Shown: positions 1 to 64,000, counted from the stretch's first letter. The stretch: DNA of 64,000 nt from Paenibacillus sp. FSL R5-0517 (GCF_037974355.1 NZ_CP150235.1:2170001-2234000), one strand, 5' to 3'. Notes: generated by a model not told the origin, from the sequence alone. Numbers and translations: made by a program.

Positions 1-2
1 CT

Positions 3-29
3 GCGGATGAGTCCAAGGACGACAACTAA
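3..29 (+). CDS. 3' end of an upstream gene (partial)
   Basis: Frame 3 reads ADESKDDN and then a TAA stop at 27-29, followed 14 bases later by a strong hairpin. The acidic, polar tail looks like a normal protein C-terminus. Frame 1 stays open only a few codons longer and frame 2 stops at once. The product cannot be identified from eight residues. The frame is chosen on composition and on its position before the terminator. Confidence 0.45.
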   Translation, partial: ADESKDDN

Positions 30-42
30 GCAAGCTTGAGAT

Positions 43-80
43 AAGCAGGCTTTCCTCTATTTAGAGGAGAGCCTGCTTTG
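43..80 (+). terminator. intrinsic terminator before murI
   Basis: A 16-bp stem (43-58 with 63-78, one G-U pair) closes on a 4-base loop. The following T-run is short and interrupted. It ends the upstream partial gene and separates it from murI. Confidence 0.75.
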
Positions 81-247
81 TTGCGTGTCCACACATAGAA
101 GACGTGGCGCGGATTTAATTTGAACGCCGCGATGAAATCGGGTAAGATGTAGGTACCTTTTTGCCGGAATGTTCATACGGTAGGAAGAAAGCTCTGGAAA
201 ACAAATGTAATGAGAACCAATTCAATGAAGAAGGAAGCGGTGTGTTC

Positions 248-1057
248 GTGCAGCAAGCAATCGCTATATTAGACTCCGGTGTGGGGGGATTGACCGTCGC
301 CAAGGAAGTGATGCGTCAGCTCCCGCGGGAAAAGATCATTTATTTTGGGGATACTGCCCGGACACCGTACGGACCCCGTTCGTCCGAACAAGTAAAACAA
401 TTTACGGAACAAATCGTTGATTTCTTGATCCAGTTCGATCCGAAGGTTATCGTTATCGCCTGTAACACAGCAACAGCGGCCGCGTTGGAGTATATCCGTT
501 CCAAGGTGAATATGCCCGTCATTGGTGTTATACATCCGGGTGCGCGGGCAGCAATCACAGCGACACGTACAGGACGTATTGGTGTGATTGGTACCACGGG
601 TACCATAGGTAGTGGGGCTTATACATCGGCACTTAAACAGTTGTCCCCCTATATTGATGTGGTCAGTCAGGCTTGTCCGGCGCTGGTGCCGTTGGTGGAA
701 CAAGGTGAATTTCGTTCCGAGCACACGACACATACGGTGGAGCAATCATTAGGCGAGATCAAACAGCAGCCAATAGATTGTCTTATTCTGGGTTGTACGC
801 ATTATCCCTTTCTCATGGACACCATTCAGGAAGTTATGGGACAGGAAGTGAAGTTAATCAGTTCGGCAGATGAAACGGCACGTGAAATCAGTACGATTTT
901 ATATGATAAACGAAAGCTGGCCAGTGGGGATGAGACTCCGGTGCATCAGTTTTTCTGCACTGGCGACCCTCGCATGTTCCAGAATATCACCCGTCGCTGG
1001 TTGGGAGAGCAGATCTCCAAGACTCCTGTTGTCTGGCAGGTTACGCAATTATCCTAG
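248..1057 (+). CDS. murI: glutamate racemase
   Basis: Interconverts L- and D-glutamate and so supplies D-Glu for peptidoglycan stem peptides in the cytosol. The protein is 269 aa, the usual family length. It opens with the AILDSGVGGLTV motif and has both catalytic cysteines: Cys72 in ACNTATAA and Cys183 in LGCTHYPF, with His185 beside it. The GTG at 248 is preferred because the Shine-Dalgarno AAGGAAG at 231-237 is 10 bases upstream and the protein then begins VQQAIAILD. GTG at 242 is a second choice. An ATG at 161 would add about 29 residues unlike the family. B. subtilis calls this gene racE. It looks monocistronic, between terminators at 80 and 1144. Confidence 0.95.
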   Translation: MQQAIAILDSGVGGLTVAKEVMRQLPREKIIYFGDTARTPYGPRSSEQVKQFTEQIVDFLIQFDPKVIVIACNTATAAALEYIRSKVNMPVIGVIHPGARAAITATRTGRIGVIGTTGTIGSGAYTSALKQLSPYIDVVSQACPALVPLVEQGEFRSEHTTHTVEQSLGEIKQQPIDCLILGCTHYPFLMDTIQEVMGQEVKLISSADETAREISTILYDKRKLASGDETPVHQFFCTGDPRMFQNITRRWLGEQISKTPVVWQVTQLS

Positions 1058-1112
1058 TTATACTCAAAATATGCATGAATCAGACTTTAAATTAATGTAT
1101 TTAATAATGAAT

Positions 1113-1144
1113 GATCCCGGAACTGTGAAGTTTCGGGATTTTTT
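1113..1144 (+). terminator. terminator of murI
   Basis: Stem ATCCCGgAACT with AGTTtCGGGAT around a GTGA loop, then five T residues. Confidence 0.85.
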
Positions 1145-1284
1145 GTCATGATTATGCATCAACAGGTGATGAACATGATTCATGTCACATGACGGACAAC
1201 CCGACCTGCATACATATGTTACATAGACGAAGTTGGTGAGAACCGGACAGGAGACCTGTCTTTTCCTGTGGAAAGGAGAGCAAC

Positions 1285-2496
1285 ATGGAACTGCAATGGA
1301 TTATCGTTCAGCGGGGAGATACACTGTCGCGAATTGCGTCAGCACACCATATGACCAGGGAGTTACTTGCCGCACTGAACCCGGAAGCAGCCGCCCAGCC
1401 TTACTTGCTGGCAGGTCAGATGCTGCGTATTGTGCCCGGGACAGGTCGCAGATATGCTGTACCGCCTGGAGAACGTGTAGGGGAGATTGCAGGGAGATTT
1501 GGTCTGGAGGAAGAAGCGTTGCGACAGGCCAATCCCGAAATCACCAATATTACCGACTGGGTTGGTCGCTGTATTCATATTCCGGTTTCGAATGGAAAAA
1601 CTATTGTAAAGATTCAGGGAGAGTATGGTTATAGAGAATTAATCAAGGATATAAACAAGCTGGAGCATCAATACCCGTTTATCGAAACGGGGTCCATTGG
1701 AACAAGTGTTATGGGGAAGTCGCTGCCTTATTTACGTATCGGGCATGGGTCGAGACATATCCATGTTAACGCTTCTGTTCATGCCAATGAGTGGCTGACA
1801 TCAGCAGTTCTGATGAAGTTTATCGAAGAGTATGCCGAAGCGTATAGTACACATGGGACATGGCATCAATACCAGACAGAACGCTGGATGCAAGAGACGT
1901 CACTCTGGGCAGTGCCGATGGTTAATCCGGACGGTGTCGAACTGGTTCAGGAAGGTGTGGTCAATCAGCACCCACATGCACAGCAGTTGTTAGGCTGGAA
2001 TGCGGGCAGAGCAAATTTCACCCATTGGAAGGCGAACATCAGAGGAGTTGATCTGAATGATCAATTTCCCGCCCATTGGGATGAAGAGGCAGCGAGAAGA
2101 GGTGTGACCTCACCTGGGCCTAGAGATTATGCAGGAACGGCTCCATTGACAGAACCGGAGGCACAGGCGCTTGCGCGGTGGACGCAGCAACACACATTCG
2201 ATGCGGTTGTGTCCCTGCATAGTCAGGGACAGGAAATCTATTGGAACTACCGTGATCTGGAACCCAGAGAGAGTGCTCCGCTGTCGCGTAGACTCGCCAA
2301 AGCTTCGGGTTACAAAGCGGTGAAGCTCGGTGGCAGTGATGCCGGATACAAAGACTGGTTTATCCAAGCTTTTGGTAAGCCGGGCTTCACGGTGGAAGTT
2401 GGGTTGGGTGTTAATCCGCTTCCCGTTGAACAGTTTGATGATATCTGTATCGAAGTGGGAATGTTGCTGGCTGAACTGTTATCTAATGGACAGTGA
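1285..2496 (+). CDS. LysM-M14 gamma-D-glutamyl-diamino acid peptidase
   Basis: Zinc carboxypeptidase-fold enzyme expected to cut the gamma-D-Glu to diaminopimelate bond of peptidoglycan stem peptides, as in endopeptidase I of Lysinibacillus sphaericus. Two LysM domains lie at about residues 4-50 and 55-100, with QRGDTLSRIA in the first. The M14 domain follows from about 110. Visible zinc ligands are His166 and Glu169 in HANE and His312 in SLHSQG. Glu371 in FTVEVG is the catalytic base. NPDGVEL and GVDLNDQFP are typical of the M14C subfamily. The protein is 403 aa with no signal peptide, so it may act on imported or recycled muropeptides or in the sporangium. Start: GGAAAGGAGAG about 6 bases before the ATG. 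Confidence 0.9.
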   Translation: MELQWIIVQRGDTLSRIASAHHMTRELLAALNPEAAAQPYLLAGQMLRIVPGTGRRYAVPPGERVGEIAGRFGLEEEALRQANPEITNITDWVGRCIHIPVSNGKTIVKIQGEYGYRELIKDINKLEHQYPFIETGSIGTSVMGKSLPYLRIGHGSRHIHVNASVHANEWLTSAVLMKFIEEYAEAYSTHGTWHQYQTERWMQETSLWAVPMVNPDGVELVQEGVVNQHPHAQQLLGWNAGRANFTHWKANIRGVDLNDQFPAHWDEEAARRGVTSPGPRDYAGTAPLTEPEAQALARWTQQHTFDAVVSLHSQGQEIYWNYRDLEPRESAPLSRRLAKASGYKAVKLGGSDAGYKDWFIQAFGKPGFTVEVGLGVNPLPVEQFDDICIEVGMLLAELLSNGQ

Positions 2497-2551
2497 GGCA
2501 AGACCCTGAATGATGATGGTGTGAAACTTAACGGTAGATCATTCGTATAAC

Positions 2552-2585
2552 AGGAACGGACGCTATGAGCGACGTTCCGTTTTTA
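2552..2585 (+). terminator. terminator of the LysM-M14 peptidase gene
   Basis: GGAACG-gACGCT-atg-AGCGa-CGTTCC stem followed by T-rich sequence that continues for about 20 bases. Confidence 0.85.
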
Positions 2586-2692
2586 TTATTTTTTTATTGT
2601 GGCTTATTATGACATACGTTCTGGATGGTTTTCGAACGGGTAATGATGGATGTGCCGTTTGGCGATATATATTATTATACGGAGGGATTCGC

Positions 2693-2950
2693 ATGAAGTG
2701 GAGAAGACTGCTGTCATTCAAACGATGGACACAAGTTTTCAAAAGGCTCCCCCGGCTGCTCCGGGCTCCGCAGATTCCTTTGGGAGAAAAGCTGTTATTT
2801 ATTATTCCGGCCCTGTTGTACTGGGTGCTTCCTGACGTGATGCCGTTTATGCCCATCGATGATATCGGGGTTACTTTGATTCTGATGAATTGGTTTGTAA
2901 GCCGGGCAGAACGTAAATATCCTGTGCTTCAGGAGGGTGCACCTTCTTAA
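2693..2950 (+). CDS. YkvA-like DUF1232 small membrane protein
   Basis: An 85-aa basic protein. A central segment around residues 30-63 has the YkvA/DUF1232 pattern: LGEKLLFIIPALLYWVLPD followed by MPIDDIG. This is probably one or two membrane passes ending in the conserved Pro/Asp-rich turn. Function of the family is unknown. The ATG at 2693 is chosen because GGAGGG at 2681-2686 sits 6 bases upstream. The frame is open back to 2597, but no ribosome binding site is seen there. No close neighbour on the same operon is evident. Confidence 0.75.
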   Translation: MKWRRLLSFKRWTQVFKRLPRLLRAPQIPLGEKLLFIIPALLYWVLPDVMPFMPIDDIGVTLILMNWFVSRAERKYPVLQEGAPS

Positions 2951-2996
2951 TATGCAGCTCATGAATCATTTTAACATTGAATTCGCATCAATGTTA

Positions 2997-3025
2997 TTGC
3001 GAAGAGCGGTAACTTTCTTTACAAT
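2997..3025 (+). promoter_or_regulatory. sigma-A-type promoter for the HesB-like/DUF1450 pair
   Basis: TTGCGA (2997-3002), 17-bp spacer, TACAAT (3020-3025). It lies about 67 bp upstream of the next start. Confidence 0.6.
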
Positions 3026-3091
3026 AGATGCTGTAGTTTAAGAATGCTGAAATTGTTGAAACCTGCAATTACAATATAGGAGATGAAGAGA

Positions 3092-3394
3092 ATGAACTGC
3101 AAAATTACGCGTAATGCTGCTAAAGTATTGAAGCTTGAATTGGACAAGCCGGAGAACGAAGGAAAAAAACTACGCGTTGTCATCACACATGCACATGGTG
3201 ACCATGCTCACTACGGGCTTGATCTCGACACACCAAAAGAAAATGATACAGTTGTATCTACCGATAAAGAGATTGATGTTATTCTTGCGAATGACCAGCC
3301 TCTGTTGAACGGTGTTAAAATCGACTATCTCTACTTCCCTGAAGAGGGATTCGTTATTACGAATCCGTCCCAAGGCAATCACGGCGACCACTAA
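3092..3394 (+). CDS. HesB/IscA-like protein lacking cluster cysteines
   Basis: A 100-aa protein with the general pattern of the HesB/YneR iron-sulfur assembly-related family (an N-terminal segment like ITRNAAKVLK, then a beta-rich core). The CGC-type cysteines of true IscA scaffolds are absent, and the only cysteine is Cys3. It is instead histidine-rich at HAHGDHAH (33-40) and ends NHGDH. That suggests metal binding by histidine, or loss of cluster function. The ATG at 3092 is chosen because AGGAG at 3078-3082 is 9 bases upstream. The ATG at 3083 abuts the ribosome binding site. It is followed after 21 bp by a cysteine-rich DUF1450 gene, and they are probably cotranscribed. The family call is by resemblance. 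Confidence 0.7.
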   Translation: MNCKITRNAAKVLKLELDKPENEGKKLRVVITHAHGDHAHYGLDLDTPKENDTVVSTDKEIDVILANDQPLLNGVKIDYLYFPEEGFVITNPSQGNHGDH

Positions 3395-3415
3395 GGGCGC
3401 GAAGAAGGGGAACTC

Positions 3416-3637
3416 ATGGCTAACGATATCCGCGTATGCGAAAAGTGTAATCATGTTCGATTGAAATCGATTGTGCCCAAGCTGCAAAAAATGGCTCCAG
3501 ACACGGAGATCAAGATTGGGTGCAAATCCTATTGCGGTCCTTGCGCGAAACGTGCATTTGTTTTTATCAACGGTCGGTATATCAGTGCGCCGACTGAAGA
3601 AGAAGTGCTCGTCAAAGTTGCAAAGTTCGTCAAGTAA
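3416..3637 (+). CDS. DUF1450 (YuzB-like) small cysteine-rich protein
   Basis: A 73-aa protein matching the YuzB/DUF1450 pattern: CEKCNH at 8-13 and CKSYCGPC at 36-43, with a C-terminal segment FVFINGRYISAPT. Five cysteines (8, 11, 36, 40, 43) could bind a metal or iron-sulfur cluster. The fold resembles thioredoxin-like small proteins. No reaction is established. It lies 21 bp after the HesB-like gene, with AAGGGG before its ATG, and the pair ends at a strong terminator. A joint role in metal or iron-sulfur handling is inferred from context only. Confidence 0.85.
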   Translation: MANDIRVCEKCNHVRLKSIVPKLQKMAPDTEIKIGCKSYCGPCAKRAFVFINGRYISAPTEEEVLVKVAKFVK

Positions 3638-3684
3638 TAGGATGAGATATAACAAGGTGATTGAATGAAAAGTTCACACATCAG

Positions 3685-3716
3685 AAAGGAGGGGCTACGA
3701 GCCTCTCCTTTTTTTT
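3685..3716 (+). terminator. terminator of the HesB-like/DUF1450 pair
   Basis: Stem AAAGGAGGGGC with GCCTCTCCTTT (one G-U pair) followed by eight T residues. It may also serve the converging lipoprotein gene. Confidence 0.9.
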
Positions 3717-3743
3717 GCGTTTGGGTAGTAGTGAAAGGATAAG

Positions 3744-4142
3744 TTACTCTATAGCGCCCTTGATCGTTTCAGTGATTTCGAAGGAATCTTCTCTAATTTC
3801 AATGGCGATGACGGTATCATCTTTTTTCAAAAAATGTACATGCCCCAGTCGTTCTTCCTCTAATTCCACCCAGCCTGTATCTGCTAACTTCTGAAAATAA
3901 TCCATTGGCGGGTATAGTCCTTGCTCACCCCCAATATGCTTTAGTTCATATTTAACACCCTCTTTAAGGGTGGGATGATCGGAATAAGCTTTGCCTTCAA
4001 TAAGCTTCGCATTGCTTGGAACCGGGATATCGGGGTTAATGGATGATTCTGTATATCCTTCTATCTCGTATGTTGCTGGAGCACAGCCTTGTACCCAGAT
4101 GAGCAGGGGCAACATACAGAGTGTCAGTACTATTTTCTTCAA
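3744..4142 (-). CDS. putative lipoprotein of unknown function
   Basis: Begins LKKIVLTLCMLPLLIWVQGC, a basic n-region, a hydrophobic stretch and a lipobox-like VQGC, so export and lipid anchoring are likely. The mature part, about 110 aa, is acidic and soluble and contains IPVPSNAKLIEG and a GLYPPMDYFQKLADTGW segment. I do not recognise a named domain. The TTG at 4142 is chosen because GGGAGG lies 7 bases upstream. The frame is open further to 4193 with no ribosome binding site. It is convergent with the DUF1450 gene. Confidence 0.75.
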   Translation of the reverse strand: MKKIVLTLCMLPLLIWVQGCAPATYEIEGYTESSINPDIPVPSNAKLIEGKAYSDHPTLKEGVKYELKHIGGEQGLYPPMDYFQKLADTGWVELEEERLGHVHFLKKDDTVIAIEIREDSFEITETIKGAIE

Positions 4143-4292
4143 ATGAATTCCTCCCGACTCAGCATGTTTACCTAATAAACGTAGTGAAAGCAATTAAAGT
4201 TACGATAAAATCATAAAAGAAGAATAAGGAAGGCTTGTGCTATCCATCCTAAAGGGGTAACAGGAACATGATAATCCCAAGGAGGAATACTC

Positions 4293-4574
4293 ATGCCGAA
4301 GCGTTATGATTCCAGTTTGCAAGCCGATACCACCGTATCTCAGGCGCAAAATGCGGTGAACAAGCTTCATTATGCTGTATCTCAGGCCCTGTCACACCCG
4401 ACAGCACAAACCATAGTACAGGCGGAACGTCGTCTGGCACATACGGAGCAGGCAATGCGTCAAGCAGAGCTTTCGCTCGGAGGACAAGGCGTTGAGTTAG
4501 CAGAAGAGATGTTCATCGAGGAGAAGAGAAGATTGAATTCAATCCAGAGTCAGCACGGTCAAGGGAATTTATAA
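4293..4574 (+). CDS. small conserved helical protein (DUF2564-like?)
   Basis: A 93-aa, Ala/Gln-rich protein predicted to be almost all helix, with heptad-like spacing (AQNAVNKLHYAVSQAL, AERRLAHTEQAMRQAE). AAGGAGGAAT precedes the ATG, and a terminator follows 16 bases after the stop, so the gene is well supported. It resembles small Bacillales proteins of the DUF2564 kind, but I cannot confirm that. No catalytic motif is seen. Confidence 0.7.
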   Translation: MPKRYDSSLQADTTVSQAQNAVNKLHYAVSQALSHPTAQTIVQAERRLAHTEQAMRQAELSLGGQGVELAEEMFIEEKRRLNSIQSQHGQGNL

Positions 4575-4590
4575 CGTTCCTGTCACATCA

Positions 4591-4626
4591 GAACCCGCAG
4601 GGCAGCAATGCTTTGCGGGTTTTTTA
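4591..4626 (+). terminator. terminator of the small helical protein gene
   Basis: AACCCGCA (4592-4599) pairs with TGCGGGTT (4614-4621), followed by TTTTT. Confidence 0.85.
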
Positions 4627-4748
4627 TATCTTTTGCAACGACTCTCGATTCATGAGTTTACTCCGACAGTATGTCGAATGGTCGCTTAAAATTCTGTGAG
4701 AAGGTTAATAGAACGAGAGCAGGCAAAATTCCATACGGGAGGTACAGA

Positions 4749-5579
4749 ATGACAAAACATATTACAGATTGTACGATTCTGAACAACGGAGTAACGATGC
4801 CATGGCTAGGATTTGGAACATATAAAGCAAAAGGTAAGGAAGTACAACAGGCGGTTGAGACCGCTTTGGAGGTTGGATATCGGAGCATTGATACCGCGTC
4901 CATCTATGGTAATGAAGAAGAAGTGGGACAAGCTATTGCAAGCAGTGGTGTTGCCCGTAACGAACTGTTTGTGACAACCAAGCTCTGGAACGAGGATCAG
5001 GGATTTGATTCGACGTTGAGGGCATTTGAAGCCAGTCAGAAGGCACTTGGACTGAATGTGATTGATCTTTACTTAATTCACTGGCCTGGCAGAGACCAGT
5101 ATAAGGAGACGTGGAGAGCATTCGAACGTCTATATAGCGAAGGAAGCATTCGTGCGATTGGTGTGAGTAATTTCCAAGTACATCATTTGCAAGATATCAT
5201 AGATGAAGGCGGCACGGTGCCAGCAGTGAATCAGGTGGAGTTGCATCCGGGTCTGATTCAACAGGAATTGCAGGATTTCTGCGGGGCGCAGGGGATTCAA
5301 CTGGAGGCATGGAGCCCGATCATGAAAGGCAAGCTGAATCAAGAGTCCACCCTCAAAGCACTGGCCCAGAAATATGGGAAAACGCCAGCACAGATCATTC
5401 TGCGCTGGGACATTCAGAATCAGATTGTAACGATTCCGAAGTCGGTTACCCCGGATCGTATTCGTGAGAATGCGGACATCTTTGACTTTGAATTGACGCC
5501 CGATGAGTTGAAACAGATTGATGCGCTGGACTCGGATAAGCGGACGGGTCCACATCCGGATCAACTGTTTTGGGATTGA
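4749..5579 (+). CDS. aldo/keto reductase (YvgN/YtbE-like)
   Basis: NADPH-dependent reduction of aldehydes such as methylglyoxal, by family membership (AKR5-type TIM barrel, 276 aa). The tetrad is visible: Asp and Tyr in DTASIYGNE (about 46-54), Lys in TKLWN (about 77) and His in LIHWPG (about 108). The cofactor region has IPKSVTPDRIREN near 230-242. ATG 4749 follows GGGAGG at 4738-4742. The frame is open to 4671 without a ribosome binding site. It is flanked by a terminator upstream and a large palindrome downstream, so it is probably monocistronic. The true substrate is unknown. Confidence 0.92.
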   Translation: MTKHITDCTILNNGVTMPWLGFGTYKAKGKEVQQAVETALEVGYRSIDTASIYGNEEEVGQAIASSGVARNELFVTTKLWNEDQGFDSTLRAFEASQKALGLNVIDLYLIHWPGRDQYKETWRAFERLYSEGSIRAIGVSNFQVHHLQDIIDEGGTVPAVNQVELHPGLIQQELQDFCGAQGIQLEAWSPIMKGKLNQESTLKALAQKYGKTPAQIILRWDIQNQIVTIPKSVTPDRIRENADIFDFELTPDELKQIDALDSDKRTGPHPDQLFWD

Positions 5580-5695
5580 GTGGGTAGTCGCTAACTGAAT
5601 ATACATGTTTGATGATCTGTTAGTGGAGGTTCCGGTTACGGATCGTTCTTCGTGAGTTTAAGATGTAAGCATAATCGGTCACGCTAAGACACTAC

Positions 5696-5814
5696 GTGTG
5701 CAGAACAATCTTTCGATCGCCGTTATCCCCGGATTTTTTTGAAAGTCCCTTTATCATGGGAGAAATCCGGTGATAAATGCGAGCGCTCCGCTTCTCCAGC
5801 TTTGTTCTGCCCAC
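5696..5814 (+). repeat. 119-bp imperfect palindromic element
   Basis: The intergenic space 5580-5934 holds no gene. Within it, GTGTGCAGAACAA (5696-5708) pairs with TTGTTCTGCCCAC (5802-5814, one mismatch). TTATCCCCGGATTT (5723-5736) pairs with AAATCCGGTGATAA (5763-5776, one mismatch). The whole could fold into one long hairpin with internal loops. This is the shape of a small non-autonomous mobile element or a dispersed intergenic repeat. It has no ORF, and I saw no second copy in this window. The rest of the gap shows no further structure up to the terminator at 5876. Confidence 0.65.
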
Positions 5815-5875
5815 TTCGTTATCGTGAAAATTATAAATCCATCTTTAGTGGATAGGTATATAGTAAGAAATATAC

Positions 5876-5921
5876 AAAAGCAGCAGGATCGGGGAGTGTT
5901 CCTTGATCCTGCTGCTTTTTT
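5876..5921. terminator. bidirectional terminator
   Basis: AAAAGCAGCAGGATC pairs with GATCCTGCTGCTTTT, with T-rich flanks on both strands. It lies between the convergent aldo/keto reductase side and the frnE-like gene. Confidence 0.85.
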
Positions 5922-5934
5922 CGTGTGAATTGGT

Positions 5935-6660
5935 TTAATTTTTTTTCGGCACTGCGCAGCCGTCATCTGTGCAGACACCACTGCCGTCGGCTTCGGTTGT
6001 GTTGGACTCAACCATGGTGAACGGGGAACGTTCGTCCCATGCTTTCTGAATGGCGTCCAGGAACACCTCATCCGGCTGAGCGCCTGACACGGCGAACTTG
6101 CGGTCAAATACGAAGAACGGTACGCCGCGGATGCCTAGTTGCTCGCCTTCCGCTTGGTCAGCGCGGACATTGTCGGTGAATTGATCACCGGATAGCACTG
6201 CCGTAGCTGTATCTCGATCCAAGCCAACTTCCTCTGCCAACTGAGCCAACACTTCAGGGTCGCCAGAGTGTTTACCTTCAATAAACACAGCTTGGAATAT
6301 GCGCTCACTCAGTTCAAGCGCTTTGCCTTGTGTATCCGCCCAGTGTGTCAATCGGTGTGCGGAGAAGGAGTTCGTAGGGATCATGGCATCAATATTGTAT
6401 TCCAGTCCTGCTGTGCGAGCATTGGCATTCATTTGAGCATTCATGCCTTTGGCCTGTTCCACGCTCATATTATATTTGGAAGCAAGATATTCCGTATTGG
6501 TTTTGCCGGGGTTCAATTCAGCATTTGGATCAAGCTCGAAGCTTTTGAATTGCAGCTTCACTTCATCACGATGTGGAAACTGTTGCAATACATTCTCCAG
6601 GCGGCGTTTGCCGATATAACAGAATGGGCACAGAAAATCTGACCATATCTCAATATTCAT
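5935..6660 (-). CDS. FrnE-type DsbA family oxidoreductase
   Basis: Thioredoxin-fold disulfide oxidoreductase with the DsbA helical insertion, 241 aa, no signal peptide, so cytosolic. The active site is Cys11-Pro-Phe-Cys14 in DFLCPFCYIGKRR. The cis-proline loop is GIRGVPFFVF near 172-181. A second pair, Cys230 and Cys235 (CX4C in VCTDDGCAVP), sits at the C-terminus. That is the two-motif arrangement described for FrnE of Deinococcus, so a redox-stress role is inferred. GGAGG precedes the ATG. The promoter region carries a possible operator (see 6685-6737). Confidence 0.92.
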   Translation of the reverse strand: MNIEIWSDFLCPFCYIGKRRLENVLQQFPHRDEVKLQFKSFELDPNAELNPGKTNTEYLASKYNMSVEQAKGMNAQMNANARTAGLEYNIDAMIPTNSFSAHRLTHWADTQGKALELSERIFQAVFIEGKHSGDPEVLAQLAEEVGLDRDTATAVLSGDQFTDNVRADQAEGEQLGIRGVPFFVFDRKFAVSGAQPDEVFLDAIQKAWDERSPFTMVESNTTEADGSGVCTDDGCAVPKKN

Positions 6661-6684
6661 GATGTTAAAACCTCCATTATCCTT

Positions 6685-6737
6685 TTAGTTGAAACTAATA
6701 TAGTTACAATTATAAAGCCACTTTCTATAATTCGCAA
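6685..6737 (-). promoter_or_regulatory. frnE promoter with inverted-repeat operator candidate
   Basis: On the minus strand TTGCGA (6732-6737), 17-bp spacer and TATAAT (6709-6714) form a good sigma-A promoter. Directly downstream of the expected start, TTAGTT-ga-AACTAA (6685-6698) is a perfect inverted repeat, with another AGTTA nearby. The position over +4 to +17 fits a repressor such as a MarR/DUF24 redox regulator. That is inference. Confidence 0.55.
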
Positions 6738-6742
6738 GAAGA

Positions 6743-7171
6743 TTACGATTTATCCCGAAATGCCTTGGTCCAATGATAAGGCTGGATCTCATCCAGTCTT
6801 TTGAAGATCAGTTGACCTTCAGGGTCGTATACAGCAGCTTTAACTTCTTCACCCCAATAAAACAATCGTTCCTGACAGACGCCGCAAGGTGTGAGGACCT
6901 TGAATTCTGAATGCTCGTCATTACGAGCGATACAGAGGGAGTGGGTGACGCGTTCGTTCAATTTGTGGGCCTCCAGATAAGCTCCTGTTTCCATACACAG
7001 ATGCGTGGCATCGTTGATGACCTCTGGAGCTACACTAATTAGCAGGGAACCTGCTTCGGTATAGACAGCGCCCGCACCACCCCATCCCTGAGGATAACGT
7101 TGCTTCACAAAGTTGGCGGCTGCATCGAATAATTGCTGTTCAATATGGAGTGGTTCAGTATGTGATGTCAT
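6743..7171 (-). CDS. cytidine deaminase-like protein
   Basis: Zinc-dependent deaminase fold, 142 aa. Cys59-Met-Glu61 in HLCMETGAYLEAHK gives a zinc ligand and the proton-shuttling Glu. PCGVC at 95-99 gives the other two cysteine ligands. The pattern and the LTPCGVCQERL segment are closer to the blasticidin-S deaminase/cytidine deaminase branch than to tRNA or dCMP deaminases. The substrate is uncertain. ATG 7171 is preferred, with AAAAAGGGG 12-13 bases upstream. A start at 7201 would put the ribosome binding site inside the gene. It lies between the divergent frnE promoter and the LTA synthase gene on the same strand. Confidence 0.82.
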   Translation of the reverse strand: MTSHTEPLHIEQQLFDAAANFVKQRYPQGWGGAGAVYTEAGSLLISVAPEVINDATHLCMETGAYLEAHKLNERVTHSLCIARNDEHSEFKVLTPCGVCQERLFYWGEEVKAAVYDPEGQLIFKRLDEIQPYHWTKAFRDKS

Positions 7172-7252
7172 GTAATTAGAATTCCCCTTTTTGCAATCCA
7201 ATTCACTTCATTTTGTGTATTTGTTTAGCTTAACTTGTCATTACGATAAGGC

Positions 7253-9253
7253 TTATTGCGATGTTACTGCTGAACTGTCTTCCTCTCGAAAGCGCTGAAT
7301 CAGATCATAGGTAATTACGGTATCAGAGACATGCAATCGCTTGACTGCTTCATCATGAGCGGGACGGCAAGCGTTGATATCTGTTTTGTCACGTGTGGAC
7401 AGGTCATAACAAGCGCCGTTCTCGTAGATATAATCATCCGATGGAATATAGAATACAGAACCATCCGAGACTGCGCCATTACGCAGCACAACCGTACGTG
7501 CAGACCCGTCATATACGTCGTTACCCATATGATAATAGGACTGGTCAGGCACGCCGAGCAGATGCAGCACGGATGGCGTGATGTCCAGTTGTCCCGAAGG
7601 TTCGTCGATGGTTCCAACGGCTGCCCCATCCGGTAAATGCACCAGCAGGGGAACCTCGTTCATGATCTGTGCCATATCCAGGTCGTTCAACGAGCGTCCG
7701 AGAAACTGCTCGTATTGCGATTGTTCTTTGATTGAGTTGTCATGGTCCCCGTAAAACATAAAAATGGTATTTTCCCATAGTCCTCGACTTTTCAGATCCT
7801 CCACCATCTTGCCCAGTGCCGAATCCACGTAATGTACGGATTGCAGATAATCACCAAACATGGTTCCCTGAAACTCGCCTACATCCAGTTGTTGTTTCTC
7901 TTTCGGCAATGCATACGGATGGTGACTGCTGAGTGTAATGAGGAACGAATAGAACGGTTCGGTAACCTCACTGCTCATTTTCTCAACGGATTGACGGAAA
8001 AAGGATTCATCAGACAGGGACCAGCCAAGCGGGTCATCCTGTGCAAAATCATTTTTACTATAAAACTTGTCATACTTCATGTTCTGATACATCGTATACC
8101 GATTCCAGAAGCCGCTCTCATAAGCGTGAAATACGTTGGTACTATACCCGTTATCCTTCAGAATAGAAGGGAGGGAATCATACGTATGGTCTGCATATCG
8201 TACAAAGGCTGAACCGACCGGAAGTGGATGTAGGGAAATATTTGCCCCAAAATCGGCATCTGATGTTCTGCCCTGACCGGTCTGGTGGTAAAAGTGACTA
8301 TAATACTGACTTTCTTTCATCAGTTCATTAAAATGGGGCGTGATCTCCTGTCCGCCAATGCTTTGGCCAATCATGAAGTTCATAAAAGCCTCACCCTGTA
8401 CAATGATGACGTTGCTGTCTTTATATTTGCCGAACAAAGCATCATTTTGCGGAGCGTTTTGCTGCATTTCAGCGAAGAACGCCTTTGCCTGTTCAACATC
8501 AGCGGGTTCAGCCTCTGGCCCGGAACCGATGTGGTCTTTGGCATAGTTGTACAGATCATAACCGTGAAAAGCGAGAAGACCGGTCACATTGTACATGGAT
8601 ACATTCCACCAGTTGTTATCGAACAGGCCCTTGGCCCATGTTTTGCTGTAAAAATAAATCGGGCCAACGGCGAGTCCCAGTCCTAGCACAAGGGCAATGC
8701 TGCCAGCAGTGAGTCGGCGGCGCATCTGCCCTTTGCGATCGTTGAACGAATAACTTCCATAACCTTGAACCGATGCACTGGAGTGCTTTGAACGGTAATG
8801 TCTGCTGAACAGAACAATCGCTGCGAAAGGTATGACGACAAGCCAATCGGCAAAAAACCAGAAATCACTTGGGAAGATCAATGTAGCGATGCTGTCCCCC
8901 AATGCGTCAACCTGTCTGGCTTGCAACAATACCGGGATGGTCAAGAAATCCTGGAAATAGCGATAATACACCATATCGGCGTAGATTAGTGCGGTAAGCA
9001 GCAGGTTAAGCACGACCAGAGATACGATCATGCCTCTGCGAGGCAGCCACCAGGTCCAGAAGGACAGGAGGAGCAATGATCCAATGGCAATAACTTTATC
9101 CAGAAGTCCCATCGTAATGTTATAGGCGTGCAGATTGTGATGAAGCCACATGAGTTTGAGCAGCATAAACACAAGAAAAATAAGATATAACGTTAGTGGA
9201 TGATTCAGAAGCCCGCGTGGCATGGAGCTGCGCGTAGGCCGAGTGACAACCAT
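7253..9253 (-). CDS. LTA synthase family protein (polyglycerolphosphate transferase)
   Basis: Membrane sulfatase-fold enzyme of the LtaS family that moves glycerophosphate from phosphatidylglycerol to growing lipoteichoic acid outside the cell. It is 666 aa, with about five membrane segments in residues 20-205 (20-37, 50-70, 75-95, 130-150, 183-203). An extracellular catalytic domain starts near 275. Glu288 in VQGEAF, the nucleophile Thr330 in GRTSDADF and the FYGDHDNS metal motif are visible. AAAGGGGAC precedes the ATG, and a good promoter lies at 9314-9341. The paralogue (LtaS, YfnI, YqgS, YvgJ type) cannot be told from sequence alone. Confidence 0.93.
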   Translation of the reverse strand: MVVTRPTRSSMPRGLLNHPLTLYLIFLVFMLLKLMWLHHNLHAYNITMGLLDKVIAIGSLLLLSFWTWWLPRRGMIVSLVVLNLLLTALIYADMVYYRYFQDFLTIPVLLQARQVDALGDSIATLIFPSDFWFFADWLVVIPFAAIVLFSRHYRSKHSSASVQGYGSYSFNDRKGQMRRRLTAGSIALVLGLGLAVGPIYFYSKTWAKGLFDNNWWNVSMYNVTGLLAFHGYDLYNYAKDHIGSGPEAEPADVEQAKAFFAEMQQNAPQNDALFGKYKDSNVIIVQGEAFMNFMIGQSIGGQEITPHFNELMKESQYYSHFYHQTGQGRTSDADFGANISLHPLPVGSAFVRYADHTYDSLPSILKDNGYSTNVFHAYESGFWNRYTMYQNMKYDKFYSKNDFAQDDPLGWSLSDESFFRQSVEKMSSEVTEPFYSFLITLSSHHPYALPKEKQQLDVGEFQGTMFGDYLQSVHYVDSALGKMVEDLKSRGLWENTIFMFYGDHDNSIKEQSQYEQFLGRSLNDLDMAQIMNEVPLLVHLPDGAAVGTIDEPSGQLDITPSVLHLLGVPDQSYYHMGNDVYDGSARTVVLRNGAVSDGSVFYIPSDDYIYENGACYDLSTRDKTDINACRPAHDEAVKRLHVSDTVITYDLIQRFREEDSSAVTSQ

Positions 9254-9313
9254 AATCTATGTCCCCTTTGTTTTTGTTGTTTTGTAATCGGAATGTAAAA
9301 TAGGGCTCCATTC

Positions 9314-9341
9314 ATTATAGCGTGACCTCATGGGTTTTCAA
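9314..9341 (-). promoter_or_regulatory. promoter of the LTA synthase gene
   Basis: Minus strand TTGAAA (9336-9341), 16-bp spacer, TATAAT (9314-9319), about 60 bp before the start codon. Confidence 0.65.
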
Positions 9342-9415
9342 CTACGCCTCTGGTAGAATCCATTCGTGGTCGATTAAAGGTGGATGAAGGAGAATTCATA
9401 TGACTAGAAAAGCGC

Positions 9416-9455
9416 ACAAAAAAGCGCCCCGGCCATGAGTGGCTAGAGCACTTTA
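9416..9455 (-). terminator. terminator of the RNA methyltransferase gene
   Basis: Read on the minus strand: AAAGTGC and GCGCTTT arms around GCCA-tcat-type inner pairing, then TTTTTTG. It sits just past the stop at 9468. Confidence 0.75.
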
Positions 9456-9467
9456 TAGTTGGAACAA

Positions 9468-10631
9468 TTATGAAGATTGTGGTGTTTTATTTCTTGGAGG
9501 TAGTGGGCCCAAATACTGATAGTACTGGGTTTCAATGCGTCCGTTGAACAATTTGCGACGCTTGTCTGCCTTATGGCCGAAATATTCTTCAAAGGCTTTA
9601 GTTGACGTAATTGCAAAGAAGGACCATGTTGGCATGTCGAGATAACTGCGCCCTAAAGAGCGGAGTAACTTCTGAACTTCTTTTTCTTCACTTAAACGTT
9701 CACCATAAGGAGGGTTGGTGATGATAACACCATATTCGCCTTGTGGTCTTGCGCGATGAGCGGGCAGAACACTGACTTCAATGTCTTTGGCGAAACCTGC
9801 GCTTTTGATAGCAGCCTGAGCTACTTCAATCGCTTCCGGATCGATGTCACTACCTGAAATCTGTAACGGGACATCGTCTCGCACAGCATCGAATGCTTCT
9901 TCGCGCGCCTGTTCCCACAATTCTTCAGGAATGACAGCCCAGTCCTCAGAGTTGAAGGTCCGACGGAGTCCTGGTGCAATGTTCCAGCCAATCATGGCGG
10001 CTTCGATCAGCATTGTGCCTGATCCGCAGCATGGATCATAGAAGGGACGGGATACATTCCAGCGACTGAGCTGAATCAGAGCTGCTGCAAGTGTTTCTTT
10101 GAGTGGCGCTTCGGTGACGAGTTTACGATAACCCCGTTTGTGCAAGCCTGGTCCGGTCGTATCCAATGTAAGCAAGGCGCGATCGTTCAGCAAAATAACT
10201 TCAATCACATAGCGAGACCCATCTTCGGGGAACCACTCTGTATCATAGGTTAACTTCAGTTTCTCTACGATTGCTTTCTTCACGATCCCTTGTGATGCAG
10301 GCACACTGCTTAACTGGGATTTTTGAGAGCGACCTTCTACAGGGAATTCGCCGTCGGCTGGAATCCACTCTTCCCAAGGAAGTGCTTTGGTGCCTTCAAA
10401 CAATTCGTCAAATGTCGTGGCAGGGAATTCACCCATTTTCACCAATACGCGGTCCGAACTTCTCAGCCACAGATTACAACGGCAAATATCAATATAATCT
10501 CCTGTGAAGAAAACCCGGCCGTTGTCGATCGTAACATCTTCATACCCCAGTTGCTTCAGTTCCCGGGCGACAACGGCCTCGAGTCCCATCGCCGAGGTTG
10601 CAATCAATTGCAATTGAGCCATGTGATTCAT
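9468..10631 (-). CDS. THUMP-domain class I RNA methyltransferase (YpsC/RlmL-like)
   Basis: SAM-dependent methyltransferase expected to make m2G in 23S rRNA, by similarity to YpsC and the N-terminal half of E. coli RlmL. It has 387 aa: a ferredoxin-like/THUMP region at about 5-160, then a Rossmann methyltransferase. YDPCCGSGTMLIEAAM at 198-213 binds SAM. NPPYGERL at 306-313 is the N6/N2-methyltransferase NPPY catalytic motif. FDELFEGTKALPWEEW (74-89) is typical of the THUMP segment. Start: GGAG lies 5 bases before the ATG at 10631. Monocistronic, with its own terminator. Confidence 0.92.
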   Translation of the reverse strand: MNHMAQLQLIATSAMGLEAVVARELKQLGYEDVTIDNGRVFFTGDYIDICRCNLWLRSSDRVLVKMGEFPATTFDELFEGTKALPWEEWIPADGEFPVEGRSQKSQLSSVPASQGIVKKAIVEKLKLTYDTEWFPEDGSRYVIEVILLNDRALLTLDTTGPGLHKRGYRKLVTEAPLKETLAAALIQLSRWNVSRPFYDPCCGSGTMLIEAAMIGWNIAPGLRRTFNSEDWAVIPEELWEQAREEAFDAVRDDVPLQISGSDIDPEAIEVAQAAIKSAGFAKDIEVSVLPAHRARPQGEYGVIITNPPYGERLSEEKEVQKLLRSLGRSYLDMPTWSFFAITSTKAFEEYFGHKADKRRKLFNGRIETQYYQYLGPLPPRNKTPQSS

Positions 10632-10857
10632 TTCAACTCCATTTCAAGCTGGAGAAGGATATCCTTCTCTCTGCTGTATAGTGACGGTGCGGCCTTGCCG
10701 CTTTCCGTGAAAAAACTTACAATGAGAAATGCGGTGAACGTATGCATTCCTCTTTCGAAGTGATGCACCAGTCAACCGCCTGTGTTGATAACAAACATTT
10801 ATTATAGAACATTGGCATCCATATGGAAAGCAGTCCAAGTGTCCAAGGAGGATTTTA

Positions 10858-11493
10858 GTGGTGAATCTGACCCCTGATGAATATGTAAATCAATTATTTC
10901 AAGAGGATGACCTTTTGCTAAAAGTGAAAGAAGCTATCCGTTCGAACGGTATGCCCGAAGTTTCGGTGGCTGCTGCATATGGACGATTGCTCACGTTTCT
11001 AGCCAAGACATCCAAAGCAGAAGCTGCGCTCGAAATCGGTGTGCTGGGCGGTTACAGTGGGATCTGTATTGCACGCGGTTTGCGTGAGAATGGAACCCTG
11101 ACTTCGCTGGAACTGAAAGAGGAATATGCGGCAATGGCGCGTGGACATCTGGAAGAAGGCGGCTTTGGCGAAAAGGTGGAGTACCGCATTGGACCGGCGG
11201 CAGGCAGCCTGGAGCAATTGGAACAGGAGGGTCGCACATTCGATTTCTTCTTTATTGACGCAGATAAGGAGAATTATCCGGTATATCTTGATTATGCCAT
11301 TAAGCTGGCCCGGCCAGGTGCTGTTATTGTAGGCGATAATTGTTTCCTGCGTGGTCGTACGCTGAATCCGGACAAGCAGGGTCCAGCAGTGCTTGCTGTT
11401 CGTCGCTTCAATGAACAGATGGCAAGTGATCCGCGCCTGGTGACGACGATGTTACCGGATTACGATGGGCTGGTACTTGCCTGGGTGAAGTAA
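10858..11493 (+). CDS. class I O-methyltransferase (CCoAOMT/YrrM-like)
   Basis: SAM-dependent O-methyltransferase of family 3, 211 aa. ALEIGVLGGYSG (57-68) is the SAM-binding loop. FFIDADKENY (131-140) has the acidic residue and Lys that hold the divalent metal and substrate catechol. GDNCFLRG completes the metal site. Related proteins methylate catechols or the 5-hydroxyuridine of tRNA (TrhP/TrmR type), so both are possible substrates here. The GTG at 10858 follows AAGGAGG by 6 bases. It ends at a terminator at 11515. Confidence 0.88.
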   Translation: MVNLTPDEYVNQLFQEDDLLLKVKEAIRSNGMPEVSVAAAYGRLLTFLAKTSKAEAALEIGVLGGYSGICIARGLRENGTLTSLELKEEYAAMARGHLEEGGFGEKVEYRIGPAAGSLEQLEQEGRTFDFFFIDADKENYPVYLDYAIKLARPGAVIVGDNCFLRGRTLNPDKQGPAVLAVRRFNEQMASDPRLVTTMLPDYDGLVLAWVK

Positions 11494-11514
11494 AAGTGGA
11501 TATTTCCTAAAGAT

Positions 11515-11579
11515 AAAACTCCGATGGAACACGATCTCGCGCTTTTATGTTGTGAGGGGGATCGTGATCGGAGTTTTTT
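11515..11579 (+). terminator. terminator of the O-methyltransferase gene
   Basis: AAAACTCCGAT pairs with ATCGGAGTTTT. An inner ACGATC/GATCGT pair lengthens the stem, and T residues follow. Confidence 0.8.
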
Positions 11580-11651
11580 AGCCGTTTTTAATATTGGCCG
11601 TGTATATTCTGCTCATTGCAATCCTGGTTTTCTTGATTTTTTTGAGCATAC

Positions 11652-11704
11652 ACAAAGAAGAGACGACACACCTTGAATCACAGGGAGTATCGTCTCTTTC
11701 TTTG
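11652..11704 (-). terminator. terminator of the asparaginase gene
   Basis: AAAGAAGAGACGA (11654-11666) pairs with TCGTCTCTTTCTTT. T-rich on the minus strand, just beyond the asparaginase stop. Confidence 0.75.
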
Positions 11705-11735
11705 CATTTACAGATATTGTTGTAGTAATTCTTTC

Positions 11736-12947
11736 TTATACTTCAGGTGTTCCGTACGTTTCGAACCATTTTTTGATGGTGTCAAAATCATCACTGAAGG
11801 ACAAGCCCAGCATCAATAATACACGAGCTTGTTGTGGACTCAGGTTGTCGCCTGCAATAATGCCTTTGCCGCCGCCGTATACACTTCCCGAACCCGTCCG
11901 AGTGGTGGTCACGAAAATGACACCTTCTTCGATGGCTTTGGTACGCGCTTGTCCCATCGCTCTGGAGATGCCGCCAGCTCCGGTACCGGAAGTCACGATT
12001 CCTTTGGCGCCGCTATTCACGAAACCTTCGATCGCCCCGCCTCCAGCTTCTTGATACGAGATCGCAATTTCAACTTTGGCCAGATCTGCCTTTGTGATTT
12101 TACTTAGATCAAATACGGGCTTCGCTGTGCCTTCAGGTTTCAAGGCACGTGCAGGAGCGCGGTAGATTCGAATGTTTTCTTCATCAATATATCCTACAGC
12201 GCCGAGCATTGGGGTTTCAAACGTATCTGTCCGATAATCATTGGTCTTGGTTACACCACGAGCAAGCTGGATCGTGTCATTCAACATGAGTACAGTGCCG
12301 AATGAAGTGGTACGACCACTGCCTGCAAGCTTGATTGCGTTGTACAGATTGGCTTGAGCGTCAGAACCGATGACAGTCCATGGACGCATGGAGCCTGTGA
12401 TCACGACCGGTTTGTCACTCTGAACCGTCATATCAAGGAAATAGGCGATTTCCTCCATGGTGTCTGTACCTGTAGTAACGACAACACTGTCATACATTGC
12501 AAGAGCTTTATCTACCGTCTGCGACAAGTCATAGAGGTCGGCCATACTATAGGAACCCGAACCTGAGTTTCCAAATTGGAGTGTGCTAACATCAGCAATC
12601 TTCTGTTTATCCGGTAAGGCGTCTACCATCTCTCCAATGGGAAGTGTACCTGCCTTATAATTCTGGAAGCTGGTGGCATCTTCGGATTGTCCGGCAATCG
12701 TTCCGCCCGTTCCGATTACCAGTACATTCGGAAGTGCAGATTGTTTGGAAGAGTCCGGTATTGCAGGGATGGATGTATTGCGAGCCGGCGTAGTGGTTGC
12801 TGTTTGAACAGCGCCTGTTGTGCCTTTCACCTCTACCGTAGCTGCGTGTGCAGCGTAGGTACCAATGGGTGACAACGAGATGGTTAGTGCTGTTAAAGCT
12901 GCGGTACTCCATACGGCCCAGGGACGAAGATTGGATGTTTTACTCAT
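11736..12947 (-). CDS. secreted type II L-asparaginase
   Basis: Hydrolyses L-asparagine to aspartate and ammonia outside the cell. The protein is 403 aa with a signal peptide ending near YAAHA (residues 31-35), then a Thr/Ala-rich spacer to about 70. Catalytic Thr83 is in GTGGTIAG, and the second catalytic pair Thr161-Asp162 is in TTGTDTMEE. ITGSMRPW and the conserved C-terminal region are present. It corresponds to AnsZ of B. subtilis, a nitrogen-regulated enzyme. ATG 12947 has AAGGAGAG 8 bases upstream; an in-frame GTG at 12956 is too close. A GlnR/TnrA-like box lies upstream at 13030-13046. Confidence 0.93.
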   Translation of the reverse strand: MSKTSNLRPWAVWSTAALTALTISLSPIGTYAAHAATVEVKGTTGAVQTATTTPARNTSIPAIPDSSKQSALPNVLVIGTGGTIAGQSEDATSFQNYKAGTLPIGEMVDALPDKQKIADVSTLQFGNSGSGSYSMADLYDLSQTVDKALAMYDSVVVTTGTDTMEEIAYFLDMTVQSDKPVVITGSMRPWTVIGSDAQANLYNAIKLAGSGRTTSFGTVLMLNDTIQLARGVTKTNDYRTDTFETPMLGAVGYIDEENIRIYRAPARALKPEGTAKPVFDLSKITKADLAKVEIAISYQEAGGGAIEGFVNSGAKGIVTSGTGAGGISRAMGQARTKAIEEGVIFVTTTRTGSGSVYGGGKGIIAGDNLSPQQARVLLMLGLSFSDDFDTIKKWFETYGTPEV

Positions 12948-12999
12948 GAATAGCACTCTCCTTCAAGTTAGTGTGATGTTAAGTTTGTTAAGAAGAATA

Positions 13000-13046
13000 T
13001 GTATACCATTTCAAATCGATTGTATTCCATGTTAAGTAATATGACA
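13000..13046 (-). promoter_or_regulatory. GlnR/TnrA-like box and -10 of asparaginase
   Basis: TGTTA-N7-TGACA at 13030-13046 matches TGTNA-N7-TNACA exactly and the fuller TnrA consensus with one difference. On the minus strand a TATACA -10 lies at 13000-13005 and no good -35 is seen. The box centre is then about 46 bp upstream of the predicted start, the place used by TnrA to activate in B. subtilis. Activation under nitrogen limitation is inferred. Confidence 0.65.
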
Positions 13047-13194
13047 AACATAGATATAGGCAGAGTAATCGGTTACATTCATAGATAATGAGAGTAAAGT
13101 GATTGTTTATAAGCAATTATGAAATATTATTCATTTTGGTTGAGAGAGAAAATAGCCGATTTTGGTAGTTTTGAAGAAGTTAAACCCCTTTTTA

Positions 13195-13211
13195 TGTTAA
13201 TTAACATTACA
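13195..13211. promoter_or_regulatory. second GlnR/TnrA-like half-site pair
   Basis: TGTTA-N7-TTACA, containing the perfect palindrome ATGTTAATTAACAT (13194-13207). It lies about 250 bp from the asparaginase start and 165 bp before the P450 -10. It could be a remote site for either gene or chance in AT-rich DNA. Confidence 0.35.
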
Positions 13212-13350
13212 TAATGAGTCTTTTGTCCTGATAAAACTGAATATTGTGATAAAAGAATGTCGAATCGGGACGCATATCAGTAGTGGGTAACAGAAGGAGA
13301 GGGTGATAGCAGCACATATTAGGTAATGGGGCTCAATTACGGTCTAAAGA

Positions 13351-13380
13351 TTGGTTTCGTTATAGAGTTATGTTTATAAT
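13351..13380 (+). promoter_or_regulatory. promoter of the P450 gene
   Basis: TTGGTT (13351-13356), 18-bp spacer, TATAAT (13375-13380), 53 bp upstream of the start codon. Confidence 0.55.
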
Positions 13381-13433
13381 AGGGATGATTAACATATGTA
13401 AATAAATATATAATATTGATTGGAGGAGAAACG

Positions 13434-14654
13434 ATGAAACAGGCACCGAGAAAGTATGCGAATTACATTCCGATTCGGGAACTGGAGACTTTGGAAGAGA
13501 GGTTATCTCCCTTCAAGGTGTATGCAGAACTTCGTGATAACACTCCAGTCCGATATGATGAGCATCGAGAATGTTGGGATGTTTTCGGTTATGAAGATGT
13601 GAAGTACGTATTGAAAAACCCGAAACTGTTCTCTTCTGCTCGTGATCGTGCCAATACGAGCATGTTGACGACAGACCCTCCCAAACACAAACAGCTGCGT
13701 GATCTGGTGAACCAGGCGTTTACACCCAAGGCGATTGAAGCGTTGGCTCCGCGTATTCAGGAAATCACGAATGAGTTACTTGCTCCGCACCTGTCAGAAG
13801 GATACATGGAACTTATTGATGACCTTGCAACGCCATTACCCGTCATTGTGATTGCAGAATTAATCGGAGTCCCTGCGGCGGATCGTCAAAAGTTCAAAGA
13901 TTGGTCTGATGTATTGGTGAAAGGTGCACGTGATGATAGTGAACAGGCCTTTCAGGAGTTACTGGAGGAGAAGAAAAGAAATATGCAGGAGCTGCATATC
14001 TATTTTACTGGCATTATGGAAGAGCGTCGGTTGCAGCCAGAGGATGATCTGATCTCGTTATTGCTTGCTGCGGAGATTGAGGGTCAGAAGTTGACTGCAG
14101 ATGAGGTGGTGGGCTTCTGCATTCTCTTGCTTGCGGCCGGTAATGAAACAACCACCAACCTGATTACCAATGCGGTTCGTATATTGTCTGAACAACCCGA
14201 GCTACAACAGGAGTTGCGCGAACATCCTGAACGGATTATTTCTGCAATTGAAGAGACACTGCGATATTATCCGCCAATTGTTGCTATTGGGCGGGTCGCG
14301 AAGGAAACTGTAGAGTTGAATGGTCAGACGATTCAAGCTGGAGAGCAGGTGATTTCCTGGGTAGGAGCAGCCAATCGGGATGGTGCCCAATTCGAACAAC
14401 CGGAAGATTTCATCTCTGATCGCAAGCCGAACAGACATATGGGATTTGGATTTGGCATTCATTTTTGTCTGGGTGCACCACTCGCTCGTTTGGAGGCAAG
14501 GGTCGTTCTTCATACATTGCTTCATCACATGGAGCACATCCAGCTTGTGCCAGGGACAGCTCTGCAACCGATACAAAGTGCTTTTGTGTTTGGGGTGAAG
14601 CATTATCCGATACAATTCAATCTAATAAATAAGAAAATAATGAAAAACACATGA
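13434..14654 (+). CDS. cytochrome P450 (CYP109-like)
   Basis: Haem-thiolate monooxygenase, soluble, 406 aa. The I-helix oxygen-binding motif AGNETTTN is at 235-242, ExxR is ETLR at 274-277, and the haem loop FGFGIHFCLGAPLAR has Cys345 as the iron ligand. Overall wording (TDPPKH, LPVIVIAELIGVPA, AANRDGAQF) is close to CYP109B1 of B. subtilis, which oxidises fatty acids and terpenoids. The redox partner and substrate are not shown by the neighbours, though a single-cluster ferredoxin lies at 62.5 kb. ATG 13434 is 7 bases after GGAGG at 13422-13426. It ends at a terminator shared with the MFS gene. Confidence 0.93.
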   Translation: MKQAPRKYANYIPIRELETLEERLSPFKVYAELRDNTPVRYDEHRECWDVFGYEDVKYVLKNPKLFSSARDRANTSMLTTDPPKHKQLRDLVNQAFTPKAIEALAPRIQEITNELLAPHLSEGYMELIDDLATPLPVIVIAELIGVPAADRQKFKDWSDVLVKGARDDSEQAFQELLEEKKRNMQELHIYFTGIMEERRLQPEDDLISLLLAAEIEGQKLTADEVVGFCILLLAAGNETTTNLITNAVRILSEQPELQQELREHPERIISAIEETLRYYPPIVAIGRVAKETVELNGQTIQAGEQVISWVGAANRDGAQFEQPEDFISDRKPNRHMGFGFGIHFCLGAPLARLEARVVLHTLLHHMEHIQLVPGTALQPIQSAFVFGVKHYPIQFNLINKKIMKNT

Positions 14655-14657
14655 ATG

Positions 14658-14705
14658 AAAAAAAGCCGCTTTCAGGCCAACTAGGCGCTGGAAGCGGCTT
14701 TTTTT
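14658..14705. terminator. bidirectional terminator, P450 / MFS
   Basis: AAAAAAGCCGCTTTC pairs with GGAAGCGGCTTTTTT. A-rich and T-rich tails allow use on both strands. Confidence 0.9.
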
Positions 14706-14748
14706 AGATGGAACGGTGATATGGACTCGTTAAGAGATGGATAGGGAA

Positions 14749-15960
14749 TCAGGATTCCCGAACTGAAGCAGGTTTGTTGTACAATTTGAATCTTACCCAG
14801 ACCATATTAAGTAGGAGCAGTCCGCCAGAGACGATAAACAGACCTTCGATCCCGATGAATCCTGCCATAAAACCTCCAATGATTGCTCCAAGCATGTTGC
14901 CTAACGCAAGGGTGCTCGTATTAAAACTGAATGCACGGCTAATCATGCTATCTGCTGTATAGGAACGGATCAAGGCATTGACGCTCGGAAGCAGGCCACC
15001 CATGAACACACCCATCATGAATCGGACAAGAATGAGCTGCCACACGGTCTGAACAAATGCCTGCGGAATAAGCATGAGTCCTGTTCCGATGAGGGAGAAC
15101 GTCAGCACCTTGTGAGGACCTATCCGGTCACTCAGCTTCCCGAGAACAGGAGACATGGCCATATTGGATAGTCCCGTAACTGCACCGACAAGTCCCGCCC
15201 AGAAGGCCACATTTACATCCGAAGCATGCAATTTTTGCACATACAGCGGCAAGAGTGACATGGGGCTAATCATCGCAAACTGCAGCAGGAACGTCACAGC
15301 AAACAGTGCCGGAAGTTGAGGTGACTTGTTTAATTCCTTCAGACCGGACAATACGGATTGTGCCGGCAGTTTGGCTGCTTCTTGACGGTCGAATTTCTCT
15401 CTCACCAGGAACATGGCGAGCATGGAAGCAACAAAGATTAGTCCACCTGTAATGTAGAAAATAGGCCGGAAGCCTACTGCATCAGCCAGCAAGCCGCCAA
15501 TGAGTGGACCCAGGATTGTACCGGCAACTTGCCCGGACTGACTGATTCCCATGGCGAAACCCATGCGGTCTTTCGGAGTGGTACCCGATATCAGCGCAAC
15601 AGCTGCTGGGTTAAAACCGGAGATTGTACCGTTAAGCAAACGCAATAAGAGAAGCTGCCAGGGGTTCTGTGCCAGACCCATAAGGGCAATTACGATGGCC
15701 ATCCCGAATCCCGAACGAAGCAGCATAACTTTACGACCATACTTGTCCGACAACTTGCCCCACAGCGGTTGAAACAAAAATGAGGTGAGGAAATTGGCTG
15801 CAAAAATAAATCCCGCCCAAATGCCAATTTCATGTTCGCCAACAACGCCAAGATCTCTCGCGAGATACAGGGACAAAAATGGGGTAATCATGGTCATGCC
15901 CGAATTGACCAAAAATTGTCCGAACCAAAGCACAATGAGGTTTACTTTCCATGTTTTCAA
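14749..15960 (-). CDS. MFS drug-efflux-type transporter
   Basis: A 12-helix major facilitator of about 403 aa. PLWGKLSDKYGRK (loop 2-3 motif A) and the repeat VLGKLSDRIGPHK in the second half are clear. SGQVAGTILGPLIGG carries the antiporter motif C of the drug/H+ exporters. The substrate is unknown. I place the start at TTG 15960 (LKTWKVN), with AAAGGAAG about 10 bases upstream. An in-frame TTG at 15981 lacks a ribosome binding site but would add only seven residues. Confidence 0.88.
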   Translation of the reverse strand: MKTWKVNLIVLWFGQFLVNSGMTMITPFLSLYLARDLGVVGEHEIGIWAGFIFAANFLTSFLFQPLWGKLSDKYGRKVMLLRSGFGMAIVIALMGLAQNPWQLLLLRLLNGTISGFNPAAVALISGTTPKDRMGFAMGISQSGQVAGTILGPLIGGLLADAVGFRPIFYITGGLIFVASMLAMFLVREKFDRQEAAKLPAQSVLSGLKELNKSPQLPALFAVTFLLQFAMISPMSLLPLYVQKLHASDVNVAFWAGLVGAVTGLSNMAMSPVLGKLSDRIGPHKVLTFSLIGTGLMLIPQAFVQTVWQLILVRFMMGVFMGGLLPSVNALIRSYTADSMISRAFSFNTSTLALGNMLGAIIGGFMAGFIGIEGLFIVSGGLLLLNMVWVRFKLYNKPASVRES

Positions 15961-16097
15961 AGTGCTTTCACTTCCTTTCAAAGATATTTCTGTAATTCTC
16001 TAAAAAAATCGATTCTTTCATTATAACACAATTGGCATATGGGGGATGAGTGTAAGGAATGTCATAGTATTGTCACGTAGAACGCATCCGCATGTGG

Positions 16098-16126
16098 TTG
16101 TTACAGCTGTTTAAAAAGGGCATAAT
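16098..16126 (+). promoter_or_regulatory. promoter of hemEHY
   Basis: TTGTTA (16098-16103), 17-bp spacer, CATAAT (16121-16126), 38 bp before hemE. Confidence 0.6.
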
Positions 16127-16164
16127 GGTAATTATGAGTCCAAAAACTATTGGAGGCTTCTTAC

Positions 16165-17229
16165 ATGAGCTATAATGATCGACTGATTCGGGCAAGTTTC
16201 AAACAACAGGTAGACCGCGTCCCGGTATGGTACATGCGTCAAGCCGGACGTTACGATCCTGAATATCGCAAAATTAAAGAAAAGTACTCCTTGTTAGAAA
16301 TCTGCAAACAACCCGAGCTGGCGGCTGAAGTTACACTCATGCCGGTACGCAAACTGGGTGTAGATGCGGCTATTTTGTATTCCGATATTATGAATCCGGT
16401 TGCCTCATTGGGTATTGATTTTGACATTGTTAAAAATATTGGACCGGTAATCGATAATCCTATTCGTTCAGCTGCAGATGTGGATCGACTACGTCCCATC
16501 GACGTAGAAGGAGATCTCTCACATATTCTGGAGACCATTCGAATTCTGGATAAGGAGCTTGACGTGCCTCTTATTACGTTTGCGGGTGCACCTTTCACGA
16601 TTGCGAGTTATCTGATCGAAGGCCGACCTTCGAAAGGTTATATCCGTACCAAAACGATGATGTACAGCGAGCCTGAGGTGTGGCACAAACTGATGCAGAA
16701 GCTTGGTGATATGGTTATTACATATGTCCGTGCGCATATTGCGAATGGCGGCAAGGCTTTCCAGTTGTTTGACAGTTGGGTTGGAGCACTTTCTCCCAAA
16801 GACTTCAGAACATATGTGTTGCCTACGATTACCCGTATCTTTACCGAATTATCGGATTTGAATGTACCGAAGATTTATTTCCCTGGTGTCGCCTCGGGCG
16901 AATTGTTGCCAGCGCTGCATGATCTGCAAGCCAATGTGATTGGATTGGACTGGAGAGTATCGATTTCGGAAGGGCGTAAACGACTTGGCGGCAAATTTGC
17001 CGTACAAGGCAATCTGGACCCTTATTTGCTGACTGCACCGATGGAATTGATTAAGGAACAAGCCAAATTGATTATCGACGAAGGGATCAAGGAGCCGGGG
17101 TATATTTTCAATCTGGGGCACGGACTATTTCCTGAAGCCTCCCTTGATAAGCTCAGAGAATTAACGGCTTATATTCATGAGTATTCTGCCGAAGCATTAA
17201 AGACAGGGGTGACGATTGCTAATGACTAA
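16165..17229 (+). CDS. hemE: uroporphyrinogen decarboxylase
   Basis: Decarboxylates the four acetate side chains of uroporphyrinogen III to give coproporphyrinogen III in haem synthesis. It is 354 aa, full length. The signature PVWYMRQAGRYDPEYR lies at about 20-35, and the conserved Asp of YSDIMNP and the GCDxx-equivalent GLDWRVSI follow. ATG 16165 has GGAGG 8 bases upstream; a TTG at 16150 would overlap that site. It is the first gene of a three-gene operon and overlaps hemH by 8 bp. Confidence 0.97.
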   Translation: MSYNDRLIRASFKQQVDRVPVWYMRQAGRYDPEYRKIKEKYSLLEICKQPELAAEVTLMPVRKLGVDAAILYSDIMNPVASLGIDFDIVKNIGPVIDNPIRSAADVDRLRPIDVEGDLSHILETIRILDKELDVPLITFAGAPFTIASYLIEGRPSKGYIRTKTMMYSEPEVWHKLMQKLGDMVITYVRAHIANGGKAFQLFDSWVGALSPKDFRTYVLPTITRIFTELSDLNVPKIYFPGVASGELLPALHDLQANVIGLDWRVSISEGRKRLGGKFAVQGNLDPYLLTAPMELIKEQAKLIIDEGIKEPGYIFNLGHGLFPEASLDKLRELTAYIHEYSAEALKTGVTIAND

Positions 17230-18172
17230 TACTGTAGGTGTACTGGTGATGTCGTATGGCACACCAGAAAATATGGAAAGTGTTGAAGCGTATTACACAC
17301 ATATCCGCAGAGGACGTCCGCCTGAACCGGAGCAACTGAAGGAACTGACGGATCGATATGAAGCCATTGTTGGCGGTGTATTCCCGCTTCGGGAGAACAC
17401 GGACAATCAGGTCAAGGCTCTTCAGGAGACTTTAAACCGCGATGAGCGTGGCGCTGATGTGGAATTCCGTTGTTATCAAGGACTGAAGCATGCCTATCCG
17501 TTTATTGAGGACGGCGTGGAACAGATGGCGAAGGATGGAATTCAGACTGCAATTGGTATTGTACTGGCTCCTCATTTCTCCACAATGAGTGTGGGCAGTT
17601 ATATCAAACGTGCGCGTGAAAAGGCAGAAGAACTGGGCATCCATATGTCCTTTATTGAGAGTTATCATCTGCATCCGAAATTAATTCAGGCGCTGTCCAC
17701 GCGTGTCAGTGCCAAGTTGGATGCGTTTGAGGAAGCTGGAGCAAAACGTGGGGACGTGAAGGTTTTGTTCAGTGCTCACAGCCTGCCGGCACGTATTGTG
17801 GAGATGGGTGATCCGTACCCGCAACAACTGCTGGAGACTTCGGAAGTGATTGCCTCACGTGTAGGAATAACCAATTGGCAATTTACGTGGCAAAGTGCCG
17901 GACGAACAGCTGAGCCTTGGCTCGGACCGGACATTCTGGATACGTTACAGGAACTTTCGCGTGAACAGGTAGAGGATGTACTTGTGGCACCAATCGGGTT
18001 TGTCTCGGATCATCTCGAAGTACTCTATGATCTCGATATTGAGGCCAAATCGATTGCCAAAGAGATCGATATGCGCCTGATGCGTATTGATTCTCTTAAT
18101 AGCGATCCTCTATACATGGAGACGTTAAGCGACGTTATTATAAGCCAATGGCAGCAAGGGTCGGATGAGTAA
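17222..18172 (+). CDS. hemH: ferrochelatase (coproporphyrin type)
   Basis: Inserts Fe2+ into the macrocycle; in Firmicutes the substrate is coproporphyrin III (the enzyme is also called CpfC). It is a 316-aa soluble monomer type without the C-terminal membrane tail. VMSYGTPEN opens the protein. VLAPHFSTMSVGSY has the metal-handling His region, SAHSLPARIVEMGDPY and QSAGRTAEPWLGPD are family signatures, and the conserved Glu lies in IGFVSDHLEVLYD. ATG 17222 overlaps the hemE end by 8 bp, and the stop overlaps the hemY start by one base (taATG). Translational coupling is likely. Confidence 0.97.
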   Translation: MTNTVGVLVMSYGTPENMESVEAYYTHIRRGRPPEPEQLKELTDRYEAIVGGVFPLRENTDNQVKALQETLNRDERGADVEFRCYQGLKHAYPFIEDGVEQMAKDGIQTAIGIVLAPHFSTMSVGSYIKRAREKAEELGIHMSFIESYHLHPKLIQALSTRVSAKLDAFEEAGAKRGDVKVLFSAHSLPARIVEMGDPYPQQLLETSEVIASRVGITNWQFTWQSAGRTAEPWLGPDILDTLQELSREQVEDVLVAPIGFVSDHLEVLYDLDIEAKSIAKEIDMRLMRIDSLNSDPLYMETLSDVIISQWQQGSDE

Positions 18173-19596
18173 TGGGTGATAAGAAACGCCGTGTTGTTGT
18201 CGTCGGCGGTGGCCTCACCGGCCTCAGCGCGGCATTTTATATCCGCAAGCATTACCGGGAAGCGGGCGTTGAACCTGTGATTACTCTGGTCGAGAAAAGC
18301 TCGTCCATGGGGGGCATGATTGAGACACTGCACCGGGATGGATTTGTGATTGAAAAAGGGCCGGATTCCTTCCTCGCTCGCAAAACAGCAATGATTGATT
18401 TGGCTAAAGAATTGGAGATTGATCATGAGCTGGTCAGTCAGAATCCGGAGTCGAAGAAAACGTATATCATGCAGCGTGGCAAGCTTCATCCTATGCCAGC
18501 AGGACTCGTTCTCGGTATTCCTACAGAATTAAGACCGTTCCTGAGAAGCGGGCTTGTCTCTCCGGCAGGCAAACTGCGGGCGTTGATGGATTTTGTCATC
18601 CCGCCTCGTCGTACAACAGAGGATGAATCGCTCGGTTATATGATTGAACGCCGTCTTGGAGCTGAAGTGCTGGAGAACTTGACCGAACCACTGCTCGCGG
18701 GAATCTATGCAGGTGATATGCGGAGATTAAGCCTTCAGGCTACATTCCCGCAGTTCGGCGAAGTAGAGCGGGATTACGGCAGCTTGATCCGGGGCATGAT
18801 GACAGGTCGCAAACCGGCTGAGACGCATACCGGAACCAAAAGGAGCGCTTTTCTGAACTTTCGTCAGGGACTGCAGAGCCTTGTTCATGCACTTGTCCAT
18901 GAGTTGCAGGATGTGGATCAACGTCTGAACACCGCGGTGAAGTCATTGCAACGTCTTGATGGAACGCAGACCAGATACCATGTTGAGCTGGAAAATGGTG
19001 AAATGCTTGAAGCTGATGATGTAGTGGTTACTGTGCCGACATATGTCGCGTCAGATCTGTTGAAGCCTCACGTGGACACAGCGGCACTGGATGCGATTAA
19101 TTATGTATCTGTGGCCAATGTAGTGCTCGCTTTTGAGAAAAAAGAGGTGGAGCATGTATTCGACGGATCGGGTTTCCTTGTTCCGCGGAAAGAGGGTCGC
19201 AATATTACGGCTTGCACGTGGACATCGACGAAATGGCTGCATACCAGCCCGGACGATAAAGTACTGCTCCGCTGTTATGTCGGTCGCTCGGGTGACGAAC
19301 AGAACGTAGAGCTTCCAGACGAAGCGTTGACGGATCTGGTTCTCAAAGATTTGAGAGAGACGATGGGTATCGAAGCGGTGCCGATCTTCTCCGAAATTAC
19401 AAGGCTTCGAAAATCCATGCCTCAGTATCCGGTGGGACACCTCCAACATATTGCCTCCCTGCGTGAGGAACTTGGTAGCAAGTTACCGGGTGTGTACATT
19501 GCAGGTGCAGGTTATGAGGGCGTAGGCTTGCCGGATTGCATCAAACAAGCGAAGGAAATGTCTATTTTGGCAACACAGGCGCTTGTAGCAGATTAA
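18172..19596 (+). CDS. hemY: coproporphyrinogen III / protoporphyrinogen oxidase
   Basis: FAD enzyme, six-electron oxidation of coproporphyrinogen III to coproporphyrin III in Gram-positives (CgoX). It is 474 aa. The N-terminal dinucleotide fold is VVVVGGGLTGLSAAFYIRK (8-26), MGGMIETLHRDGFVIEKGPDSFL binds FAD and substrate, and the C-terminal GAGYEGVGLPDCIKQA is the second FAD motif. It overlaps hemH by one base. With hemE and hemH it leaves only the final HemQ/ChdC decarboxylation outside this operon. Confidence 0.97.
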   Translation: MGDKKRRVVVVGGGLTGLSAAFYIRKHYREAGVEPVITLVEKSSSMGGMIETLHRDGFVIEKGPDSFLARKTAMIDLAKELEIDHELVSQNPESKKTYIMQRGKLHPMPAGLVLGIPTELRPFLRSGLVSPAGKLRALMDFVIPPRRTTEDESLGYMIERRLGAEVLENLTEPLLAGIYAGDMRRLSLQATFPQFGEVERDYGSLIRGMMTGRKPAETHTGTKRSAFLNFRQGLQSLVHALVHELQDVDQRLNTAVKSLQRLDGTQTRYHVELENGEMLEADDVVVTVPTYVASDLLKPHVDTAALDAINYVSVANVVLAFEKKEVEHVFDGSGFLVPRKEGRNITACTWTSTKWLHTSPDDKVLLRCYVGRSGDEQNVELPDEALTDLVLKDLRETMGIEAVPIFSEITRLRKSMPQYPVGHLQHIASLREELGSKLPGVYIAGAGYEGVGLPDCIKQAKEMSILATQALVAD

Positions 19597-19608
19597 GTAC
19601 AGCAAGAG

Positions 19609-19652
19609 AGCTGTCTCACCGTAGGATTATCTACTGGAGAGATGGCTTTTTT
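19609..19652 (+). terminator. terminator of hemEHY
   Basis: AGCTGTCTC-acc-GTAG and CTAC-tg-GAGAGATGGCT pair in two segments, followed by TTTTTT. Confidence 0.8.
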
Positions 19653-19736
19653 CATATGAAGATCTGGAAGCTAAGCGAGTTTATCCCCTTTCAATCGATG
19701 CAGTTCCAAGGAAAGATGGAAATCCAGAATATGCCT

Positions 19737-19745
19737 GATATAATG
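19737..19745 (+). promoter_or_regulatory. extended -10 of the capA-like gene
   Basis: TGATATAAT fits the TGnTATAAT extended -10. No good -35 is seen. Confidence 0.45.
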
Positions 19746-19777
19746 GTATGTATGGCTGTGAAGAAGAGGAGTTGCTT

Positions 19778-21193
19778 ATGTATCCCCCAAGATCAGATCG
19801 AAGTGTAGAGAGAAAAAAAAGAAAGCGCACCCGTGATAGAATCATCTGGACAATTAATCTTTTATTGATCATGACAATTGGTCTGGTGGGCATTTTTTAT
19901 GTGATTAACACACGTCAGCAACAGGCAGACCAGCCGGTGAAGCAGCAAATTGTTGATCAGGATCAGCCTTCCATTGGAGACGATGCCAAAGGTGGGGATC
20001 AAGTAAGTTCTCCAGACTCGGAGGAGACTGATGAGGCTCCGGAAGAAGACGCCGAAGCAACGAATGAAGAAACAACAGCAGATGCAGGTGATTCATCCGG
20101 CGTAGCGAAACCTGATACTTCAGGCAATACCAATAATGGGAAAGCCGAATCCGGAACGAAAAAACCTGCTACAGATTCGACGCCGTCCGGCACCAAGGGA
20201 AATGCAGGTGCGGATACCGAGTCAGGGACATCGCAACCTTCCAATTCAGCGAAGGATGTCACCATTAATTTTGTCGGGGATATTCAATTTTCGGGCAAAG
20301 TTGCTGAACTGCTGGATAAGAACGGTTATGATTATCCCTTTGCTAAACTCGGCAGATTATTCAAGGATGATGATCTTACCATCGGCAACTTGGAGACACC
20401 GATAACCCTGGGAGGTACGGGGGCAGCAGACAAAACATATGTATACAAATCTTCGCCCAAAGCATTGGCGGCAATGGCCTCTGCGGGTTTTGATGCTGTC
20501 AATTTGGCTAACAATCATATTCTGGATCAGGGTGTTGAGGGTTTGGTAGATACGTTAACCTATCTCAAGGAATATGGTATTGCTCACACCGGGGCTGGCA
20601 TGAACAGGGATGAAGCGTATGCACCAGCGTATCTGGAACGCAAAGGTATGAAGATTGCATTGCTTGGGTTCTCCCGTGTTGTACCGGAAACGAGTTGGAA
20701 GGCTGAGGGCAATCGGGCTGGCGTGGCTGAAGCCTATGATTCCACAGGAGCGGTCAAAGCGATCCAGGAGGCCCGTAAGAAGGCTGATCTGGTAATCGTG
20801 GTTGCGCACTGGGGCGAGGAACGTGTAAGTACTCCGAACAGTGACCAGACCCGATTGGCTCATGAGTTTGTGGATGCTGGCGCAGATCTGGTCATAGGTG
20901 GTCATCCTCATGTGTTGCAAGGGTTGGAGTATTATAAGGGGAAATGGATTGCATACAGTACCGGAAATTTTATTTTCTCCAGATCAACCACCGAAGAGAC
21001 ATGGAAAACAGCGGTATTTCAGGCACGTTGTACTCCTGATGCAGCTTGCAGCATGAAAGTCATCCCTTATGAAGCGGCGCTTGGTCAGGCCATTCCAATG
21101 ATTGATGAGGCAAACAAACTGCTGCTGCAACAGATGGCAAAGCTCTCGCCAGGCATTCGATATGATGGCAATGGAGTCGCTTCGCCTAATTAA
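19778..21193 (+). CDS. CapA/PgsA-like membrane-anchored metallophosphoesterase
   Basis: A 471-aa protein: short basic cytosolic end, one membrane segment (about 22-43), a low-complexity acidic Ser/Thr/Glu/Asp linker (about 47-160), then a CapA-type calcineurin-like domain from 161. The metal-binding signature begins at INFVGDIQFSG (Asp168). IGNLETPIT, NLANNHILDQG and IGGHPHVLQG follow, as in the family. CapA/PgsA proteins help make poly-gamma-glutamate capsule, but no pgsB or pgsC gene is nearby, so the substrate is open. ATG 19778 follows GAGGAG. GDPD and FAH-family genes follow on the same strand. Confidence 0.88.
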   Translation: MYPPRSDRSVERKKRKRTRDRIIWTINLLLIMTIGLVGIFYVINTRQQQADQPVKQQIVDQDQPSIGDDAKGGDQVSSPDSEETDEAPEEDAEATNEETTADAGDSSGVAKPDTSGNTNNGKAESGTKKPATDSTPSGTKGNAGADTESGTSQPSNSAKDVTINFVGDIQFSGKVAELLDKNGYDYPFAKLGRLFKDDDLTIGNLETPITLGGTGAADKTYVYKSSPKALAAMASAGFDAVNLANNHILDQGVEGLVDTLTYLKEYGIAHTGAGMNRDEAYAPAYLERKGMKIALLGFSRVVPETSWKAEGNRAGVAEAYDSTGAVKAIQEARKKADLVIVVAHWGEERVSTPNSDQTRLAHEFVDAGADLVIGGHPHVLQGLEYYKGKWIAYSTGNFIFSRSTTEETWKTAVFQARCTPDAACSMKVIPYEAALGQAIPMIDEANKLLLQQMAKLSPGIRYDGNGVASPN

Positions 21194-21217
21194 TAACCTT
21201 TTTGAGGAGGGAATCGA

Positions 21218-21970
21218 ATGAACAACCTTTGTGTAGCGCACCGTGGATTTTCTTCTATTGCACCAGAGAATACAATGGCTGCGTTTCTAATGGCCATGGA
21301 ACGGCCTGAAGTTCAGTGGATGGAGCTGGATGTGCAGTTGTCGCGTGATGGTGTGCCAGTGATCATTCATGATTTTACAGTGGATCGTACGACGAATGGC
21401 AAGGGTCTGGTTCGGGAAACCGATTGGGCTGATCTGCAACGTTTGGATGCTGGAGCATGGAAAAACAAGTCTTACAAGGGCGAACGGATTCCGGCGCTAA
21501 GTGAATTGTTAGATCGCTCGTGCGGCAGAGTACGTCTTAACATTGAACTGAAAACGCAGGGAGACATGTACCCGGGTCTGCCTGCGGCTGTTATACATGA
21601 AGTGAGAAAAAGACATATGCAAAATGATGTGGTGATCACCTCATTTGAACCAGCCGCTCTGATCGAAGTGAAGAAACTTGCACCGGAGATCCAGACGGGG
21701 CTGATTATCGATGCACGACCAGGTGATCTGTTAACTGCCCTGCAGCAGATGAATTGTACATTTCTCTCCATTGGATACACCAATGTAGACAAATCCTTAA
21801 TGAACGAGATGCGGAGTGCAGGTATTCGGGTGATGGCCTGGACAGTAGATGACAAGACCATTATGAAGAAACTGGCCGCAGTTGATCCAGAGCTCATGTT
21901 ATGTACGAACCGTCCTGACGTATGGGAGCTGGCATTTCAGGAGACGAGCAGCCGATTCTTCAGACCGTAA
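21218..21970 (+). CDS. glycerophosphodiester phosphodiesterase
   Basis: Splits deacylated phospholipid glycerophosphodiesters into glycerol-3-phosphate and an alcohol. It is 250 aa with no signal peptide, so a cytosolic form. Catalytic His8-Arg9 in AHRGFSS and Glu17 in APENT are visible. Glu36 and Asp38 in MELDVQLSRDG bind metal, and the second catalytic histidine is His51 in IIHDF. GAGGAGGG lies 7-8 bases before the ATG. It sits 24 bp after the capA-like gene and is probably cotranscribed with it. Confidence 0.94.
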   Translation: MNNLCVAHRGFSSIAPENTMAAFLMAMERPEVQWMELDVQLSRDGVPVIIHDFTVDRTTNGKGLVRETDWADLQRLDAGAWKNKSYKGERIPALSELLDRSCGRVRLNIELKTQGDMYPGLPAAVIHEVRKRHMQNDVVITSFEPAALIEVKKLAPEIQTGLIIDARPGDLLTALQQMNCTFLSIGYTNVDKSLMNEMRSAGIRVMAWTVDDKTIMKKLAAVDPELMLCTNRPDVWELAFQETSSRFFRP

Positions 21971-22016
21971 TTACTCTAAATGCACTATTGAATCCAATAA
22001 AGGTGGTAATATACCC

Positions 22017-22649
22017 ATGTTGACTAATATTCGCAATGTATACTGTGTAGGACGCAATTATAAACTTCACGCGGAAGAATTGGGTAACGCGGTTCCGGAT
22101 GAACCAATGATCTTTATGAAACCTTCTCATGCAGTCGTGCCCCTGAGTGGTGAAACGCTTGAATTGCCTGCTACCAAGGGTGAAGTTCACTATGAAGCTG
22201 AGCTGGTCGTGCAGATCGGCCGGGCTTATGAGCTAGGTATGACGGTAGATGAGCTGGTGGATGCGTATGCGTTTGGTATTGATTTTACGTTACGTGACGT
22301 ACAGTCCGTGATTAAGAAAAAGGGCCACCCGTGGACAGCGGCCAAAGGATTCAAAAATTCGGCTCCGGTTTCTGCATTTCAGGCGTTCCCGGGGGCGGCA
22401 GCACTGCTGGAGAAAGACTTTACGTTGACTAAAAACGGTGAGGAAGTTCAGCGTGGTAACATTCGTAACATGATCTTCAGTTTACAGGATATTGTGGATT
22501 ATGTAGGTCACCATTACGGCCTGGGGCAGGGAGATGTCATTTTTACAGGAACACCGGAAGGTGTTGGACCAACACAAGCAGGAGATGTGCTCGAACTGGC
22601 ATGGGACGGCGAATCCTTGGGTGCATGCACGATTGGGGCAGCGCAATAA
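22017..22649 (+). CDS. fumarylacetoacetate hydrolase family protein
   Basis: A 210-aa compact FAH-fold enzyme. FMKPSHAVV and the metal ligands in VHYEAELVVQIG (Glu-x-Glu) are visible, with the Asp in FTLRDVQ, GDVIFTGTPEGVGP and the final IG segment. Family members cleave or decarboxylate acylpyruvates and oxaloacetate; the exact substrate is not predictable. ATG 22017 follows AAAGGTGG by about 9 bases. The open frame reaching back to 21882 is inside the GDPD gene and is not used. It is 46 bp from the GDPD gene and probably the last gene of that operon. Confidence 0.9.
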   Translation: MLTNIRNVYCVGRNYKLHAEELGNAVPDEPMIFMKPSHAVVPLSGETLELPATKGEVHYEAELVVQIGRAYELGMTVDELVDAYAFGIDFTLRDVQSVIKKKGHPWTAAKGFKNSAPVSAFQAFPGAAALLEKDFTLTKNGEEVQRGNIRNMIFSLQDIVDYVGHHYGLGQGDVIFTGTPEGVGPTQAGDVLELAWDGESLGACTIGAAQ

Positions 22650-22705
22650 GGATTACACAGTACAGATCATACCTGCTTGAGAAGTAGAGATGTTATAGGG
22701 TACAA

Positions 22706-22732
22706 GAAAGGGGCGTGCATACGCTCCTTTTT
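22706..22732 (+). terminator. terminator after the FAH-family gene
   Basis: AAAGGGGCGT-gcat-ACGCTCCTTT hairpin followed by T residues. Confidence 0.85.
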
Positions 22733-22784
22733 GTTATGTTATTCATGGCATTTTCACATTTTCATCGTACAGGTAGGTTTTTAA

Positions 22785-23192
22785 TTACGTCAGATTATAA
22801 GCTGTATTTGCGCTCTGCGTGACCAATGCCTCCAGTTCGGCTTGTTGTGCAGCGTGTTGCTTCGAGCTGATACTTCCACTTGCGAGTCGCTCATCCAACT
22901 GCTCTCTGAGCTGTCTTACTTGTATAGCAATCACCTCATCCCAATTCCCCCTGTTTTCTTCCGTAATCGTTCTCAGCGACTTACCGTTGTAGAGCTTCTG
23001 ATACAGATCCTCTTCTGAAGACTGATTAAGAGCGCTGAGCAGTTCGTCACTGCTTCCCTCACCAGGATCCAGATCAACGATGGACCATTTGGCAGTAGGT
23101 ATGGGGGAGATGGCAGATTGGCCCCATGCTGTTCCGGCGAAGGACATGGTGACAAACATGGTGCCTATAATAATGACTCGTTTCATGTTCAT
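22785..23192 (-). CDS. small secreted protein of unknown function
   Basis: A 135-aa protein with a clear Sec signal peptide (KRVIIIGTMFVTMSFAGTAWG, cleavage near AWG-QS at about 25). The mature part has a helical, charged C-terminal half with the pattern NGKSLRTITEENR, then LREQLDERLASGSISSKQ. This resembles DUF2680/YckD-like exported helical proteins, but identity is not established. The start at 23192 is chosen because GAGG is 9 bases upstream; an ATG two codons earlier is too close. TACGAA-N8-TTCGTA at 23221-23240 upstream may be an operator. Confidence 0.72.
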   Translation of the reverse strand: MNMKRVIIIGTMFVTMSFAGTAWGQSAISPIPTAKWSIVDLDPGEGSSDELLSALNQSSEEDLYQKLYNGKSLRTITEENRGNWDEVIAIQVRQLREQLDERLASGSISSKQHAAQQAELEALVTQSANTAYNLT

Positions 23193-23378
23193 ATGCATAT
23201 TCCTCATTTCTGTAGTAGAGTACGAACGAACTGATTCGTAGCTTGTCATAGATGTATTGGTTGATACATCGATCTGTGAATAGTGTAAACGGGAAACCTG
23301 AAGTGAAACTTAAAACGGAATAAGTAATTTAACCCGCAGAGAATGACCTTAAAAGAAGCTCACTCACATAATTCACAC

Positions 23379-23406
23379 TTGACAGGTTGGGTTAGTTGGT
23401 TATATG
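23379..23406 (+). promoter_or_regulatory. strong promoter of the marR-assT operon
   Basis: TTGACA (23379-23384), 16-bp spacer, TATATG (23401-23406). Transcription would start near 23413, leaving a leader of about 165 nt before marR. Confidence 0.65.
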
Positions 23407-23487
23407 ATGATCTCAATTATTTTAATACTCATTAAATGAACAGTGAAATAATTTGAACTGAAAATAAATCGAGCTGATTGGACCACC

Positions 23488-23537
23488 AAAGGCTCCCGGG
23501 ACTACTCCACTATGGAATGTCCACGGGGGCCTTTTTT
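23488..23537 (+). terminator. terminator-like hairpin inside the marR leader
   Basis: AAAGGCTCCCGGGAC pairs with GTCCACGGGGGCCTTT, and six T residues follow. It lies between the promoter at 23379 and the marR start at 23579. It can therefore act as an attenuator or end a short RNA. A second TGGAC just upstream (near 23479) could compete for the same GTCCA. Confidence 0.65.
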
Positions 23538-23578
23538 CGTGTGCTATTGAGGTTTCAGATGATCAAGGAGGTTACGCA

Positions 23579-24136
23579 TTGAGTGATAGAGACTGGGAAG
23601 CGTTGGAGCGGACGGATTGGTTATTTCGCAAAATGGTCAGACGATTCGTCAAGGAGCGGGATCGTATCTCTGTAGAGGGCATCAGCCTGCCGGGCATGCT
23701 TATCCTGCACAAGATCATTCGTGAGGGAGAACAGCGTCTTGGAGATCTGGCAGAACAGTTGGACTTCACATCGGGTGCCATTACAGCTCTGACCGATAAG
23801 TTGGAGAAAAAGGGACTCACCATCCGCAGACGAAAGGAAGACGATCGCCGGACGGTTTTACTGGACATCACATCCAGCGGGCGGGAGATGTATGCGAGAA
23901 ACAGCAACATCGGTGCCCGATGTATCACGCTTCTGTTTGAGGGTTTTACGGCGGAGGAACTGGAGCAGCAAAGTCAATTCTACGAGCGGGTAGTAGCGAA
24001 TCTGGAAGGGTTCTCGGACACAGTGCTGGAATTGGCGGAGAGCAACGGGATACATGAACATGATAGCTCCTCCACAAGTAACTTTGAGCAGAAGCAGCGG
24101 AACAATACCGGGAAGAGTAACTATCTCAGTTATTGA
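23579..24136 (+). CDS. MarR family transcriptional regulator
   Basis: A 185-aa winged-helix protein. The DNA-binding part LGDLAEQLDFTSGAITALTDKLEKKGL (about 58-84) is followed by the wing IRRRKEDDRRTVLLDITSSG (about 84-103). The C-terminal 35 residues are polar and probably disordered, and may be an extension specific to this lineage. The TTG at 23579 has AAGGAGG 7 bases upstream. It is the first gene of a five-gene same-strand run with an arylsulfotransferase and an ABC transporter, so it most likely controls that operon in response to a phenolic or sulfur compound. The ligand is an inference. Confidence 0.9.
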   Translation: MSDRDWEALERTDWLFRKMVRRFVKERDRISVEGISLPGMLILHKIIREGEQRLGDLAEQLDFTSGAITALTDKLEKKGLTIRRRKEDDRRTVLLDITSSGREMYARNSNIGARCITLLFEGFTAEELEQQSQFYERVVANLEGFSDTVLELAESNGIHEHDSSSTSNFEQKQRNNTGKSNYLSY

Positions 24137-24195
24137 GGTTGGATCACAGTAATGACATTTGATATACCACAAACATTCTAGGGGAGAGATGATCA

Positions 24196-25644
24196 ATGGG
24201 ACACTCAACAATATATCCAACTGGAGCGACGTTATACAAACCGGACAAGGCTTGGGGCGGTTATACCGTCTATCAGGCAGGTGAAGAAGGCGTAGTATTG
24301 ATTGATATGAATGGCAAGGAGGTTCATCTGTGGAAAGGGTTGTTAGGATTCCCGGCCAAAATATTGCCTGGAGGTTACGTGCTGGGCAGCACAGGTCGTA
24401 GAGATCCGAAGTTCGGCATTCAGGATAATGTTGATCTGGTTCAGGTAGATTGGGACGGTAACATTGTATGGAAATACAATAGCTACGAACATATTGAAGA
24501 TCCGGGGTATGAGCCACTATGGTATGCCCGCCAGCATCATGATTATCAGCGTGAGGGTAATCCGGTAGGGTACTATGCACCTGGGCTTGCACCGAAGACG
24601 AAGAGTGGCAACACACTTATCCTGGCTCACAAAAATGTGAGTAACCCGCAAATTTCAGATAAGCCATTGCTTGATGACGCCATTATTGAAGTGGATTGGG
24701 AGGGGAAGGTACTTTGGGAATGGCTGCCTAACGAGCACTTTGAAGAATTAGGTTTTGATGAAGCTGCTCGAAATGTTCTGTTCCGTGATCCGAATACACG
24801 TTCTTTTGGTCATTTGGGTGGTGGTGTGGGTGATTGGTTACATATTAATTCTGCTTCTTATGTTGGACCCAACCGCTTCTATGAAGACGGAGACGAACGG
24901 TTCCACCCTGACAATATTATCTGGGATGCCAGAGAGGCCAATATAATCGCAATTACAGACAGGCAGAGCGGAAAAATCGTATGGAGACTGGGCCCCGACT
25001 ATACTTCAACTGAAGCGAAGCACATTGGCACAATTATCGGGCAGCATCATGCACATATCATTCCTCAGGGCCTTCCTGGAGAAGGGAACTTGCTTGTATT
25101 CGACAATGGCGGCTGGGCAGGTTACGGCCTTCCGAATCCGGCTTCCCCATTTGGATTAAAACATGCGATTCGGGATCACTCGCGTGTGTTGGAGATTAAC
25201 CCGGTCACCCTGGAGATTGTCTGGCAGTATACATCGGCAGAAGCTGGATTTTCCGTCCCAACGGATTCCTATAAATTTTATAGTCCATACATCAGTTCCG
25301 CTCAGCGTTTGCCTAACGGTAACACCCTGATAACCGAAGGTTCCAATGGCAGGTTGTTCGAAGTGACAGCCGAGCATGAGCTGGTCTGGGAATATGTCTC
25401 CCCTTACACGGATCGGCGAAATACCAATATGGTCTATCGCTCGTATCGAGTTCCTTATCAGTGGGTTCCACAGTTGGAGAAGCCGCAGGAAGTTCCCATT
25501 GAAACCATTGATGTCTCCACCTATAGGGTGCCGGGAGCAGCACCCAAAGGTTCTGCATCCATCGTGAGTGTAGAGACAACTCTTCCGTTTGTGGAGGGAG
25601 CAGCCTGTGTGGCAACGTCGGATGAAGGCAAGACGGGCGATTAG
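24196..25644 (+). CDS. arylsulfotransferase (ASST) family protein
   Basis: A 482-aa beta-propeller protein of the PAPS-independent aryl-sulfate sulfotransferase family, which moves sulfate from one phenol ester to another through a sulfo-histidine. Propeller repeats such as GNIVWKYNSYEH, GKVLWEWLPNEH, GKIVWRLGPDY and HELVWEYVSPY are spaced along the chain. Histidine-rich motifs YARQHHDYQ, DWLHINSASY and GQHHAHIIPQ line up with the active centre. There is no signal peptide, unlike periplasmic AssT, so action inside the cell is expected. GGGGAGAG precedes the ATG. The downstream ABC importer could bring in sulfate esters. The exact substrate is unknown. Confidence 0.85.
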   Translation: MGHSTIYPTGATLYKPDKAWGGYTVYQAGEEGVVLIDMNGKEVHLWKGLLGFPAKILPGGYVLGSTGRRDPKFGIQDNVDLVQVDWDGNIVWKYNSYEHIEDPGYEPLWYARQHHDYQREGNPVGYYAPGLAPKTKSGNTLILAHKNVSNPQISDKPLLDDAIIEVDWEGKVLWEWLPNEHFEELGFDEAARNVLFRDPNTRSFGHLGGGVGDWLHINSASYVGPNRFYEDGDERFHPDNIIWDAREANIIAITDRQSGKIVWRLGPDYTSTEAKHIGTIIGQHHAHIIPQGLPGEGNLLVFDNGGWAGYGLPNPASPFGLKHAIRDHSRVLEINPVTLEIVWQYTSAEAGFSVPTDSYKFYSPYISSAQRLPNGNTLITEGSNGRLFEVTAEHELVWEYVSPYTDRRNTNMVYRSYRVPYQWVPQLEKPQEVPIETIDVSTYRVPGAAPKGSASIVSVETTLPFVEGAACVATSDEGKTGD

Positions 25645-25682
25645 GCGTCAAGATCATGACTAGATTGAATGGGGTGTATATT

Positions 25683-26711
25683 GTGAGAAAACCATGCATA
25701 ATTACCGGCGTGTTAATAGCATTCCTGGCTACGGCACTCCTATTATCCGGATGCAGTTCAAGCGCAGCAGGGTCCGGAACCAAAGACGCTTCGGGTAAAC
25801 ATGCCGAGAATGTAAAAATTCGAATCGCAGATACCAGTACCAACCCAACGTTCAGGGTAGCCATTGCCAAAGGTTTCTTTGAAAAAAGGGGCATTGACGC
25901 AGAGAGTATTACGTTTGGCTCACCGGCTGAAGGTGTAAATGCACTATTTATCAAACAGGTGGATATTGCGTATGGGGCAGATTTTCCCGTATTGAATGCA
26001 TTGGCTAAAGGAGAATATTCAGTCATCGCTTCGGCTGGTCAGGCTACGGATGAAGCGGCAGCCGCCTGGAAGCTGTATGCAAGGAAGGATATTCAGAGCG
26101 GAGCGGATTTGAAAGGCAAGAAAGTAAGTTTCATTCGAGGCACATTTATTCCGTATCTATGGGATGAATATCTGAAAGATCAGGGATTAGCGCTGGGTGA
26201 TGTGACGCAAATTGGTCAGGGGGCTTTTGATGAGTCCTACATCGCACTGAAACAGGGAGACCTTGATGCCGCCTGGGTGATAGGCTCTGCGTTAACTGAT
26301 AAATTCGATGCACTCGAAGGGGTCCATCAACTGACGGATATGTCCCAGACCTCTATACGCCTTGGTATGGGGCTGGTATCCAGTAATGAATTCATCCAGG
26401 CAAACCCCGAAAAGATAAGTGACTTTCTCGCGGCACTTGATGAGGCATCCGCGTATGCCCAAGCGCATCCTGAAGAAGTTGCGGATCTGATGTATCAAGA
26501 GACCAAACAGCCTAAAGATGCCACGTTGAAAGACCTTCCGATCAATCCATGGGAAGTTGGATTTACGCAGGCCGCTTATGACAGTTTGGCAGGTCAGAAG
26601 CAATATATGGTGGATACCGGAATCATTGAACAAGATTTTGATCTCGACACCAAACTTAATCTGACCTCTCTCCAGCAGGCTCTGCCGAAAAAAGTGACAT
26701 ATAGCAAATAA
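25683..26711 (+). CDS. NitT/TauT-type ABC substrate-binding lipoprotein
   Basis: Extracellular binding protein of an importer for anions such as sulfonates, sulfate esters, nitrate or pyrimidine precursors. It is 342 aa. The signal ATALLLSGC is a lipobox with Cys near residue 24. IRIADTSTNPTFRVAIAKGFFEKRGIDAE is the usual opening of SsuA/TauA/ThiY proteins. KGKKVSFIRGTF and the AWVIGSALTDKF region follow. The GTG at 25683 is preferred (GGGGTG upstream and a proper lipoprotein signal). ATG 25656 adds nine residues. It is placed between the arylsulfotransferase and the ABC ATPase. Confidence 0.9.
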   Translation: MRKPCIITGVLIAFLATALLLSGCSSSAAGSGTKDASGKHAENVKIRIADTSTNPTFRVAIAKGFFEKRGIDAESITFGSPAEGVNALFIKQVDIAYGADFPVLNALAKGEYSVIASAGQATDEAAAAWKLYARKDIQSGADLKGKKVSFIRGTFIPYLWDEYLKDQGLALGDVTQIGQGAFDESYIALKQGDLDAAWVIGSALTDKFDALEGVHQLTDMSQTSIRLGMGLVSSNEFIQANPEKISDFLAALDEASAYAQAHPEEVADLMYQETKQPKDATLKDLPINPWEVGFTQAAYDSLAGQKQYMVDTGIIEQDFDLDTKLNLTSLQQALPKKVTYSK

Positions 26712-26736
26712 TTCATTCAAATGGGAGGTGTTCGTG

Positions 26737-27513
26737 ATGTCCTTACCTGCAACTCAGCATACCATTCATATCGAACAGCTTCGGAAAACGTATCATGCCC
26801 CGACTAATGGAGATGTGCATTATATCATCAAGGATGTCGATCTGGTTATCAAGGGAGGAGAGTTTTTCGTCCTGCTTGGTCCCAGTGGGTGTGGGAAGTC
26901 AACGTTGCTGAACATGATCGCGGGTTTTATCTCCAAGTCGGGTGGCCAGCTCAAAGTGGACAACAAGGAGATTGACAGACCGGGCAGGGATCGGGCGATG
27001 GTATTCCAGCAGGCGGATTCCTCTCTTTTTCCATGGCTAACCGTGAGAGAGAATGTGGAATTTGGGCTCCGAATGTCCAAGGTACCTAAGGCACAACGAC
27101 GTGAGATCTCTGATCGATACATTCAGCTTGTTGGACTAAGTGCTCATGAGGGGAAATTTCCAAAAGAACTCTCGGGGGGCATGAAGCAGCGGGTTCAATT
27201 GGCCCGTGTACTTGCGAATGACTCGGCGATCTTGCTGATGGATGAGCCATTCGGTGCGCTGGACGCGATGACGCGGCGTACGATGCAGAAGGAACTGGTG
27301 AATATCTGGAAAGAAACTCATAAGACCGTTATCTTTGTCACCCACGATATTCAGGAGGCGTTATTGCTTGGTGAGCGCATAGGTATTATGTCTGTAGGTC
27401 CGTCTTCGAATATTACGGATATTTACCACAACACATTACCTTACCCGAGGAACATCGCCTCATCTGAGTTCAACACCCTGTATGACCAAATTCAAGGCCA
27501 CTTTGAAGAATAA
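26737..27513 (+). CDS. ABC transporter ATPase (SsuB/TauB type)
   Basis: A 258-aa ATP-binding subunit. Walker A is LGPSGCGKST (about 46-55). The Q-loop is FQQADSSLFPWLTVREN, the signature is LSGGMKQRVQLARVLA, Walker B is ILLMDEPFGALD, and the switch His lies in FVTHDIQEAL. This wording is typical of NitT/TauT importers. ATG 26737 is 8 bases after GGGAGG. It is 25 bp after the binding protein and 17 bp before the permease. Confidence 0.95.
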   Translation: MSLPATQHTIHIEQLRKTYHAPTNGDVHYIIKDVDLVIKGGEFFVLLGPSGCGKSTLLNMIAGFISKSGGQLKVDNKEIDRPGRDRAMVFQQADSSLFPWLTVRENVEFGLRMSKVPKAQRREISDRYIQLVGLSAHEGKFPKELSGGMKQRVQLARVLANDSAILLMDEPFGALDAMTRRTMQKELVNIWKETHKTVIFVTHDIQEALLLGERIGIMSVGPSSNITDIYHNTLPYPRNIASSEFNTLYDQIQGHFEE

Positions 27514-27530
27514 CTGAGGTGATATGTGAG

Positions 27531-28304
27531 ATGAAATGGTTGGAAAAAAAATCGGTGTCTATCCCGCTCCTGTGGGCAACAGTCATCCTGATCTGGCAGT
27601 TTGGTGCCCTCATCTATGGGCCTGACGTAATCCCTGGCCCTTGGGATACGATTCTGGGAGCGCGTGAACTGATTGCTGATGGTACGCTGATGCAGTATAT
27701 CGGAATCAGCTTCACGCGTGTACTTGCAGGCTGGGTACTCGGAAGCATCATTGCTATTCCGGTAGGGCTGATTATTGGCAAAGTTCATCTCATCCGGCTG
27801 TTCGCGGAACCCTTCCTTAACTTTATACGCTTTATCCCGCCGATCGCCTTTATTACCTTATTCTTGGTGTGGTTCGGTATTGGTGAGCAATCCAAGATTG
27901 CACTCATCATGTACGCAACCTTCTTCATTGTTGTGCTAAACACCTTAACGGGTGTGCTCTCCGTTGAAGAAGACAAAATCCGGTCGGCACGCAGTATGGG
28001 AGCCAATGAACGGCAGATTCTGCTGCATGTGATTGTTCCGGCGACAACCCCGTATATTTTCACAGGTGTGCGCCTGGCAATGGGAACTTCCTATATGGCT
28101 ATCATTGGTGCGGAGATGATTGCTGCAAATGAGGGAGTGGGTTACCTGATCTGGAATTCCAGACTCTTTTTCCGTACGGATTGGATCTTTGTCGGACTGA
28201 TTTCCCTGGGTTTTATGGGATTCCTGACGGATCGATTGTTCAACTGGTTTGGTCGCAGGGTCCTCTACCGATATGGGGTCATTGGCGGAGCAAAACGAGT
28301 CTGA
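27531..28304 (+). CDS. ABC transporter permease (SsuC/TauC type)
   Basis: A 257-aa inner-membrane permease with about six helices. The EAA-type loop SARSMGANERQILLHVIVPATTPYIFTGVRLAMG contacts the ATPase. IIGAEMIAANEGVGYLIWNSR is a family signature. The ATG at 27531 is preferred because GAGGTGA is 8 bases upstream; an in-frame GTG at 27519 lies inside that site. It is the last gene of the marR-assT-ABC operon, which ends at the terminator 28379-28422. Confidence 0.94.
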   Translation: MKWLEKKSVSIPLLWATVILIWQFGALIYGPDVIPGPWDTILGARELIADGTLMQYIGISFTRVLAGWVLGSIIAIPVGLIIGKVHLIRLFAEPFLNFIRFIPPIAFITLFLVWFGIGEQSKIALIMYATFFIVVLNTLTGVLSVEEDKIRSARSMGANERQILLHVIVPATTPYIFTGVRLAMGTSYMAIIGAEMIAANEGVGYLIWNSRLFFRTDWIFVGLISLGFMGFLTDRLFNWFGRRVLYRYGVIGGAKRV

Positions 28305-28378
28305 ATGAGAACATAAGAATACGCAATTCCAGACGTTACTTGAGAAGGGGATTCATCTTGTTGTAACGTTTGGTCAAT

Positions 28379-28422
28379 AACCTGTTTTGGCACTTCTACA
28401 CGAGGCCGAAACAGGTTTTTTG
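28379..28422 (+). terminator. terminator of the marR-assT-ABC operon
   Basis: AACCTGTTTTGG pairs with CCGAAACAGGTT, followed by TTTT. Confidence 0.85.
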
Positions 28423-28461
28423 TGTGCTGGCCTTAGGAGTTTCGGCATTGGCATCAAACCG

Positions 28462-28470
28462 TGGTATAAT
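28462..28470 (+). promoter_or_regulatory. extended -10 promoter of the DUF92 gene
   Basis: TGGTATAAT fits TGnTATAAT exactly. The -35 is weak. Confidence 0.5.
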
Positions 28471-28532
28471 TGAATTTCAAAAATACAATTAACGTCATGT
28501 GGGCTGTACATATGCTGCATGCAGGAGACATT

Positions 28533-29342
28533 ATGGATTGGATTATTGGCGCCGTATGCGCTTCTATGGTGGCAGGTGCGGCCTATGCGAAAAAGTCGCT
28601 AACTCTGTCTGGCTGCTTGGCAGCAATCATGATGGGAACGATATATTACGGAGCGGGTAACCTGTTCTGGTTTGGCACGTTATTGTTATTTTTTATTACT
28701 TCAACGTTGCTCTCCAGGTTTCGTAAAGATCGGAAGCAGGAGCTGGAGAAATCCTATGCCAAGTCAGGAAATCGGGACGCTGGGCAAGTAATGGCTAATG
28801 GTGGAATGGGCATGTTCCTATGTCTGGGATACTGGATATTTCCACATCCGGCATGGATATATGCGTTCATTGGTGTAATGGCTACCGTGACATCGGACAC
28901 ATGGGCAACTGAACTCGGGAGTCTCAGTCGCAAGCCGCCGCGCTCTGTTCTCACATGGAAGGTACTTACACCAGGTGCTTCAGGAGGTGTCTCATTTCTC
29001 GGCACCGCGGCTGCAGCCGCAGGCGGGGCTCTGATTGGTGCGGGAGCCTTCATGTTTTCGTGGATCGCCGGGATCGAAGGCCTTGGTCTGTTTAGTTGGA
29101 CTTTTGTCGGTCTTGTAGGCGGGTTGGCAGGTGCTTTTGCCGATTCCTATCTGGGCGCAACGGTGCAGAAGATGTATCGTTGCACTGTGTGTGGCCGTGA
29201 AGTTGAGGTGCATGAACATTGTGGGCATCCAACGGTTCGGGCTCGTGGCTGGGCATGGATGAGCAACGACCTGGTGAACGTGCTTAGTTCGGTTATCGGA
29301 GGATGCGTGGCGATAGGTTTAGGTAACATTTTGGCGTTGTAA
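28533..29342 (+). CDS. DUF92 (TMEM19-like) integral membrane protein
   Basis: A 269-aa protein with about six membrane segments. It has the DUF92 patterns KSLTLSGCLAAIMMG, TSDTWATELGSLS and KVLTPGASGGVSFLGT. A cysteine/histidine-rich loop CTVCGREVEVHEHCGH near residues 220-236 looks like a small metal-binding site. Plant and cyanobacterial relatives include phytyl-phosphate kinases, but the bacterial role is unknown. ATG 28533 follows AGGAGA. An upstream in-frame start at 28470 overlaps the promoter and is rejected. It is 12 bp upstream of the TetR gene and probably in one operon. Confidence 0.9.
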   Translation: MDWIIGAVCASMVAGAAYAKKSLTLSGCLAAIMMGTIYYGAGNLFWFGTLLLFFITSTLLSRFRKDRKQELEKSYAKSGNRDAGQVMANGGMGMFLCLGYWIFPHPAWIYAFIGVMATVTSDTWATELGSLSRKPPRSVLTWKVLTPGASGGVSFLGTAAAAAGGALIGAGAFMFSWIAGIEGLGLFSWTFVGLVGGLAGAFADSYLGATVQKMYRCTVCGREVEVHEHCGHPTVRARGWAWMSNDLVNVLSSVIGGCVAIGLGNILAL

Positions 29343-29354
29343 GGGGGAGTACAT

Positions 29355-29933
29355 TTGAGTACGGTACAGGGAGACAAATCGGAGGCTATTTTGGATGCGG
29401 CCTATGGTATTTTTGGCTCGAAAGGTTTTTATGAGACCAAAATGTCTGATATAGCAGACGAAGCCGGCATTGCAAAAGGCACCATTTATTTATATTTCAA
29501 AAGCAAGGAACAACTATTCATCGCAGTATCCAAGCGGGACTGTAACAGTTTTATCAGTCGTCTTGAATATGCTTTGAACTCGCATGACAACACAGGTGAT
29601 AAACTTGGAGCAATAGCCAAGACCCACCTTACGTATTATTATGAGCGCCGCAATCATACCAAACTCTTTTTTATGGCACCCAATAATGATCCGGATCTAA
29701 TGAAATTCATGAAGGCATTCATGAACCAATACATGAGCATGGTGCGTAAAGTACTGGAGAGTGCAAGTGTACCTGAGCCTGTATTGCTTGCTGAAGCTTA
29801 TATTGGAATTCTGGACCGGCTGAAGATGGATATCATGTTGAATCCGGAGTTCAATGAGGAACATCTGAACAAACGAATTGCCTTTGCAGCAGCATTGTTT
29901 CTGGACGGATGCCGTTCTTTTTTACAAGTTTAA
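29355..29933 (+). CDS. TetR family transcriptional regulator
   Basis: A 192-aa regulator. The N-terminal helix-turn-helix ILDAAYGIFGSKGF, then MSDIADEAGIAKGTIYLYFKSKEQLF, is textbook TetR. The C-terminal ligand domain resembles the TetR_C group seen in FadR/YsiA-like proteins. The TTG at 29355 follows GGGGGAG. It lies between DUF92 and an ABC-F gene on the same strand. The target genes are unknown. Confidence 0.93.
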   Translation: MSTVQGDKSEAILDAAYGIFGSKGFYETKMSDIADEAGIAKGTIYLYFKSKEQLFIAVSKRDCNSFISRLEYALNSHDNTGDKLGAIAKTHLTYYYERRNHTKLFFMAPNNDPDLMKFMKAFMNQYMSMVRKVLESASVPEPVLLAEAYIGILDRLKMDIMLNPEFNEEHLNKRIAFAAALFLDGCRSFLQV

Positions 29934-29992
29934 AGTGAGTGCGTGGATGTGCGTAATATGAATTTTATTTTACAGAGAAGTGGGTACGAGCA

Positions 29993-31924
29993 ATGAACAT
30001 AATGACGGTAGAGCAGATTGCAAAAAGTTATGGTGAAAAAATATTGTTCAAGGATGCTTCATTTGGCATGGCTGATCAGGATAAGATTGGTGTCGTTGGG
30101 GTAAATGGTACCGGGAAATCCACATTTTTGCGTGTGATATCCGGTATGGAACCGGCAGACGCGGGACAGATCTCCATCGGTAATGACGTACGTATTCAAT
30201 TCCTTGCACAAAATCCGGACTTCAATCCAGACAATACGGTACTGCAACAAGTATTCGAAGGTGACAGCATGGAAATGAAAACCGTGCGTGAATATACGGA
30301 AACGATGGAATTATTGGAGCTGAATTCCTCCGATCCAGCGTTGCAAGAGCGATTATTACGTTTGAATCAGCAAATGGAGCAGCTTCAGCTCTGGCAGATG
30401 GAGAGTGAAGCGAAGAGTATCTTGTCCAAACTGGGTATTCGTCAATTCGATGCACTGATGGGCACGTTGTCTGGTGGACAACGCAAAAGGGTAGCACTCG
30501 CTGCTGCTCTGATTCACCCGTGCGAACTGCTCATTCTGGATGAGCCGACGAACCATATTGATAATGATTCGGTCGTATGGCTCGAGCAGTATTTGCAGAA
30601 GCGTCGCGGCGCACTGCTTATGATTACGCATGATCGGTATTTCCTGGATCGTGTGGCCAATGTCATGCTGGAATTGGATCATGGCCGTTTGTTCCGGTAT
30701 GAAGCCAACTATACACGCTTTCTGGAACTGAAGGCAGAGCGTGAAGAGCGGGAAGCTTCTTCCGAACAGAAGCGTAAAAACTTGCTTCGGACGGAGCTCG
30801 CATGGATTCGTCGTGGTGCCAAGGCACGGACGACGAAACAAAAAGCGAGAATTGATCGTTTCGAACAACTCAAAGACCAACAAGGAGTCCAGCGCTCCGG
30901 TTCATTGGAAGTGTCGGTTGGCTCCACTCGTCTAGGTAAAAAGATTCTGGAGATCGAGCATCTTTCCAAATCCGTCGGTGGCCGCACACTGATTGAAGAT
31001 CTGAGTTATATTGCCGTACCTGGAGATCGGGTAGGGATTGTCGGACCGAATGGTAGTGGTAAGTCTACGCTGTTACAGATGATATCTGGCAAATTGGAAC
31101 CCGATGCAGGCGTGGTTGACGTCGGTCCTACGGTCAATCTGGGCTATTTCACCCAGGAGCATCAGGAGATGGATGAATCTCTTCGTGTCATTGAGTACAT
31201 CAAGGAAGTGGCCGAGAATGTGAAAACAGCCGATGGCTCTCTGATCACAGCATCCCAGATGCTGGAGCGGTTCCTGTTTACCCCGGCATCCCAGTGGACA
31301 CCAATCTCCCGCCTCTCTGGTGGAGAGAAACGTCGTCTGTATCTGCTGCGTGTTCTGATGGCTGCGCCGAATGTCTTGCTGCTGGATGAGCCGACGAATG
31401 ACCTGGACATCCAGACACTCGCTGTACTGGAAGACTATCTGGACGATTTTCCAGGTGTTGTCTTTGTGGTATCCCATGATCGCTATTTCCTTGATCGTAC
31501 GGTGGATAAAGTGCTGTCTTTTGAGGGCAACGGTGCTGTACGTGTACATGTCGGCGACTACAGTGAGTATGCGGAATGGATGCTGAAAAATGCACCTGGA
31601 GCTACGCAAGAGAGTGACCCAGGATCAACGAAGGTGAAGCAGACATCGGAGAAAACAACTCCCGCTGTGTCAGCAGCTAAACCCAAGTTGAAATTCAGCT
31701 TCAAGGAGCAACGTGAATACGATCAGATTGATGAAAATATTGAGAAGGCTGAAGCCAATCTTGTCCGGATTAATAAAGAGATGGAAGAGTCATTTAGTGA
31801 TTCTGCCCTTCTGCAGGAGTTGATGGCGGAGCAGGTTGAGGCTGAACGTCATCTGGACGAATTGATGGAACGCTGGACCATTCTGAATGAACTTGCAGAG
31901 CAGATTGAACAGAGCAAGTCTTAA
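29993..31924 (+). CDS. ABC-F ATPase (YfmR/Uup-like ribosome factor)
   Basis: Soluble tandem ATPase of 643 aa that acts on the ribosome rather than as a transporter. Walker A motifs are GVNGTGKST (about 36-44) and GPNGSGKST (about 352-360). Signatures are LSGGQRKRVALAAAL and LSGGEKRRLYLLRVL, and Walker B is LLILDEPTNHID and LLLDEPTNDLD. The inter-domain linker with RRGAKARTTKQKARIDR touches P-site tRNA in this family. A charged C-terminal coiled coil (about 565-640) is the Uup/YfmR hallmark. The ribosome binding site is weak, and the second Met at residue 4 is an alternative start. Likely job: relieving stalled or hard-to-form peptide bonds. Confidence 0.93.
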   Translation: MNIMTVEQIAKSYGEKILFKDASFGMADQDKIGVVGVNGTGKSTFLRVISGMEPADAGQISIGNDVRIQFLAQNPDFNPDNTVLQQVFEGDSMEMKTVREYTETMELLELNSSDPALQERLLRLNQQMEQLQLWQMESEAKSILSKLGIRQFDALMGTLSGGQRKRVALAAALIHPCELLILDEPTNHIDNDSVVWLEQYLQKRRGALLMITHDRYFLDRVANVMLELDHGRLFRYEANYTRFLELKAEREEREASSEQKRKNLLRTELAWIRRGAKARTTKQKARIDRFEQLKDQQGVQRSGSLEVSVGSTRLGKKILEIEHLSKSVGGRTLIEDLSYIAVPGDRVGIVGPNGSGKSTLLQMISGKLEPDAGVVDVGPTVNLGYFTQEHQEMDESLRVIEYIKEVAENVKTADGSLITASQMLERFLFTPASQWTPISRLSGGEKRRLYLLRVLMAAPNVLLLDEPTNDLDIQTLAVLEDYLDDFPGVVFVVSHDRYFLDRTVDKVLSFEGNGAVRVHVGDYSEYAEWMLKNAPGATQESDPGSTKVKQTSEKTTPAVSAAKPKLKFSFKEQREYDQIDENIEKAEANLVRINKEMEESFSDSALLQELMAEQVEAERHLDELMERWTILNELAEQIEQSKS

Positions 31925-31937
31925 TTTATAGTTAAAC

Positions 31938-31993
31938 ATCGCCCTTTCTTCTAGAGTGACTTGATGTCGCTTTGGAGGAGAGGGCTATTTTTT
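31938..31993 (+). terminator. terminator of the ABC-F gene
   Basis: ATCGCCCTTTCTTCT pairs imperfectly with GGAGGAGAGGGCTAT, followed by TTTTTT. Confidence 0.6.
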
Positions 31994-32085
31994 GTTTGTG
32001 AATTTCGCATGAAAGTGAAACGTTCAGTATATTCATTACGTTGTATAAGTAAAGAATTCCATAGAAGGGAGAGAACACCATACTT

Positions 32086-33024
32086 ATGTATAAAGAAATC
32101 AATGAACAGTTGGCGGTACTCAAGGAAAAGGGGAGAATTTACGAGAAATGGACCAAGCGTTTGGAGAAGCTTCAAACGGAAGAAACCGAATGGGAAGCAA
32201 AGGTAAAACGTCGTCAGGAGCACCTCCAGAAGGAGCAGAAAGATGTTGATCGACTGAACAGTATGACATTGGCAGCATTTTTCTATCAGCTGATTGGCAA
32301 GAAAACGGAGCGGCTGGAGAAGGAAGAACTCGAACTGATGGAAAGCAAGGCTGCATACGATACCGCTTGTCGCATGTTACAAGACGTACAGGAGCAACGA
32401 ATTCATGTGGAGCAGGAGTTGGAGGGCGGGCGGCAGTATCAATACTGGCAAAGCGATTACAACGCTCTGTGGGGAAAGAAGGAAGGTCGTCTGCTGGACC
32501 AGGATGCTGAATTGCAACACATGGCTGAAAATCGGGAACATCTGGCGAGTGAACTTCAGGAACTGGAAGAAGCTTTCCGGGAAGGGGAATACCTGGTCTA
32601 TGCCCTTGAACGTGCCGAGAAGGCTTTGGCTTCGGCAGGTAATTGGGGCATATATGACATGATGGGTGGTGGGGTAATCTCCACACATATCAAGCGGGGA
32701 CGTATGGATGACGCTCAGGTCGCCATTATGGATGCAGGAAAGCGTCTACGACGTTTTCAAAAGGAATTGGAGGATGTAGAGATGGCAGTACATGCGGATC
32801 TGCATCTGGGAGGTCTGCTTTCTTTCGCAGACTATTTCTTTGATAACCTCTTTGTGGACTGGATGGTTCAGGACAAAATTCGTAAAGCCGAACGTCAGGT
32901 GAAAGATGGACTGAGTGCGGTTCGTCAGACCATGCATGTGTTAAGCAATGAAATGCGTGACCACAGGGCAGAGTTAGAGCGTTTGGAGCATAAATATCAT
33001 GCCTATGTGGAACAGGCAGATTAA
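32086..33024 (+). CDS. coiled-coil protein of unknown function
   Basis: A 312-aa, highly charged protein made almost entirely of helices. Long coiled-coil stretches at about 3-60, 75-125 and 130-185 are followed by a more globular part. That part includes GNWGIYDMMGGGVISTHIKRGRMDDAQ and LGGLLSFADYFFDNLFVDWMVQDKIRKA. I do not recognise a named domain, and no membrane or signal segment is seen. AAGGGAGAG lies 13 bases before the ATG, which is a long gap. It has its own terminator at 33038. A cytosolic structural or scaffold role is possible but not shown. Confidence 0.75.
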   Translation: MYKEINEQLAVLKEKGRIYEKWTKRLEKLQTEETEWEAKVKRRQEHLQKEQKDVDRLNSMTLAAFFYQLIGKKTERLEKEELELMESKAAYDTACRMLQDVQEQRIHVEQELEGGRQYQYWQSDYNALWGKKEGRLLDQDAELQHMAENREHLASELQELEEAFREGEYLVYALERAEKALASAGNWGIYDMMGGGVISTHIKRGRMDDAQVAIMDAGKRLRRFQKELEDVEMAVHADLHLGGLLSFADYFFDNLFVDWMVQDKIRKAERQVKDGLSAVRQTMHVLSNEMRDHRAELERLEHKYHAYVEQAD

Positions 33025-33037
33025 GAGATAGGACAGC

Positions 33038-33087
33038 AAAGGACACTTCTCATCGCACCGAATGGCTGTGCTTGGAAGTGTCCTTTT
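33038..33087. terminator. terminator between convergent genes
   Basis: AAAGGACACTTC (33038-33049) pairs perfectly with GAAGTGTCCTTT (33075-33086). The T-run is weak on either strand. Confidence 0.7.
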
Positions 33088-33143
33088 GCTTAGACGTACA
33101 TATGGATGTTATTCACGATTTTTAGTAAATGGAAGATTCTGTT

Positions 33144-34184
33144 TTACTTCGTTGTAATGTAGGCAGCTAGCAAGCGTGCAGTATTCAAGACAGCATCCTT
33201 ATGTGTGCGCTCCATAGAATGAGATGCGTGAACGCCCGGTCCGATCAGTGCTGCTCGGATATTGTTTCCTCCGCGTAGTGCTGCACTTCCATCTGAGCCA
33301 TAGTGGGGGTAGATGTCCACAACGTAATCCAACCCATCTTGTTTGGCCAGTTCAATGAGACGACTGGTCATATCGTAGTCATACGGTCCAGAAGAATCTT
33401 TGGCACATATGGATACATCGGTTTCTTTACAACTCAGATCATCGCCCATGGCTCCCATGTCTACAGCGATCATTTCACTGATTTCTGCAGGGATATACGA
33501 GGCACCATGTCCGACTTCTTCGTAGTTAGAGATGAGCAGAGAAACATTATGTATTGGTTTCCAGCTTTCGCGATGGGCAGACTCAAGGATGCCGAACAAT
33601 GCAGCTACACTGGCTTTGTCGTCCAGATGACGTGATTTGATATAACCGCTTGGGGTAATAACTGCACGAGCATCAAAGGAGATAAAGTCACCAACAGCGA
33701 TCCCGAGTTTTAACACATCATCCTTGGAGGAGACAACTTCATCAATTCGCACTTCCATATGGCTCTCGGTCCGTTCAAAGGTACGTGCATCTGGATATAC
33801 ATGTACAGACGGGTGAAGGGAGAGAATGGTGCCTGTGTATGTCTTTCCGTCCCGAGTATGTATGCTGCAATATTCGTTTTCGATACTTTGCATGGAAAAT
33901 CCACCGACAGAAGTTAATTTCAAGGTGCCGTAGGATGTAATGGAGCGTACCATGGCCCCTAGCGTGTCCACATGGGCACTCAGAGCAATCGTCTTGGATG
34001 AATCCTGCCCTGGCAAAGTAAGCACGGCACCACCCTTATTATTGAGCTCACAAGTGATGCCCAGTGATTGAGCTTCTTGGCTAATCATCTCGATAATATG
34101 ATGGGTGTAGCCGCTTGGACTTGGTGTATCCAGCAATTTTTTCAGAAAAGACAGAACGTAAGATTCATCAATGGTATAACTCAT
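33144..34184 (-). CDS. M42 family metallo-aminopeptidase
   Basis: Co-catalytic di-metal aminopeptidase (FrvX/YsdC type), a cytosolic dodecamer in known members. It is 346 aa. Metal ligands are seen in order: His71 and Asp73 in SAHVDTLG, Asp in SRHLDDKAS, Glu-Glu in SNYEEVGHGAS, Asp in AVDMGAMGDD and His in GVHASHSMER. The ATG at 34184 has AAGGAGG upstream. The frame stays open to 34448 but that extension only shadows the LapA-like gene. Third in a minus-strand run after pepF and the lapA-like gene. Confidence 0.93.
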   Translation of the reverse strand: MSYTIDESYVLSFLKKLLDTPSPSGYTHHIIEMISQEAQSLGITCELNNKGGAVLTLPGQDSSKTIALSAHVDTLGAMVRSITSYGTLKLTSVGGFSMQSIENEYCSIHTRDGKTYTGTILSLHPSVHVYPDARTFERTESHMEVRIDEVVSSKDDVLKLGIAVGDFISFDARAVITPSGYIKSRHLDDKASVAALFGILESAHRESWKPIHNVSLLISNYEEVGHGASYIPAEISEMIAVDMGAMGDDLSCKETDVSICAKDSSGPYDYDMTSRLIELAKQDGLDYVVDIYPHYGSDGSAALRGGNNIRAALIGPGVHASHSMERTHKDAVLNTARLLAAYITTK

Positions 34185-34296
34185 TGTGTAATTTCCTCCT
34201 TGAAACGTGGGTATGGTTTTGAAACAAATACAGCCTGTCTGGGGGAGCGAATGTGATACTACCATTCCTGACTCGCCAGCAGGCTGATTCTGTTGG

Positions 34297-34677
34297 TCAC
34301 AATGTCCCGGTAGGATTTCCTTTGCGCTGACTCTGGATCGAATCATTCTCCAATAGGCTGTCCGGTTCAGTTGAGTCAAGCGAATCCATCGATTTGAATG
34401 AATCGAACGAAGAGTTGCTTGTAGCCGAACTTTCCAATTCAGATACACGCAATTTCAATTGCTTGTTCTCGCGTTGCAGTCGGTATTGGCGATAGATGCC
34501 ATATGAACCTACAATAATCCCACCGATCAGGGTGCAGCCGAGGATCAGCAAAATCAGCGGGATTTGAACCGTGCTAAATAACAGGTTAACCTGAACAGAA
34601 TCAACGTTAATAACCGCAAAGATTCCTGTGAGCAGTGCAAAAACAAGACCTGCTATGAGTGCCCATTGCATTTTCAT
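34297..34677 (-). CDS. LapA (DUF1049) domain membrane protein
   Basis: A 126-aa protein with two membrane helices (about 5-25 and 38-60) separated by the conserved short loop VINVDSVQVNLLFSTVQIPLILLILG. This is the lipopolysaccharide-assembly-protein-A/YrvD pattern, although Firmicutes lack LPS. A coiled coil RQYRLQRENKQLKLRVSELE follows, then a Ser/Asp-rich tail. AAGGAGG precedes the ATG. The function in Gram-positives is unknown. Confidence 0.85.
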   Translation of the reverse strand: MKMQWALIAGLVFALLTGIFAVINVDSVQVNLLFSTVQIPLILLILGCTLIGGIIVGSYGIYRQYRLQRENKQLKLRVSELESSATSNSSFDSFKSMDSLDSTEPDSLLENDSIQSQRKGNPTGTL

Positions 34678-34756
34678 GGTGTTGCCTCCTTGTTGAACAA
34701 TTGAGAACTAGTATGCATTACCCATATTCGAGTATGTTGCATCTTTCAATGATTGT

Positions 34757-34785
34757 AAAATCCCTTGCCCAACGGGCAAGGGATG
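34757..34785 (-). terminator. terminator of pepF
   Basis: Perfect 11-bp stem ATCCCTTGCCC / GGGCAAGGGAT with a 3-base loop, with TTTT on the minus strand. Confidence 0.85.
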
Positions 34786-34807
34786 CAGGTCACATGGAAC
34801 GTTAACC

Positions 34808-36727
34808 TTACTTGGTTAGTTCCTCCATCTGTTCAATCAATTCCTTGAACACACTCATGGCTTCACGAATTGGCTGTGGTGTAGACATATCCACGCCTGC
34901 TTTTTTCAGAATGTTAATGGAGTAGTCACTGCCCCCGCTCTTCAGGAAACCGAGATACCGGTCAACAGCCGGCTGGCCCTCTTCCAGGATTTGCTTGGAG
35001 AAGCTGGTCGCTGCGGAGAAGCCAGTAGCATATTTATATACGTAAAAGCTGTTATAGAAGTGGGGAATACGAGCCCATTCCATCTCAATATCTTTGTCAA
35101 CAACCATGTCCTTACCATGATATTTAACATTCAGATCATAATAGATCTCGGATAACAATTGTGGTGTTAATGCTTCACCTTGTTCCGCGCGTTCGTGAAT
35201 GATTTTCTCAAATTCAGCAAACATGGTCTGACGGAATACCGTTGTACGGAATTGGTCTGCGTAATAAGTTAACAGATACAATTTTTCCTTTGGATCTGTT
35301 GATTTGTTAAGCAGATAATCCATCAATAACGCTTCGTTGGTTGTGGATGCAACCTCAGCTAGGAAGATGGTGTACTGGGCATCACGATACGGAAGTGCTG
35401 TATCCGAGTAATGTGAATGCAGAGCGTGACCCATTTCATGAGCAAGGGTGAACATGCTGTTCAGGTTATCTTTGTGATTCAACAAGACATACGGGTGAGT
35501 GCCGTACGCGCCCCAGGCATATGCGCCTGAGCGTTTATTTTCATTCTCGTATATATCGATCCAGCGGTTATCATATCCAGTCTGCAATGCATCTGCATAG
35601 TCCTTGCCGAGTGGTTTCAGTCCGTCTTTGACGGTTTGTTTCGCTTCGTCATAGGTGATATCCATTTTGTATTCGTCTACGAGTGGAGCGAACAGGTCAT
35701 ACATGTGCAATTGATCCACGCCCAGCAACTTTTTGCGCAGGTTCATATAACGATGCAATAACGGAAGGCTTTCGTGAATCGTGTCTACCAGATTCGTATA
35801 CACATCCGTTGGGATGTTATCTCCATATAAGGACATTTCCATTACGGAAGGGTACTTCCGAACATTAGCATAGAACATATTTTTGGTTACATTTGCATTC
35901 AAGGCAGCCGCAATCGTGTTCTTCTGTTTGGCATAGGTTTCATATACCGCCTTGAAGGCACGTTCACGAACTTCACGATTAGGATTCTCAAGGAACTGAA
36001 TGTAGCTGCCGTGTGTCAGCTCAACTTCTTTACCATGTTCATCCTTGATTCTTGGAAACTTGAGATCGGCGTTATTCAGCATACTGAAGATGGTCTGTGG
36101 TGCTTGCGAAAGGTTGCCTACCTGTGCAAGCAAAGCCTCTTCCGCTTGGCTAAGAACATGCGCTTTTTCCCGTTTCATCTCTTCAAGAGTAAACGTATAA
36201 GCAGAGAGTTTTTCGTTGGCGATAAACGCGTCCAACTGATCATCCGGAAGGGAGAGAATCTCTGGAGTGACAAAAGAGAGTGCTTCACCAACCCGTACAC
36301 CTAATTTCTGGGCTTTTTGGGACAGGTTTTGATATGTAGGATTAGCTGTGTCTTCATCTTGATGCATACGTGCGTATACAAAAAGGCGTTCTATTTTGAG
36401 GCTGATCTCATCTTCGAACTCGAAGCAAGATTTGAGTACATCAGGTTGACCCAGTTTACCTTGAAATTCGGAGGCCTTCTTGGTCAAAGACGATACTTCT
36501 TCATATTCCTGATCCCAGGCTTTCTGATCGGCAAATAAATCTTCCAGTTTCCAGCTATGCTCAGCCGGCACCTCGGAACGTTTCAATAATTGACTCATGG
36601 AAATCCTCCTTTGATAATCTGATGAATGGTTGGACGAAGCTGCCTTCGTCTCGCTTGCCTGTGCGGAGAGAGACGAAGGAATCAGACTAAGTACCAGTAT
36701 AACAGATAGCGATTTCTGGTATTTCAA
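34808..36727 (-). CDS. pepF: oligoendopeptidase F with optional signal peptide
   Basis: M3B zinc peptidase that trims short peptides. The zinc motif HEMGH is at residues 430-434 of the long form (639 aa). The long form starts at TTG 36727 behind a strong AAGGAGGAAGG. It begins with a signal-peptide-like segment (KYQKSLSVILVLSLIPSS, possible cleavage at SAQA near residue 24). Residues 36-43 are encoded by an in-frame stretch that is itself a strong Shine-Dalgarno, AAAGGAGGA, followed 6 bases later by ATG 36598. That second start gives a 596-aa protein without a signal, the usual PepF length. Both exported and cytosolic products are therefore plausible. A terminator follows at 34757. Confidence 0.93.
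   Translation of the reverse strand: MKYQKSLSVILVLSLIPSSLSAQASETKAASSNHSSDYQRRISMSQLLKRSEVPAEHSWKLEDLFADQKAWDQEYEEVSSLTKKASEFQGKLGQPDVLKSCFEFEDEISLKIERLFVYARMHQDEDTANPTYQNLSQKAQKLGVRVGEALSFVTPEILSLPDDQLDAFIANEKLSAYTFTLEEMKREKAHVLSQAEEALLAQVGNLSQAPQTIFSMLNNADLKFPRIKDEHGKEVELTHGSYIQFLENPNREVRERAFKAVYETYAKQKNTIAAALNANVTKNMFYANVRKYPSVMEMSLYGDNIPTDVYTNLVDTIHESLPLLHRYMNLRKKLLGVDQLHMYDLFAPLVDEYKMDITYDEAKQTVKDGLKPLGKDYADALQTGYDNRWIDIYENENKRSGAYAWGAYGTHPYVLLNHKDNLNSMFTLAHEMGHALHSHYSDTALPYRDAQYTIFLAEVASTTNEALLMDYLLNKSTDPKEKLYLLTYYADQFRTTVFRQTMFAEFEKIIHERAEQGEALTPQLLSEIYYDLNVKYHGKDMVVDKDIEMEWARIPHFYNSFYVYKYATGFSAATSFSKQILEEGQPAVDRYLGFLKSGGSDYSINILKKAGVDMSTPQPIREAMSVFKELIEQMEELTK
36596..36613 (-). promoter_or_regulatory. 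internal ribosome binding site and ATG of short PepF
   Basis: On the minus strand AAAGGAGG lies 6 bases before ATG 36598 (codon 44 of the long frame). It reads in frame as part of SDYQRRIS in the long form. It decides between secreted and cytosolic PepF. Confidence 0.75.
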
Positions 36728-36812
36728 CGGCCTTCCTCCTTACAATACGAATAATCTCGTATAGTATGACCTTAGGCACGCTGAAATATTTGAGTATCAC
36801 GGTTCTTTGTGA

Positions 36813-36998
36813 TTAGGTTCCCATGTTATACAGAAAATAAACGATCAGGAAAAAGGCGAAACAAATGAGCAGGGTAGCAATAAGCGCCATTCCACGTCTC
36901 AGTCGATCCGGGATAGAATTGCGTCCCAGAATAAGCACAATACCAAGGGAGAAGGCAAGGATAATAAAAATGACGACATTGCTTGAGTCAAGCTGCAT
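36813..36998 (-). CDS. 61-aa two-helix membrane protein
   Basis: Two hydrophobic segments (about 7-25 and 36-58) are separated by the basic loop GRNSIPDRLRRG. CAAAGGGG precedes the ATG 10 bases upstream. The start lies 3 bases after the stop of the preceding 77-aa gene, so the two are translationally close and surely one operon. No named family is recognised. Confidence 0.7.
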   Translation of the reverse strand: MQLDSSNVVIFIILAFSLGIVLILGRNSIPDRLRRGMALIATLLICFAFFLIVYFLYNMGT

Positions 36999-37001
36999 GG
37001 G

Positions 37002-37235
37002 TTAGACCCCTTTGAAGGCAGCCATCAATTGACGCCATTCATCCTCACGGTTCTCAAAATCTGCTTTTGGAAAACGGCGTTCAGCCCAGTGCATTAAGGC
37101 AGGACGACTAAGGAAAGTATGGCATTCTTCGCCCCACTCTTCCGAAATTTCTCGCAGTACGAGATATTTGCCTTGAACTTCAACGGTCATCATATTCCAC
37201 TTGTCTGTTTTGTATATTTCATGTTTTTTTATCAT
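37002..37235 (-). CDS. 77-aa conserved hypothetical protein
   Basis: A small soluble acidic/basic protein, with a beta-like start (NMMTVEVQGKYLVLREISEEWG) and a helical end (RPALMHWAERRF, EDEWRQLMAAF). GGAG lies 8 bases before the ATG. It is coupled to the two-helix membrane protein gene downstream and divergent from the cold shock gene. I do not recognise the family. Confidence 0.7.
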   Translation of the reverse strand: MIKKHEIYKTDKWNMMTVEVQGKYLVLREISEEWGEECHTFLSRPALMHWAERRFPKADFENREDEWRQLMAAFKGV

Positions 37236-37324
37236 AGGTAGTCTCCAAACTAACGGTTTTGGTAAAATGATACCGTACCCTACGATTCAAAGCAAATTTT
37301 TTCGACATTTATGGAAAGATAAAT

Positions 37325-37377
37325 TGCAAAATGGAAGCCCATACAGTATAATGAGGGTATTCGCCATAGATGGCGAT
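37325..37377 (+). promoter_or_regulatory. cold shock gene promoter and 5' hairpin
   Basis: TTGCAA (37325-37330), 17-bp spacer, TATAAT (37348-37353). Right at the expected start of the message, TCGCCAT-ag-ATGGCGA (37362-37377) is a perfect 7-bp stem, followed by a T-run and then the AGGAGG site. It may stabilise the RNA, act in temperature control, or be an operator. Confidence 0.7.
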
Positions 37378-37397
37378 ATTTTTAGGAGGTTTTTCAT

Positions 37398-37595
37398 TTG
37401 AAAGGTACAGTTAAATGGTTTAACGCAGAAAAAGGCTATGGCTTTATTTCAGTTGAAGGCGGCGAGGACGTATTCGTACATTTCTCCGCAATCCAAGGAG
37501 ACGGCTTCAAAACATTGGAAGAAGGTCAAGCGGTAGAATTCGAAATCACTGATGGAAACCGTGGTCCTCAAGCAGCTAACGTAAACAAACTGTAA
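37398..37595 (+). CDS. cold shock protein (CspB/CspD type)
   Basis: A 65-aa single cold-shock domain that binds single-stranded RNA and DNA and melts RNA structure. RNP1 is KGYGFIS (12-18) and RNP2 is VFVHFSAI (25-32). [10 protein letters not shown] closes the domain. The TTG at 37398 follows AGGAGG by about 8 bases. Length and wording match B. subtilis CspB/CspD; the exact paralogue cannot be fixed. It is monocistronic with its own promoter and terminator. Confidence 0.96.
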
Positions 37596-37656
37596 GAATT
37601 TATCCGGTCAACGGACTTCTTATACATGATAAATTTGTAGCTGAATATTAAGAACC

Positions 37657-37692
37657 CAAGCACAGTCCCCCAAGGGAGGCTGTGCTTTTTTT
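37657..37692 (+). terminator. terminator of the cold shock gene
   Basis: AAGCACAGtcccc pairs with ggaggCTGTGCTT, followed by six or seven T residues. Confidence 0.85.
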
Positions 37693-37741
37693 GATTCTCA
37701 ATTTACGATGTAAATCACGGTTGAAGATGGTGCAGGTGTGT

Positions 37742-38914
37742 TCAAGACACACGATTGGTCATGCTGGACCATAACTTTAATCCGAAACCGATCAGTGCAG
37801 CCAGAGAGAACGCCATAGCGGTGAGATAGAAGGTTTGTCTGCCCGCGTGTTCCAGCAACAGTCCACCCAACGTTCCGCTAAGCAGTCCCGAAGCACTGGA
37901 CCAGACAATAGTGAACAAAGCCATACCCGTAGCCCTGTACCCGTCCGGAACCAGACGAATGATATAACGGACTGCCGTAACGTAGAAAATACCGAAGGTC
38001 ACACTGTGCATCGTCTGAATGGCAACGACAGCTGCCGGTGTATCGGATATGGACATCAGAAGCAAACGAACCGTGTACATCAGCGCAGCAAAAGCAATGA
38101 GCGGCAGTTCCTTATAACGGTTTCCATACTTGCTGAGCAGCAGAAATATGGGAATCTCACTTACAGAAGAGATCAGCAAAGACCAACCGATCAGCCCTTC
38201 ACTGGCACCCAGCTCTTTCAGCGTGATGGTAAGAAAAGCTTCGTTCATCCGATGTCCCATGGCGAGCAGGAATACACAGCCAAAAAAGGTGAGTACCTCT
38301 CTGCGTTTCAAAATAGCCCATAGCCCCGATAGATCCATTTTGCTACTACTTCCCGAAGGTTGATCCTTCAATTGAAAACTGATTAACAGTGTAGTGGCCG
38401 CAAGACCAACGCAAACCCAGATCGTCCAGGCTGGACCAAAAGATCCAAGGAAATACCCGATACTTAATGCAAAGAAGGCATATCCGATCGATCCGAAGAC
38501 TCGAATGGAAGTGAAATTTCGACCGTACTTGCTGGCCGTTGTAATCGCCATCGTATCCGAGAGTGGATAGACCGGATAATAGAAAAAGTAAAACAGGGTG
38601 ACAAGTACAAATACCTGACCGAAGGTTGTTGCATTGGCGAGCATGACTCCTGTAATCAATTGACCACCAAGCAGAATGATCATCACTTTGCGTACTGTTT
38701 GGTAACGGTCGCTGGCCATGCTCCAGAACATATTGGAGAACACGGAGATGAGAGGACCAATGCCGTAGAGATAACCAATCTCTGCCCGACTGAAGCCAAG
38801 ATGACTGAAGTAAAGCTGGAAGTAGGAAACCACTAGAACGGTGGAACCGAAAATGGTGAACATGAGAGCCCGCAGCCAGTTCTGATCCGGGCGGGCGTTG
38901 TGACCTAATTTCAT
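37742..38914 (-). CDS. MFS transporter (LacY/phenylpropionate-like subgroup)
   Basis: About 390 aa and 12 predicted helices. The opening FTIFGSTVLVVSYFQLYFSHLGFSRAEIGYLYGIGPL is typical of the MFS_1_like (PPP, nucleoside/lactose permease) subgroup. MASDRYQTVRK takes the place of motif A. The substrate is unknown. ATG 38914 follows TTGGAG by 9 bases; a start at 38929 would sit on that site. It lies 40 bp behind the MATE-like gene on the same strand and is likely cotranscribed. Confidence 0.85.
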   Translation of the reverse strand: MKLGHNARPDQNWLRALMFTIFGSTVLVVSYFQLYFSHLGFSRAEIGYLYGIGPLISVFSNMFWSMASDRYQTVRKVMIILLGGQLITGVMLANATTFGQVFVLVTLFYFFYYPVYPLSDTMAITTASKYGRNFTSIRVFGSIGYAFFALSIGYFLGSFGPAWTIWVCVGLAATTLLISFQLKDQPSGSSSKMDLSGLWAILKRREVLTFFGCVFLLAMGHRMNEAFLTITLKELGASEGLIGWSLLISSVSEIPIFLLLSKYGNRYKELPLIAFAALMYTVRLLLMSISDTPAAVVAIQTMHSVTFGIFYVTAVRYIIRLVPDGYRATGMALFTIVWSSASGLLSGTLGGLLLEHAGRQTFYLTAMAFSLAALIGFGLKLWSSMTNRVS

Positions 38915-38954
38915 GATGAGGGACTCCAATCCTGATAACAGTTCAATGATTTTA

Positions 38955-40295
38955 TTACCCTTTCAGGGTTGTTGATTTACCAGTAGGTGGCACGGACATC
39001 GTAGGTTCTTTCTGGGTGCGCCGGATGACAAGCCAGACAATGATAAGTTCGGCGAGCAGGCCAAGGGATTGCGCTACAGCGCCAATCATGCCGTTCCATG
39101 CAGGGAAAATACTAACAAGTATAAGCAGCACGATTACCGTGCAGATTGCATTCGCTGTTTGCGAACGAAACATCGTTTTTGTCTGACCGCGAAGCAGAAT
39201 GATGCCGTTACTGAAATCCAGAAAAGGGAAGATCAGCGGAAATAACACGAACGCACGTAGTGTCCACAGACTTTGTTTTAACAGCTCACCCTGAACGCTC
39301 ATGACATTTTCAAGTACCCAGGGCCCCAAGGGGGTATAGGCAATCGACACCATTATCGCAAACGGAATAAATCCGGTGACAAGTGCAAATTTTCGTACCA
39401 GTTTGGCGTCCACAAGGTAGAAATTGAGCACGATCTGATGAATGTATGTAAAGAAGCTTAGCATCAACTGCATCAGACTGCTTGCAATGGCAAACGATGA
39501 AATGGCCAGTGCAATCCCGGTCGTTTTGCCAAGTACGATGTTAATGACGGGGCCTATAAACAGGGCTACAAAGCTGGATAGCAGCAGCGGTTTATAAAAG
39601 CGAAATACGTCTCCCCTGCTCTCGACGGGATGATCCTCAAGCTTGGCTGGCATCTTGCGCTTAATGCTGTTTCCCTCCAAAAAGCTGACCAGCGCTTCAA
39701 TCATCATGCCCGCAGCAAAAATGATAGCGCCTACACGTCCACTGTCAATGCTGTCTGTGTAGATGAAATACAGGGATAGGCCGTACATGCCGGCTAAACG
39801 GAATATCATGCCGATGGTTAACCACTTGGTTCGGTTATTCGTAATGATGATCCCCTGATAGATGTTGCGGATCACTGAGAAGATACTCACATACATGAGA
39901 ATTTCATATACGTCGATGACTTTGTTCAGCAGATCAGGACTTACACCAAACAGATATTTGAACACCCCGGTACCCACGGGAGAATATACGATCAGAAAAC
40001 CAATAAGAAGTACACAGGCAAGAAATATTTTGGTCACAAACGTGAGGGCCTGAAAGGATAGGCGATCGCGAACCAGTGCGGAACAGGTTTGCCGCAGCAG
40101 GGTGGAGGGGCGTTCCGTGAGGGTTAACAAGCTACCGGCGATGGCATAGCTGGCAATCACCGTCTCGGGATGAGCGGAACGTGCTAATGTACTGTTTATA
40201 ATGACGTGAGAAATGGTGACGAGAGAGGCGGAAATGCCAAGTGGCACAAAAAAAGAAAATAACCGTCTCCACGAAAGTGATTCACTTGACGACAT
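38955..40295 (-). CDS. MATE/flippase-like multi-helix membrane protein
   Basis: A 446-aa protein with about 12 helices. The layout (FFVPLGISASLVTISHVIINSTLARS at the N-terminus, a second repeat beginning near FYKPLLLSSFVALFIGP) fits the MOP superfamily of MATE and polysaccharide flippases. No close family signature is recognised. AAAGGAG lies 8 bases before the ATG. It precedes the MFS gene in a two-gene unit and is divergent from ytpB. Confidence 0.75.
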   Translation of the reverse strand: MSSSESLSWRRLFSFFVPLGISASLVTISHVIINSTLARSAHPETVIASYAIAGSLLTLTERPSTLLRQTCSALVRDRLSFQALTFVTKIFLACVLLIGFLIVYSPVGTGVFKYLFGVSPDLLNKVIDVYEILMYVSIFSVIRNIYQGIIITNNRTKWLTIGMIFRLAGMYGLSLYFIYTDSIDSGRVGAIIFAAGMMIEALVSFLEGNSIKRKMPAKLEDHPVESRGDVFRFYKPLLLSSFVALFIGPVINIVLGKTTGIALAISSFAIASSLMQLMLSFFTYIHQIVLNFYLVDAKLVRKFALVTGFIPFAIMVSIAYTPLGPWVLENVMSVQGELLKQSLWTLRAFVLFPLIFPFLDFSNGIILLRGQTKTMFRSQTANAICTVIVLLILVSIFPAWNGMIGAVAQSLGLLAELIIVWLVIRRTQKEPTMSVPPTGKSTTLKG

Positions 40296-40389
40296 GTCAA
40301 CGACTCCTTTGATGGATGAAATATGCCTAGTATATCACAAAGCTTTGAGCGCGGATGCGATTTTTTGCGCGGAATATGCGGCAGATCAT

Positions 40390-40418
40390 TTGTACAATTA
40401 AGGGGATCATATTATAAT
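40390..40418 (+). promoter_or_regulatory. promoter of ytpB-pfkA
   Basis: TTGTAC (40390-40395), 17-bp spacer, TATAAT (40413-40418). Confidence 0.65.
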
Positions 40419-40474
40419 AGGAATGGTTAAAAATCGCTCTAATACGTATTCAACCAAGTGGAGGCACATTTATT

Positions 40475-41554
40475 TTGAGCCAATCAAATCGAAAACGTCA
40501 TCAATATCCGCGTGGACCGCTGGCATTGATGAGAGGGGTGTACAAATACACCATTCCGGAAACACGGAAGGCTTTGAATGGATGGCGTGCTCAGGCTGAG
40601 GCAATTCCGAATGAGGAATTGCGTACGCAGGCACTTGCCAGTCTAAAGGATAAACAGTTTCACTGTGAAGGCGGAACCGTCTACGCGTTAGCTGATTTGC
40701 CCAACAGACACATTCTGATTCCGCTGATCGTTTCATATCAGACTATTAGTGATTATTTGGACAATCTGTGCGACCGCAGCACATCGATGGACCCGGATGA
40801 CTTTCGTCTTCTCCATCAATCTATGCTTGATGCGGTAGATCCCGAAGCAATTCCCGTCAATTATTATGCCCTCCGTGAGGAGCAGGATGACGGTGGATAT
40901 CTGCGGAATCTGGTGACCACATGTCAGGAACTGACCCGTCAGTTACCAGGCTATGCGTCCGCCAAGCCCCAAATTCAGGATCTGGCAGGCCTATACACGG
41001 ACCTGCAGGTATATAAGCATATCAAGCCGGAACTGAGAGAAACGGCACTGCTCGAATGGTGGTCGAAGCATCGTCATCGTACACCTCAGTTTCGTTGGAA
41101 CGAATTTGCTGCTGCGACTGGCTCTACACTGGGCGTTTTCATGCTGTTTCTGGCTGCGAGTGACGATCAGTTGACTGAAGAGCAAGCGGCCTCGATCCAC
41201 ACGGCCTATTTCCCACATGTATGCGCATTGCACATTATGCTCGATTATTTAATTGATCAGGATGAGGACCGCATCGGGGGAGATCTCAACTTCTGCAACT
41301 ATTATGAGAATGTAGAGACCATGCTGGACAGAATTGCTTTTATTGTGGAGATGGCACGCAGCGATGTGCAGAAGATCCCGGGAAGCTCCTTTCACCGGAT
41401 GATCATCGAAGGACTGATTGCCATTTACCTGTCTGATCCCAAAGTCAGCGAACAGCAGGAAGTTCGCGTCGTATCCAAACGTCTGATGAAGAATAGTCCA
41501 ATGACGAGAATATTTTTCTTCATTTTCAGTCGCTGGATACGGAAAAATATGTAA
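40475..41554 (+). CDS. ytpB: tetraprenyl-beta-curcumene synthase (YtpB, DUF2600)
   Basis: Large terpene synthase of the YtpB family that cyclises tetraprenyl diphosphate to tetraprenyl-beta-curcumene, a precursor of the C35 sesquarterpenes of Bacillus spores and membranes. It is 359 aa. The acidic, metal-binding motifs are DYLDNLCDR (near residue 90) and DYLIDQDEDRIGGD (near 258). The TTG at 40475 follows GGAGG. A good promoter lies upstream, and pfkA follows after 51 bp, perhaps on the same message. The basic C-terminal helix FFFIFSRWIRKNM may touch the membrane. Confidence 0.9.
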   Translation: MSQSNRKRHQYPRGPLALMRGVYKYTIPETRKALNGWRAQAEAIPNEELRTQALASLKDKQFHCEGGTVYALADLPNRHILIPLIVSYQTISDYLDNLCDRSTSMDPDDFRLLHQSMLDAVDPEAIPVNYYALREEQDDGGYLRNLVTTCQELTRQLPGYASAKPQIQDLAGLYTDLQVYKHIKPELRETALLEWWSKHRHRTPQFRWNEFAAATGSTLGVFMLFLAASDDQLTEEQAASIHTAYFPHVCALHIMLDYLIDQDEDRIGGDLNFCNYYENVETMLDRIAFIVEMARSDVQKIPGSSFHRMIIEGLIAIYLSDPKVSEQQEVRVVSKRLMKNSPMTRIFFFIFSRWIRKNM

Positions 41555-41605
41555 GTCAGGTGTAATTGCGGAGCCTGAAGTGAAACTAGAGGAGGAAGAA
41601 ACATC

Positions 41606-42577
41606 ATGACAGCAGTAAAGAAAATCGCAGTGTTAACGAGCGGTGGTGATTCACAGGGGATGAACGCGGCCGTTCGTGCGGTTGTTCGCAGCGGACTGTT
41701 TCACGGTCTCGAAGTATATGGAGTTCAACGTGGATACCAAGGTCTCTTGAATAATGACATTTTCCCAATGGATTTGCGGAGTGTAGGGGATATCATCCAA
41801 CGTGGGGGAACGGTCCTTCAATCGGCACGTTGCAAGGAGTTCTACACAGCTGAAGGCCAGCAAAAAGGTGCGGACATTCTGCGTGCACGTGGCATTGACG
41901 GTCTGGTTGTTATCGGTGGAGACGGTTCCTACAACGGAGCAAACAAACTGAGCAAACTGGGCATTAACACAATGGGTCTGCCAGGAACAATTGATAATGA
42001 TATTTCATTCACCGACTATACGATCGGATTTGATACAGCTGTAAGCATAGTAGTTGACGCAGTAAACAAATTGCGTGATACGATGTCTTCACACGAACGT
42101 TCTTCCATCGTTGAGGTTATGGGTCGTCACTGTGGGGATATTGCTCTGCATGCCGGACTTGCTTCGGGTGCTGAGACCATTCTTGTGCCGGAAGTTCCGT
42201 TTGACATGGACGAAGTGGCAGATCGGATGAAAGCTAACTTTGCACATGGTAAACGTCACAGTATTATCATCGTTGCAGAAGGCGTGGGCAAGGGTGAGGA
42301 TGTGGCGAAAGAACTGATGGAACGTTGCCCGACATATGAGCCGCGTGTAACCGTTCTGGGTCATATTCAGCGTGGGGGTACGCCAACACCTTTCGACCGT
42401 AACCTGGCGAGCCGTCTGGGCGACTTCGCTGTCCGTAGTCTGATCGCAGGCGAGACAGACAAAGGTTGTGGCATTATCAAGGGTGAACTTACCTTGACGG
42501 ATATTGATAAAGTCGTTAACACGAAAAAAGATTTTGATATGGAGACTTACGAGCTTGCGCAACGTTTGTCCCAATAA
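41606..42577 (+). CDS. pfkA: ATP-dependent 6-phosphofructokinase
   Basis: Phosphorylates fructose-6-phosphate to fructose-1,6-bisphosphate; 323 aa, bacterial short form, likely an allosteric tetramer. ATP-binding GGDSQGMNAA (13-22) has Gln where many family members have Pro. GGDGSYNGA (105-113), catalytic Asp130 in PGTIDND, MGRHCGD and the substrate loop GHIQRGG are present. GAGGAGGAAG lies about 8 bases before the ATG. It is downstream of ytpB and ends at a strong terminator. Confidence 0.96.
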   Translation: MTAVKKIAVLTSGGDSQGMNAAVRAVVRSGLFHGLEVYGVQRGYQGLLNNDIFPMDLRSVGDIIQRGGTVLQSARCKEFYTAEGQQKGADILRARGIDGLVVIGGDGSYNGANKLSKLGINTMGLPGTIDNDISFTDYTIGFDTAVSIVVDAVNKLRDTMSSHERSSIVEVMGRHCGDIALHAGLASGAETILVPEVPFDMDEVADRMKANFAHGKRHSIIIVAEGVGKGEDVAKELMERCPTYEPRVTVLGHIQRGGTPTPFDRNLASRLGDFAVRSLIAGETDKGCGIIKGELTLTDIDKVVNTKKDFDMETYELAQRLSQ

Positions 42578-42595
42578 TTCGATTCATAAGCAAAG

Positions 42596-42632
42596 AGCAC
42601 AATCCCGCATGAACGAGGATTGTGCTTTTTTT
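42596..42632. terminator. terminator of pfkA
   Basis: AGCACAATCC pairs with GGATTGTGCT, followed by seven T residues. It may also serve the convergent MATE gene. Confidence 0.9.
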
Positions 42633-42667
42633 GTTGTTTTACGTTTTTACGGAAGTGAATATAAATC

Positions 42668-44026
42668 TTACGCCTTGCGCAGTGCGGCATGTTTTTGTAT
42701 CCGAAAGAGTCTCCAGAGAAGCGCTGTTGCTCCTACAGCAAGGCCGGCAATGAGTCCGATCCAGTATCCAAAGGCACCGAGAGAAGTATATGTAGCCGTT
42801 AGATAACCAACAGGCAAGCCAATAATCCAATAAGCTATGAACGTAATGATTAGTGCCGGATTCACATCTTTGTAGCCACGCAATGCTCCCTGGGTCGGTG
42901 TAGCAATGGCATCCGAGATCTGAAAGAAAATGGCGTAAATGAGGAAATGCTGCGTAAGTGCAATGACCTCTCGATCGTTTGAGTACACACCTGCAATCTG
43001 TTCACCGAACACAATCAACACGATGGCTGTCAGCAGGGAGAGTCCGATGGCTCCACCAATGCCGAGCAGACTGTACTGTTTGGCATCTTTCAGACGCCCT
43101 GCACCTGCCTCAAAACCTACAAGGATCGTAAGAGCCATACATATGCTCACAGGCAGCATGTAGAGCGTAGAAGCGAAGTTCAGAGCCGCCTGATGGGCAG
43201 CGATCGTTGTGGTATCAAATCGGCTCATCATTAAAGTCACCGCAGCGAAGATGGACGTTTCGAAAAAAGTCGCGAATCCAATCGGAACCCCGATCTTGAG
43301 TAACTCTTTCCATTTGGCCAGGGATACGCGGGTCCACTGACGGAAAATACCGTATTGAGCGAAAGGCTCCATCCGATGGACAAAAAAGAGACTAATGAGA
43401 AAGATGAGCCAGTACGTACAAGCTGTAGCGACTCCAGCACCAACGCCGCCCAGTTGGGGAAAGCCCCAGCGGCCGAATATCAGCAGGTAATTCAGCAAGA
43501 TATTAACGGGCAGCGAGACCAGTGTAATGAACATTGTCGTTCGCGTCTGGCCAAGTGCATCCATGAAGCTGCGCAGCACGGTATAACCGAAGAGTGGGAT
43601 AATGCCAAAAGCGAGTGCACACAGAAAATAAAAGGCCACTTGGGCAACGTGAGGTTCCAAAGGCATTCCGTTTAGTATAGGGCCAAGTAACAAGGCCCCG
43701 GCTCCGATAACGACTAGACTGACAGCAATGCCAAGATACAACGCCTGTATGACGTTATATCCGATCTGATCATTACGTTTGGAACCTAACAGATGAGAGA
43801 CAACGGGGGTTATGCCAATTAGAATGCCGCTTAGTCCAGTTTGAACTGGCATCCACAGACTTGTGCCAATCGCGACTCCTGCAAGGTCAGCCGGGGAGAA
43901 CTTGCCTGACATATTCGTGTCAAAGAACGACATGGCAGAGAGGGCGATTTGAGTGGTGAAGATGGGCAAAAATATAATCAGGAATTGCTTCACTTTTTGT
44001 GAAAAACTTGTTGTGTTCATGTTCAC
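42668..44026 (-). CDS. MATE family multidrug efflux transporter
   Basis: A 452-aa, 12-helix NorM/DinF-type cation-coupled drug exporter. The N-half opens [27 protein letters not shown]. The second half opens [48 protein letters not shown] is a family signature. GTG 44026 fits the GAGG upstream better than ATG 44020, which is two codons on. The substrate is unknown. Confidence 0.92.
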
Positions 44027-44156
44027 TGGCAGTGCCTCGCTATTCTAAAGTGATGTCATCCAAGTGTCATATCTGGACAGCTATTCATTGTAGTGGATTT
44101 TGTCCGATTTGAATAGGGACAGAAGCAGAAGAGAGGCACAATCGAGAAAGGCAAGC

Positions 44157-44193
44157 AAAAAAACCTCGTTCCGCCTAAAGCGGAGCGAGGTTG
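44157..44193 (-). terminator. terminator of the glycoside hydrolase gene
   Basis: Minus strand AACCTCGCTCCGC-ttta-GGCGGAACGAGGTT, then TTTTTT. Confidence 0.9.
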
Positions 44194-44223
44194 GATGAAT
44201 ACAAAGATATGCAAAAGTGCGGA

Positions 44224-45405
44224 TTACTCATATTGTACACCGGATGTATAACGATTGGACGCATTCCAGAGCAGATATTCATGCACATCCATGTCTTTCA
44301 TCGCTCTAATCTGGTCTTCCACTTGTTTCTTGCCATACTTGATATAATGCCCACTTCCAAGCCAACTTGCCGTGAAGTCCTGAATCCACGGACGAATGAC
44401 GGGTTTGAGCTCTTTGGTAGGGTCCAGTTTCTTGTGTGTGTCTTCCATGGAGCCCTTAATGGTGGTGTAAGGATCTTTGTCAGGGTCCTTCACTCCATAC
44501 CATCCCGTTGAATAGTGACTAGGGTATACCATCGGAGAGATGACGTCCACATTTTCGGATATTTTCACAAAATCTTGTCCAATGCCTTCAGCTGCAGGTA
44601 CAGAAGCGGCATAACCGAAAATATCCACTGAGACACGAACACCTAACGGCGCGAGCTCCTTGCGTGCATATTGCACGAATTCAGCCACAACATCGACCCG
44701 TGACTTGTCGGACTTGGTATATTTCAGTACATCGGCCCGAGTTTCGAAACCTTCCGGGAAACGAACGTAATCGAATTGAATTTCTTTGAATCCAAGTTTG
44801 GCCGCTTCCTTTGCAATCTCGATATTATAGTCCCACACTTCCTTGCTGTACGGATTCACGAAGCTGTCGCCTTTGCCATTGGCCCATACAGATCCATCCT
44901 TATTTCGGAAGGAAAGCTCTGGATTCTTCTTGGCAAGAATCGTATCTTTGAATACAACGACACGTGCGATCGGGTAGACATCGTGTTTTTGCAGCCGTTT
45001 CATCAAGGCATCGATATCCCGAATAAAGGGTTGGGATTTGCCCATTTTCTGTAGCGCTTTGTTTTCTGTGGGATAAGTTATGTATCCGAGATCGTCTTTG
45101 ATATCAATGACCATGGCATTCAGTTCGGTACTGTCTGTCAGTTCCAGCAATTCTTTCATACGTGCCCCGCCAGCGCTGTAGGCTGTGACGTAAATACCTT
45201 TGACCACAGGTGCGTCAGGTTGAGGATCCATTTTGGCAGGTGGGTTATCAGCATCAATAACGACCTGATCTTTTTGAGATTGGATGATTGCGGTGTTAAA
45301 ACTGTTGGTTAACGATTGGAACTGGGGGTTTCCCTGATCCGCTGCTGCGGGGGTACCACCAAAGCTTCCAAAGGCCATAGCCAATAAAGCCAAAAACATG
45401 TTCAT
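44224..45405 (-). CDS. secreted putative glycoside hydrolase (DUF4015)
   Basis: A 393-aa exported protein. The N-terminus (NMFLALLAMAFGSFGGTPAAADQG) is a signal peptide, followed by a polar linker and a TIM-barrel from about residue 65 (KGIYVTAYSAG). Features of the DUF4015/GH13-like putative hydrolases are visible: AMVIDIKDDLGYITY, FKEIQFDYVRFPEG, VSVDIFGYAAS and VISPMVYPSHYSTGWYG. Acidic residues in DIKDD and QFDYVRFPE are likely catalytic. The polysaccharide target is unknown. GGGAG lies 9 bases before the ATG. Confidence 0.88.
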   Translation of the reverse strand: MNMFLALLAMAFGSFGGTPAAADQGNPQFQSLTNSFNTAIIQSQKDQVVIDADNPPAKMDPQPDAPVVKGIYVTAYSAGGARMKELLELTDSTELNAMVIDIKDDLGYITYPTENKALQKMGKSQPFIRDIDALMKRLQKHDVYPIARVVVFKDTILAKKNPELSFRNKDGSVWANGKGDSFVNPYSKEVWDYNIEIAKEAAKLGFKEIQFDYVRFPEGFETRADVLKYTKSDKSRVDVVAEFVQYARKELAPLGVRVSVDIFGYAASVPAAEGIGQDFVKISENVDVISPMVYPSHYSTGWYGVKDPDKDPYTTIKGSMEDTHKKLDPTKELKPVIRPWIQDFTASWLGSGHYIKYGKKQVEDQIRAMKDMDVHEYLLWNASNRYTSGVQYE

Positions 45406-45498
45406 TCATTTCCACTCCCTTATGTGCATTCCATATATGAATTATACATTAAAGCCTCCGGGCTTTTAACCATATTAAGCAAGTAATGAAACACATGG

Positions 45499-45546
45499 AA
45501 AAAATGAAAACCGCTTCCTGCAGAGGAAATCCCCTGCAAAAAGCGG
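45499..45546 (-). terminator. terminator of the small 45.6-kb gene
   Basis: Minus strand CCGCTTtttGCAG with CTGCAggAAGCGG, followed by a T-rich run (45499-45510). Confidence 0.75.
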
Positions 45547-45566
45547 CGTGATCAATCTGAAAAAAA

Positions 45567-45755
45567 TTATTGAATGTAAATCTCATTTTGATGCTCACAA
45601 ATACTGTACTGAATGATTTCCATTGCGTCTCCCTGTTCCAGGATGCCCAGCCCATCCCGGAGGACAATCAGTGAGTCGAGTTCATTCGGTTTCAAGAAAG
45701 GGAGCATTTCCGGGCACCATCTGTTGACAATTTCAAACAGTTTTACCGTTTCCAT
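45567..45755 (-). CDS. 62-aa hypothetical protein
   Basis: A small soluble acidic protein (METVKLFEIVNRW, then CPEMLPFLKPNELDSLIVLRDG). Support is its own terminator and AAAGGGTGA upstream. The start may be ATG 45755, or GTG 45761 or 45770. No family is recognised. It lies between a glycoside hydrolase gene and yitT, all on the minus strand. Confidence 0.55.
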   Translation of the reverse strand: METVKLFEIVNRWCPEMLPFLKPNELDSLIVLRDGLGILEQGDAMEIIQYSICEHQNEIYIQ

Positions 45756-45928
45756 ATCCACATTAATCACCCTTTCCTACTCGAATTCCAAAATGGTAAG
45801 TCATTCGGTGCATTCGGGAAAGCATATGGCCTGTGAAATTGAAGGGTTGAACCTGCTATACAACATATTTAGGAGCCGTACACCGTTATTATACCACAAT
45901 GTTGTGAATTGTTAACCGTACAGGTGTC

Positions 45929-46750
45929 TTAACTTCTGCGAAATGAGCCCATAACACCAACCGTTTCCACTATGTTAACAAAAGCATTTGGATCGGTATC
46001 CTTGATAATTCGTTTAATTTCAACCAGCTCGTAGCGGGTGGTAACGGTCATGAGCATGTCCTTTTCAATATCCGTGTATGCTCCCTGAGTCTTAATTTTG
46101 GTAACTCCACGAGGCCGAACAAGTAATTTTTTTAACATGGCTTCGGTTTCGTTTGTGATAATATACAGGGTTACCTTGACGTGACTGATATGGATCAGAT
46201 CAAGCACCTTGCCCGTGATGTAAATGGATACCATGGAGGCCAACGCTGTATTCCAATTGTCACTCAGGTATCCTGCAAGCATAATAATCGAACCGTTCAT
46301 GCCGGCCATCACTGTACCAATCGGAAAGTCTCGTTTACGTGTGAAAATGGACCCAACAATGTCGAGTCCTCCTGTGGAGCCGCCGACGCGGAAGGAAACG
46401 CCAGTGCCCATTCCAATGAGTACACCGCCAAATACAGAACTAAGCAAAGGGTCTGTAGCCACAGCAAAAACAGGCAGAAGCGCAATGAACCAAGAAGTGG
46501 CTGCTACCGAGAGAATACTTAATGTAATGAAACGACGTCCAAGAATAAACCAACCTGCAATGAGCAGGGGAATGTTAAGAACAAAATACATTATACTAAG
46601 ATTCAACGTTGTAAAATAACCCAGAAGCATTGAAATACCGGATACCCCGCCGCTTAAAAGCTGATGGGGGACCAAGAACCAGTTAAAGCCGCAAGCAATA
46701 GCTGCGGCACCCAAAATGATCACTAAAGAGTGCCAAATTATTTTGGGCAA
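45929..46750 (-). CDS. YitT family membrane protein
   Basis: A 273-aa protein: five or six N-terminal helices (about 5-175), with the typical LGAAAIACGFNWFLVPHQLLSGGVSGISMLLGY start and FRVGGSTGGLDIVG. A cytosolic DUF2179 domain follows (about 185-270) with ITNETEAMLKKLLVRPRGVTKIKTQGAY. The transported ligand is unknown. The TTG at 46750 is chosen because GAGGTGA lies 8 bases upstream. A longer frame to 46885 has no ribosome binding site and overlaps the helicase promoter. It is divergent from cshA. Confidence 0.9.
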   Translation of the reverse strand: MPKIIWHSLVIILGAAAIACGFNWFLVPHQLLSGGVSGISMLLGYFTTLNLSIMYFVLNIPLLIAGWFILGRRFITLSILSVAATSWFIALLPVFAVATDPLLSSVFGGVLIGMGTGVSFRVGGSTGGLDIVGSIFTRKRDFPIGTVMAGMNGSIIMLAGYLSDNWNTALASMVSIYITGKVLDLIHISHVKVTLYIITNETEAMLKKLLVRPRGVTKIKTQGAYTDIEKDMLMTVTTRYELVEIKRIIKDTDPNAFVNIVETVGVMGSFRRS

Positions 46751-47053
46751 TTTAATCACCTCATTTATATTTAAAACCAGATTGCTGGTAATCTTGAATT
46801 GTTTTGTGATATAATGATTTGTGGATATTCTTGAGTAGGAAACTTTTCCCAAATGGAACGATAAAATTTGAAATGTTTCAAACACATGTATGTAGTTTTA
46901 GTCTTATGTTGGGGACCCATTCATGGAATTATAATCGTTCGTGAAAATAATTTGCCCAGTTGGGAACCCTATAAATATTAACGCTACTTAAGAATACAGA
47001 CAACAAAGTGGATTGTCCACCATGTCCACCATATAAAAGGAGTATGAATAATT
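46751..47053. other. yitT/cshA intergenic region with long cshA leader
   Basis: 303 bp. The plus strand has an extended -10, TGATATAAT, at 46807-46815, giving a leader of about 230 nt before cshA. Just before the ribosome binding site, GTGGA-ttg-TCCAC (47008-47020) forms a hairpin. A second TCCAC at 47025-47029 could pair with the same GTGGA. A further TATAAT occurs near 46931. Long structured leaders are common in cold-induced helicase genes. Confidence 0.5.
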
Positions 47054-48640
47054 TTGACAAATTTAAATTTCACAGATTTCAATCTTGAACCGCTGGTGCT
47101 GCAAGCCATCACTGAGCTCGGGTTTGAAGAAGCAACACCAATCCAATCCAAATCAATTCCTTTGGCGCTTGAAGGAAGAGACTTGATTGGTCAAGCACAA
47201 ACGGGTACTGGTAAAACAGCTGCATTCGGTATTCCATTGATCAGCAAAATCACTAAAAGTGACGAAAAAATCCGCGCCCTCATTATGGCACCTACACGTG
47301 AACTTGCAATCCAAGTTGCTGAAGAGATCGAAAAACTCACTCGCTTCAAAGGTCTGCGCTCCCTGCCAATCTATGGCGGACAAGATATCGTTCGTCAGAT
47401 TCGCGCACTGAAAAGAAAACCACAAATTATCATTGGTACACCTGGACGTCTCCTTGACCACATCAACCGCAAAACAATCAAACTTGATGATGTACAAACT
47501 GTTGTATTGGATGAAGCAGATGAAATGCTCGATATGGGTTTCATGGAGGATATTCAGTCTATCCTGAAACAAGTACCAGACGAGCGTCAAACGATGCTGT
47601 TCTCAGCAACAATGCCTCCTAACATTCAAAAATTGGCTCAACAATTCTTGAACAACCCTGAACACGTATCTGTAATTCCTAAACAAGTAAGTGCACCATT
47701 GATCGACCAAGCTTACATTGAAGTTCCTGAGCGTCAAAAATTCGAAGCACTTAGCCGTTTGCTAGATATGGAATCTCCTGAACTGGCGATCGTATTCGGA
47801 CGTACCAAACGTCGTGTTGATGAATTGGCTGAAGCTCTGCAAAAACGTGGATATTCTGCTGATGGTCTCCATGGTGACCTTTCCCAGAATCAACGTGATA
47901 CAGTAATGCGTAAGTTCCGTGACGGCAGCATTGATGTACTCGTTGCAACAGACGTAGCTGCACGTGGTCTCGATGTATCCGGCGTAACTCACGTTGTGAA
48001 CTTTGACCTTCCGCAAGATCCGGAGAGCTATGTTCACCGTATCGGTCGTACAGGTCGTGCGGGTAAAGAGGGTGCTGCTTGGTCCTTCGTTACACCGCGT
48101 GAGATTGATCACTTGCACTTCATTGAGCGTGTAACACGTCACCGTATTCCACGTAAACCACTGCCAACAATGGCAGAAGCTGTTGAAGGAAAACAACGTT
48201 TGACAGCAGAACGCTTGCTGGAAATCGTACAATCGGGCGAATTGAACGAATACAAAGGTATCGCGATTCAAATGCTTGAGCAATATGATTCTGTTCAACT
48301 GTTGTCGGCTGCTCTGAAGCTCCTGACAGGTGACAAAAAAGATGCTCAAGTTGACCTGACTCCTGAAGATCCAATCCGTGCGAAGCGTCGCAAACCGGAT
48401 GTTCGCTCTGGCGGACGTAAACCATCTGGCTATAGCGGTAACCGCAGCAGCGGCAGTGGTGGTGGCTACAACCGTGATCGCAACAGCGGTGGCGGCGGAC
48501 GTGGTGGCTACAACCGTGATCGTAACAGCGGCAGCAGCACTGGTGGCGGAAGCAGAGAAGGTGGTTACAACCGTGACCGCAAACCTCGTCCAAGCTCCAA
48601 CGAAGGACGTCGTCCAGCAAAAGATTCCTCTTTCGAGTAA
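47054..48640 (+). CDS. cshA: DEAD-box RNA helicase CshA
   Basis: ATP-dependent RNA helicase of the degradosome and cold adaptation, 528 aa. The Q-motif region [17 protein letters not shown] (motif I), PTRELAIQ (Ia), [19 protein letters not shown] (II), SATMP (III), [11 protein letters not shown] (V) and [10 protein letters not shown] (VI) are all present. The C-terminal about 90 residues are a basic tail with three GGYNRDR repeats for RNA binding. The TTG at 47054 has AAGGAG 11 bases upstream; an ATG at 47044 is out of frame and opens only a 14-codon ORF. It has its own long leader and terminator. Confidence 0.95.
48461..48582 (+). repeat. GGYNRDR-coding repeats in cshA
   Basis: Three near-identical 20-bp units encoding GGYNRDR begin at 48461, 48503 and 48560, separated by Gly/Ser-rich spacers. 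They encode the RNA-binding tail of the helicase. Confidence 0.85.
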
Positions 48641-48660
48641 TATAAATGTGTGAACTTGAA

Positions 48661-48688
48661 ATGGAGCAGGCAACTGCTCCATTTTTTT
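48661..48688 (+). terminator. terminator of cshA
   Basis: ATGGAGCA-ggcaac-TGCTCCAT hairpin followed by seven T residues. Confidence 0.9.
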
Positions 48689-48847
48689 ATTTTTAGATGG
48701 CTATTTTCTTTTTTGCTGATTATGCAAAGCGCTGGTCAAAGGCGGAGCTGATCTCTTTTCGGGAAGTACTGGCTTTTCCTATCTATAATAAGGTATATTA
48801 ATATTAGACTTCAGGTAATACGCAAGGCTGCGGAGGAGGAGAAATGT

Positions 48848-49660
48848 TTGGAATTTAAAGGAGCTATGGGTGGGATCTACCGGCTTACAGAGTGGATTAC
48901 GAGACTTGCCGCAACCAATCTGTTGTGGGCTATTTGTTCGTCTCCGTTCTTGTTTTTCTTGATTATGAAACTGCTCGTTATGCAGCAGAACCTCGCCAAC
49001 GAATCATTGCAAATGAACTGGGCTATAGCCATTGTGGCACCGCTTACACTATTCCCGGCGACGTCGGCGCTGTTTACGGTTGTTCGTAAATGGAATATGG
49101 GAGATACGGATGTGCCAATCTTCCGTACGTTCTTTGTAGGTTACAAAGAAAACTACAAGCAAAGTTTAATCGGGGGCATTTTTTACACATTGTTGTTCGC
49201 GATCATGTATCTGGATTATACGGTGTACATGACCCAGTTCCGCAACATGCAGCTCGTGGGAATCATCATGCTTGTGCTGCTTCTCTTGTTATTTGTATCA
49301 CTCTTTAACTTTTTCTCAATGGTTGTACATTATCACATGTCCATTGGACTCATTATCAAAAATGCAGTACTGTTAACGCTGATCAGACCATTCCGTGTAT
49401 TTTCCACATTGCTGGGAAGCGGACTACTGTTCTACATTGGTTTCCGTTATCCGGTATTGTTCGTCTTCTTCATTATCAGCATCATTGCCTGGTTCGCGTT
49501 CTTTAACTTCTACGCAACCTTCAACAAAATGCAGGAGCAGATGGAGAAGATGCAGTTGAAGAAGGAAGAAGAGGAAGCTGCTGCGCTGGCTGAACAATCA
49601 GCAGAGAATGGTGAAACATCTGAGCCATCAGACGACAAAAACATTACATTGCAAAAATAA
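48848..49660 (+). CDS. YesL-like (DUF624) membrane protein
   Basis: A 270-aa protein with five or six helices. YRLTEWITRLAATNLLWAICSSPFLFFLI and PATSALFTVVRKWNMGDTDVPIFRTFFVGYKENYKQS are the YesL/DUF624 pattern. A Glu/Lys-rich coiled C-terminal tail follows (KMQEQMEKMQLKKEEEE). YesL-like genes often accompany carbohydrate transport genes, but none is next to this one. The TTG at 48848 follows GGAGGAGGAG; the nearby ATG at 48844 stops after four codons. Confidence 0.87.
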   Translation: MEFKGAMGGIYRLTEWITRLAATNLLWAICSSPFLFFLIMKLLVMQQNLANESLQMNWAIAIVAPLTLFPATSALFTVVRKWNMGDTDVPIFRTFFVGYKENYKQSLIGGIFYTLLFAIMYLDYTVYMTQFRNMQLVGIIMLVLLLLLFVSLFNFFSMVVHYHMSIGLIIKNAVLLTLIRPFRVFSTLLGSGLLFYIGFRYPVLFVFFIISIIAWFAFFNFYATFNKMQEQMEKMQLKKEEEEAAALAEQSAENGETSEPSDDKNITLQK

Positions 49661-49677
49661 AACATGATGAATCGCCA

Positions 49678-49706
49678 TTTACTTTTTACACAGTTAGGGA
49701 TATAAT
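49678..49706 (+). promoter_or_regulatory. promoter of the candidate 6S RNA
   Basis: TTTACT (49678-49683), 17-bp spacer, TATAAT (49701-49706). It would start RNA near 49712, where no ORF follows. Confidence 0.6.
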
Positions 49707-49710
49707 AATT

Positions 49711-49922
49711 GTACATCCTGCGATGTACGTTTCGGTTATTCGTTGTTTTGAACCAATGATGATGTCTTCGGGAGATCAACACAGAATGTTGCTGAAAAGC
49801 CCTGTCTATACGACATGGGGACTTCAAAAAGCATTTTTGCGGTCACCCACCTGCCAAGCAGGTTCATAAGACAATGTAGCCGGACGGCATAGGCGGGTTC
49901 CTAAATTTTCATGTACAGCACC
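49711..49922 (+). ncRNA. ssrS: candidate 6S RNA
   Basis: The 425-bp gap between the yesL-like gene and the DUF1499-like gene holds a promoter, a highly structured stretch and a terminator, but no ORF. The first bases, CCTGCGATGTACG, resemble the 5' closing stem of 6S RNAs. TGTAC can pair with GTACA near 49913, and TGC with GCA. GTTTTGAACC (49745-49754) resembles the conserved product-RNA template of B. subtilis 6S-1 and faces GGGTTC at 49893-49898. Hairpins such as CCTGCcaaGCAGG and GTCtatacGAC fill the inside. Length of about 210 nt fits. The family call needs a covariance-model check. Confidence 0.65.
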
Positions 49923-49962
49923 CTGACTTTCCCTCTTCTGAAGGAATCTCAGGGTGTTTTTA
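49919..49962 (+). terminator. terminator of the candidate 6S RNA
   Basis: CACCCTGA (49919-49926) pairs with TCAGGGTG (49949-49956), followed by TTTTT. Confidence 0.85.
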
Positions 49963-50085
49963 AGTTGTGATGATTGTTTTTGATTGGTTTTGTGATAAAT
50001 ATGATGCTTACCCTTTTGTTACTACTTGAACAATGTTACACTTAGATACATAAATGGAACGGTTACAATCAAAGGAGGAAGGGTC

Positions 50086-50478
50086 TTGACCTTAAAGAGA
50101 ACGCTCGTCGGTATCATCCGCAGCATGGAGGGGACCAGCGATCGAGCCAAGGATCCCAAATTAAAAACACGGTATTATAACTTATCTAAAGACAGAGCTT
50201 GGGAAGAGGTTTCTTCAACACTCAAAAAAATTCCGGGTTATAAAGTGCTGCACGAAGTGCCTTCTGTTGGAGAAGTTATACTGGAGAAGCGGACTACCTT
50301 TGGACGGACGATGGATATTACAGTTTCCATTATCTCGGTAAGTCCTGTTCGTAGTGCGGTGGATATGTATTCAGCTTCACGTGGTTCGCTTGGAGATTTG
50401 GGTTCGAATTATCGCACGATTATGAACTTATTCTCCGTACTGGACAAGAAGCTAAGCAAGTATAAAGCGAATGATTGA
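50086..50478 (+). CDS. DUF1499-like protein
   Basis: A 130-aa soluble protein. The pattern of a Trp/Tyr-containing helix (SKDRAWEEVSSTLKKIPGY), then strands, then VDMYSASRGSLGDLGSNYRTI resembles the DUF1499 C-terminal signature (a VD-x-RSxSR-x-G-x-x-DLG-x-N series). The function is unknown. The TTG at 50086 follows AAAGGAGGAAGGG. The frame is open to 50026, but that part precedes the ribosome binding site. Confidence 0.75.
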   Translation: MTLKRTLVGIIRSMEGTSDRAKDPKLKTRYYNLSKDRAWEEVSSTLKKIPGYKVLHEVPSVGEVILEKRTTFGRTMDITVSIISVSPVRSAVDMYSASRGSLGDLGSNYRTIMNLFSVLDKKLSKYKAND

Positions 50479-50492
50479 AATAGATGATAAAT

Positions 50493-50532
50493 AACAAAAA
50501 GCGAGTGAAGGTTAACCTTCCTCGCTTTTGTT
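50493..50532. terminator. bidirectional terminator, DUF1499-like / tpx
   Basis: AACAAAAAGCGAGtGAAGG pairs with CCTTCcTCGCTTTTGTT. The long stem is flanked by A and T runs. Confidence 0.9.
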
Positions 50533-50550
50533 CTGAACGTGTGGTAACTT

Positions 50551-51069
50551 CTACAGCAAAGCTTTTACAGCAGCAATGGCTTGTTCGAAGTTAGGGGAGT
50601 CTGTCATTTCAGGCAAATACTCCACATATGTAATCCGGTCTTCGGCATCCAAAACAAAAATGGAGCGCATGTCGAGTTGGAATTCTTTGATCAGAACGCC
50701 GTAGTCTTCACCGAAAGAACGTGTTTTGTAGTCTGACAATGTAACTACGCGGTCGACACCAGCTGCCCCGCACCAACGGGCTTGAGCGAACGGAAGGTCA
50801 ACGCTTACTGTCAAGACAACAACATTGTCTCCCAGTTCTCCAGCTTCAACGTTGAAACGACGAGTTTGCGCATCGCATACGCCAGTATCCAGGGAAGGAA
50901 CAACGCTGATTAATTTGATTTTGCCTGCGTAGTCTTTCAGGGAAGCATCTTCAACCAGGTTTTTGCTCAGTGTAAAATCAGGTGCTTGATCGCCCACTTT
51001 CAGTTCGGGTCCGATCAATGTAATAGGGTTGCCTTTGAATGTGGCTGCGCCTGTACGTTCTTGTGTCAT
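50551..51069 (-). CDS. tpx: thiol peroxidase (Tpx, atypical 2-Cys peroxiredoxin)
   Basis: Reduces hydrogen and lipid peroxides using thioredoxin; 172 aa, cytosolic. The peroxidatic Cys65 is in [15 protein letters not shown] and the resolving Cys100 in [18 protein letters not shown] opens the fold. ATG 51069 has AAGGAGG about 9 bases upstream; the open frame to 51114 crosses the promoter. Its promoter is at 51113-51143. Confidence 0.96.
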
Positions 51070-51112
51070 AATAATGTTCCTCCTTATAAATTGGTGATCC
51101 GTGCCAAAATCC

Positions 51113-51143
51113 ATTATAATCTTTTATGAAAGGCATTGTCCAA
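51113..51143 (-). promoter_or_regulatory. promoter of tpx
   Basis: Minus strand TATAAT (51113-51118), with TGGACA (51137-51142, 18-bp spacer) or TTGGAC one base further away. Confidence 0.6.
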
Positions 51144-51216
51144 TTCGGACATGTACCATTACGATGGATCAGAGATTAAGTCCGATCTGAACAGGGTGGA
51201 GTGAAAGAAGAAATTT

Positions 51217-51843
51217 ATGATATTTATTCGCTATGAGAACTGGAAAGGTTATCTGAAGTATTTCCCTTTGACGTCGATTTTTTTAATTGCCAATGTTGTG
51301 ATGTTTATTGTGTTAACGGTGAACGGTGGCTCAACGAACAATATGGTGCTGCTGAAATTCGGGGCACTTACGAATCATGAACTGTTCGCACAGGAGTGGT
51401 GGCGTTACATTACATCGATCTTCCTGCATGCGGGCTTCAGTCATTTATTGTTTAACAGCTTTGCGTTAATTGTATTTGCACCACCAATGGAACGTTTGCT
51501 CGGGTCGGTAAGGTATGGTGTATTGTATCTGGGTGGTGGTGTATTGGGTAATATCCTTGCTGTTGCATGGTACAACTCGATTGGAAGTATCACCATCTCC
51601 GTAGGTGCTTCTGGAGCGATCTATGCCGTCTATGGTGCATTCCTGTATGTAGCGCTGTTCCAGCGAACGATGATGGACGAGGCTTCGCGCAAAACGATGT
51701 ACACGCTGCTTTTGTTCGGGATCATATTCTCTTTCGCGATGTCGGGCATCAATTGGATGGCGCACCTCGGAGGATTGTTGGGTGGATTCTTTATTTACGG
51801 ACTGTTGATCAGGTTGTGGAAACCTCGCAGCTTAAAGCGGTAG
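51217..51843 (+). CDS. rhomboid family intramembrane serine protease
   Basis: Cleaves membrane-spanning substrates inside the bilayer. It is 208 aa with six helices, the minimal rhomboid core. His76 and Asn80 in HLLFN, the nucleophile Ser132 in GASG and catalytic His183 in WMAHLGG are all present. EWWRYITSIFLHAGFSH is the family L1/helix 2 wording. AAGAAGAA precedes the ATG. The LysR gene follows 70 bp later. Confidence 0.93.
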   Translation: MIFIRYENWKGYLKYFPLTSIFLIANVVMFIVLTVNGGSTNNMVLLKFGALTNHELFAQEWWRYITSIFLHAGFSHLLFNSFALIVFAPPMERLLGSVRYGVLYLGGGVLGNILAVAWYNSIGSITISVGASGAIYAVYGAFLYVALFQRTMMDEASRKTMYTLLLFGIIFSFAMSGINWMAHLGGLLGGFFIYGLLIRLWKPRSLKR

Positions 51844-51913
51844 TCAGAACGTTCTCAAGATGGAATGCAGTCAAGGATAAGTAGGGTATAACAGATTGGA
51901 GCGATCAGGACGA

Positions 51914-52825
51914 GTGGAATTAAGACAGTTGCATTACTTTTTGAAAGTGGCACAGAAGGAACATGTAACACAGGCTGCTGAAGAGCTGCATGTGGCACAG
52001 TCGGCGGTGAGTCGTCAGATTCATCAGCTAGAAGAAGAACTGGGCGTGGACCTTTTTATGCAAAAGGGGCGAAACCTGCAGTTGACTGCAGTAGGACAGC
52101 TTTTTTGCAAACGAATTGAAGGTATATTAAAAGATTTGGACAAAGCAGTCGGGGAAGTTCATGAGTTTCTTGACCCGGAGCATGGGGAGATCCGCATTGG
52201 ATTCCCGCATAGCCTGGGGATTCATCTCATTCCTTCCGTTGTAGCTGCTTTTCGTCAGCGCTACCCTAACGTGAAATTCAGATTCAAGCAGGGGATGTTC
52301 CCTACATTGATTCGTGACGTGTTATCGGGAGAGGTAGACTTGGCATTCATTTCTCCTTTTCCAGAGAAGCATGATCAAGTGGCTGGTGATATTGTACTCA
52401 CGGAAGAATTACATGCCATCCTTCCTCCGAATCACCCGTTAGCTGGTGAAGAGACCATTGCGCTTGAACAACTCAAGGATGATAAATTTGTATTGTTTAG
52501 CAAAGGTTATTCTCTTCGTCCTATTGTGTGGCATGCCTGTCTGGAAGCTGGTTTTACACCCAAAATTGCTTTTGAAGGGGAAGAGACCGACACGATCCGC
52601 GGATTGGTCGCTGCGGGCATGGGGGTCAGCCTCCTGCCTGAGATGGCGCTATTCCAGACAAACCCGTTGCAACCGGCACATGTCGCCATCTCCCATCCAA
52701 AAGTAACACGGACCATTGGGTTAATTCACCGTGCAGATGACAAGTTGCCGCTGGTTGCCCAGTCCTTTCGTTCATTTTTGCTTCATTATTTTGGTTTACA
52801 ACAGAACAATACCCCATCCGATTAA
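51914..52825 (+). CDS. LysR family transcriptional regulator
   Basis: A 303-aa regulator: winged HTH at the N-terminus (VELRQLHYFLKVAQKEHVTQAAEELHV, then AQSAVSRQIHQLEEELG), then a two-lobe effector domain (about 90-295). The GTG at 51914 gives the normal LysR start; TTG 51896 would add six residues. The resemblance is to the GltC/YofA kind, but the target is unknown. Neighbours are a rhomboid gene upstream and yugP converging. The stop codon lies inside the terminator loop. Confidence 0.93.
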   Translation: MELRQLHYFLKVAQKEHVTQAAEELHVAQSAVSRQIHQLEEELGVDLFMQKGRNLQLTAVGQLFCKRIEGILKDLDKAVGEVHEFLDPEHGEIRIGFPHSLGIHLIPSVVAAFRQRYPNVKFRFKQGMFPTLIRDVLSGEVDLAFISPFPEKHDQVAGDIVLTEELHAILPPNHPLAGEETIALEQLKDDKFVLFSKGYSLRPIVWHACLEAGFTPKIAFEGEETDTIRGLVAAGMGVSLLPEMALFQTNPLQPAHVAISHPKVTRTIGLIHRADDKLPLVAQSFRSFLLHYFGLQQNNTPSD

Positions 52826-52844
52826 CGGTGGGGTATTGTTTTTG
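52805..52844. terminator. terminator overlapping the LysR stop codon
   Basis: AACAATACCCCATCCG pairs with CGGTGGGGTATTGTT, with T-runs. The TAA at 52823-52825 lies in the loop, so gene end and terminator are merged. Confidence 0.85.
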
Positions 52845-52861
52845 TTGTATGAGCTATGCAA

Positions 52862-53542
52862 TTAATCGCGGCTATTGAAGATTCCGATGTAACGAATCAA
52901 CTCAAGCAGTGAGATCAACGCTGCAGCGACGTAAGTCAAGGCTGCGGCGTTTAGGACTTTTGCAACACCTTTTTCTTCTTCATTACGGATGTACCCTTCA
53001 GATACCATAATTTCTCTAGCGCGGTTACTCGCATTGAACTCAACCGGTAACGTGATGAGTTGGAATGCTACAGTTACAGAGAAGAAGATGATACCGATCC
53101 CTACAAGGTTCATGGCATTGAAGAGGAATCCTGCAATCAGCAGGAATGGAGCTAATCCGGATGCGAAATTCACAATGGGGAAGATCCGGTGACGCAGTGC
53201 CAGCATTGGATAACTTTCTTTATGCTGAATGGCATGACCAACTTCATGGCAGGCTACCGAAACAGCTGAGATTGAGTTTTCATAATATACTGGTTCTGAT
53301 AACCGTACAACCCGATTGATCGGATCGTAGTGATCTGAGAGCGTGCCGCGTACAGGTTCAATTGGAACATCATGCAGGCCGTTAGCATCCAGCATCTGGC
53401 GAGCAGCATCGTAACCCGTCATTCCGTTTTGGTTCGGGACCTCCGACCAACGTCTAAATGTACCTTTAACGCGAAATTGCGCCCATAAAGAGAGCAAAAA
53501 GGCGATAATGATCAATACGAACATACCGTTATTAAAACTCAT
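52862..53542 (-). CDS. yugP: YugP-like membrane zinc metallopeptidase
   Basis: A 226-aa membrane protein. One N-terminal helix (about 6-20), then a zinc site with His99-Glu-Val-Gly-His103 in ACHEVGHAIQH, then helices at about 120-160 and 205-225. PVEFNASNRAREIM is the family C-terminal signature. The substrate is unknown. The ATG at 53542 is chosen because GGAGG is 7 bases upstream; the Met two codons earlier is too close. It is 27 bp behind a MerR gene on the same strand and is likely an operon partner. Confidence 0.9.
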   Translation of the reverse strand: MSFNNGMFVLIIIAFLLSLWAQFRVKGTFRRWSEVPNQNGMTGYDAARQMLDANGLHDVPIEPVRGTLSDHYDPINRVVRLSEPVYYENSISAVSVACHEVGHAIQHKESYPMLALRHRIFPIVNFASGLAPFLLIAGFLFNAMNLVGIGIIFFSVTVAFQLITLPVEFNASNRAREIMVSEGYIRNEEEKGVAKVLNAAALTYVAAALISLLELIRYIGIFNSRD

Positions 53543-53569
53543 ATTCATTCCTCCGCTTTCTGAAATAAG

Positions 53570-53998
53570 CTACATCATGGTGTTCTCAAGCAAGATTTTA
53601 AGTGCCTCCATTGTACCGGCGCTTTTGGTGAGAAGTCCTGCCATCATTTTGCGTGCTTGTACAGGTTTCATCTCTCCAAGGAGCGGTTTGAGTTCATTAA
53701 CCTCTCGCTCAAGTTGTTGTACGTGAAGTTCCAATGTTGTCAATTTGCTGGCAACTTGTTCTTCTGTACTAACCAGACGCCACTTCTCAAGAGATTGCTT
53801 AATCTCGTCGAGACTATACTTCTCTTGTTTCATCTGTACAATACGTTCAAGCCTCGTTAAAGTTTCATTACTATAGAGACGATAATTTTTTTGTGTACGT
53901 TCTTCGGGAGCGATCAACCCAAGCTTTGTGTAATAATCAATCGTCCGTTCACTCACACCAGCGGTCTTGGCGAGTTCGCCAATCCGAAAAAGTTTCAT
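53570..53998 (-). CDS. MerR family transcriptional regulator
   Basis: A 142-aa protein: MerR HTH (FRIGELAKTAGVSERTIDYYTKLGLI, then EERTQKNYRLYSNETLTRLERI), followed by a dimerisation coiled coil (about 80-110). No metal-binding cysteines occur, so it is not a metal sensor of the classical kind, and its HTH differs from GlnR. The start is ATG 53998; GTG 54016 is an alternative. It is upstream of yugP, so it may control yugP and itself. Confidence 0.85.
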   Translation of the reverse strand: MKLFRIGELAKTAGVSERTIDYYTKLGLIAPEERTQKNYRLYSNETLTRLERIVQMKQEKYSLDEIKQSLEKWRLVSTEEQVASKLTTLELHVQQLEREVNELKPLLGEMKPVQARKMMAGLLTKSAGTMEALKILLENTMM

Positions 53999-54264
53999 AT
54001 CCCCAATGATATTCACCTCGCTTGCAAGTTCAAATGTAGGGAATTGTAGTTTCCAGTTGCGAATTTCTATACTACGCCCAATTTTTCTTACTAATAAGTA
54101 TGATACATGATCTTTAACCGTACAGTCAAACGTTATGCTTTGGCGATCAGGATACCGCATTTCTATATCTATGTACTCATAGAATGTGATTATGTACTTA
54201 AGTGCAAGAAAAAGACGTATGACTTTATTCCCAGAAATAATTTTCAATTTTGATGAAAATACTC

Positions 54265-54294
54265 TTGTCAACTTTCCTCTCTTCTGCTTATAAT
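54265..54294 (+). promoter_or_regulatory. promoter of amtB
   Basis: TTGTCA (54265-54270), 18-bp spacer, TATAAT (54289-54294). Predicted start near 54301. Confidence 0.75.
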
Positions 54295-54315
54295 GACATT
54301 AAGAGTTTCACGTTA

Positions 54316-54332
54316 TGTGAAGAAACTTAACA
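54316..54332 (+). promoter_or_regulatory. GlnR/TnrA-like box in the amtB 5' region
   Basis: TGTGA-N7-TAACA, extended to the arms TTATGT...ACATAA (54313-54335). It lies at about +16 to +32, between the predicted start and the ribosome binding site. That position suits repression under nitrogen excess by GlnR. Confidence 0.7.
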
Positions 54333-54350
54333 TAAGAGGGAGTGGGGTAT

Positions 54351-55751
54351 ATGAGAAAGAAATGGTTGGTTTCCATGTTAGTAATGCTTACTTTGTTAGC
54401 TTTTCCGGTCAGCGCATTTGCGGCTGCGGAGGGTCCGACTAACATTGAACTTCAAAGTGGTTTGAACTCAGCCTTTACGTTTCTGGCTGTGGTACTCGTA
54501 TTCTTGATGCAAGGGGGATTTGCTTTACTCGAAGCGGGTTCAACACGGATGAAGAATGCAGGACACATTGCAGGTAAGACCATCCTGACATTGGGAATTT
54601 CCGTTATTGCCTTCTGGGGGCTGGGTTTTGGTCTAGGCTTCGGTAATGGTAATGGATTTTTTGGAACTACCGGATTCTTCCTAAGTGGAGACAGTATGGC
54701 TGCTTCCTTCGAATCACTGGCTTTCTCCGATGTTCCACTGACTATCAAATTTGTATTCCACCTCGCCTTTGCGGCGGTATCTCTGGCCATTGCCTGCGGT
54801 GGTATGGCTGAACGTGCAAAGATGAGCGTATATATCGTGTTTGGTACATTGTATACCATTATTATGTATCCGGTTGTTGCTCACTGGGTATGGGGCGGCG
54901 GCTGGTTGGCTGAGCTGGGTATGCAAGACTTTGCAGGATCGACGGTAGTTCACTTGACTGGTGCGACTGCAGCATTGGTAGCTACCATCTTGTTGAAACC
55001 ACGTATCGGTAAATATAACAAAGACGGCAAACCTAACATCATTCCAGGTCACAACCAAGTGTATTCCGTACTCGGGGTTATTATCCTCTGGATCGGTTGG
55101 TTTGGATTCAACCCAGGTAGTACGTTATCTGCCATGGGGGATGGATTCTTCGGTTATGTTGCATTGACTACTAACGTAGCTGCAGCAGCAGGTGGTGTTG
55201 CTGCGCTGTTAATCTCGTGGGCAGTACTTGGTAAGTCAGATATTCCTAGCATGTTAAACGGTGTGCTTGCGGCACTCGTTGCGATTACAGGGGCATGTGC
55301 ATTCGTTGAGCCTTGGGCAGCGCTGGTTATCGGTGCTTTGGCGGGTATCATCACATTCTTCACAGCACAGTACTTCGATCGTAAAGGAATTGACGATCCA
55401 ATCTACGCTTTCTCCGTACATGGTATTGCGGGTATGTGGGGTGCGATTTCCACAGGTTTGTTCGCTACTCCTGAACTTGCCGAGAATGCTGGTGTAGGTC
55501 AAGCGGGTCTGTTCTATGGCGGTGGCTTCCACCAATTGGGCGTACAACTTCTAGGTCTGGCGGGTGCTTTTGCCTTCGTACTGGTGATGTCCTTCATTAT
55601 TCTGGGCGGAATGAAAGCGATCATGGGCATCCGTGTTACTGAAGAAGAAGAAACAATGGGTCTGGATATCAGTGAGCACGGTACTTACGGATACCCTGAA
55701 CAAATGAAAAGCGTAGATTCAAAATCCAATGGTGGTACGTTCAGCTCCTGA
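54351..55751 (+). CDS. amtB: ammonium transporter
   Basis: Trimeric ammonium channel, 466 aa: a signal peptide (RKKWLVSMLVMLTLLAFPVSAFAA), then 11 helices. FLMQGGFALLEAGSTRMKNAGH, the pore His region VVHLTGATAAL, and HGIAGMWGAISTG are conserved. The tail has the usual GLDISEHGTYGYP that contacts PII proteins, but no glnB/glnK gene is adjacent. ATG 54351 follows GAGGGAG; GTG 54342 would lie on that site. It is first in an operon with a DUF294 nucleotidyltransferase and a DEDDh exonuclease. Confidence 0.96.
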   Translation: MRKKWLVSMLVMLTLLAFPVSAFAAAEGPTNIELQSGLNSAFTFLAVVLVFLMQGGFALLEAGSTRMKNAGHIAGKTILTLGISVIAFWGLGFGLGFGNGNGFFGTTGFFLSGDSMAASFESLAFSDVPLTIKFVFHLAFAAVSLAIACGGMAERAKMSVYIVFGTLYTIIMYPVVAHWVWGGGWLAELGMQDFAGSTVVHLTGATAALVATILLKPRIGKYNKDGKPNIIPGHNQVYSVLGVIILWIGWFGFNPGSTLSAMGDGFFGYVALTTNVAAAAGGVAALLISWAVLGKSDIPSMLNGVLAALVAITGACAFVEPWAALVIGALAGIITFFTAQYFDRKGIDDPIYAFSVHGIAGMWGAISTGLFATPELAENAGVGQAGLFYGGGFHQLGVQLLGLAGAFAFVLVMSFIILGGMKAIMGIRVTEEEETMGLDISEHGTYGYPEQMKSVDSKSNGGTFSS

Positions 55752-55789
55752 GTTGGATAATGCTGAAACATGCATCAAGGAGGCTGGAC

Positions 55790-56878
55790 ATGATGGAACC
55801 CATCTCGTTTACAAACTACTCCTGGTCTTATCAGGGAATCGATGGTGCGGTGTCTGTTCCAGAACTGCGCCAGGCACGTGTGATATTACAGAATGAGCTC
55901 CAGGATTTGTTGTCCGCTTCCTTGTCGCCAATCGAGTGGTACCAAACGGTAAATGAACTGCATGACCGGATTGCACGGAAAGCAGTAGAGTTATGCATTC
56001 AGGGGATGGTTGAGGAAGGCTTAGGCCAACCTCCCGTCCCCTATGCCTTTATCGTATTTGGCAGTTCTGGCAGGGAAGAAGCAACGTTATGGAGTGATCA
56101 GGACAATGGCATGATTATTAGCGATATCCCATATGAGGGTAAAGGGGCATACTTTGCCGAGCTTGGACAGCGAATCACGGATATGTTAGAAGGGCTTGGT
56201 TACGCCAAGTGCGAAGGCAAAGTTATGTGCTCAGAGTCACTGTGGAGAAAAACGCTGGCATCATGGAAGCAACAATTGGCAGAGTGGAGTTCAGATCTGA
56301 ATTGGGAGCCTGTTCGTAATCTGATCATCGCTTCAGACATGCGTTTTGTTGCGGGGCAGCAAAGTCTGGCAGAGGAGTGGATCACAAGTTTTTATGAACA
56401 ATTCAGACTTGTTCCTGAACTTTCGGATGCCGTTCTTCGCAATACGGTTAAACATAAAGCTACATTAAATGTACTTGGACGTGTGGTCACAGAACGATTT
56501 GGTGAACATGCAGGTGGATTTGATGTCAAGTATGGTTTGTACATCCCACTTGTGAACAGTGCCCGTTATTTGGCTTTGCAGCATGGGATCAAGGAGTCAT
56601 CTACGTTAAAAAGAATGGAGAGACTGACTTCACTTGAAGCTGTTCCGTTTACACTACTGGACGCATGTCAGCGGGCCTTCATAGCCGCTTTGAAGTTTCG
56701 TCGAAGTACGCCGGTTATCATCCAAGGGGATTTGCAACATAGCAGCGGGTTCCTTGATGAGAAACAGATGAAACAAAAACAGATTCATTATGAGCTCAGG
56801 GATACGCTCGGGTTGGTACGACGAGTGCATCGTGCTTTGCAAAGACAGTTGCGTTTTGCAGAAAGGAGACGTCCATGA
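55790..56878 (+). CDS. DUF294 GlnD-like nucleotidyltransferase domain protein
   Basis: A 362-aa protein. The N-terminal half carries the nucleotidyltransferase motif FGSSGREEATLWSDQDNGMI (about 97-116), with the two acidic metal ligands in SDQD, as in GlnD/DUF294. The C-terminal half is the DUF294_C substrate-binding-like helical domain (about 220-355). CBS and cyclic-nucleotide domains, common partners in other bacteria, are missing. ATG 55790 follows AAGGAGG; a start at 55760 precedes it. It begins 39 bp after amtB and overlaps the exonuclease gene by 4 bp. A role in modifying a regulator near the transporter is inferred, not shown. Confidence 0.85.
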   Translation: MMEPISFTNYSWSYQGIDGAVSVPELRQARVILQNELQDLLSASLSPIEWYQTVNELHDRIARKAVELCIQGMVEEGLGQPPVPYAFIVFGSSGREEATLWSDQDNGMIISDIPYEGKGAYFAELGQRITDMLEGLGYAKCEGKVMCSESLWRKTLASWKQQLAEWSSDLNWEPVRNLIIASDMRFVAGQQSLAEEWITSFYEQFRLVPELSDAVLRNTVKHKATLNVLGRVVTERFGEHAGGFDVKYGLYIPLVNSARYLALQHGIKESSTLKRMERLTSLEAVPFTLLDACQRAFIAALKFRRSTPVIIQGDLQHSSGFLDEKQMKQKQIHYELRDTLGLVRRVHRALQRQLRFAERRRP

Positions 56879-57612
56879 GAGAGCCGGCAAGGGGCAATAC
56901 AGGATTCTGGAATTCGCTGCGTCAGGGAGGGGTTCCTTCCGCCATCGCTTCCATTATGGGAGCCCCTACGGCGCAACACATGGCGTTTATCCGCTCGATG
57001 ATGAGAGAACAGCGCAGACCTGAGGTTCTGCATACGCCTCTAAACGAGTTGGACGCAGTTGTATTTGATCTGGAAACGACGGGTTTTTCGCCCCAGCATG
57101 GGGATGAGATTATCTCATTTGGTGCGGTCCGTATACATGGTGGTGTGGTGCTGGAAGGAGAACAGTTCTATACAGTGGTGCAGTCCAAAACTGCGGTCCC
57201 GGAACATATTACTGAACTTACAGGTATTACACAGGAGATGACACTGAACGCGCCAACTTTGTTGGAGGGATTACATGATTTCATGTCTTTTGTAGGCGGA
57301 AATGTTCTGATCGCACACGCAAGTGCGCATGATCGCGCCTTTCTCAATGCTGCGCTGTGGCGGACTTCAAAAGTAAGACTGACGCATCGTTTAATTGATA
57401 CGATGATGTTGGCTCGCTGGCTTGAACCAAGCAGGCCGGGGTATGGTCTGGATGAATTACTGGAATCCAGAGGCATTCCGATCTATGGTCGTCACCATGC
57501 ACTGGAAGATTCGAAAATGACTGCACAGTTATGGTCCTGTTATCTGGAGGACATGATGCGTAAAAATGTGGAGACCCTGGGTGATTTGTATACCCAGCTA
57601 AGTCACGCATAA
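56875..57612 (+). CDS. DEDDh 3'-5' exonuclease (DnaQ/PolC epsilon-like)
   Basis: A 245-aa protein. The N-terminal 50 residues are basic, and the exonuclease domain runs from about 60. Exo I is FDLETTGFSPQHGDEIISFGAVRI (Asp-x-Glu), Exo II is LIAHASAHDRAFLNAAL and Exo III is HHALEDSKMTAQLW with the catalytic His and Asp. No polymerase is attached. ATGA overlap with the DUF294 gene shows coupling. A similar DUF294/DnaQ-like pair is known to me beside solute symporters in proteobacteria. The biological substrate is unknown. Confidence 0.9.
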   Translation: MREPARGNTGFWNSLRQGGVPSAIASIMGAPTAQHMAFIRSMMREQRRPEVLHTPLNELDAVVFDLETTGFSPQHGDEIISFGAVRIHGGVVLEGEQFYTVVQSKTAVPEHITELTGITQEMTLNAPTLLEGLHDFMSFVGGNVLIAHASAHDRAFLNAALWRTSKVRLTHRLIDTMMLARWLEPSRPGYGLDELLESRGIPIYGRHHALEDSKMTAQLWSCYLEDMMRKNVETLGDLYTQLSHA

Positions 57613-58089
57613 CGGAACGGGAAGCAGATGGTAAGAAGGCGCAACGTGGTGTGCTTGATCCGGCAATTCCTTCGAAGATTCAATCTGATATCCGTTCAGA
57701 TGCATACGCGATCGCAACCCGCTTGTTAGGTCAGGTGAGCCGATGAGGTACATCTGAAGCAAACCGGCGAAGGCGGGAAGAGCTTGCATGTCCTCTAGGG
57801 AAGGTACAGGACTAGTCTGCGGATGAGAATGGAAGATGCCGATGAGTTTGGGTTCGGAGAAAACGCACCGAATCCATTCGGCATCGTCCAGAGCAAAATG
57901 GTGCAGCGGGTCAGGTGCTACGTTACGAATGGGCTGAAACCGACTGATTCGTATACCGCCCGCTGCGGTTTCACCCAGCATAACCCCGCAGGCTTCTTGC
58001 GGCAGCGAAAGGAACATGTGCTTACACATCTCTTGTTCTACGGAAGAAGGGATGTAGAAGGTGTTCTGCTGTCCGTGAAGTGCTGCCAT
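57598..58089 (-). CDS. JAMM/MPN+ metallopeptidase (M67 family)
   Basis: A 163-aa Mov34/MPN-fold protease or isopeptidase. Glu32 in PQEACGVMLG and His87, His89, Ser97 and Asp100 in HSHPQTSPVPSLED form the full JAMM zinc motif. Bacterial relatives act on small sulfur-carrier proteins or in metabolite synthesis, but no ubiquitin-like or E1-like gene is adjacent. GAGGGGTGA precedes the ATG. Its 3' end overlaps the exonuclease gene by 15 bp, tail to tail. Confidence 0.88.
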   Translation of the reverse strand: MAALHGQQNTFYIPSSVEQEMCKHMFLSLPQEACGVMLGETAAGGIRISRFQPIRNVAPDPLHHFALDDAEWIRCVFSEPKLIGIFHSHPQTSPVPSLEDMQALPAFAGLLQMYLIGSPDLTSGLRSRMHLNGYQIESSKELPDQAHHVAPSYHLLPVPLCVT

Positions 58090-58111
58090 TTGTATTCACC
58101 CCTCTCTCTTT

Positions 58112-58138
58112 GGCTCCTGCTTAGGCAGGAGTCCTTTT
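58112..58138 (+). terminator. terminator past the JAMM gene on the plus strand
   Basis: CTCCTGC-ttag-GCAGGAG, then TCCTTTTT. No plus-strand gene lies just upstream, so it may end transcripts of the amtB operon that run antisense through the JAMM gene. Confidence 0.55.
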
Positions 58139-58313
58139 TCATTTTATTTTCTGTGATGTGGATTGTAAAATTTTAAAGGAAAAGGGTACAATATTAAAGA
58201 GGACATTGGTGAATCATGTTCTGGTGATCTGTAATAGATTGTCGTAAACATCTAACATGCGCGAAATAAGGTTTCAGTTTCAATAGGTTAATTATATAAA
58301 AGGGTGGCGGGTT

Positions 58314-58865
58314 ATGAAACGAAACATATACATACTCCTCGGTGTTGTCTTGCTAGTTGGTATTACACTGGCCCAGAATGCGGGTGATGGTATTGCCGCC
58401 GTATTTAAGCAGGAGGAACCCATGCCTACTGAGACGGGTCCGCGTGCGGGTCTTCTGGCACCTCCTTTTTCTCTGACAGCAATGGATGGGAAAACGTACA
58501 GTGTGGGCGGCGCCAAAGACAAGGCGACTTTCGTCAGTTTCTGGGCATCGTGGTGTGATCCGTGTAAACAGGAAGCTCCCGAGCTGAACAAAATGGCTGA
58601 GAAATATAAGGATAAGCTTGATCTCTATGGCGTTAATGTAACATCCTACGATAAACTGAAAGATGCCAAAGCTTTTGTGGATGAATACCAACTGAAGTTC
58701 CCCATTCCCTTGGACGAGAAGGGAACCGTGTATGCTCAATACAATGGGGTCGCCTTTCCAACGAATGTTCTGATCGACTCCAGAGGCGTTATACAGGAGA
58801 TTATTCTGGGCATATTGCCCGAAAAAGAGTTGGAACGTAAGATTAAAGAATTAATTGCAAATTAA
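58314..58865 (+). CDS. membrane-anchored thiol-disulfide oxidoreductase (ResA/TlpA-like)
   Basis: A 183-aa protein: N-terminal membrane anchor (about 5-22), a short linker, and an extracytoplasmic thioredoxin fold. The active site is Cys81-Asp-Pro-Cys84 in FWASWCDPCKQEAPEL, and the cis-proline is in GVAFPTNVLID. ResA proteins reduce apocytochrome c, but no ccs or res genes are beside it, so another exported thiol substrate is possible. GGGTGGCGGG precedes the ATG. Monocistronic, with a terminator. Confidence 0.92.
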   Translation: MKRNIYILLGVVLLVGITLAQNAGDGIAAVFKQEEPMPTETGPRAGLLAPPFSLTAMDGKTYSVGGAKDKATFVSFWASWCDPCKQEAPELNKMAEKYKDKLDLYGVNVTSYDKLKDAKAFVDEYQLKFPIPLDEKGTVYAQYNGVAFPTNVLIDSRGVIQEIILGILPEKELERKIKELIAN

Positions 58866-58877
58866 TTACTGCAAAGA

Positions 58878-58928
58878 AAGAAGCCTTTGCATCCATGAAT
58901 CATGGGTACAGAGGCTTCTTTTTATTTT
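58878..58928. terminator. terminator, ResA-like / cimA
   Basis: AAGAAGCCT (58878-58886) pairs with AGGCTTCTT (58912-58920), with an inner ATG-aat-CAT stem, then T residues. Confidence 0.85.
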
Positions 58929-58942
58929 CCGGGAAATACACT

Positions 58943-60562
58943 TTAATGATTACTCAGCCCGTGAGCAGGAATAGGGAGTGTGCCCGGCTCATCCTGCAAT
59001 TTTTCTTGAAGCAGCGCATAGCGGAAACTATGCACGAGAGCTTCCCAACTGGCTTCAATTACGTTCTCGGATACACCAACCGTGTTCCACGTGTTTTCCG
59101 TATTTTTGGATTCGATCAAAACACGAACTTTGGCAGCAGTGGCATCCTTCTCATCCAGTACACGTACTTTGTAGTCCGAGAGATGCATGTTGGCAAGTGA
59201 AGGGAAGTATTGCACCAGTGCTTTCCGAAGCGCATTATCGAGTGCGTTAACCGGACCATTACCTTCAGCAGCGGTATAGACACTTGTTCCAGCTACATTA
59301 AGTTTGACAAAAGCTTCAGAGACTACGGATTTGCCCGCCGTTTTCTCCACAAGCATTTTGAATGATTCGAAAGTGAACAATTCTTTCATGTCACCGTTCG
59401 CTTCACGAATTAACAATTCGAGCGAGGCGTCAGCGCCTTCGAACTGATAACCCTGATGCTCCAGGTCTTTGATTTTCTCAATAATCTGACGCGAATTGGC
59501 ACTGCTTGGATCGAATTCAAGCCCCAGTTCCTGCGCTTTGGATACAATATTACTCTGTCCGGCAAGTTCCGATACCAACACACGTTGCTTGTTACCGACA
59601 AGTTCAGGCACGATGTGTTCATACGTACGCGAATCCCGCAGGATGGCAGAGACGTGGATCCCACCTTTGTGAGCAAAAGCAGCATTGCCGACATAAGGCT
59701 GATTAATCGGCATGTTTACATTGGCAATCTCGCTAACATAACGAGCCACGTTGGTAAGCTGTCTCATGGACTCCTCAGTAACACATTCATAGCCAAGCTT
59801 CAGTTGCAGGTTCGGGATAATGGATGCGAGATTGGCGTTACCGCAACGCTCTCCATAACCGTTCATTGTTCCTTGAACCTGACGGGCTCCGGCTTGTACA
59901 GCGCTTAGTGTGTTGGCCACAGCCAGTTCACAGTCATTATGTGTATGGATGCCGAGATGTGCATGAGGCAGGCTTCTATGCAGTGTGGATACGATCTCGT
60001 ACACCTCGTTTGGCATGGTCCCGCCGTTGGTATCACACATGACGAGCCAGTCCGCTCCAGCCTCGTGAGCCTTGGTCAAGACAGCTTGAGCATACTCCGG
60101 GTTATGTTTGAATCCGTCAAAGAAGTGTTCTGCATCAAAGATGACTTCCATACCGTTCTGTTTCAGATAGGCGATGGAATCATAGATCATGGACAAGTTC
60201 TCTTCCAGGGTGGTTTGCAAAGCAGTATGCACGTGGAAGTCCCATGATTTACCGACTAAGGTTGCAGCTTGGGCACCGGATTCGATCATGCGCTTCAGGT
60301 TAGCGTCTTCACTAGCAACGCTGCCTTTACGGCGTGTACTGCCAAAAGCAACGACCTTGGCGTTCAGGTTCAATTCCTTGACTCTTTTGAAAAACTCAAT
60401 GTCCTTGGTATTGCTGCCTGGAATTCCGCCTTCAATATAATGGACACCCAGGTCATCAAGCTTCTTGGCAATTTTGAGTTTGTCGTCTGCCGATAAGCTG
60501 ACACCCTCCCCTTGTGTGCCGTCACGTAAAGTCGTATCGAAGATGGAAATGGCCTTTGACAT
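58943..60562 (-). CDS. cimA: (R)-citramalate synthase
   Basis: Condenses pyruvate and acetyl-CoA to citramalate, a threonine-independent entry to isoleucine. It is 539 aa. The catalytic barrel begins FDTTLRDGTQGEGVSLSADDKL, with metal ligands in GIHTHNDCELAVANT and the substrate loop YGERCGNANL. A LeuA-type regulatory dimer domain fills about 395-520. The DGTQGEG wording distinguishes CimA from isopropylmalate synthase (DGEQ). AAGGAGG precedes the ATG. I found no T-box leader. It starts from an extended -10 near 60726. Confidence 0.95.
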   Translation of the reverse strand: MSKAISIFDTTLRDGTQGEGVSLSADDKLKIAKKLDDLGVHYIEGGIPGSNTKDIEFFKRVKELNLNAKVVAFGSTRRKGSVASEDANLKRMIESGAQAATLVGKSWDFHVHTALQTTLEENLSMIYDSIAYLKQNGMEVIFDAEHFFDGFKHNPEYAQAVLTKAHEAGADWLVMCDTNGGTMPNEVYEIVSTLHRSLPHAHLGIHTHNDCELAVANTLSAVQAGARQVQGTMNGYGERCGNANLASIIPNLQLKLGYECVTEESMRQLTNVARYVSEIANVNMPINQPYVGNAAFAHKGGIHVSAILRDSRTYEHIVPELVGNKQRVLVSELAGQSNIVSKAQELGLEFDPSSANSRQIIEKIKDLEHQGYQFEGADASLELLIREANGDMKELFTFESFKMLVEKTAGKSVVSEAFVKLNVAGTSVYTAAEGNGPVNALDNALRKALVQYFPSLANMHLSDYKVRVLDEKDATAAKVRVLIESKNTENTWNTVGVSENVIEASWEALVHSFRYALLQEKLQDEPGTLPIPAHGLSNH

Positions 60563-60725
60563 GAAGATCCTCCTTTGAGATAAAGCGCTCTTTAAAAGTT
60601 TGGATTGTAAGTTGGGAAAAGCAGTTAAGTACGGTAATGGACAAATCCTTCAATTCGGCAACGCTACACTGTGTTAAACTGGATGCGTTGATTTGTCCTA
60701 AAGTCGTCAATTTGTATAATTAATT

Positions 60726-60734
60726 ATTATAGCA
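60726..60734 (-). promoter_or_regulatory. extended -10 promoter of cimA
   Basis: Minus strand TGCTATAAT, an exact TGnTATAAT. Confidence 0.5.
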
Positions 60735-60830
60735 CCATTATAGCCAAATGCTACATCGAAATCACAGTTTCATGTAATAATTAATGGATTTTAGAGCTAA
60801 AAGAAGGATGTTAATCATAATTCGTATGTA

Positions 60831-60839
60831 TGTTATAAT
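60831..60839 (+). promoter_or_regulatory. extended -10 promoter of the 35-aa peptide gene
   Basis: TGTTATAAT, an exact TGnTATAAT, 50 bp before the TTG start. Confidence 0.5.
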
Positions 60840-60888
60840 TTATTATTGAGTTTTAATAGAAATATGTGGAAAAAAAGGAGGGTTGATT

Positions 60889-60996
60889 TTGACTTTTGTA
60901 TGGGAAAATACGATTATTGCCCTGATCACGTTGATTCTTTTTGTGAGTGTAGGTTGGTTAATCATCCGGTCTCTGATCAGATCTCGGAGAAAATAA
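60889..60996 (+). CDS. 35-aa single-pass membrane peptide
   Basis: A short ORF with a TTG start 6 bases after AAAAGGAGGG and an extended -10 promoter upstream. The peptide begins MTFVWENTI, has one hydrophobic helix (about residues 8-26) and ends in the basic tail RSLIRSRRK, so it should insert with its C-terminus in the cytosol. It could be a small regulator of a membrane complex or a toxin-like peptide; nothing identifies which. A TTG two codons upstream is an alternative start. dinB follows 88 bp later. Confidence 0.55.
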   Translation: MTFVWENTIIALITLILFVSVGWLIIRSLIRSRRK

Positions 60997-61084
60997 ATGC
61001 TCGTGACTGAATTAACATAACATGTTTGATATACTATAGAAGAAAGAAATTCGTTTAATTAGTGTGCATGAAAGGGCGGGGGTC

Positions 61085-62389
61085 ATGATGTCTTCAGACG
61101 GCAATCCTCCAGCGAATGTGGATCAATATTACCCTACAGCCGGACGGGTGATACTGCATGTGGATATGAATGCTTTCTACTGCTCTGTACATGAAGCGGA
61201 AGAACCGGATCTATATAGAGGAAAAGCAACGGCCGTTGCGGGAAGTAGTGAACTGCGCAAGGGTGTAATTGTAACCTGCTCATATACCGCTCGTAACCGA
61301 GGGATCTCAACAGGTATGGTTGTACACCAAGCCATGAAAAAGTGCCCTGACCTCATTGTGATTCGTCCCGATTTTCATCTATACCGTCAATATTCAAGAG
61401 CGTTCATGCAGATTGCATATAGTTATACGCCTCAACTTGAGGCAACATCCATTGATGAGTGTTATCTTGATATTACAGGCTCAAGACAATTCGGGAATCC
61501 AATGGAGATTGCGGAGAGCATTCAGCGTAGAATCAAGGATGAATTGGGACTGCCTTGTTCCATTGGTATTGCACCCAACAAATTATTGGCGAAAATGGCT
61601 TCGGATCTGAAAAAACCGAACGGTATCTCCATTTTGCGCATGAGGGACGTACCCCGGATTCTTTGGCACAGGCCATGTAACGAAATGTTTGGCATTGGCA
61701 AAAAAACGGCTGAAAAGTTGAAAAAAATAGGCATTGAAACCATTGGTCAATTGGCCAAGTCGGATGAGAACATGTTGACCGAACTATTTGGAGTCAATGG
61801 AGCCTGGCTCAAAAACTCTGCAAATGGCATTAACCATTCCGCGGTTCACGCAGAACGGGAAGCCAATAAGTCCATTGGGCATACGACAACTCTGCCGGCG
61901 GATGTATCGGATATGAATGAGATTCATCGGGTATTCCTCAATATAAGTGACCAGGTCGCCAGAAGATTGCGTAAGCACGAAATGTTCAGCCAGGGTATTC
62001 AGATTACGATCCGGACACCCGATATGAAGACGATCACCCGATCACGTCTAATGGAAGTTCCTACGGAGGATGCAGCGGTCATTTACCGTGAGGCATGTCA
62101 ATTATTTGAGAAGCATTGGGGAAGTGGCAAGCCTGTACGTATGCTGGGTGTGACACTTCAAAACCTGATTCCAAGAGAGGAATCCGCTGTGCAGATGGAC
62201 TTGTTCGAATATGAGCAGAAGCCCAAAAAGGACAATCTGATTCGCATTATGGATCAGTTACGTGATAAATTTGGTGAGAATGCTGTTGTGACTGCAGGCA
62301 TGCTTGGGGATGATCCTTCCGTACTGCTTCGTAATCATAAAGTGCGGGGGACTTCCCTGCAAAAAGATAACTTGCAAAGTCTTGATTAA
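61085..62389 (+). CDS. dinB: DNA polymerase IV (Y family)
   Basis: Error-prone translesion polymerase, 434 aa. The palm starts at ILHVDMNAFYCSVHE (metal Asp) and the second metal site is ATSIDECYLDITGS. SIGIAPNKLLAKMASDLKKPNG and GIGKKTAEKLKKIGIETIGQL (helix-hairpin-helix) are conserved. The beta-clamp-binding motif QMDLFEY lies near the C-terminus. ATG 61085 or 61088 follows GGGCGGGGG; GTG 61064 is open but has no site. No clear LexA box is seen upstream. It resembles YqjH (PolY1). Confidence 0.94.
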   Translation: MMSSDGNPPANVDQYYPTAGRVILHVDMNAFYCSVHEAEEPDLYRGKATAVAGSSELRKGVIVTCSYTARNRGISTGMVVHQAMKKCPDLIVIRPDFHLYRQYSRAFMQIAYSYTPQLEATSIDECYLDITGSRQFGNPMEIAESIQRRIKDELGLPCSIGIAPNKLLAKMASDLKKPNGISILRMRDVPRILWHRPCNEMFGIGKKTAEKLKKIGIETIGQLAKSDENMLTELFGVNGAWLKNSANGINHSAVHAEREANKSIGHTTTLPADVSDMNEIHRVFLNISDQVARRLRKHEMFSQGIQITIRTPDMKTITRSRLMEVPTEDAAVIYREACQLFEKHWGSGKPVRMLGVTLQNLIPREESAVQMDLFEYEQKPKKDNLIRIMDQLRDKFGENAVVTAGMLGDDPSVLLRNHKVRGTSLQKDNLQSLD

Positions 62390-62425
62390 ATAGGGGATAA
62401 TAGAGACTTGTGGTTGCAAAATGAT

Positions 62426-62454
62426 TTGTAATTATTCTTACTTTGGTTTAATAT
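62426..62454 (+). promoter_or_regulatory. promoter of fer
   Basis: TTGTAA (62426-62431), 17-bp spacer, TAATAT (62449-62454). Confidence 0.5.
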
Positions 62455-62506
62455 GTTTCTAGATAAAAACACTGTACGTTTCGAATTTTAGGAGGAGAGA
62501 ATGTAA

Positions 62507-62749
<243 letters not shown>

Positions 62750-62770
62750 GGTTTTCTCACATGAACACAG

Positions 62771-62814
62771 AGCACTTTCTATTGTCTTTACGACAAGGAA
62801 AAGTGCTTTTTTTT
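62771..62814 (+). terminator. terminator of fer
   Basis: AGCACTTTct-ATTGTC pairs with GACAAG-gaAAAGTGCT, followed by eight T residues. Confidence 0.9.
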
Positions 62815-62969
62815 GTTTTCATTTAACTGGGATTATCTGATCTGTAGATCAAGGAAGAGAATTGTCGAAATGCCTTTTGCCCACCGGGTACTCAAGTCCT
62901 ATGGATTCAACGACAGTTTATGCCGATATATAAGGATATACGGAAAAAGGCGAAATAGTGGAGGATCGG

Positions 62970-64000
62970 ATGCAAAATACTCATCTAAGAACATATGTCA
63001 AGAAACATCCAGACAATAAAATGGCATGGTATTTGCTTGGAAAGGAGTACTTGGGCGAAGGACAGGAGGCCAAAGCCAACTATTGCTTTCAGCAAGCGGG
63101 CGAGGTCTACGAGGCATTTGAGCGCAGTAAAGCTCCTGCCGACATCTGGGTAGACTATCAGGAGAAACTGGTGGAGATGTCCGAGCAAAAGGAGAAAAAA
63201 CAACGTAGACGCAAAATGTGGCTTACGTTATTCATGTTGCTTGTACTGGCAGGTCTGCCACCTGCGGATGCTCCAGGTTTCAGTCGTGAAGCGGCAGACG
63301 CGCTATCGGCGGCACTGGAATCCACAGATGACATCGCAGAGCCTGTAGAGGCGGATAAACAGGCTGTAAGTACAGCCACGCCACCAAGTAATGTGTTCAC
63401 CGCTGCGGGGTTTGGCGGGGGCAATCATGGTGAGGCTGCGCTCGCAGCTGCATGGTCCGGATCTGGACCAAAAGTAGAGACTTCGGCTGTATTGGGAATG
63501 CAAACCTCGGAGGATTGGTCTTTGTGGAAGCGAAATATGCCTGTGAAATACATTGTGCAGACGAATACAAGCGGGAAACTAACTGCACAGAGCTATGATG
63601 CCAAGCAGTGTAACTGTGAACCTCCAGAAGTCACGCCGAAGATCAAAAAGATGGCTATGGCGTGGACCGCGAAGCAGGAAGCCGCTGCATCATTATCAAG
63701 TGCAATTGTTGCTTATCGCAAAAAAAATGACGCTTGGCCCAAGAGTGTAACGCAAATGGCTCAGCCATTTCCCAATAATATTCTCGGAGAGACGGCGCCA
63801 GGCATGACCGAGATGTTTCCGAAGCTGCTAGCCTTGCATCAAGGAAAGGCACAGCAAGGAAAGAGTGAAGCCAGTGGAGCAGATAACAGTTCGACGACTT
63901 CGAATTCGTCTCAAGGCCAGAATGCCGCTTTTGCGGATACGCTGGGAGGAAAACCTTTTTTGCAGGAACCGCTTGAGATTGTCATTGATAAGGATATACA
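62970..64000 (+). CDS. membrane protein, possibly L,D-transpeptidase (3' truncated)
   Basis: An open frame of at least 343 codons with no stop before the window end. GGAGGATC precedes the ATG at 62970. Residues 4-60 resemble a short TPR-like pair (YVKKHPDNKMAWYLLGKEYL, EAKANYCFQQAGEVYEAFE). A basic stretch KKQRRRK leads to a single membrane segment (about 83-97). A long Ala/Ser/Thr-rich extracellular linker follows. The last visible residues, PLEIVIDKDI, look like the first strand of a YkuD L,D-transpeptidase domain, which would cross-link peptidoglycan. That call is tentative because the catalytic part is off the window. Confidence 0.7.
   Translation, partial: MQNTHLRTYVKKHPDNKMAWYLLGKEYLGEGQEAKANYCFQQAGEVYEAFERSKAPADIWVDYQEKLVEMSEQKEKKQRRRKMWLTLFMLLVLAGLPPADAPGFSREAADALSAALESTDDIAEPVEADKQAVSTATPPSNVFTAAGFGGGNHGEAALAAAWSGSGPKVETSAVLGMQTSEDWSLWKRNMPVKYIVQTNTSGKLTAQSYDAKQCNCEPPEVTPKIKKMAMAWTAKQEAAASLSSAIVAYRKKNDAWPKSVTQMAQPFPNNILGETAPGMTEMFPKLLALHQGKAQQGKSEASGADNSSTTSNSSQGQNAAFADTLGGKPFLQEPLEIVIDKDI

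Follow-up and report, generated by a model that had tools for sequence, protein, structure and literature searches.

A DUF294 nucleotidyltransferase and a DEDDh exonuclease are conserved operon partners of the ammonium transporter AmtB in Bacilli, mostly in genomes lacking PII

In the window, i.e., the whole 64,000-nucleotide stretch of Paenibacillus sp. FSL R5-0517 DNA analysed here, the ammonium transporter gene amtB is followed by genes for a DUF294 nucleotidyltransferase and a DEDDh exonuclease, all collinear on the + strand in a single compact operon (54265-57612). The operon, its domains and its promoter are ordinary and were footnoted already in 2012. What is not ordinary is that an enzyme of predicted GlnE fold and an exonuclease are conserved partners of Amt, mostly in PII-less genomes, with parallel symporter operons. 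New here are the absence of PII, the conservation counts, the near-invariant catalytic residues, the predicted GlnE/DrrA fold and the link to symporters. We propose that the DUF294 protein is an AMPylating writer and the exonuclease a de-AMPylating eraser, candidate activities that would act on AmtB or its partner; we put the probability of this reading at a little under 0.4. The features of the operon are as follows.

54265..54294, + strand: sigma-A-like promoter, TTGTCA (54265-54270), 18 bp, TATAAT (54289-54294), by direct reading of the sequence
54316..54332, + strand: GlnR/TnrA box TGTGAAGAAACTTAACA, a perfect TGTNAN7TNACA, 3′ of the -10 (repressor position)
54351..55751, + strand: amtB, ammonium transporter with C-terminal tail GLDISEHGTYGYPE; PF00909 (Ammonium_transp), E 1.5e-111
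55790..56878, + strand: DUF294 short form, nucleotidyltransferase domain plus DUF294_C helical domain; PF03445, E 9.7e-38, and PF10335, E 1.4e-19
56875..57612, + strand: DEDDh (DnaQ/RNase T-like) exonuclease; PF00929 (RNase_T), NCBIfam NF005836

The 38 bp between amtB and the DUF294 gene contain AAGGAGG at 55777-55783. The DUF294 gene is taken to start at 55790; the listed ORF start, 55760, lies upstream of AAGGAGG. The DUF294 and exonuclease genes overlap by 4 bp (ATGA). These positions bear out the original prediction, which had described the three genes as one operon, the last two overlapping by 4 bp, behind a promoter with a GlnR-like box; the DUF294 motif that it had named, GSSGREEATLWSDQD, is present. 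At its other end, the exonuclease gene shares 15 bp (57598-57612) with the 3′ end of a JAB-domain gene (57598-58089, - strand) that converges on it.

Since the box sits 3′ of the -10, repression is expected at that position. A single perfect box in 64 kb is about what chance would produce (about 1.2 expected). Upstream of amt, a perfect box is found in 47 of 53 homologous operons vs. 0.8 in shuffled sequence; the amtB operon has the conserved upstream TGTNAN7TNACA of the GlnR/TnrA regulon. The host genome also encodes glnR-glnA. GlnR binding to the P. polymyxa amtB promoter has been found experimentally, and the box there, ATGTAAAGAAACTTAACAT, is one base apart from that of the window (PMC9948412). 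Elsewhere in the window, two perfect boxes about 165 bp apart (13030 and 13195) lie upstream of an L-asparaginase-like gene with a signal peptide (11736-12956, - strand); in P. polymyxa, GlnR targets ansZ.

Conservation was assessed in 80 genomes with short-form DUF294, from 48 genera and 27 families; most genera contribute one or a few genomes, taken from a ranked list. The DUF294 and exonuclease genes are adjacent in 75 of them, and no exonuclease was detected beside DUF294 in the other 5. The full order amtB-DUF294-exonuclease is found in 55 genomes, representing 35 genera and 22 families. The adjacency, often with overlapping ATGA, is kept even where amtB does not adjoin. In some carriers without upstream amtB, nitrogen genes flank the pair, namely glutamine synthetase (loci L100, L111 and L130) or TnrA (two loci). 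The 2012 comparative study of GlnR in Bacilli places the arrangement in a table footnote on amtB, which includes Anoxybacillus and Geobacillus and carries no functional study (PMC3412718). The original prediction had held that adjacency limited to a few close species, or loss of catalytic residues, would make a functional module unlikely; because the pair is widespread and the catalytic residues are kept (see below), neither applies.

AmtB is usually the partner of PII. The complete host genome (6.9 Mb) has two Amt genes and one DUF294 gene, and no match to PII (PF00543) was found anywhere in it. The original prediction noted that no PII gene is adjacent, which was right and understated. It follows that the GlnK target it suggested cannot apply, and PII was rejected as the DUF294 target. 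Likewise, the 17 sampled genomes of the window's genus have no PII match, and PII is missing from 48 of the 55 Bacilli genomes with the full operon. A survey of 399 Bacilli, in which short and long DUF294 were assigned by hand from open-frame lengths, found 165 genomes with DUF294_C, 90 with canonical PII and 293 with Amt. Of the 145 genomes that have both Amt and short-form DUF294, 114 are without PII, and 50 of 61 genera are without canonical PII. Per genome, the exclusion between DUF294 and PII is modest (odds ratio 0.41, p 6e-4, uncorrected for phylogeny), and many Amt genomes have neither; thus, PII replacement should be read as a tendency and not as a rule. Where both occur and coordinates were compared (e.g., in genomes G219, G574 and G416), the PII gene lies beside another amt gene. 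In the table of PMC3412718, glnK is absent from most species with the noted amtB arrangement, a point that the passages on it do not make. In P. polymyxa WLY78, the gene co-transcribed with amtB is called glnK2 (PMC9948412); it may be a misnamed DUF294 gene, if WLY78 carries the same operon.

The arrangement resembles the amtB-glnK (PII) operon in pairing a GlnR/TnrA-controlled Amt gene with a co-expressed putative regulator. It differs in having an enzyme pair instead of PII in that role, and in the AmtB tail, GYPE vs. AY. The AmtB of the window ends in SEHGTYGYPE, whereas HGxxAY ends nearly all of the PII-linked Bacilli AmtBs compared, which makes the earlier claim that AmtB keeps its PII-contact tail doubtful. 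SEHGxxGYPE is found in 57 of 57 AmtBs linked to the DUF294 pair. It is also kept by AmtBs of six genomes that have no DUF294, so the tail gives no evidence for AmtB as the acceptor; as a clade trait, it was rejected as a sign of the DUF294 target. The second host Amt gene is unlinked (G000:C1:1681770-1682942), and its tail, GLDISYHGVMAAHQAHEF, is without the conserved tyrosine. A 139-aa coiled-coil-like ORF overlaps the start of this gene by 4 bp.

The DUF294 protein matches PF03445 with 129.6 bits (cut-off 21) and PF10335 with 70.8 bits (cut-off 22.5). Its nucleotidyltransferase residues are G91, S92, R95, E97, D103, D105 and D183; among 81 aligned DUF294 proteins, the first six are invariant and D183 is found in 80. 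The Gx11DxD motif of GlnE/DrrA-type protein adenylyltransferases (G91, D103 and D105) is therefore present in 81 of 81. An AF2 model built with 47 sequences (pLDDT 94.6, pTM 0.91) was compared with solved structures by Foldseek and VIA-align 2. The best matches are both halves of E. coli GlnE (1v4a, Z 27.6 over 314 residues; 3k7d, Z 26.6 over 307), and the AMPylation domain of DrrA (6yx5) follows with Z 26.4 over 303 residues, nearly full length. The predicted structure thus has the nucleotidyltransferase plus helical domain of the GlnE/DrrA type. Other nucleotidyltransferases score below 9 (aminoglycoside nucleotidyltransferases up to Z 8.7, Hailong HalB 6.4), and MNT/HEPN proteins match in parts, with Z up to 8.8. 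A DUF294 profile run against the sequences of solved structures gave no significant match, the best being DrrA (E 0.022). Pfam finds DUF294 and DUF294_C alone in the protein, the HD and ACT domains of GlnD being absent, and PF08335 (GlnD/GlnE-type domain) has no match in the complete host genome. Since the fold is nearest to GlnE and DrrA and PF08335 is absent, the earlier description of the enzyme as GlnD-like is unsupported.

Where their function is known, members of the GlnE/DrrA fold have protein substrates, which GlnE and DrrA modify at tyrosines. For this reason a protein is the favoured candidate substrate of DUF294, fold alone being no proof. Removal of AMP by the N-terminal half of GlnE uses the same fold, and so the fold does not give the direction of the reaction. 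With GlnE, the DUF294 model shares the two domains over about 310 residues (Z 26-28) and the nitrogen context. The differences are that GlnE consists of two fused halves vs. one short 362-aa DUF294 copy, that identity is 14-15%, and that DUF294 is linked to amtB and has a separate exonuclease partner. DrrA/SidM AMPylates a tyrosine of a protein, and a separate enzyme takes the AMP off. Its AMPylation domain has the same fold at 11% identity; DrrA, however, is secreted as an effector and targets Rab GTPases of the host, and its de-AMPylase is of another fold.

The exonuclease matches PF00929 with 112.6 bits and has the DEDDh residues D65, E67, D153, H207 and D212. D65 and E67 are found in 76 of 76 homologues and H207/D212 in 74; motif II has D in 44 and E in 31, together 75 of the 76. 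The model is closest to PolC/DnaQ/DinG/RNase T structures. NF005836 is an equivalog named just "hypothetical protein". No fusion of DUF294 to the exonuclease was seen in the proteins scanned. A literature search joining de-AMPylation with DEDD exonucleases gave no match, and we know of no de-AMPylase role for DEDDh enzymes.

The proposal is that DUF294, as a GlnE/DrrA-type protein adenylyltransferase, would transfer AMP onto AmtB or an AmtB-acting protein, most likely on a tyrosine, and that, under one nitrogen state, AMPylation would lower AmtB uptake. The co-translated exonuclease would hydrolyse the phosphodiester, releasing 5′-AMP; cleavage of Tyr-O-P would be chemically like removal of the terminal nucleotide at a 3′ end. 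The pair might then be for AmtB what PII/GlnK is elsewhere, with GlnR/TnrA setting its level together with that of amtB. What we infer is the transfer of AMP, the protein and residue that would accept it, the eraser role of the exonuclease and the sign of the effect. For the many PII-less Bacilli, an enzyme pair conserved in the amtB operon itself is a direct candidate for AmtB control, with testable chemistry.

Long-form DUF294 proteins have the architecture cNMP-binding, CBS, DUF294, DUF294_C. They lie behind SSF symporters in two Bacillota loci, and SSF-long DUF294 with a 3′-5′ exonuclease close downstream is found in Pseudomonas, Salinivibrio, Paracoccus and Limimaricola plasmids. In Skermanella, a symporter-DUF294 pair has no annotated exonuclease alongside, and in Hymenobacter an exonuclease-DUF294 pair adjoins glycosidases. 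In 76 of 80 alphaproteobacterial loci, SSF directly precedes DUF294 and a DEDDh exonuclease follows it within 2 kb, a count biased to Rhodobacterales because the scan reached only Alphaproteobacteria, nearly all of them Rhodobacterales. Tabulating the neighbouring transporter, as the original prediction had advised, gives amtB first in Bacilli and SSF in these loci, a transporter link in two phyla, and its statement that such pairs occur near proteobacterial solute symporters was right. Of its module reading, the widespread transporter-associated pair (Amt in Bacilli, SSF in Proteobacteria and a few Bacillota) stands; GlnK as the target falls with the absence of PII.

In Pseudomonas, PP_0354/PP_0353 and PA3233/PA3232 lie beside ActP and are MxtR/ErdR targets. 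They resemble the present pair in being a DUF294-exonuclease pair in a transporter regulon; they differ in having long-form DUF294 (cNMP-binding and CBS domains), SSF in place of Amt, and two-component control in place of GlnR. According to the passages of PMC9927547 on these P. putida genes, deleting the exonuclease gene pp_0353 or the symporter gene actP-I impairs growth on pyruvate, whereas deleting the DUF294 gene pp_0354 leaves it unimpaired. The exonuclease mutant thus has the transporter mutant's growth defect, and the asymmetry fits what would be expected of an inhibiting writer and a relieving eraser. The same passages cite transposon data of others in which actP-I and pp_0353 are relevant at 5 mM acetate; they settle on no mechanism and offer mRNA decay by the nuclease as a suggestion.

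We count for the writer and eraser reading the GlnE/DrrA fold, the kept catalytic residues, the adjacency, the SSF parallel, the absence of PII and the P. putida phenotypes. Counted against it are the fold's ambiguity as to direction, the tail in DUF294-less genomes, the 5 of 80 genomes lacking an adjoining exonuclease, the lack of a fusion, the P. putida authors' preference for mRNA decay, and the long cNMP-CBS form of DUF294 in P. putida.

Hailong pairs a nucleotidyltransferase producing oligodeoxyadenylate with a membrane channel. By analogy, DUF294 might make or extend a nucleic acid or oligonucleotide, be it a transporter-gating signal or an RNA tail, which the exonuclease would degrade; the nearest relatives of the exonuclease, the PolC/DnaQ/RNase T group, have nucleic acids as their known substrates. 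We consider this unlikely, as the protein adenylyltransferase fold matches nearly full length (Z 26-28) and HalB weakly (Z 6.4). The exonuclease could instead turn over certain mRNAs or oligoribonucleotides, with DUF294 independent of it and co-expression reflecting nitrogen/carbon control. The P. putida phenotype, which comes from the exonuclease and not from the DUF294 gene, and the view favoured in that account (PMC9927547) agree with this; the adjacency of the pair in 75 of 80 genomes, even without a neighbouring amtB, and in Proteobacteria, argues the other way, and we consider this reading unlikely too.

Another conceivable target is glutamine synthetase, the pair then standing in for GlnE and AmtB being merely a genomic neighbour. 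The fold is that of GlnE, and the host genome, without a GlnE/GlnD-type domain, encodes a GlnA1 (G000:C1:1977896-1979317) whose E. coli-like adenylylation loop, DKNIYDLSDADKENIRSVPASLEEAL, has the Tyr (NIYDLS), which makes GlnA1 a genuine rival target. GlnA-type genes adjoin the pair in the three loci named above, and the GlnA1 type tends to be found in the same genomes as short DUF294 (89 of 105 carriers; odds ratio 23.5, uncorrected for phylogeny). Yet 56 short-DUF294 genomes from 23 families lack the GlnA1 type, for which reason adenylylation of this Tyr was rejected as the sole function of DUF294. Moreover, the position aligned with the Tyr is Phe in the GlnA that adjoins the pair in L111, the GlnA in L100 shows no aligned Tyr, and the proteobacterial relatives of the pair sit with symporters. 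Control of glutamine synthetase is, on balance, improbable. GlnD-like nucleotidylation of an AmtB-binding PII protein has in its favour a distant membership of one nucleotidyltransferase superfamily and the usual partnership of AmtB with PII. It is already refuted for the host genome, unless a PII gene was overlooked; with most short-DUF294 genera lacking canonical PII, and PII genes, where present too, adjoining a different amt in the cases compared, its probability is close to nil.

A wider form of the writer and eraser proposal is a PII-independent switch for Amt, and for SSF in Proteobacteria, in which GlnE-like AMPylation of the transporter or its partner is reversed by a DnaQ-fold de-AMPylase. 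We regard it as speculative and somewhat unlikely. That the same pair is found with SSF symporters of acetate, sugar and other types points to a general principle by which transporters are controlled, and a DnaQ-fold de-AMPylase, if true, would be a new role for exonucleases.

The exonuclease of the window has about 57 N-terminal residues ahead of the exonuclease domain (56875-57045), with a predicted helix at 32-45 and a nearly invariant Arg40 (73 of 76). In two proteobacterial loci, the partner exonucleases (L207, 5989-7974; L210, 5959-7350) have N-terminal regions of about 270-450 aa without a Pfam match, and small unassigned ORFs lie between the DUF294 and exonuclease genes.
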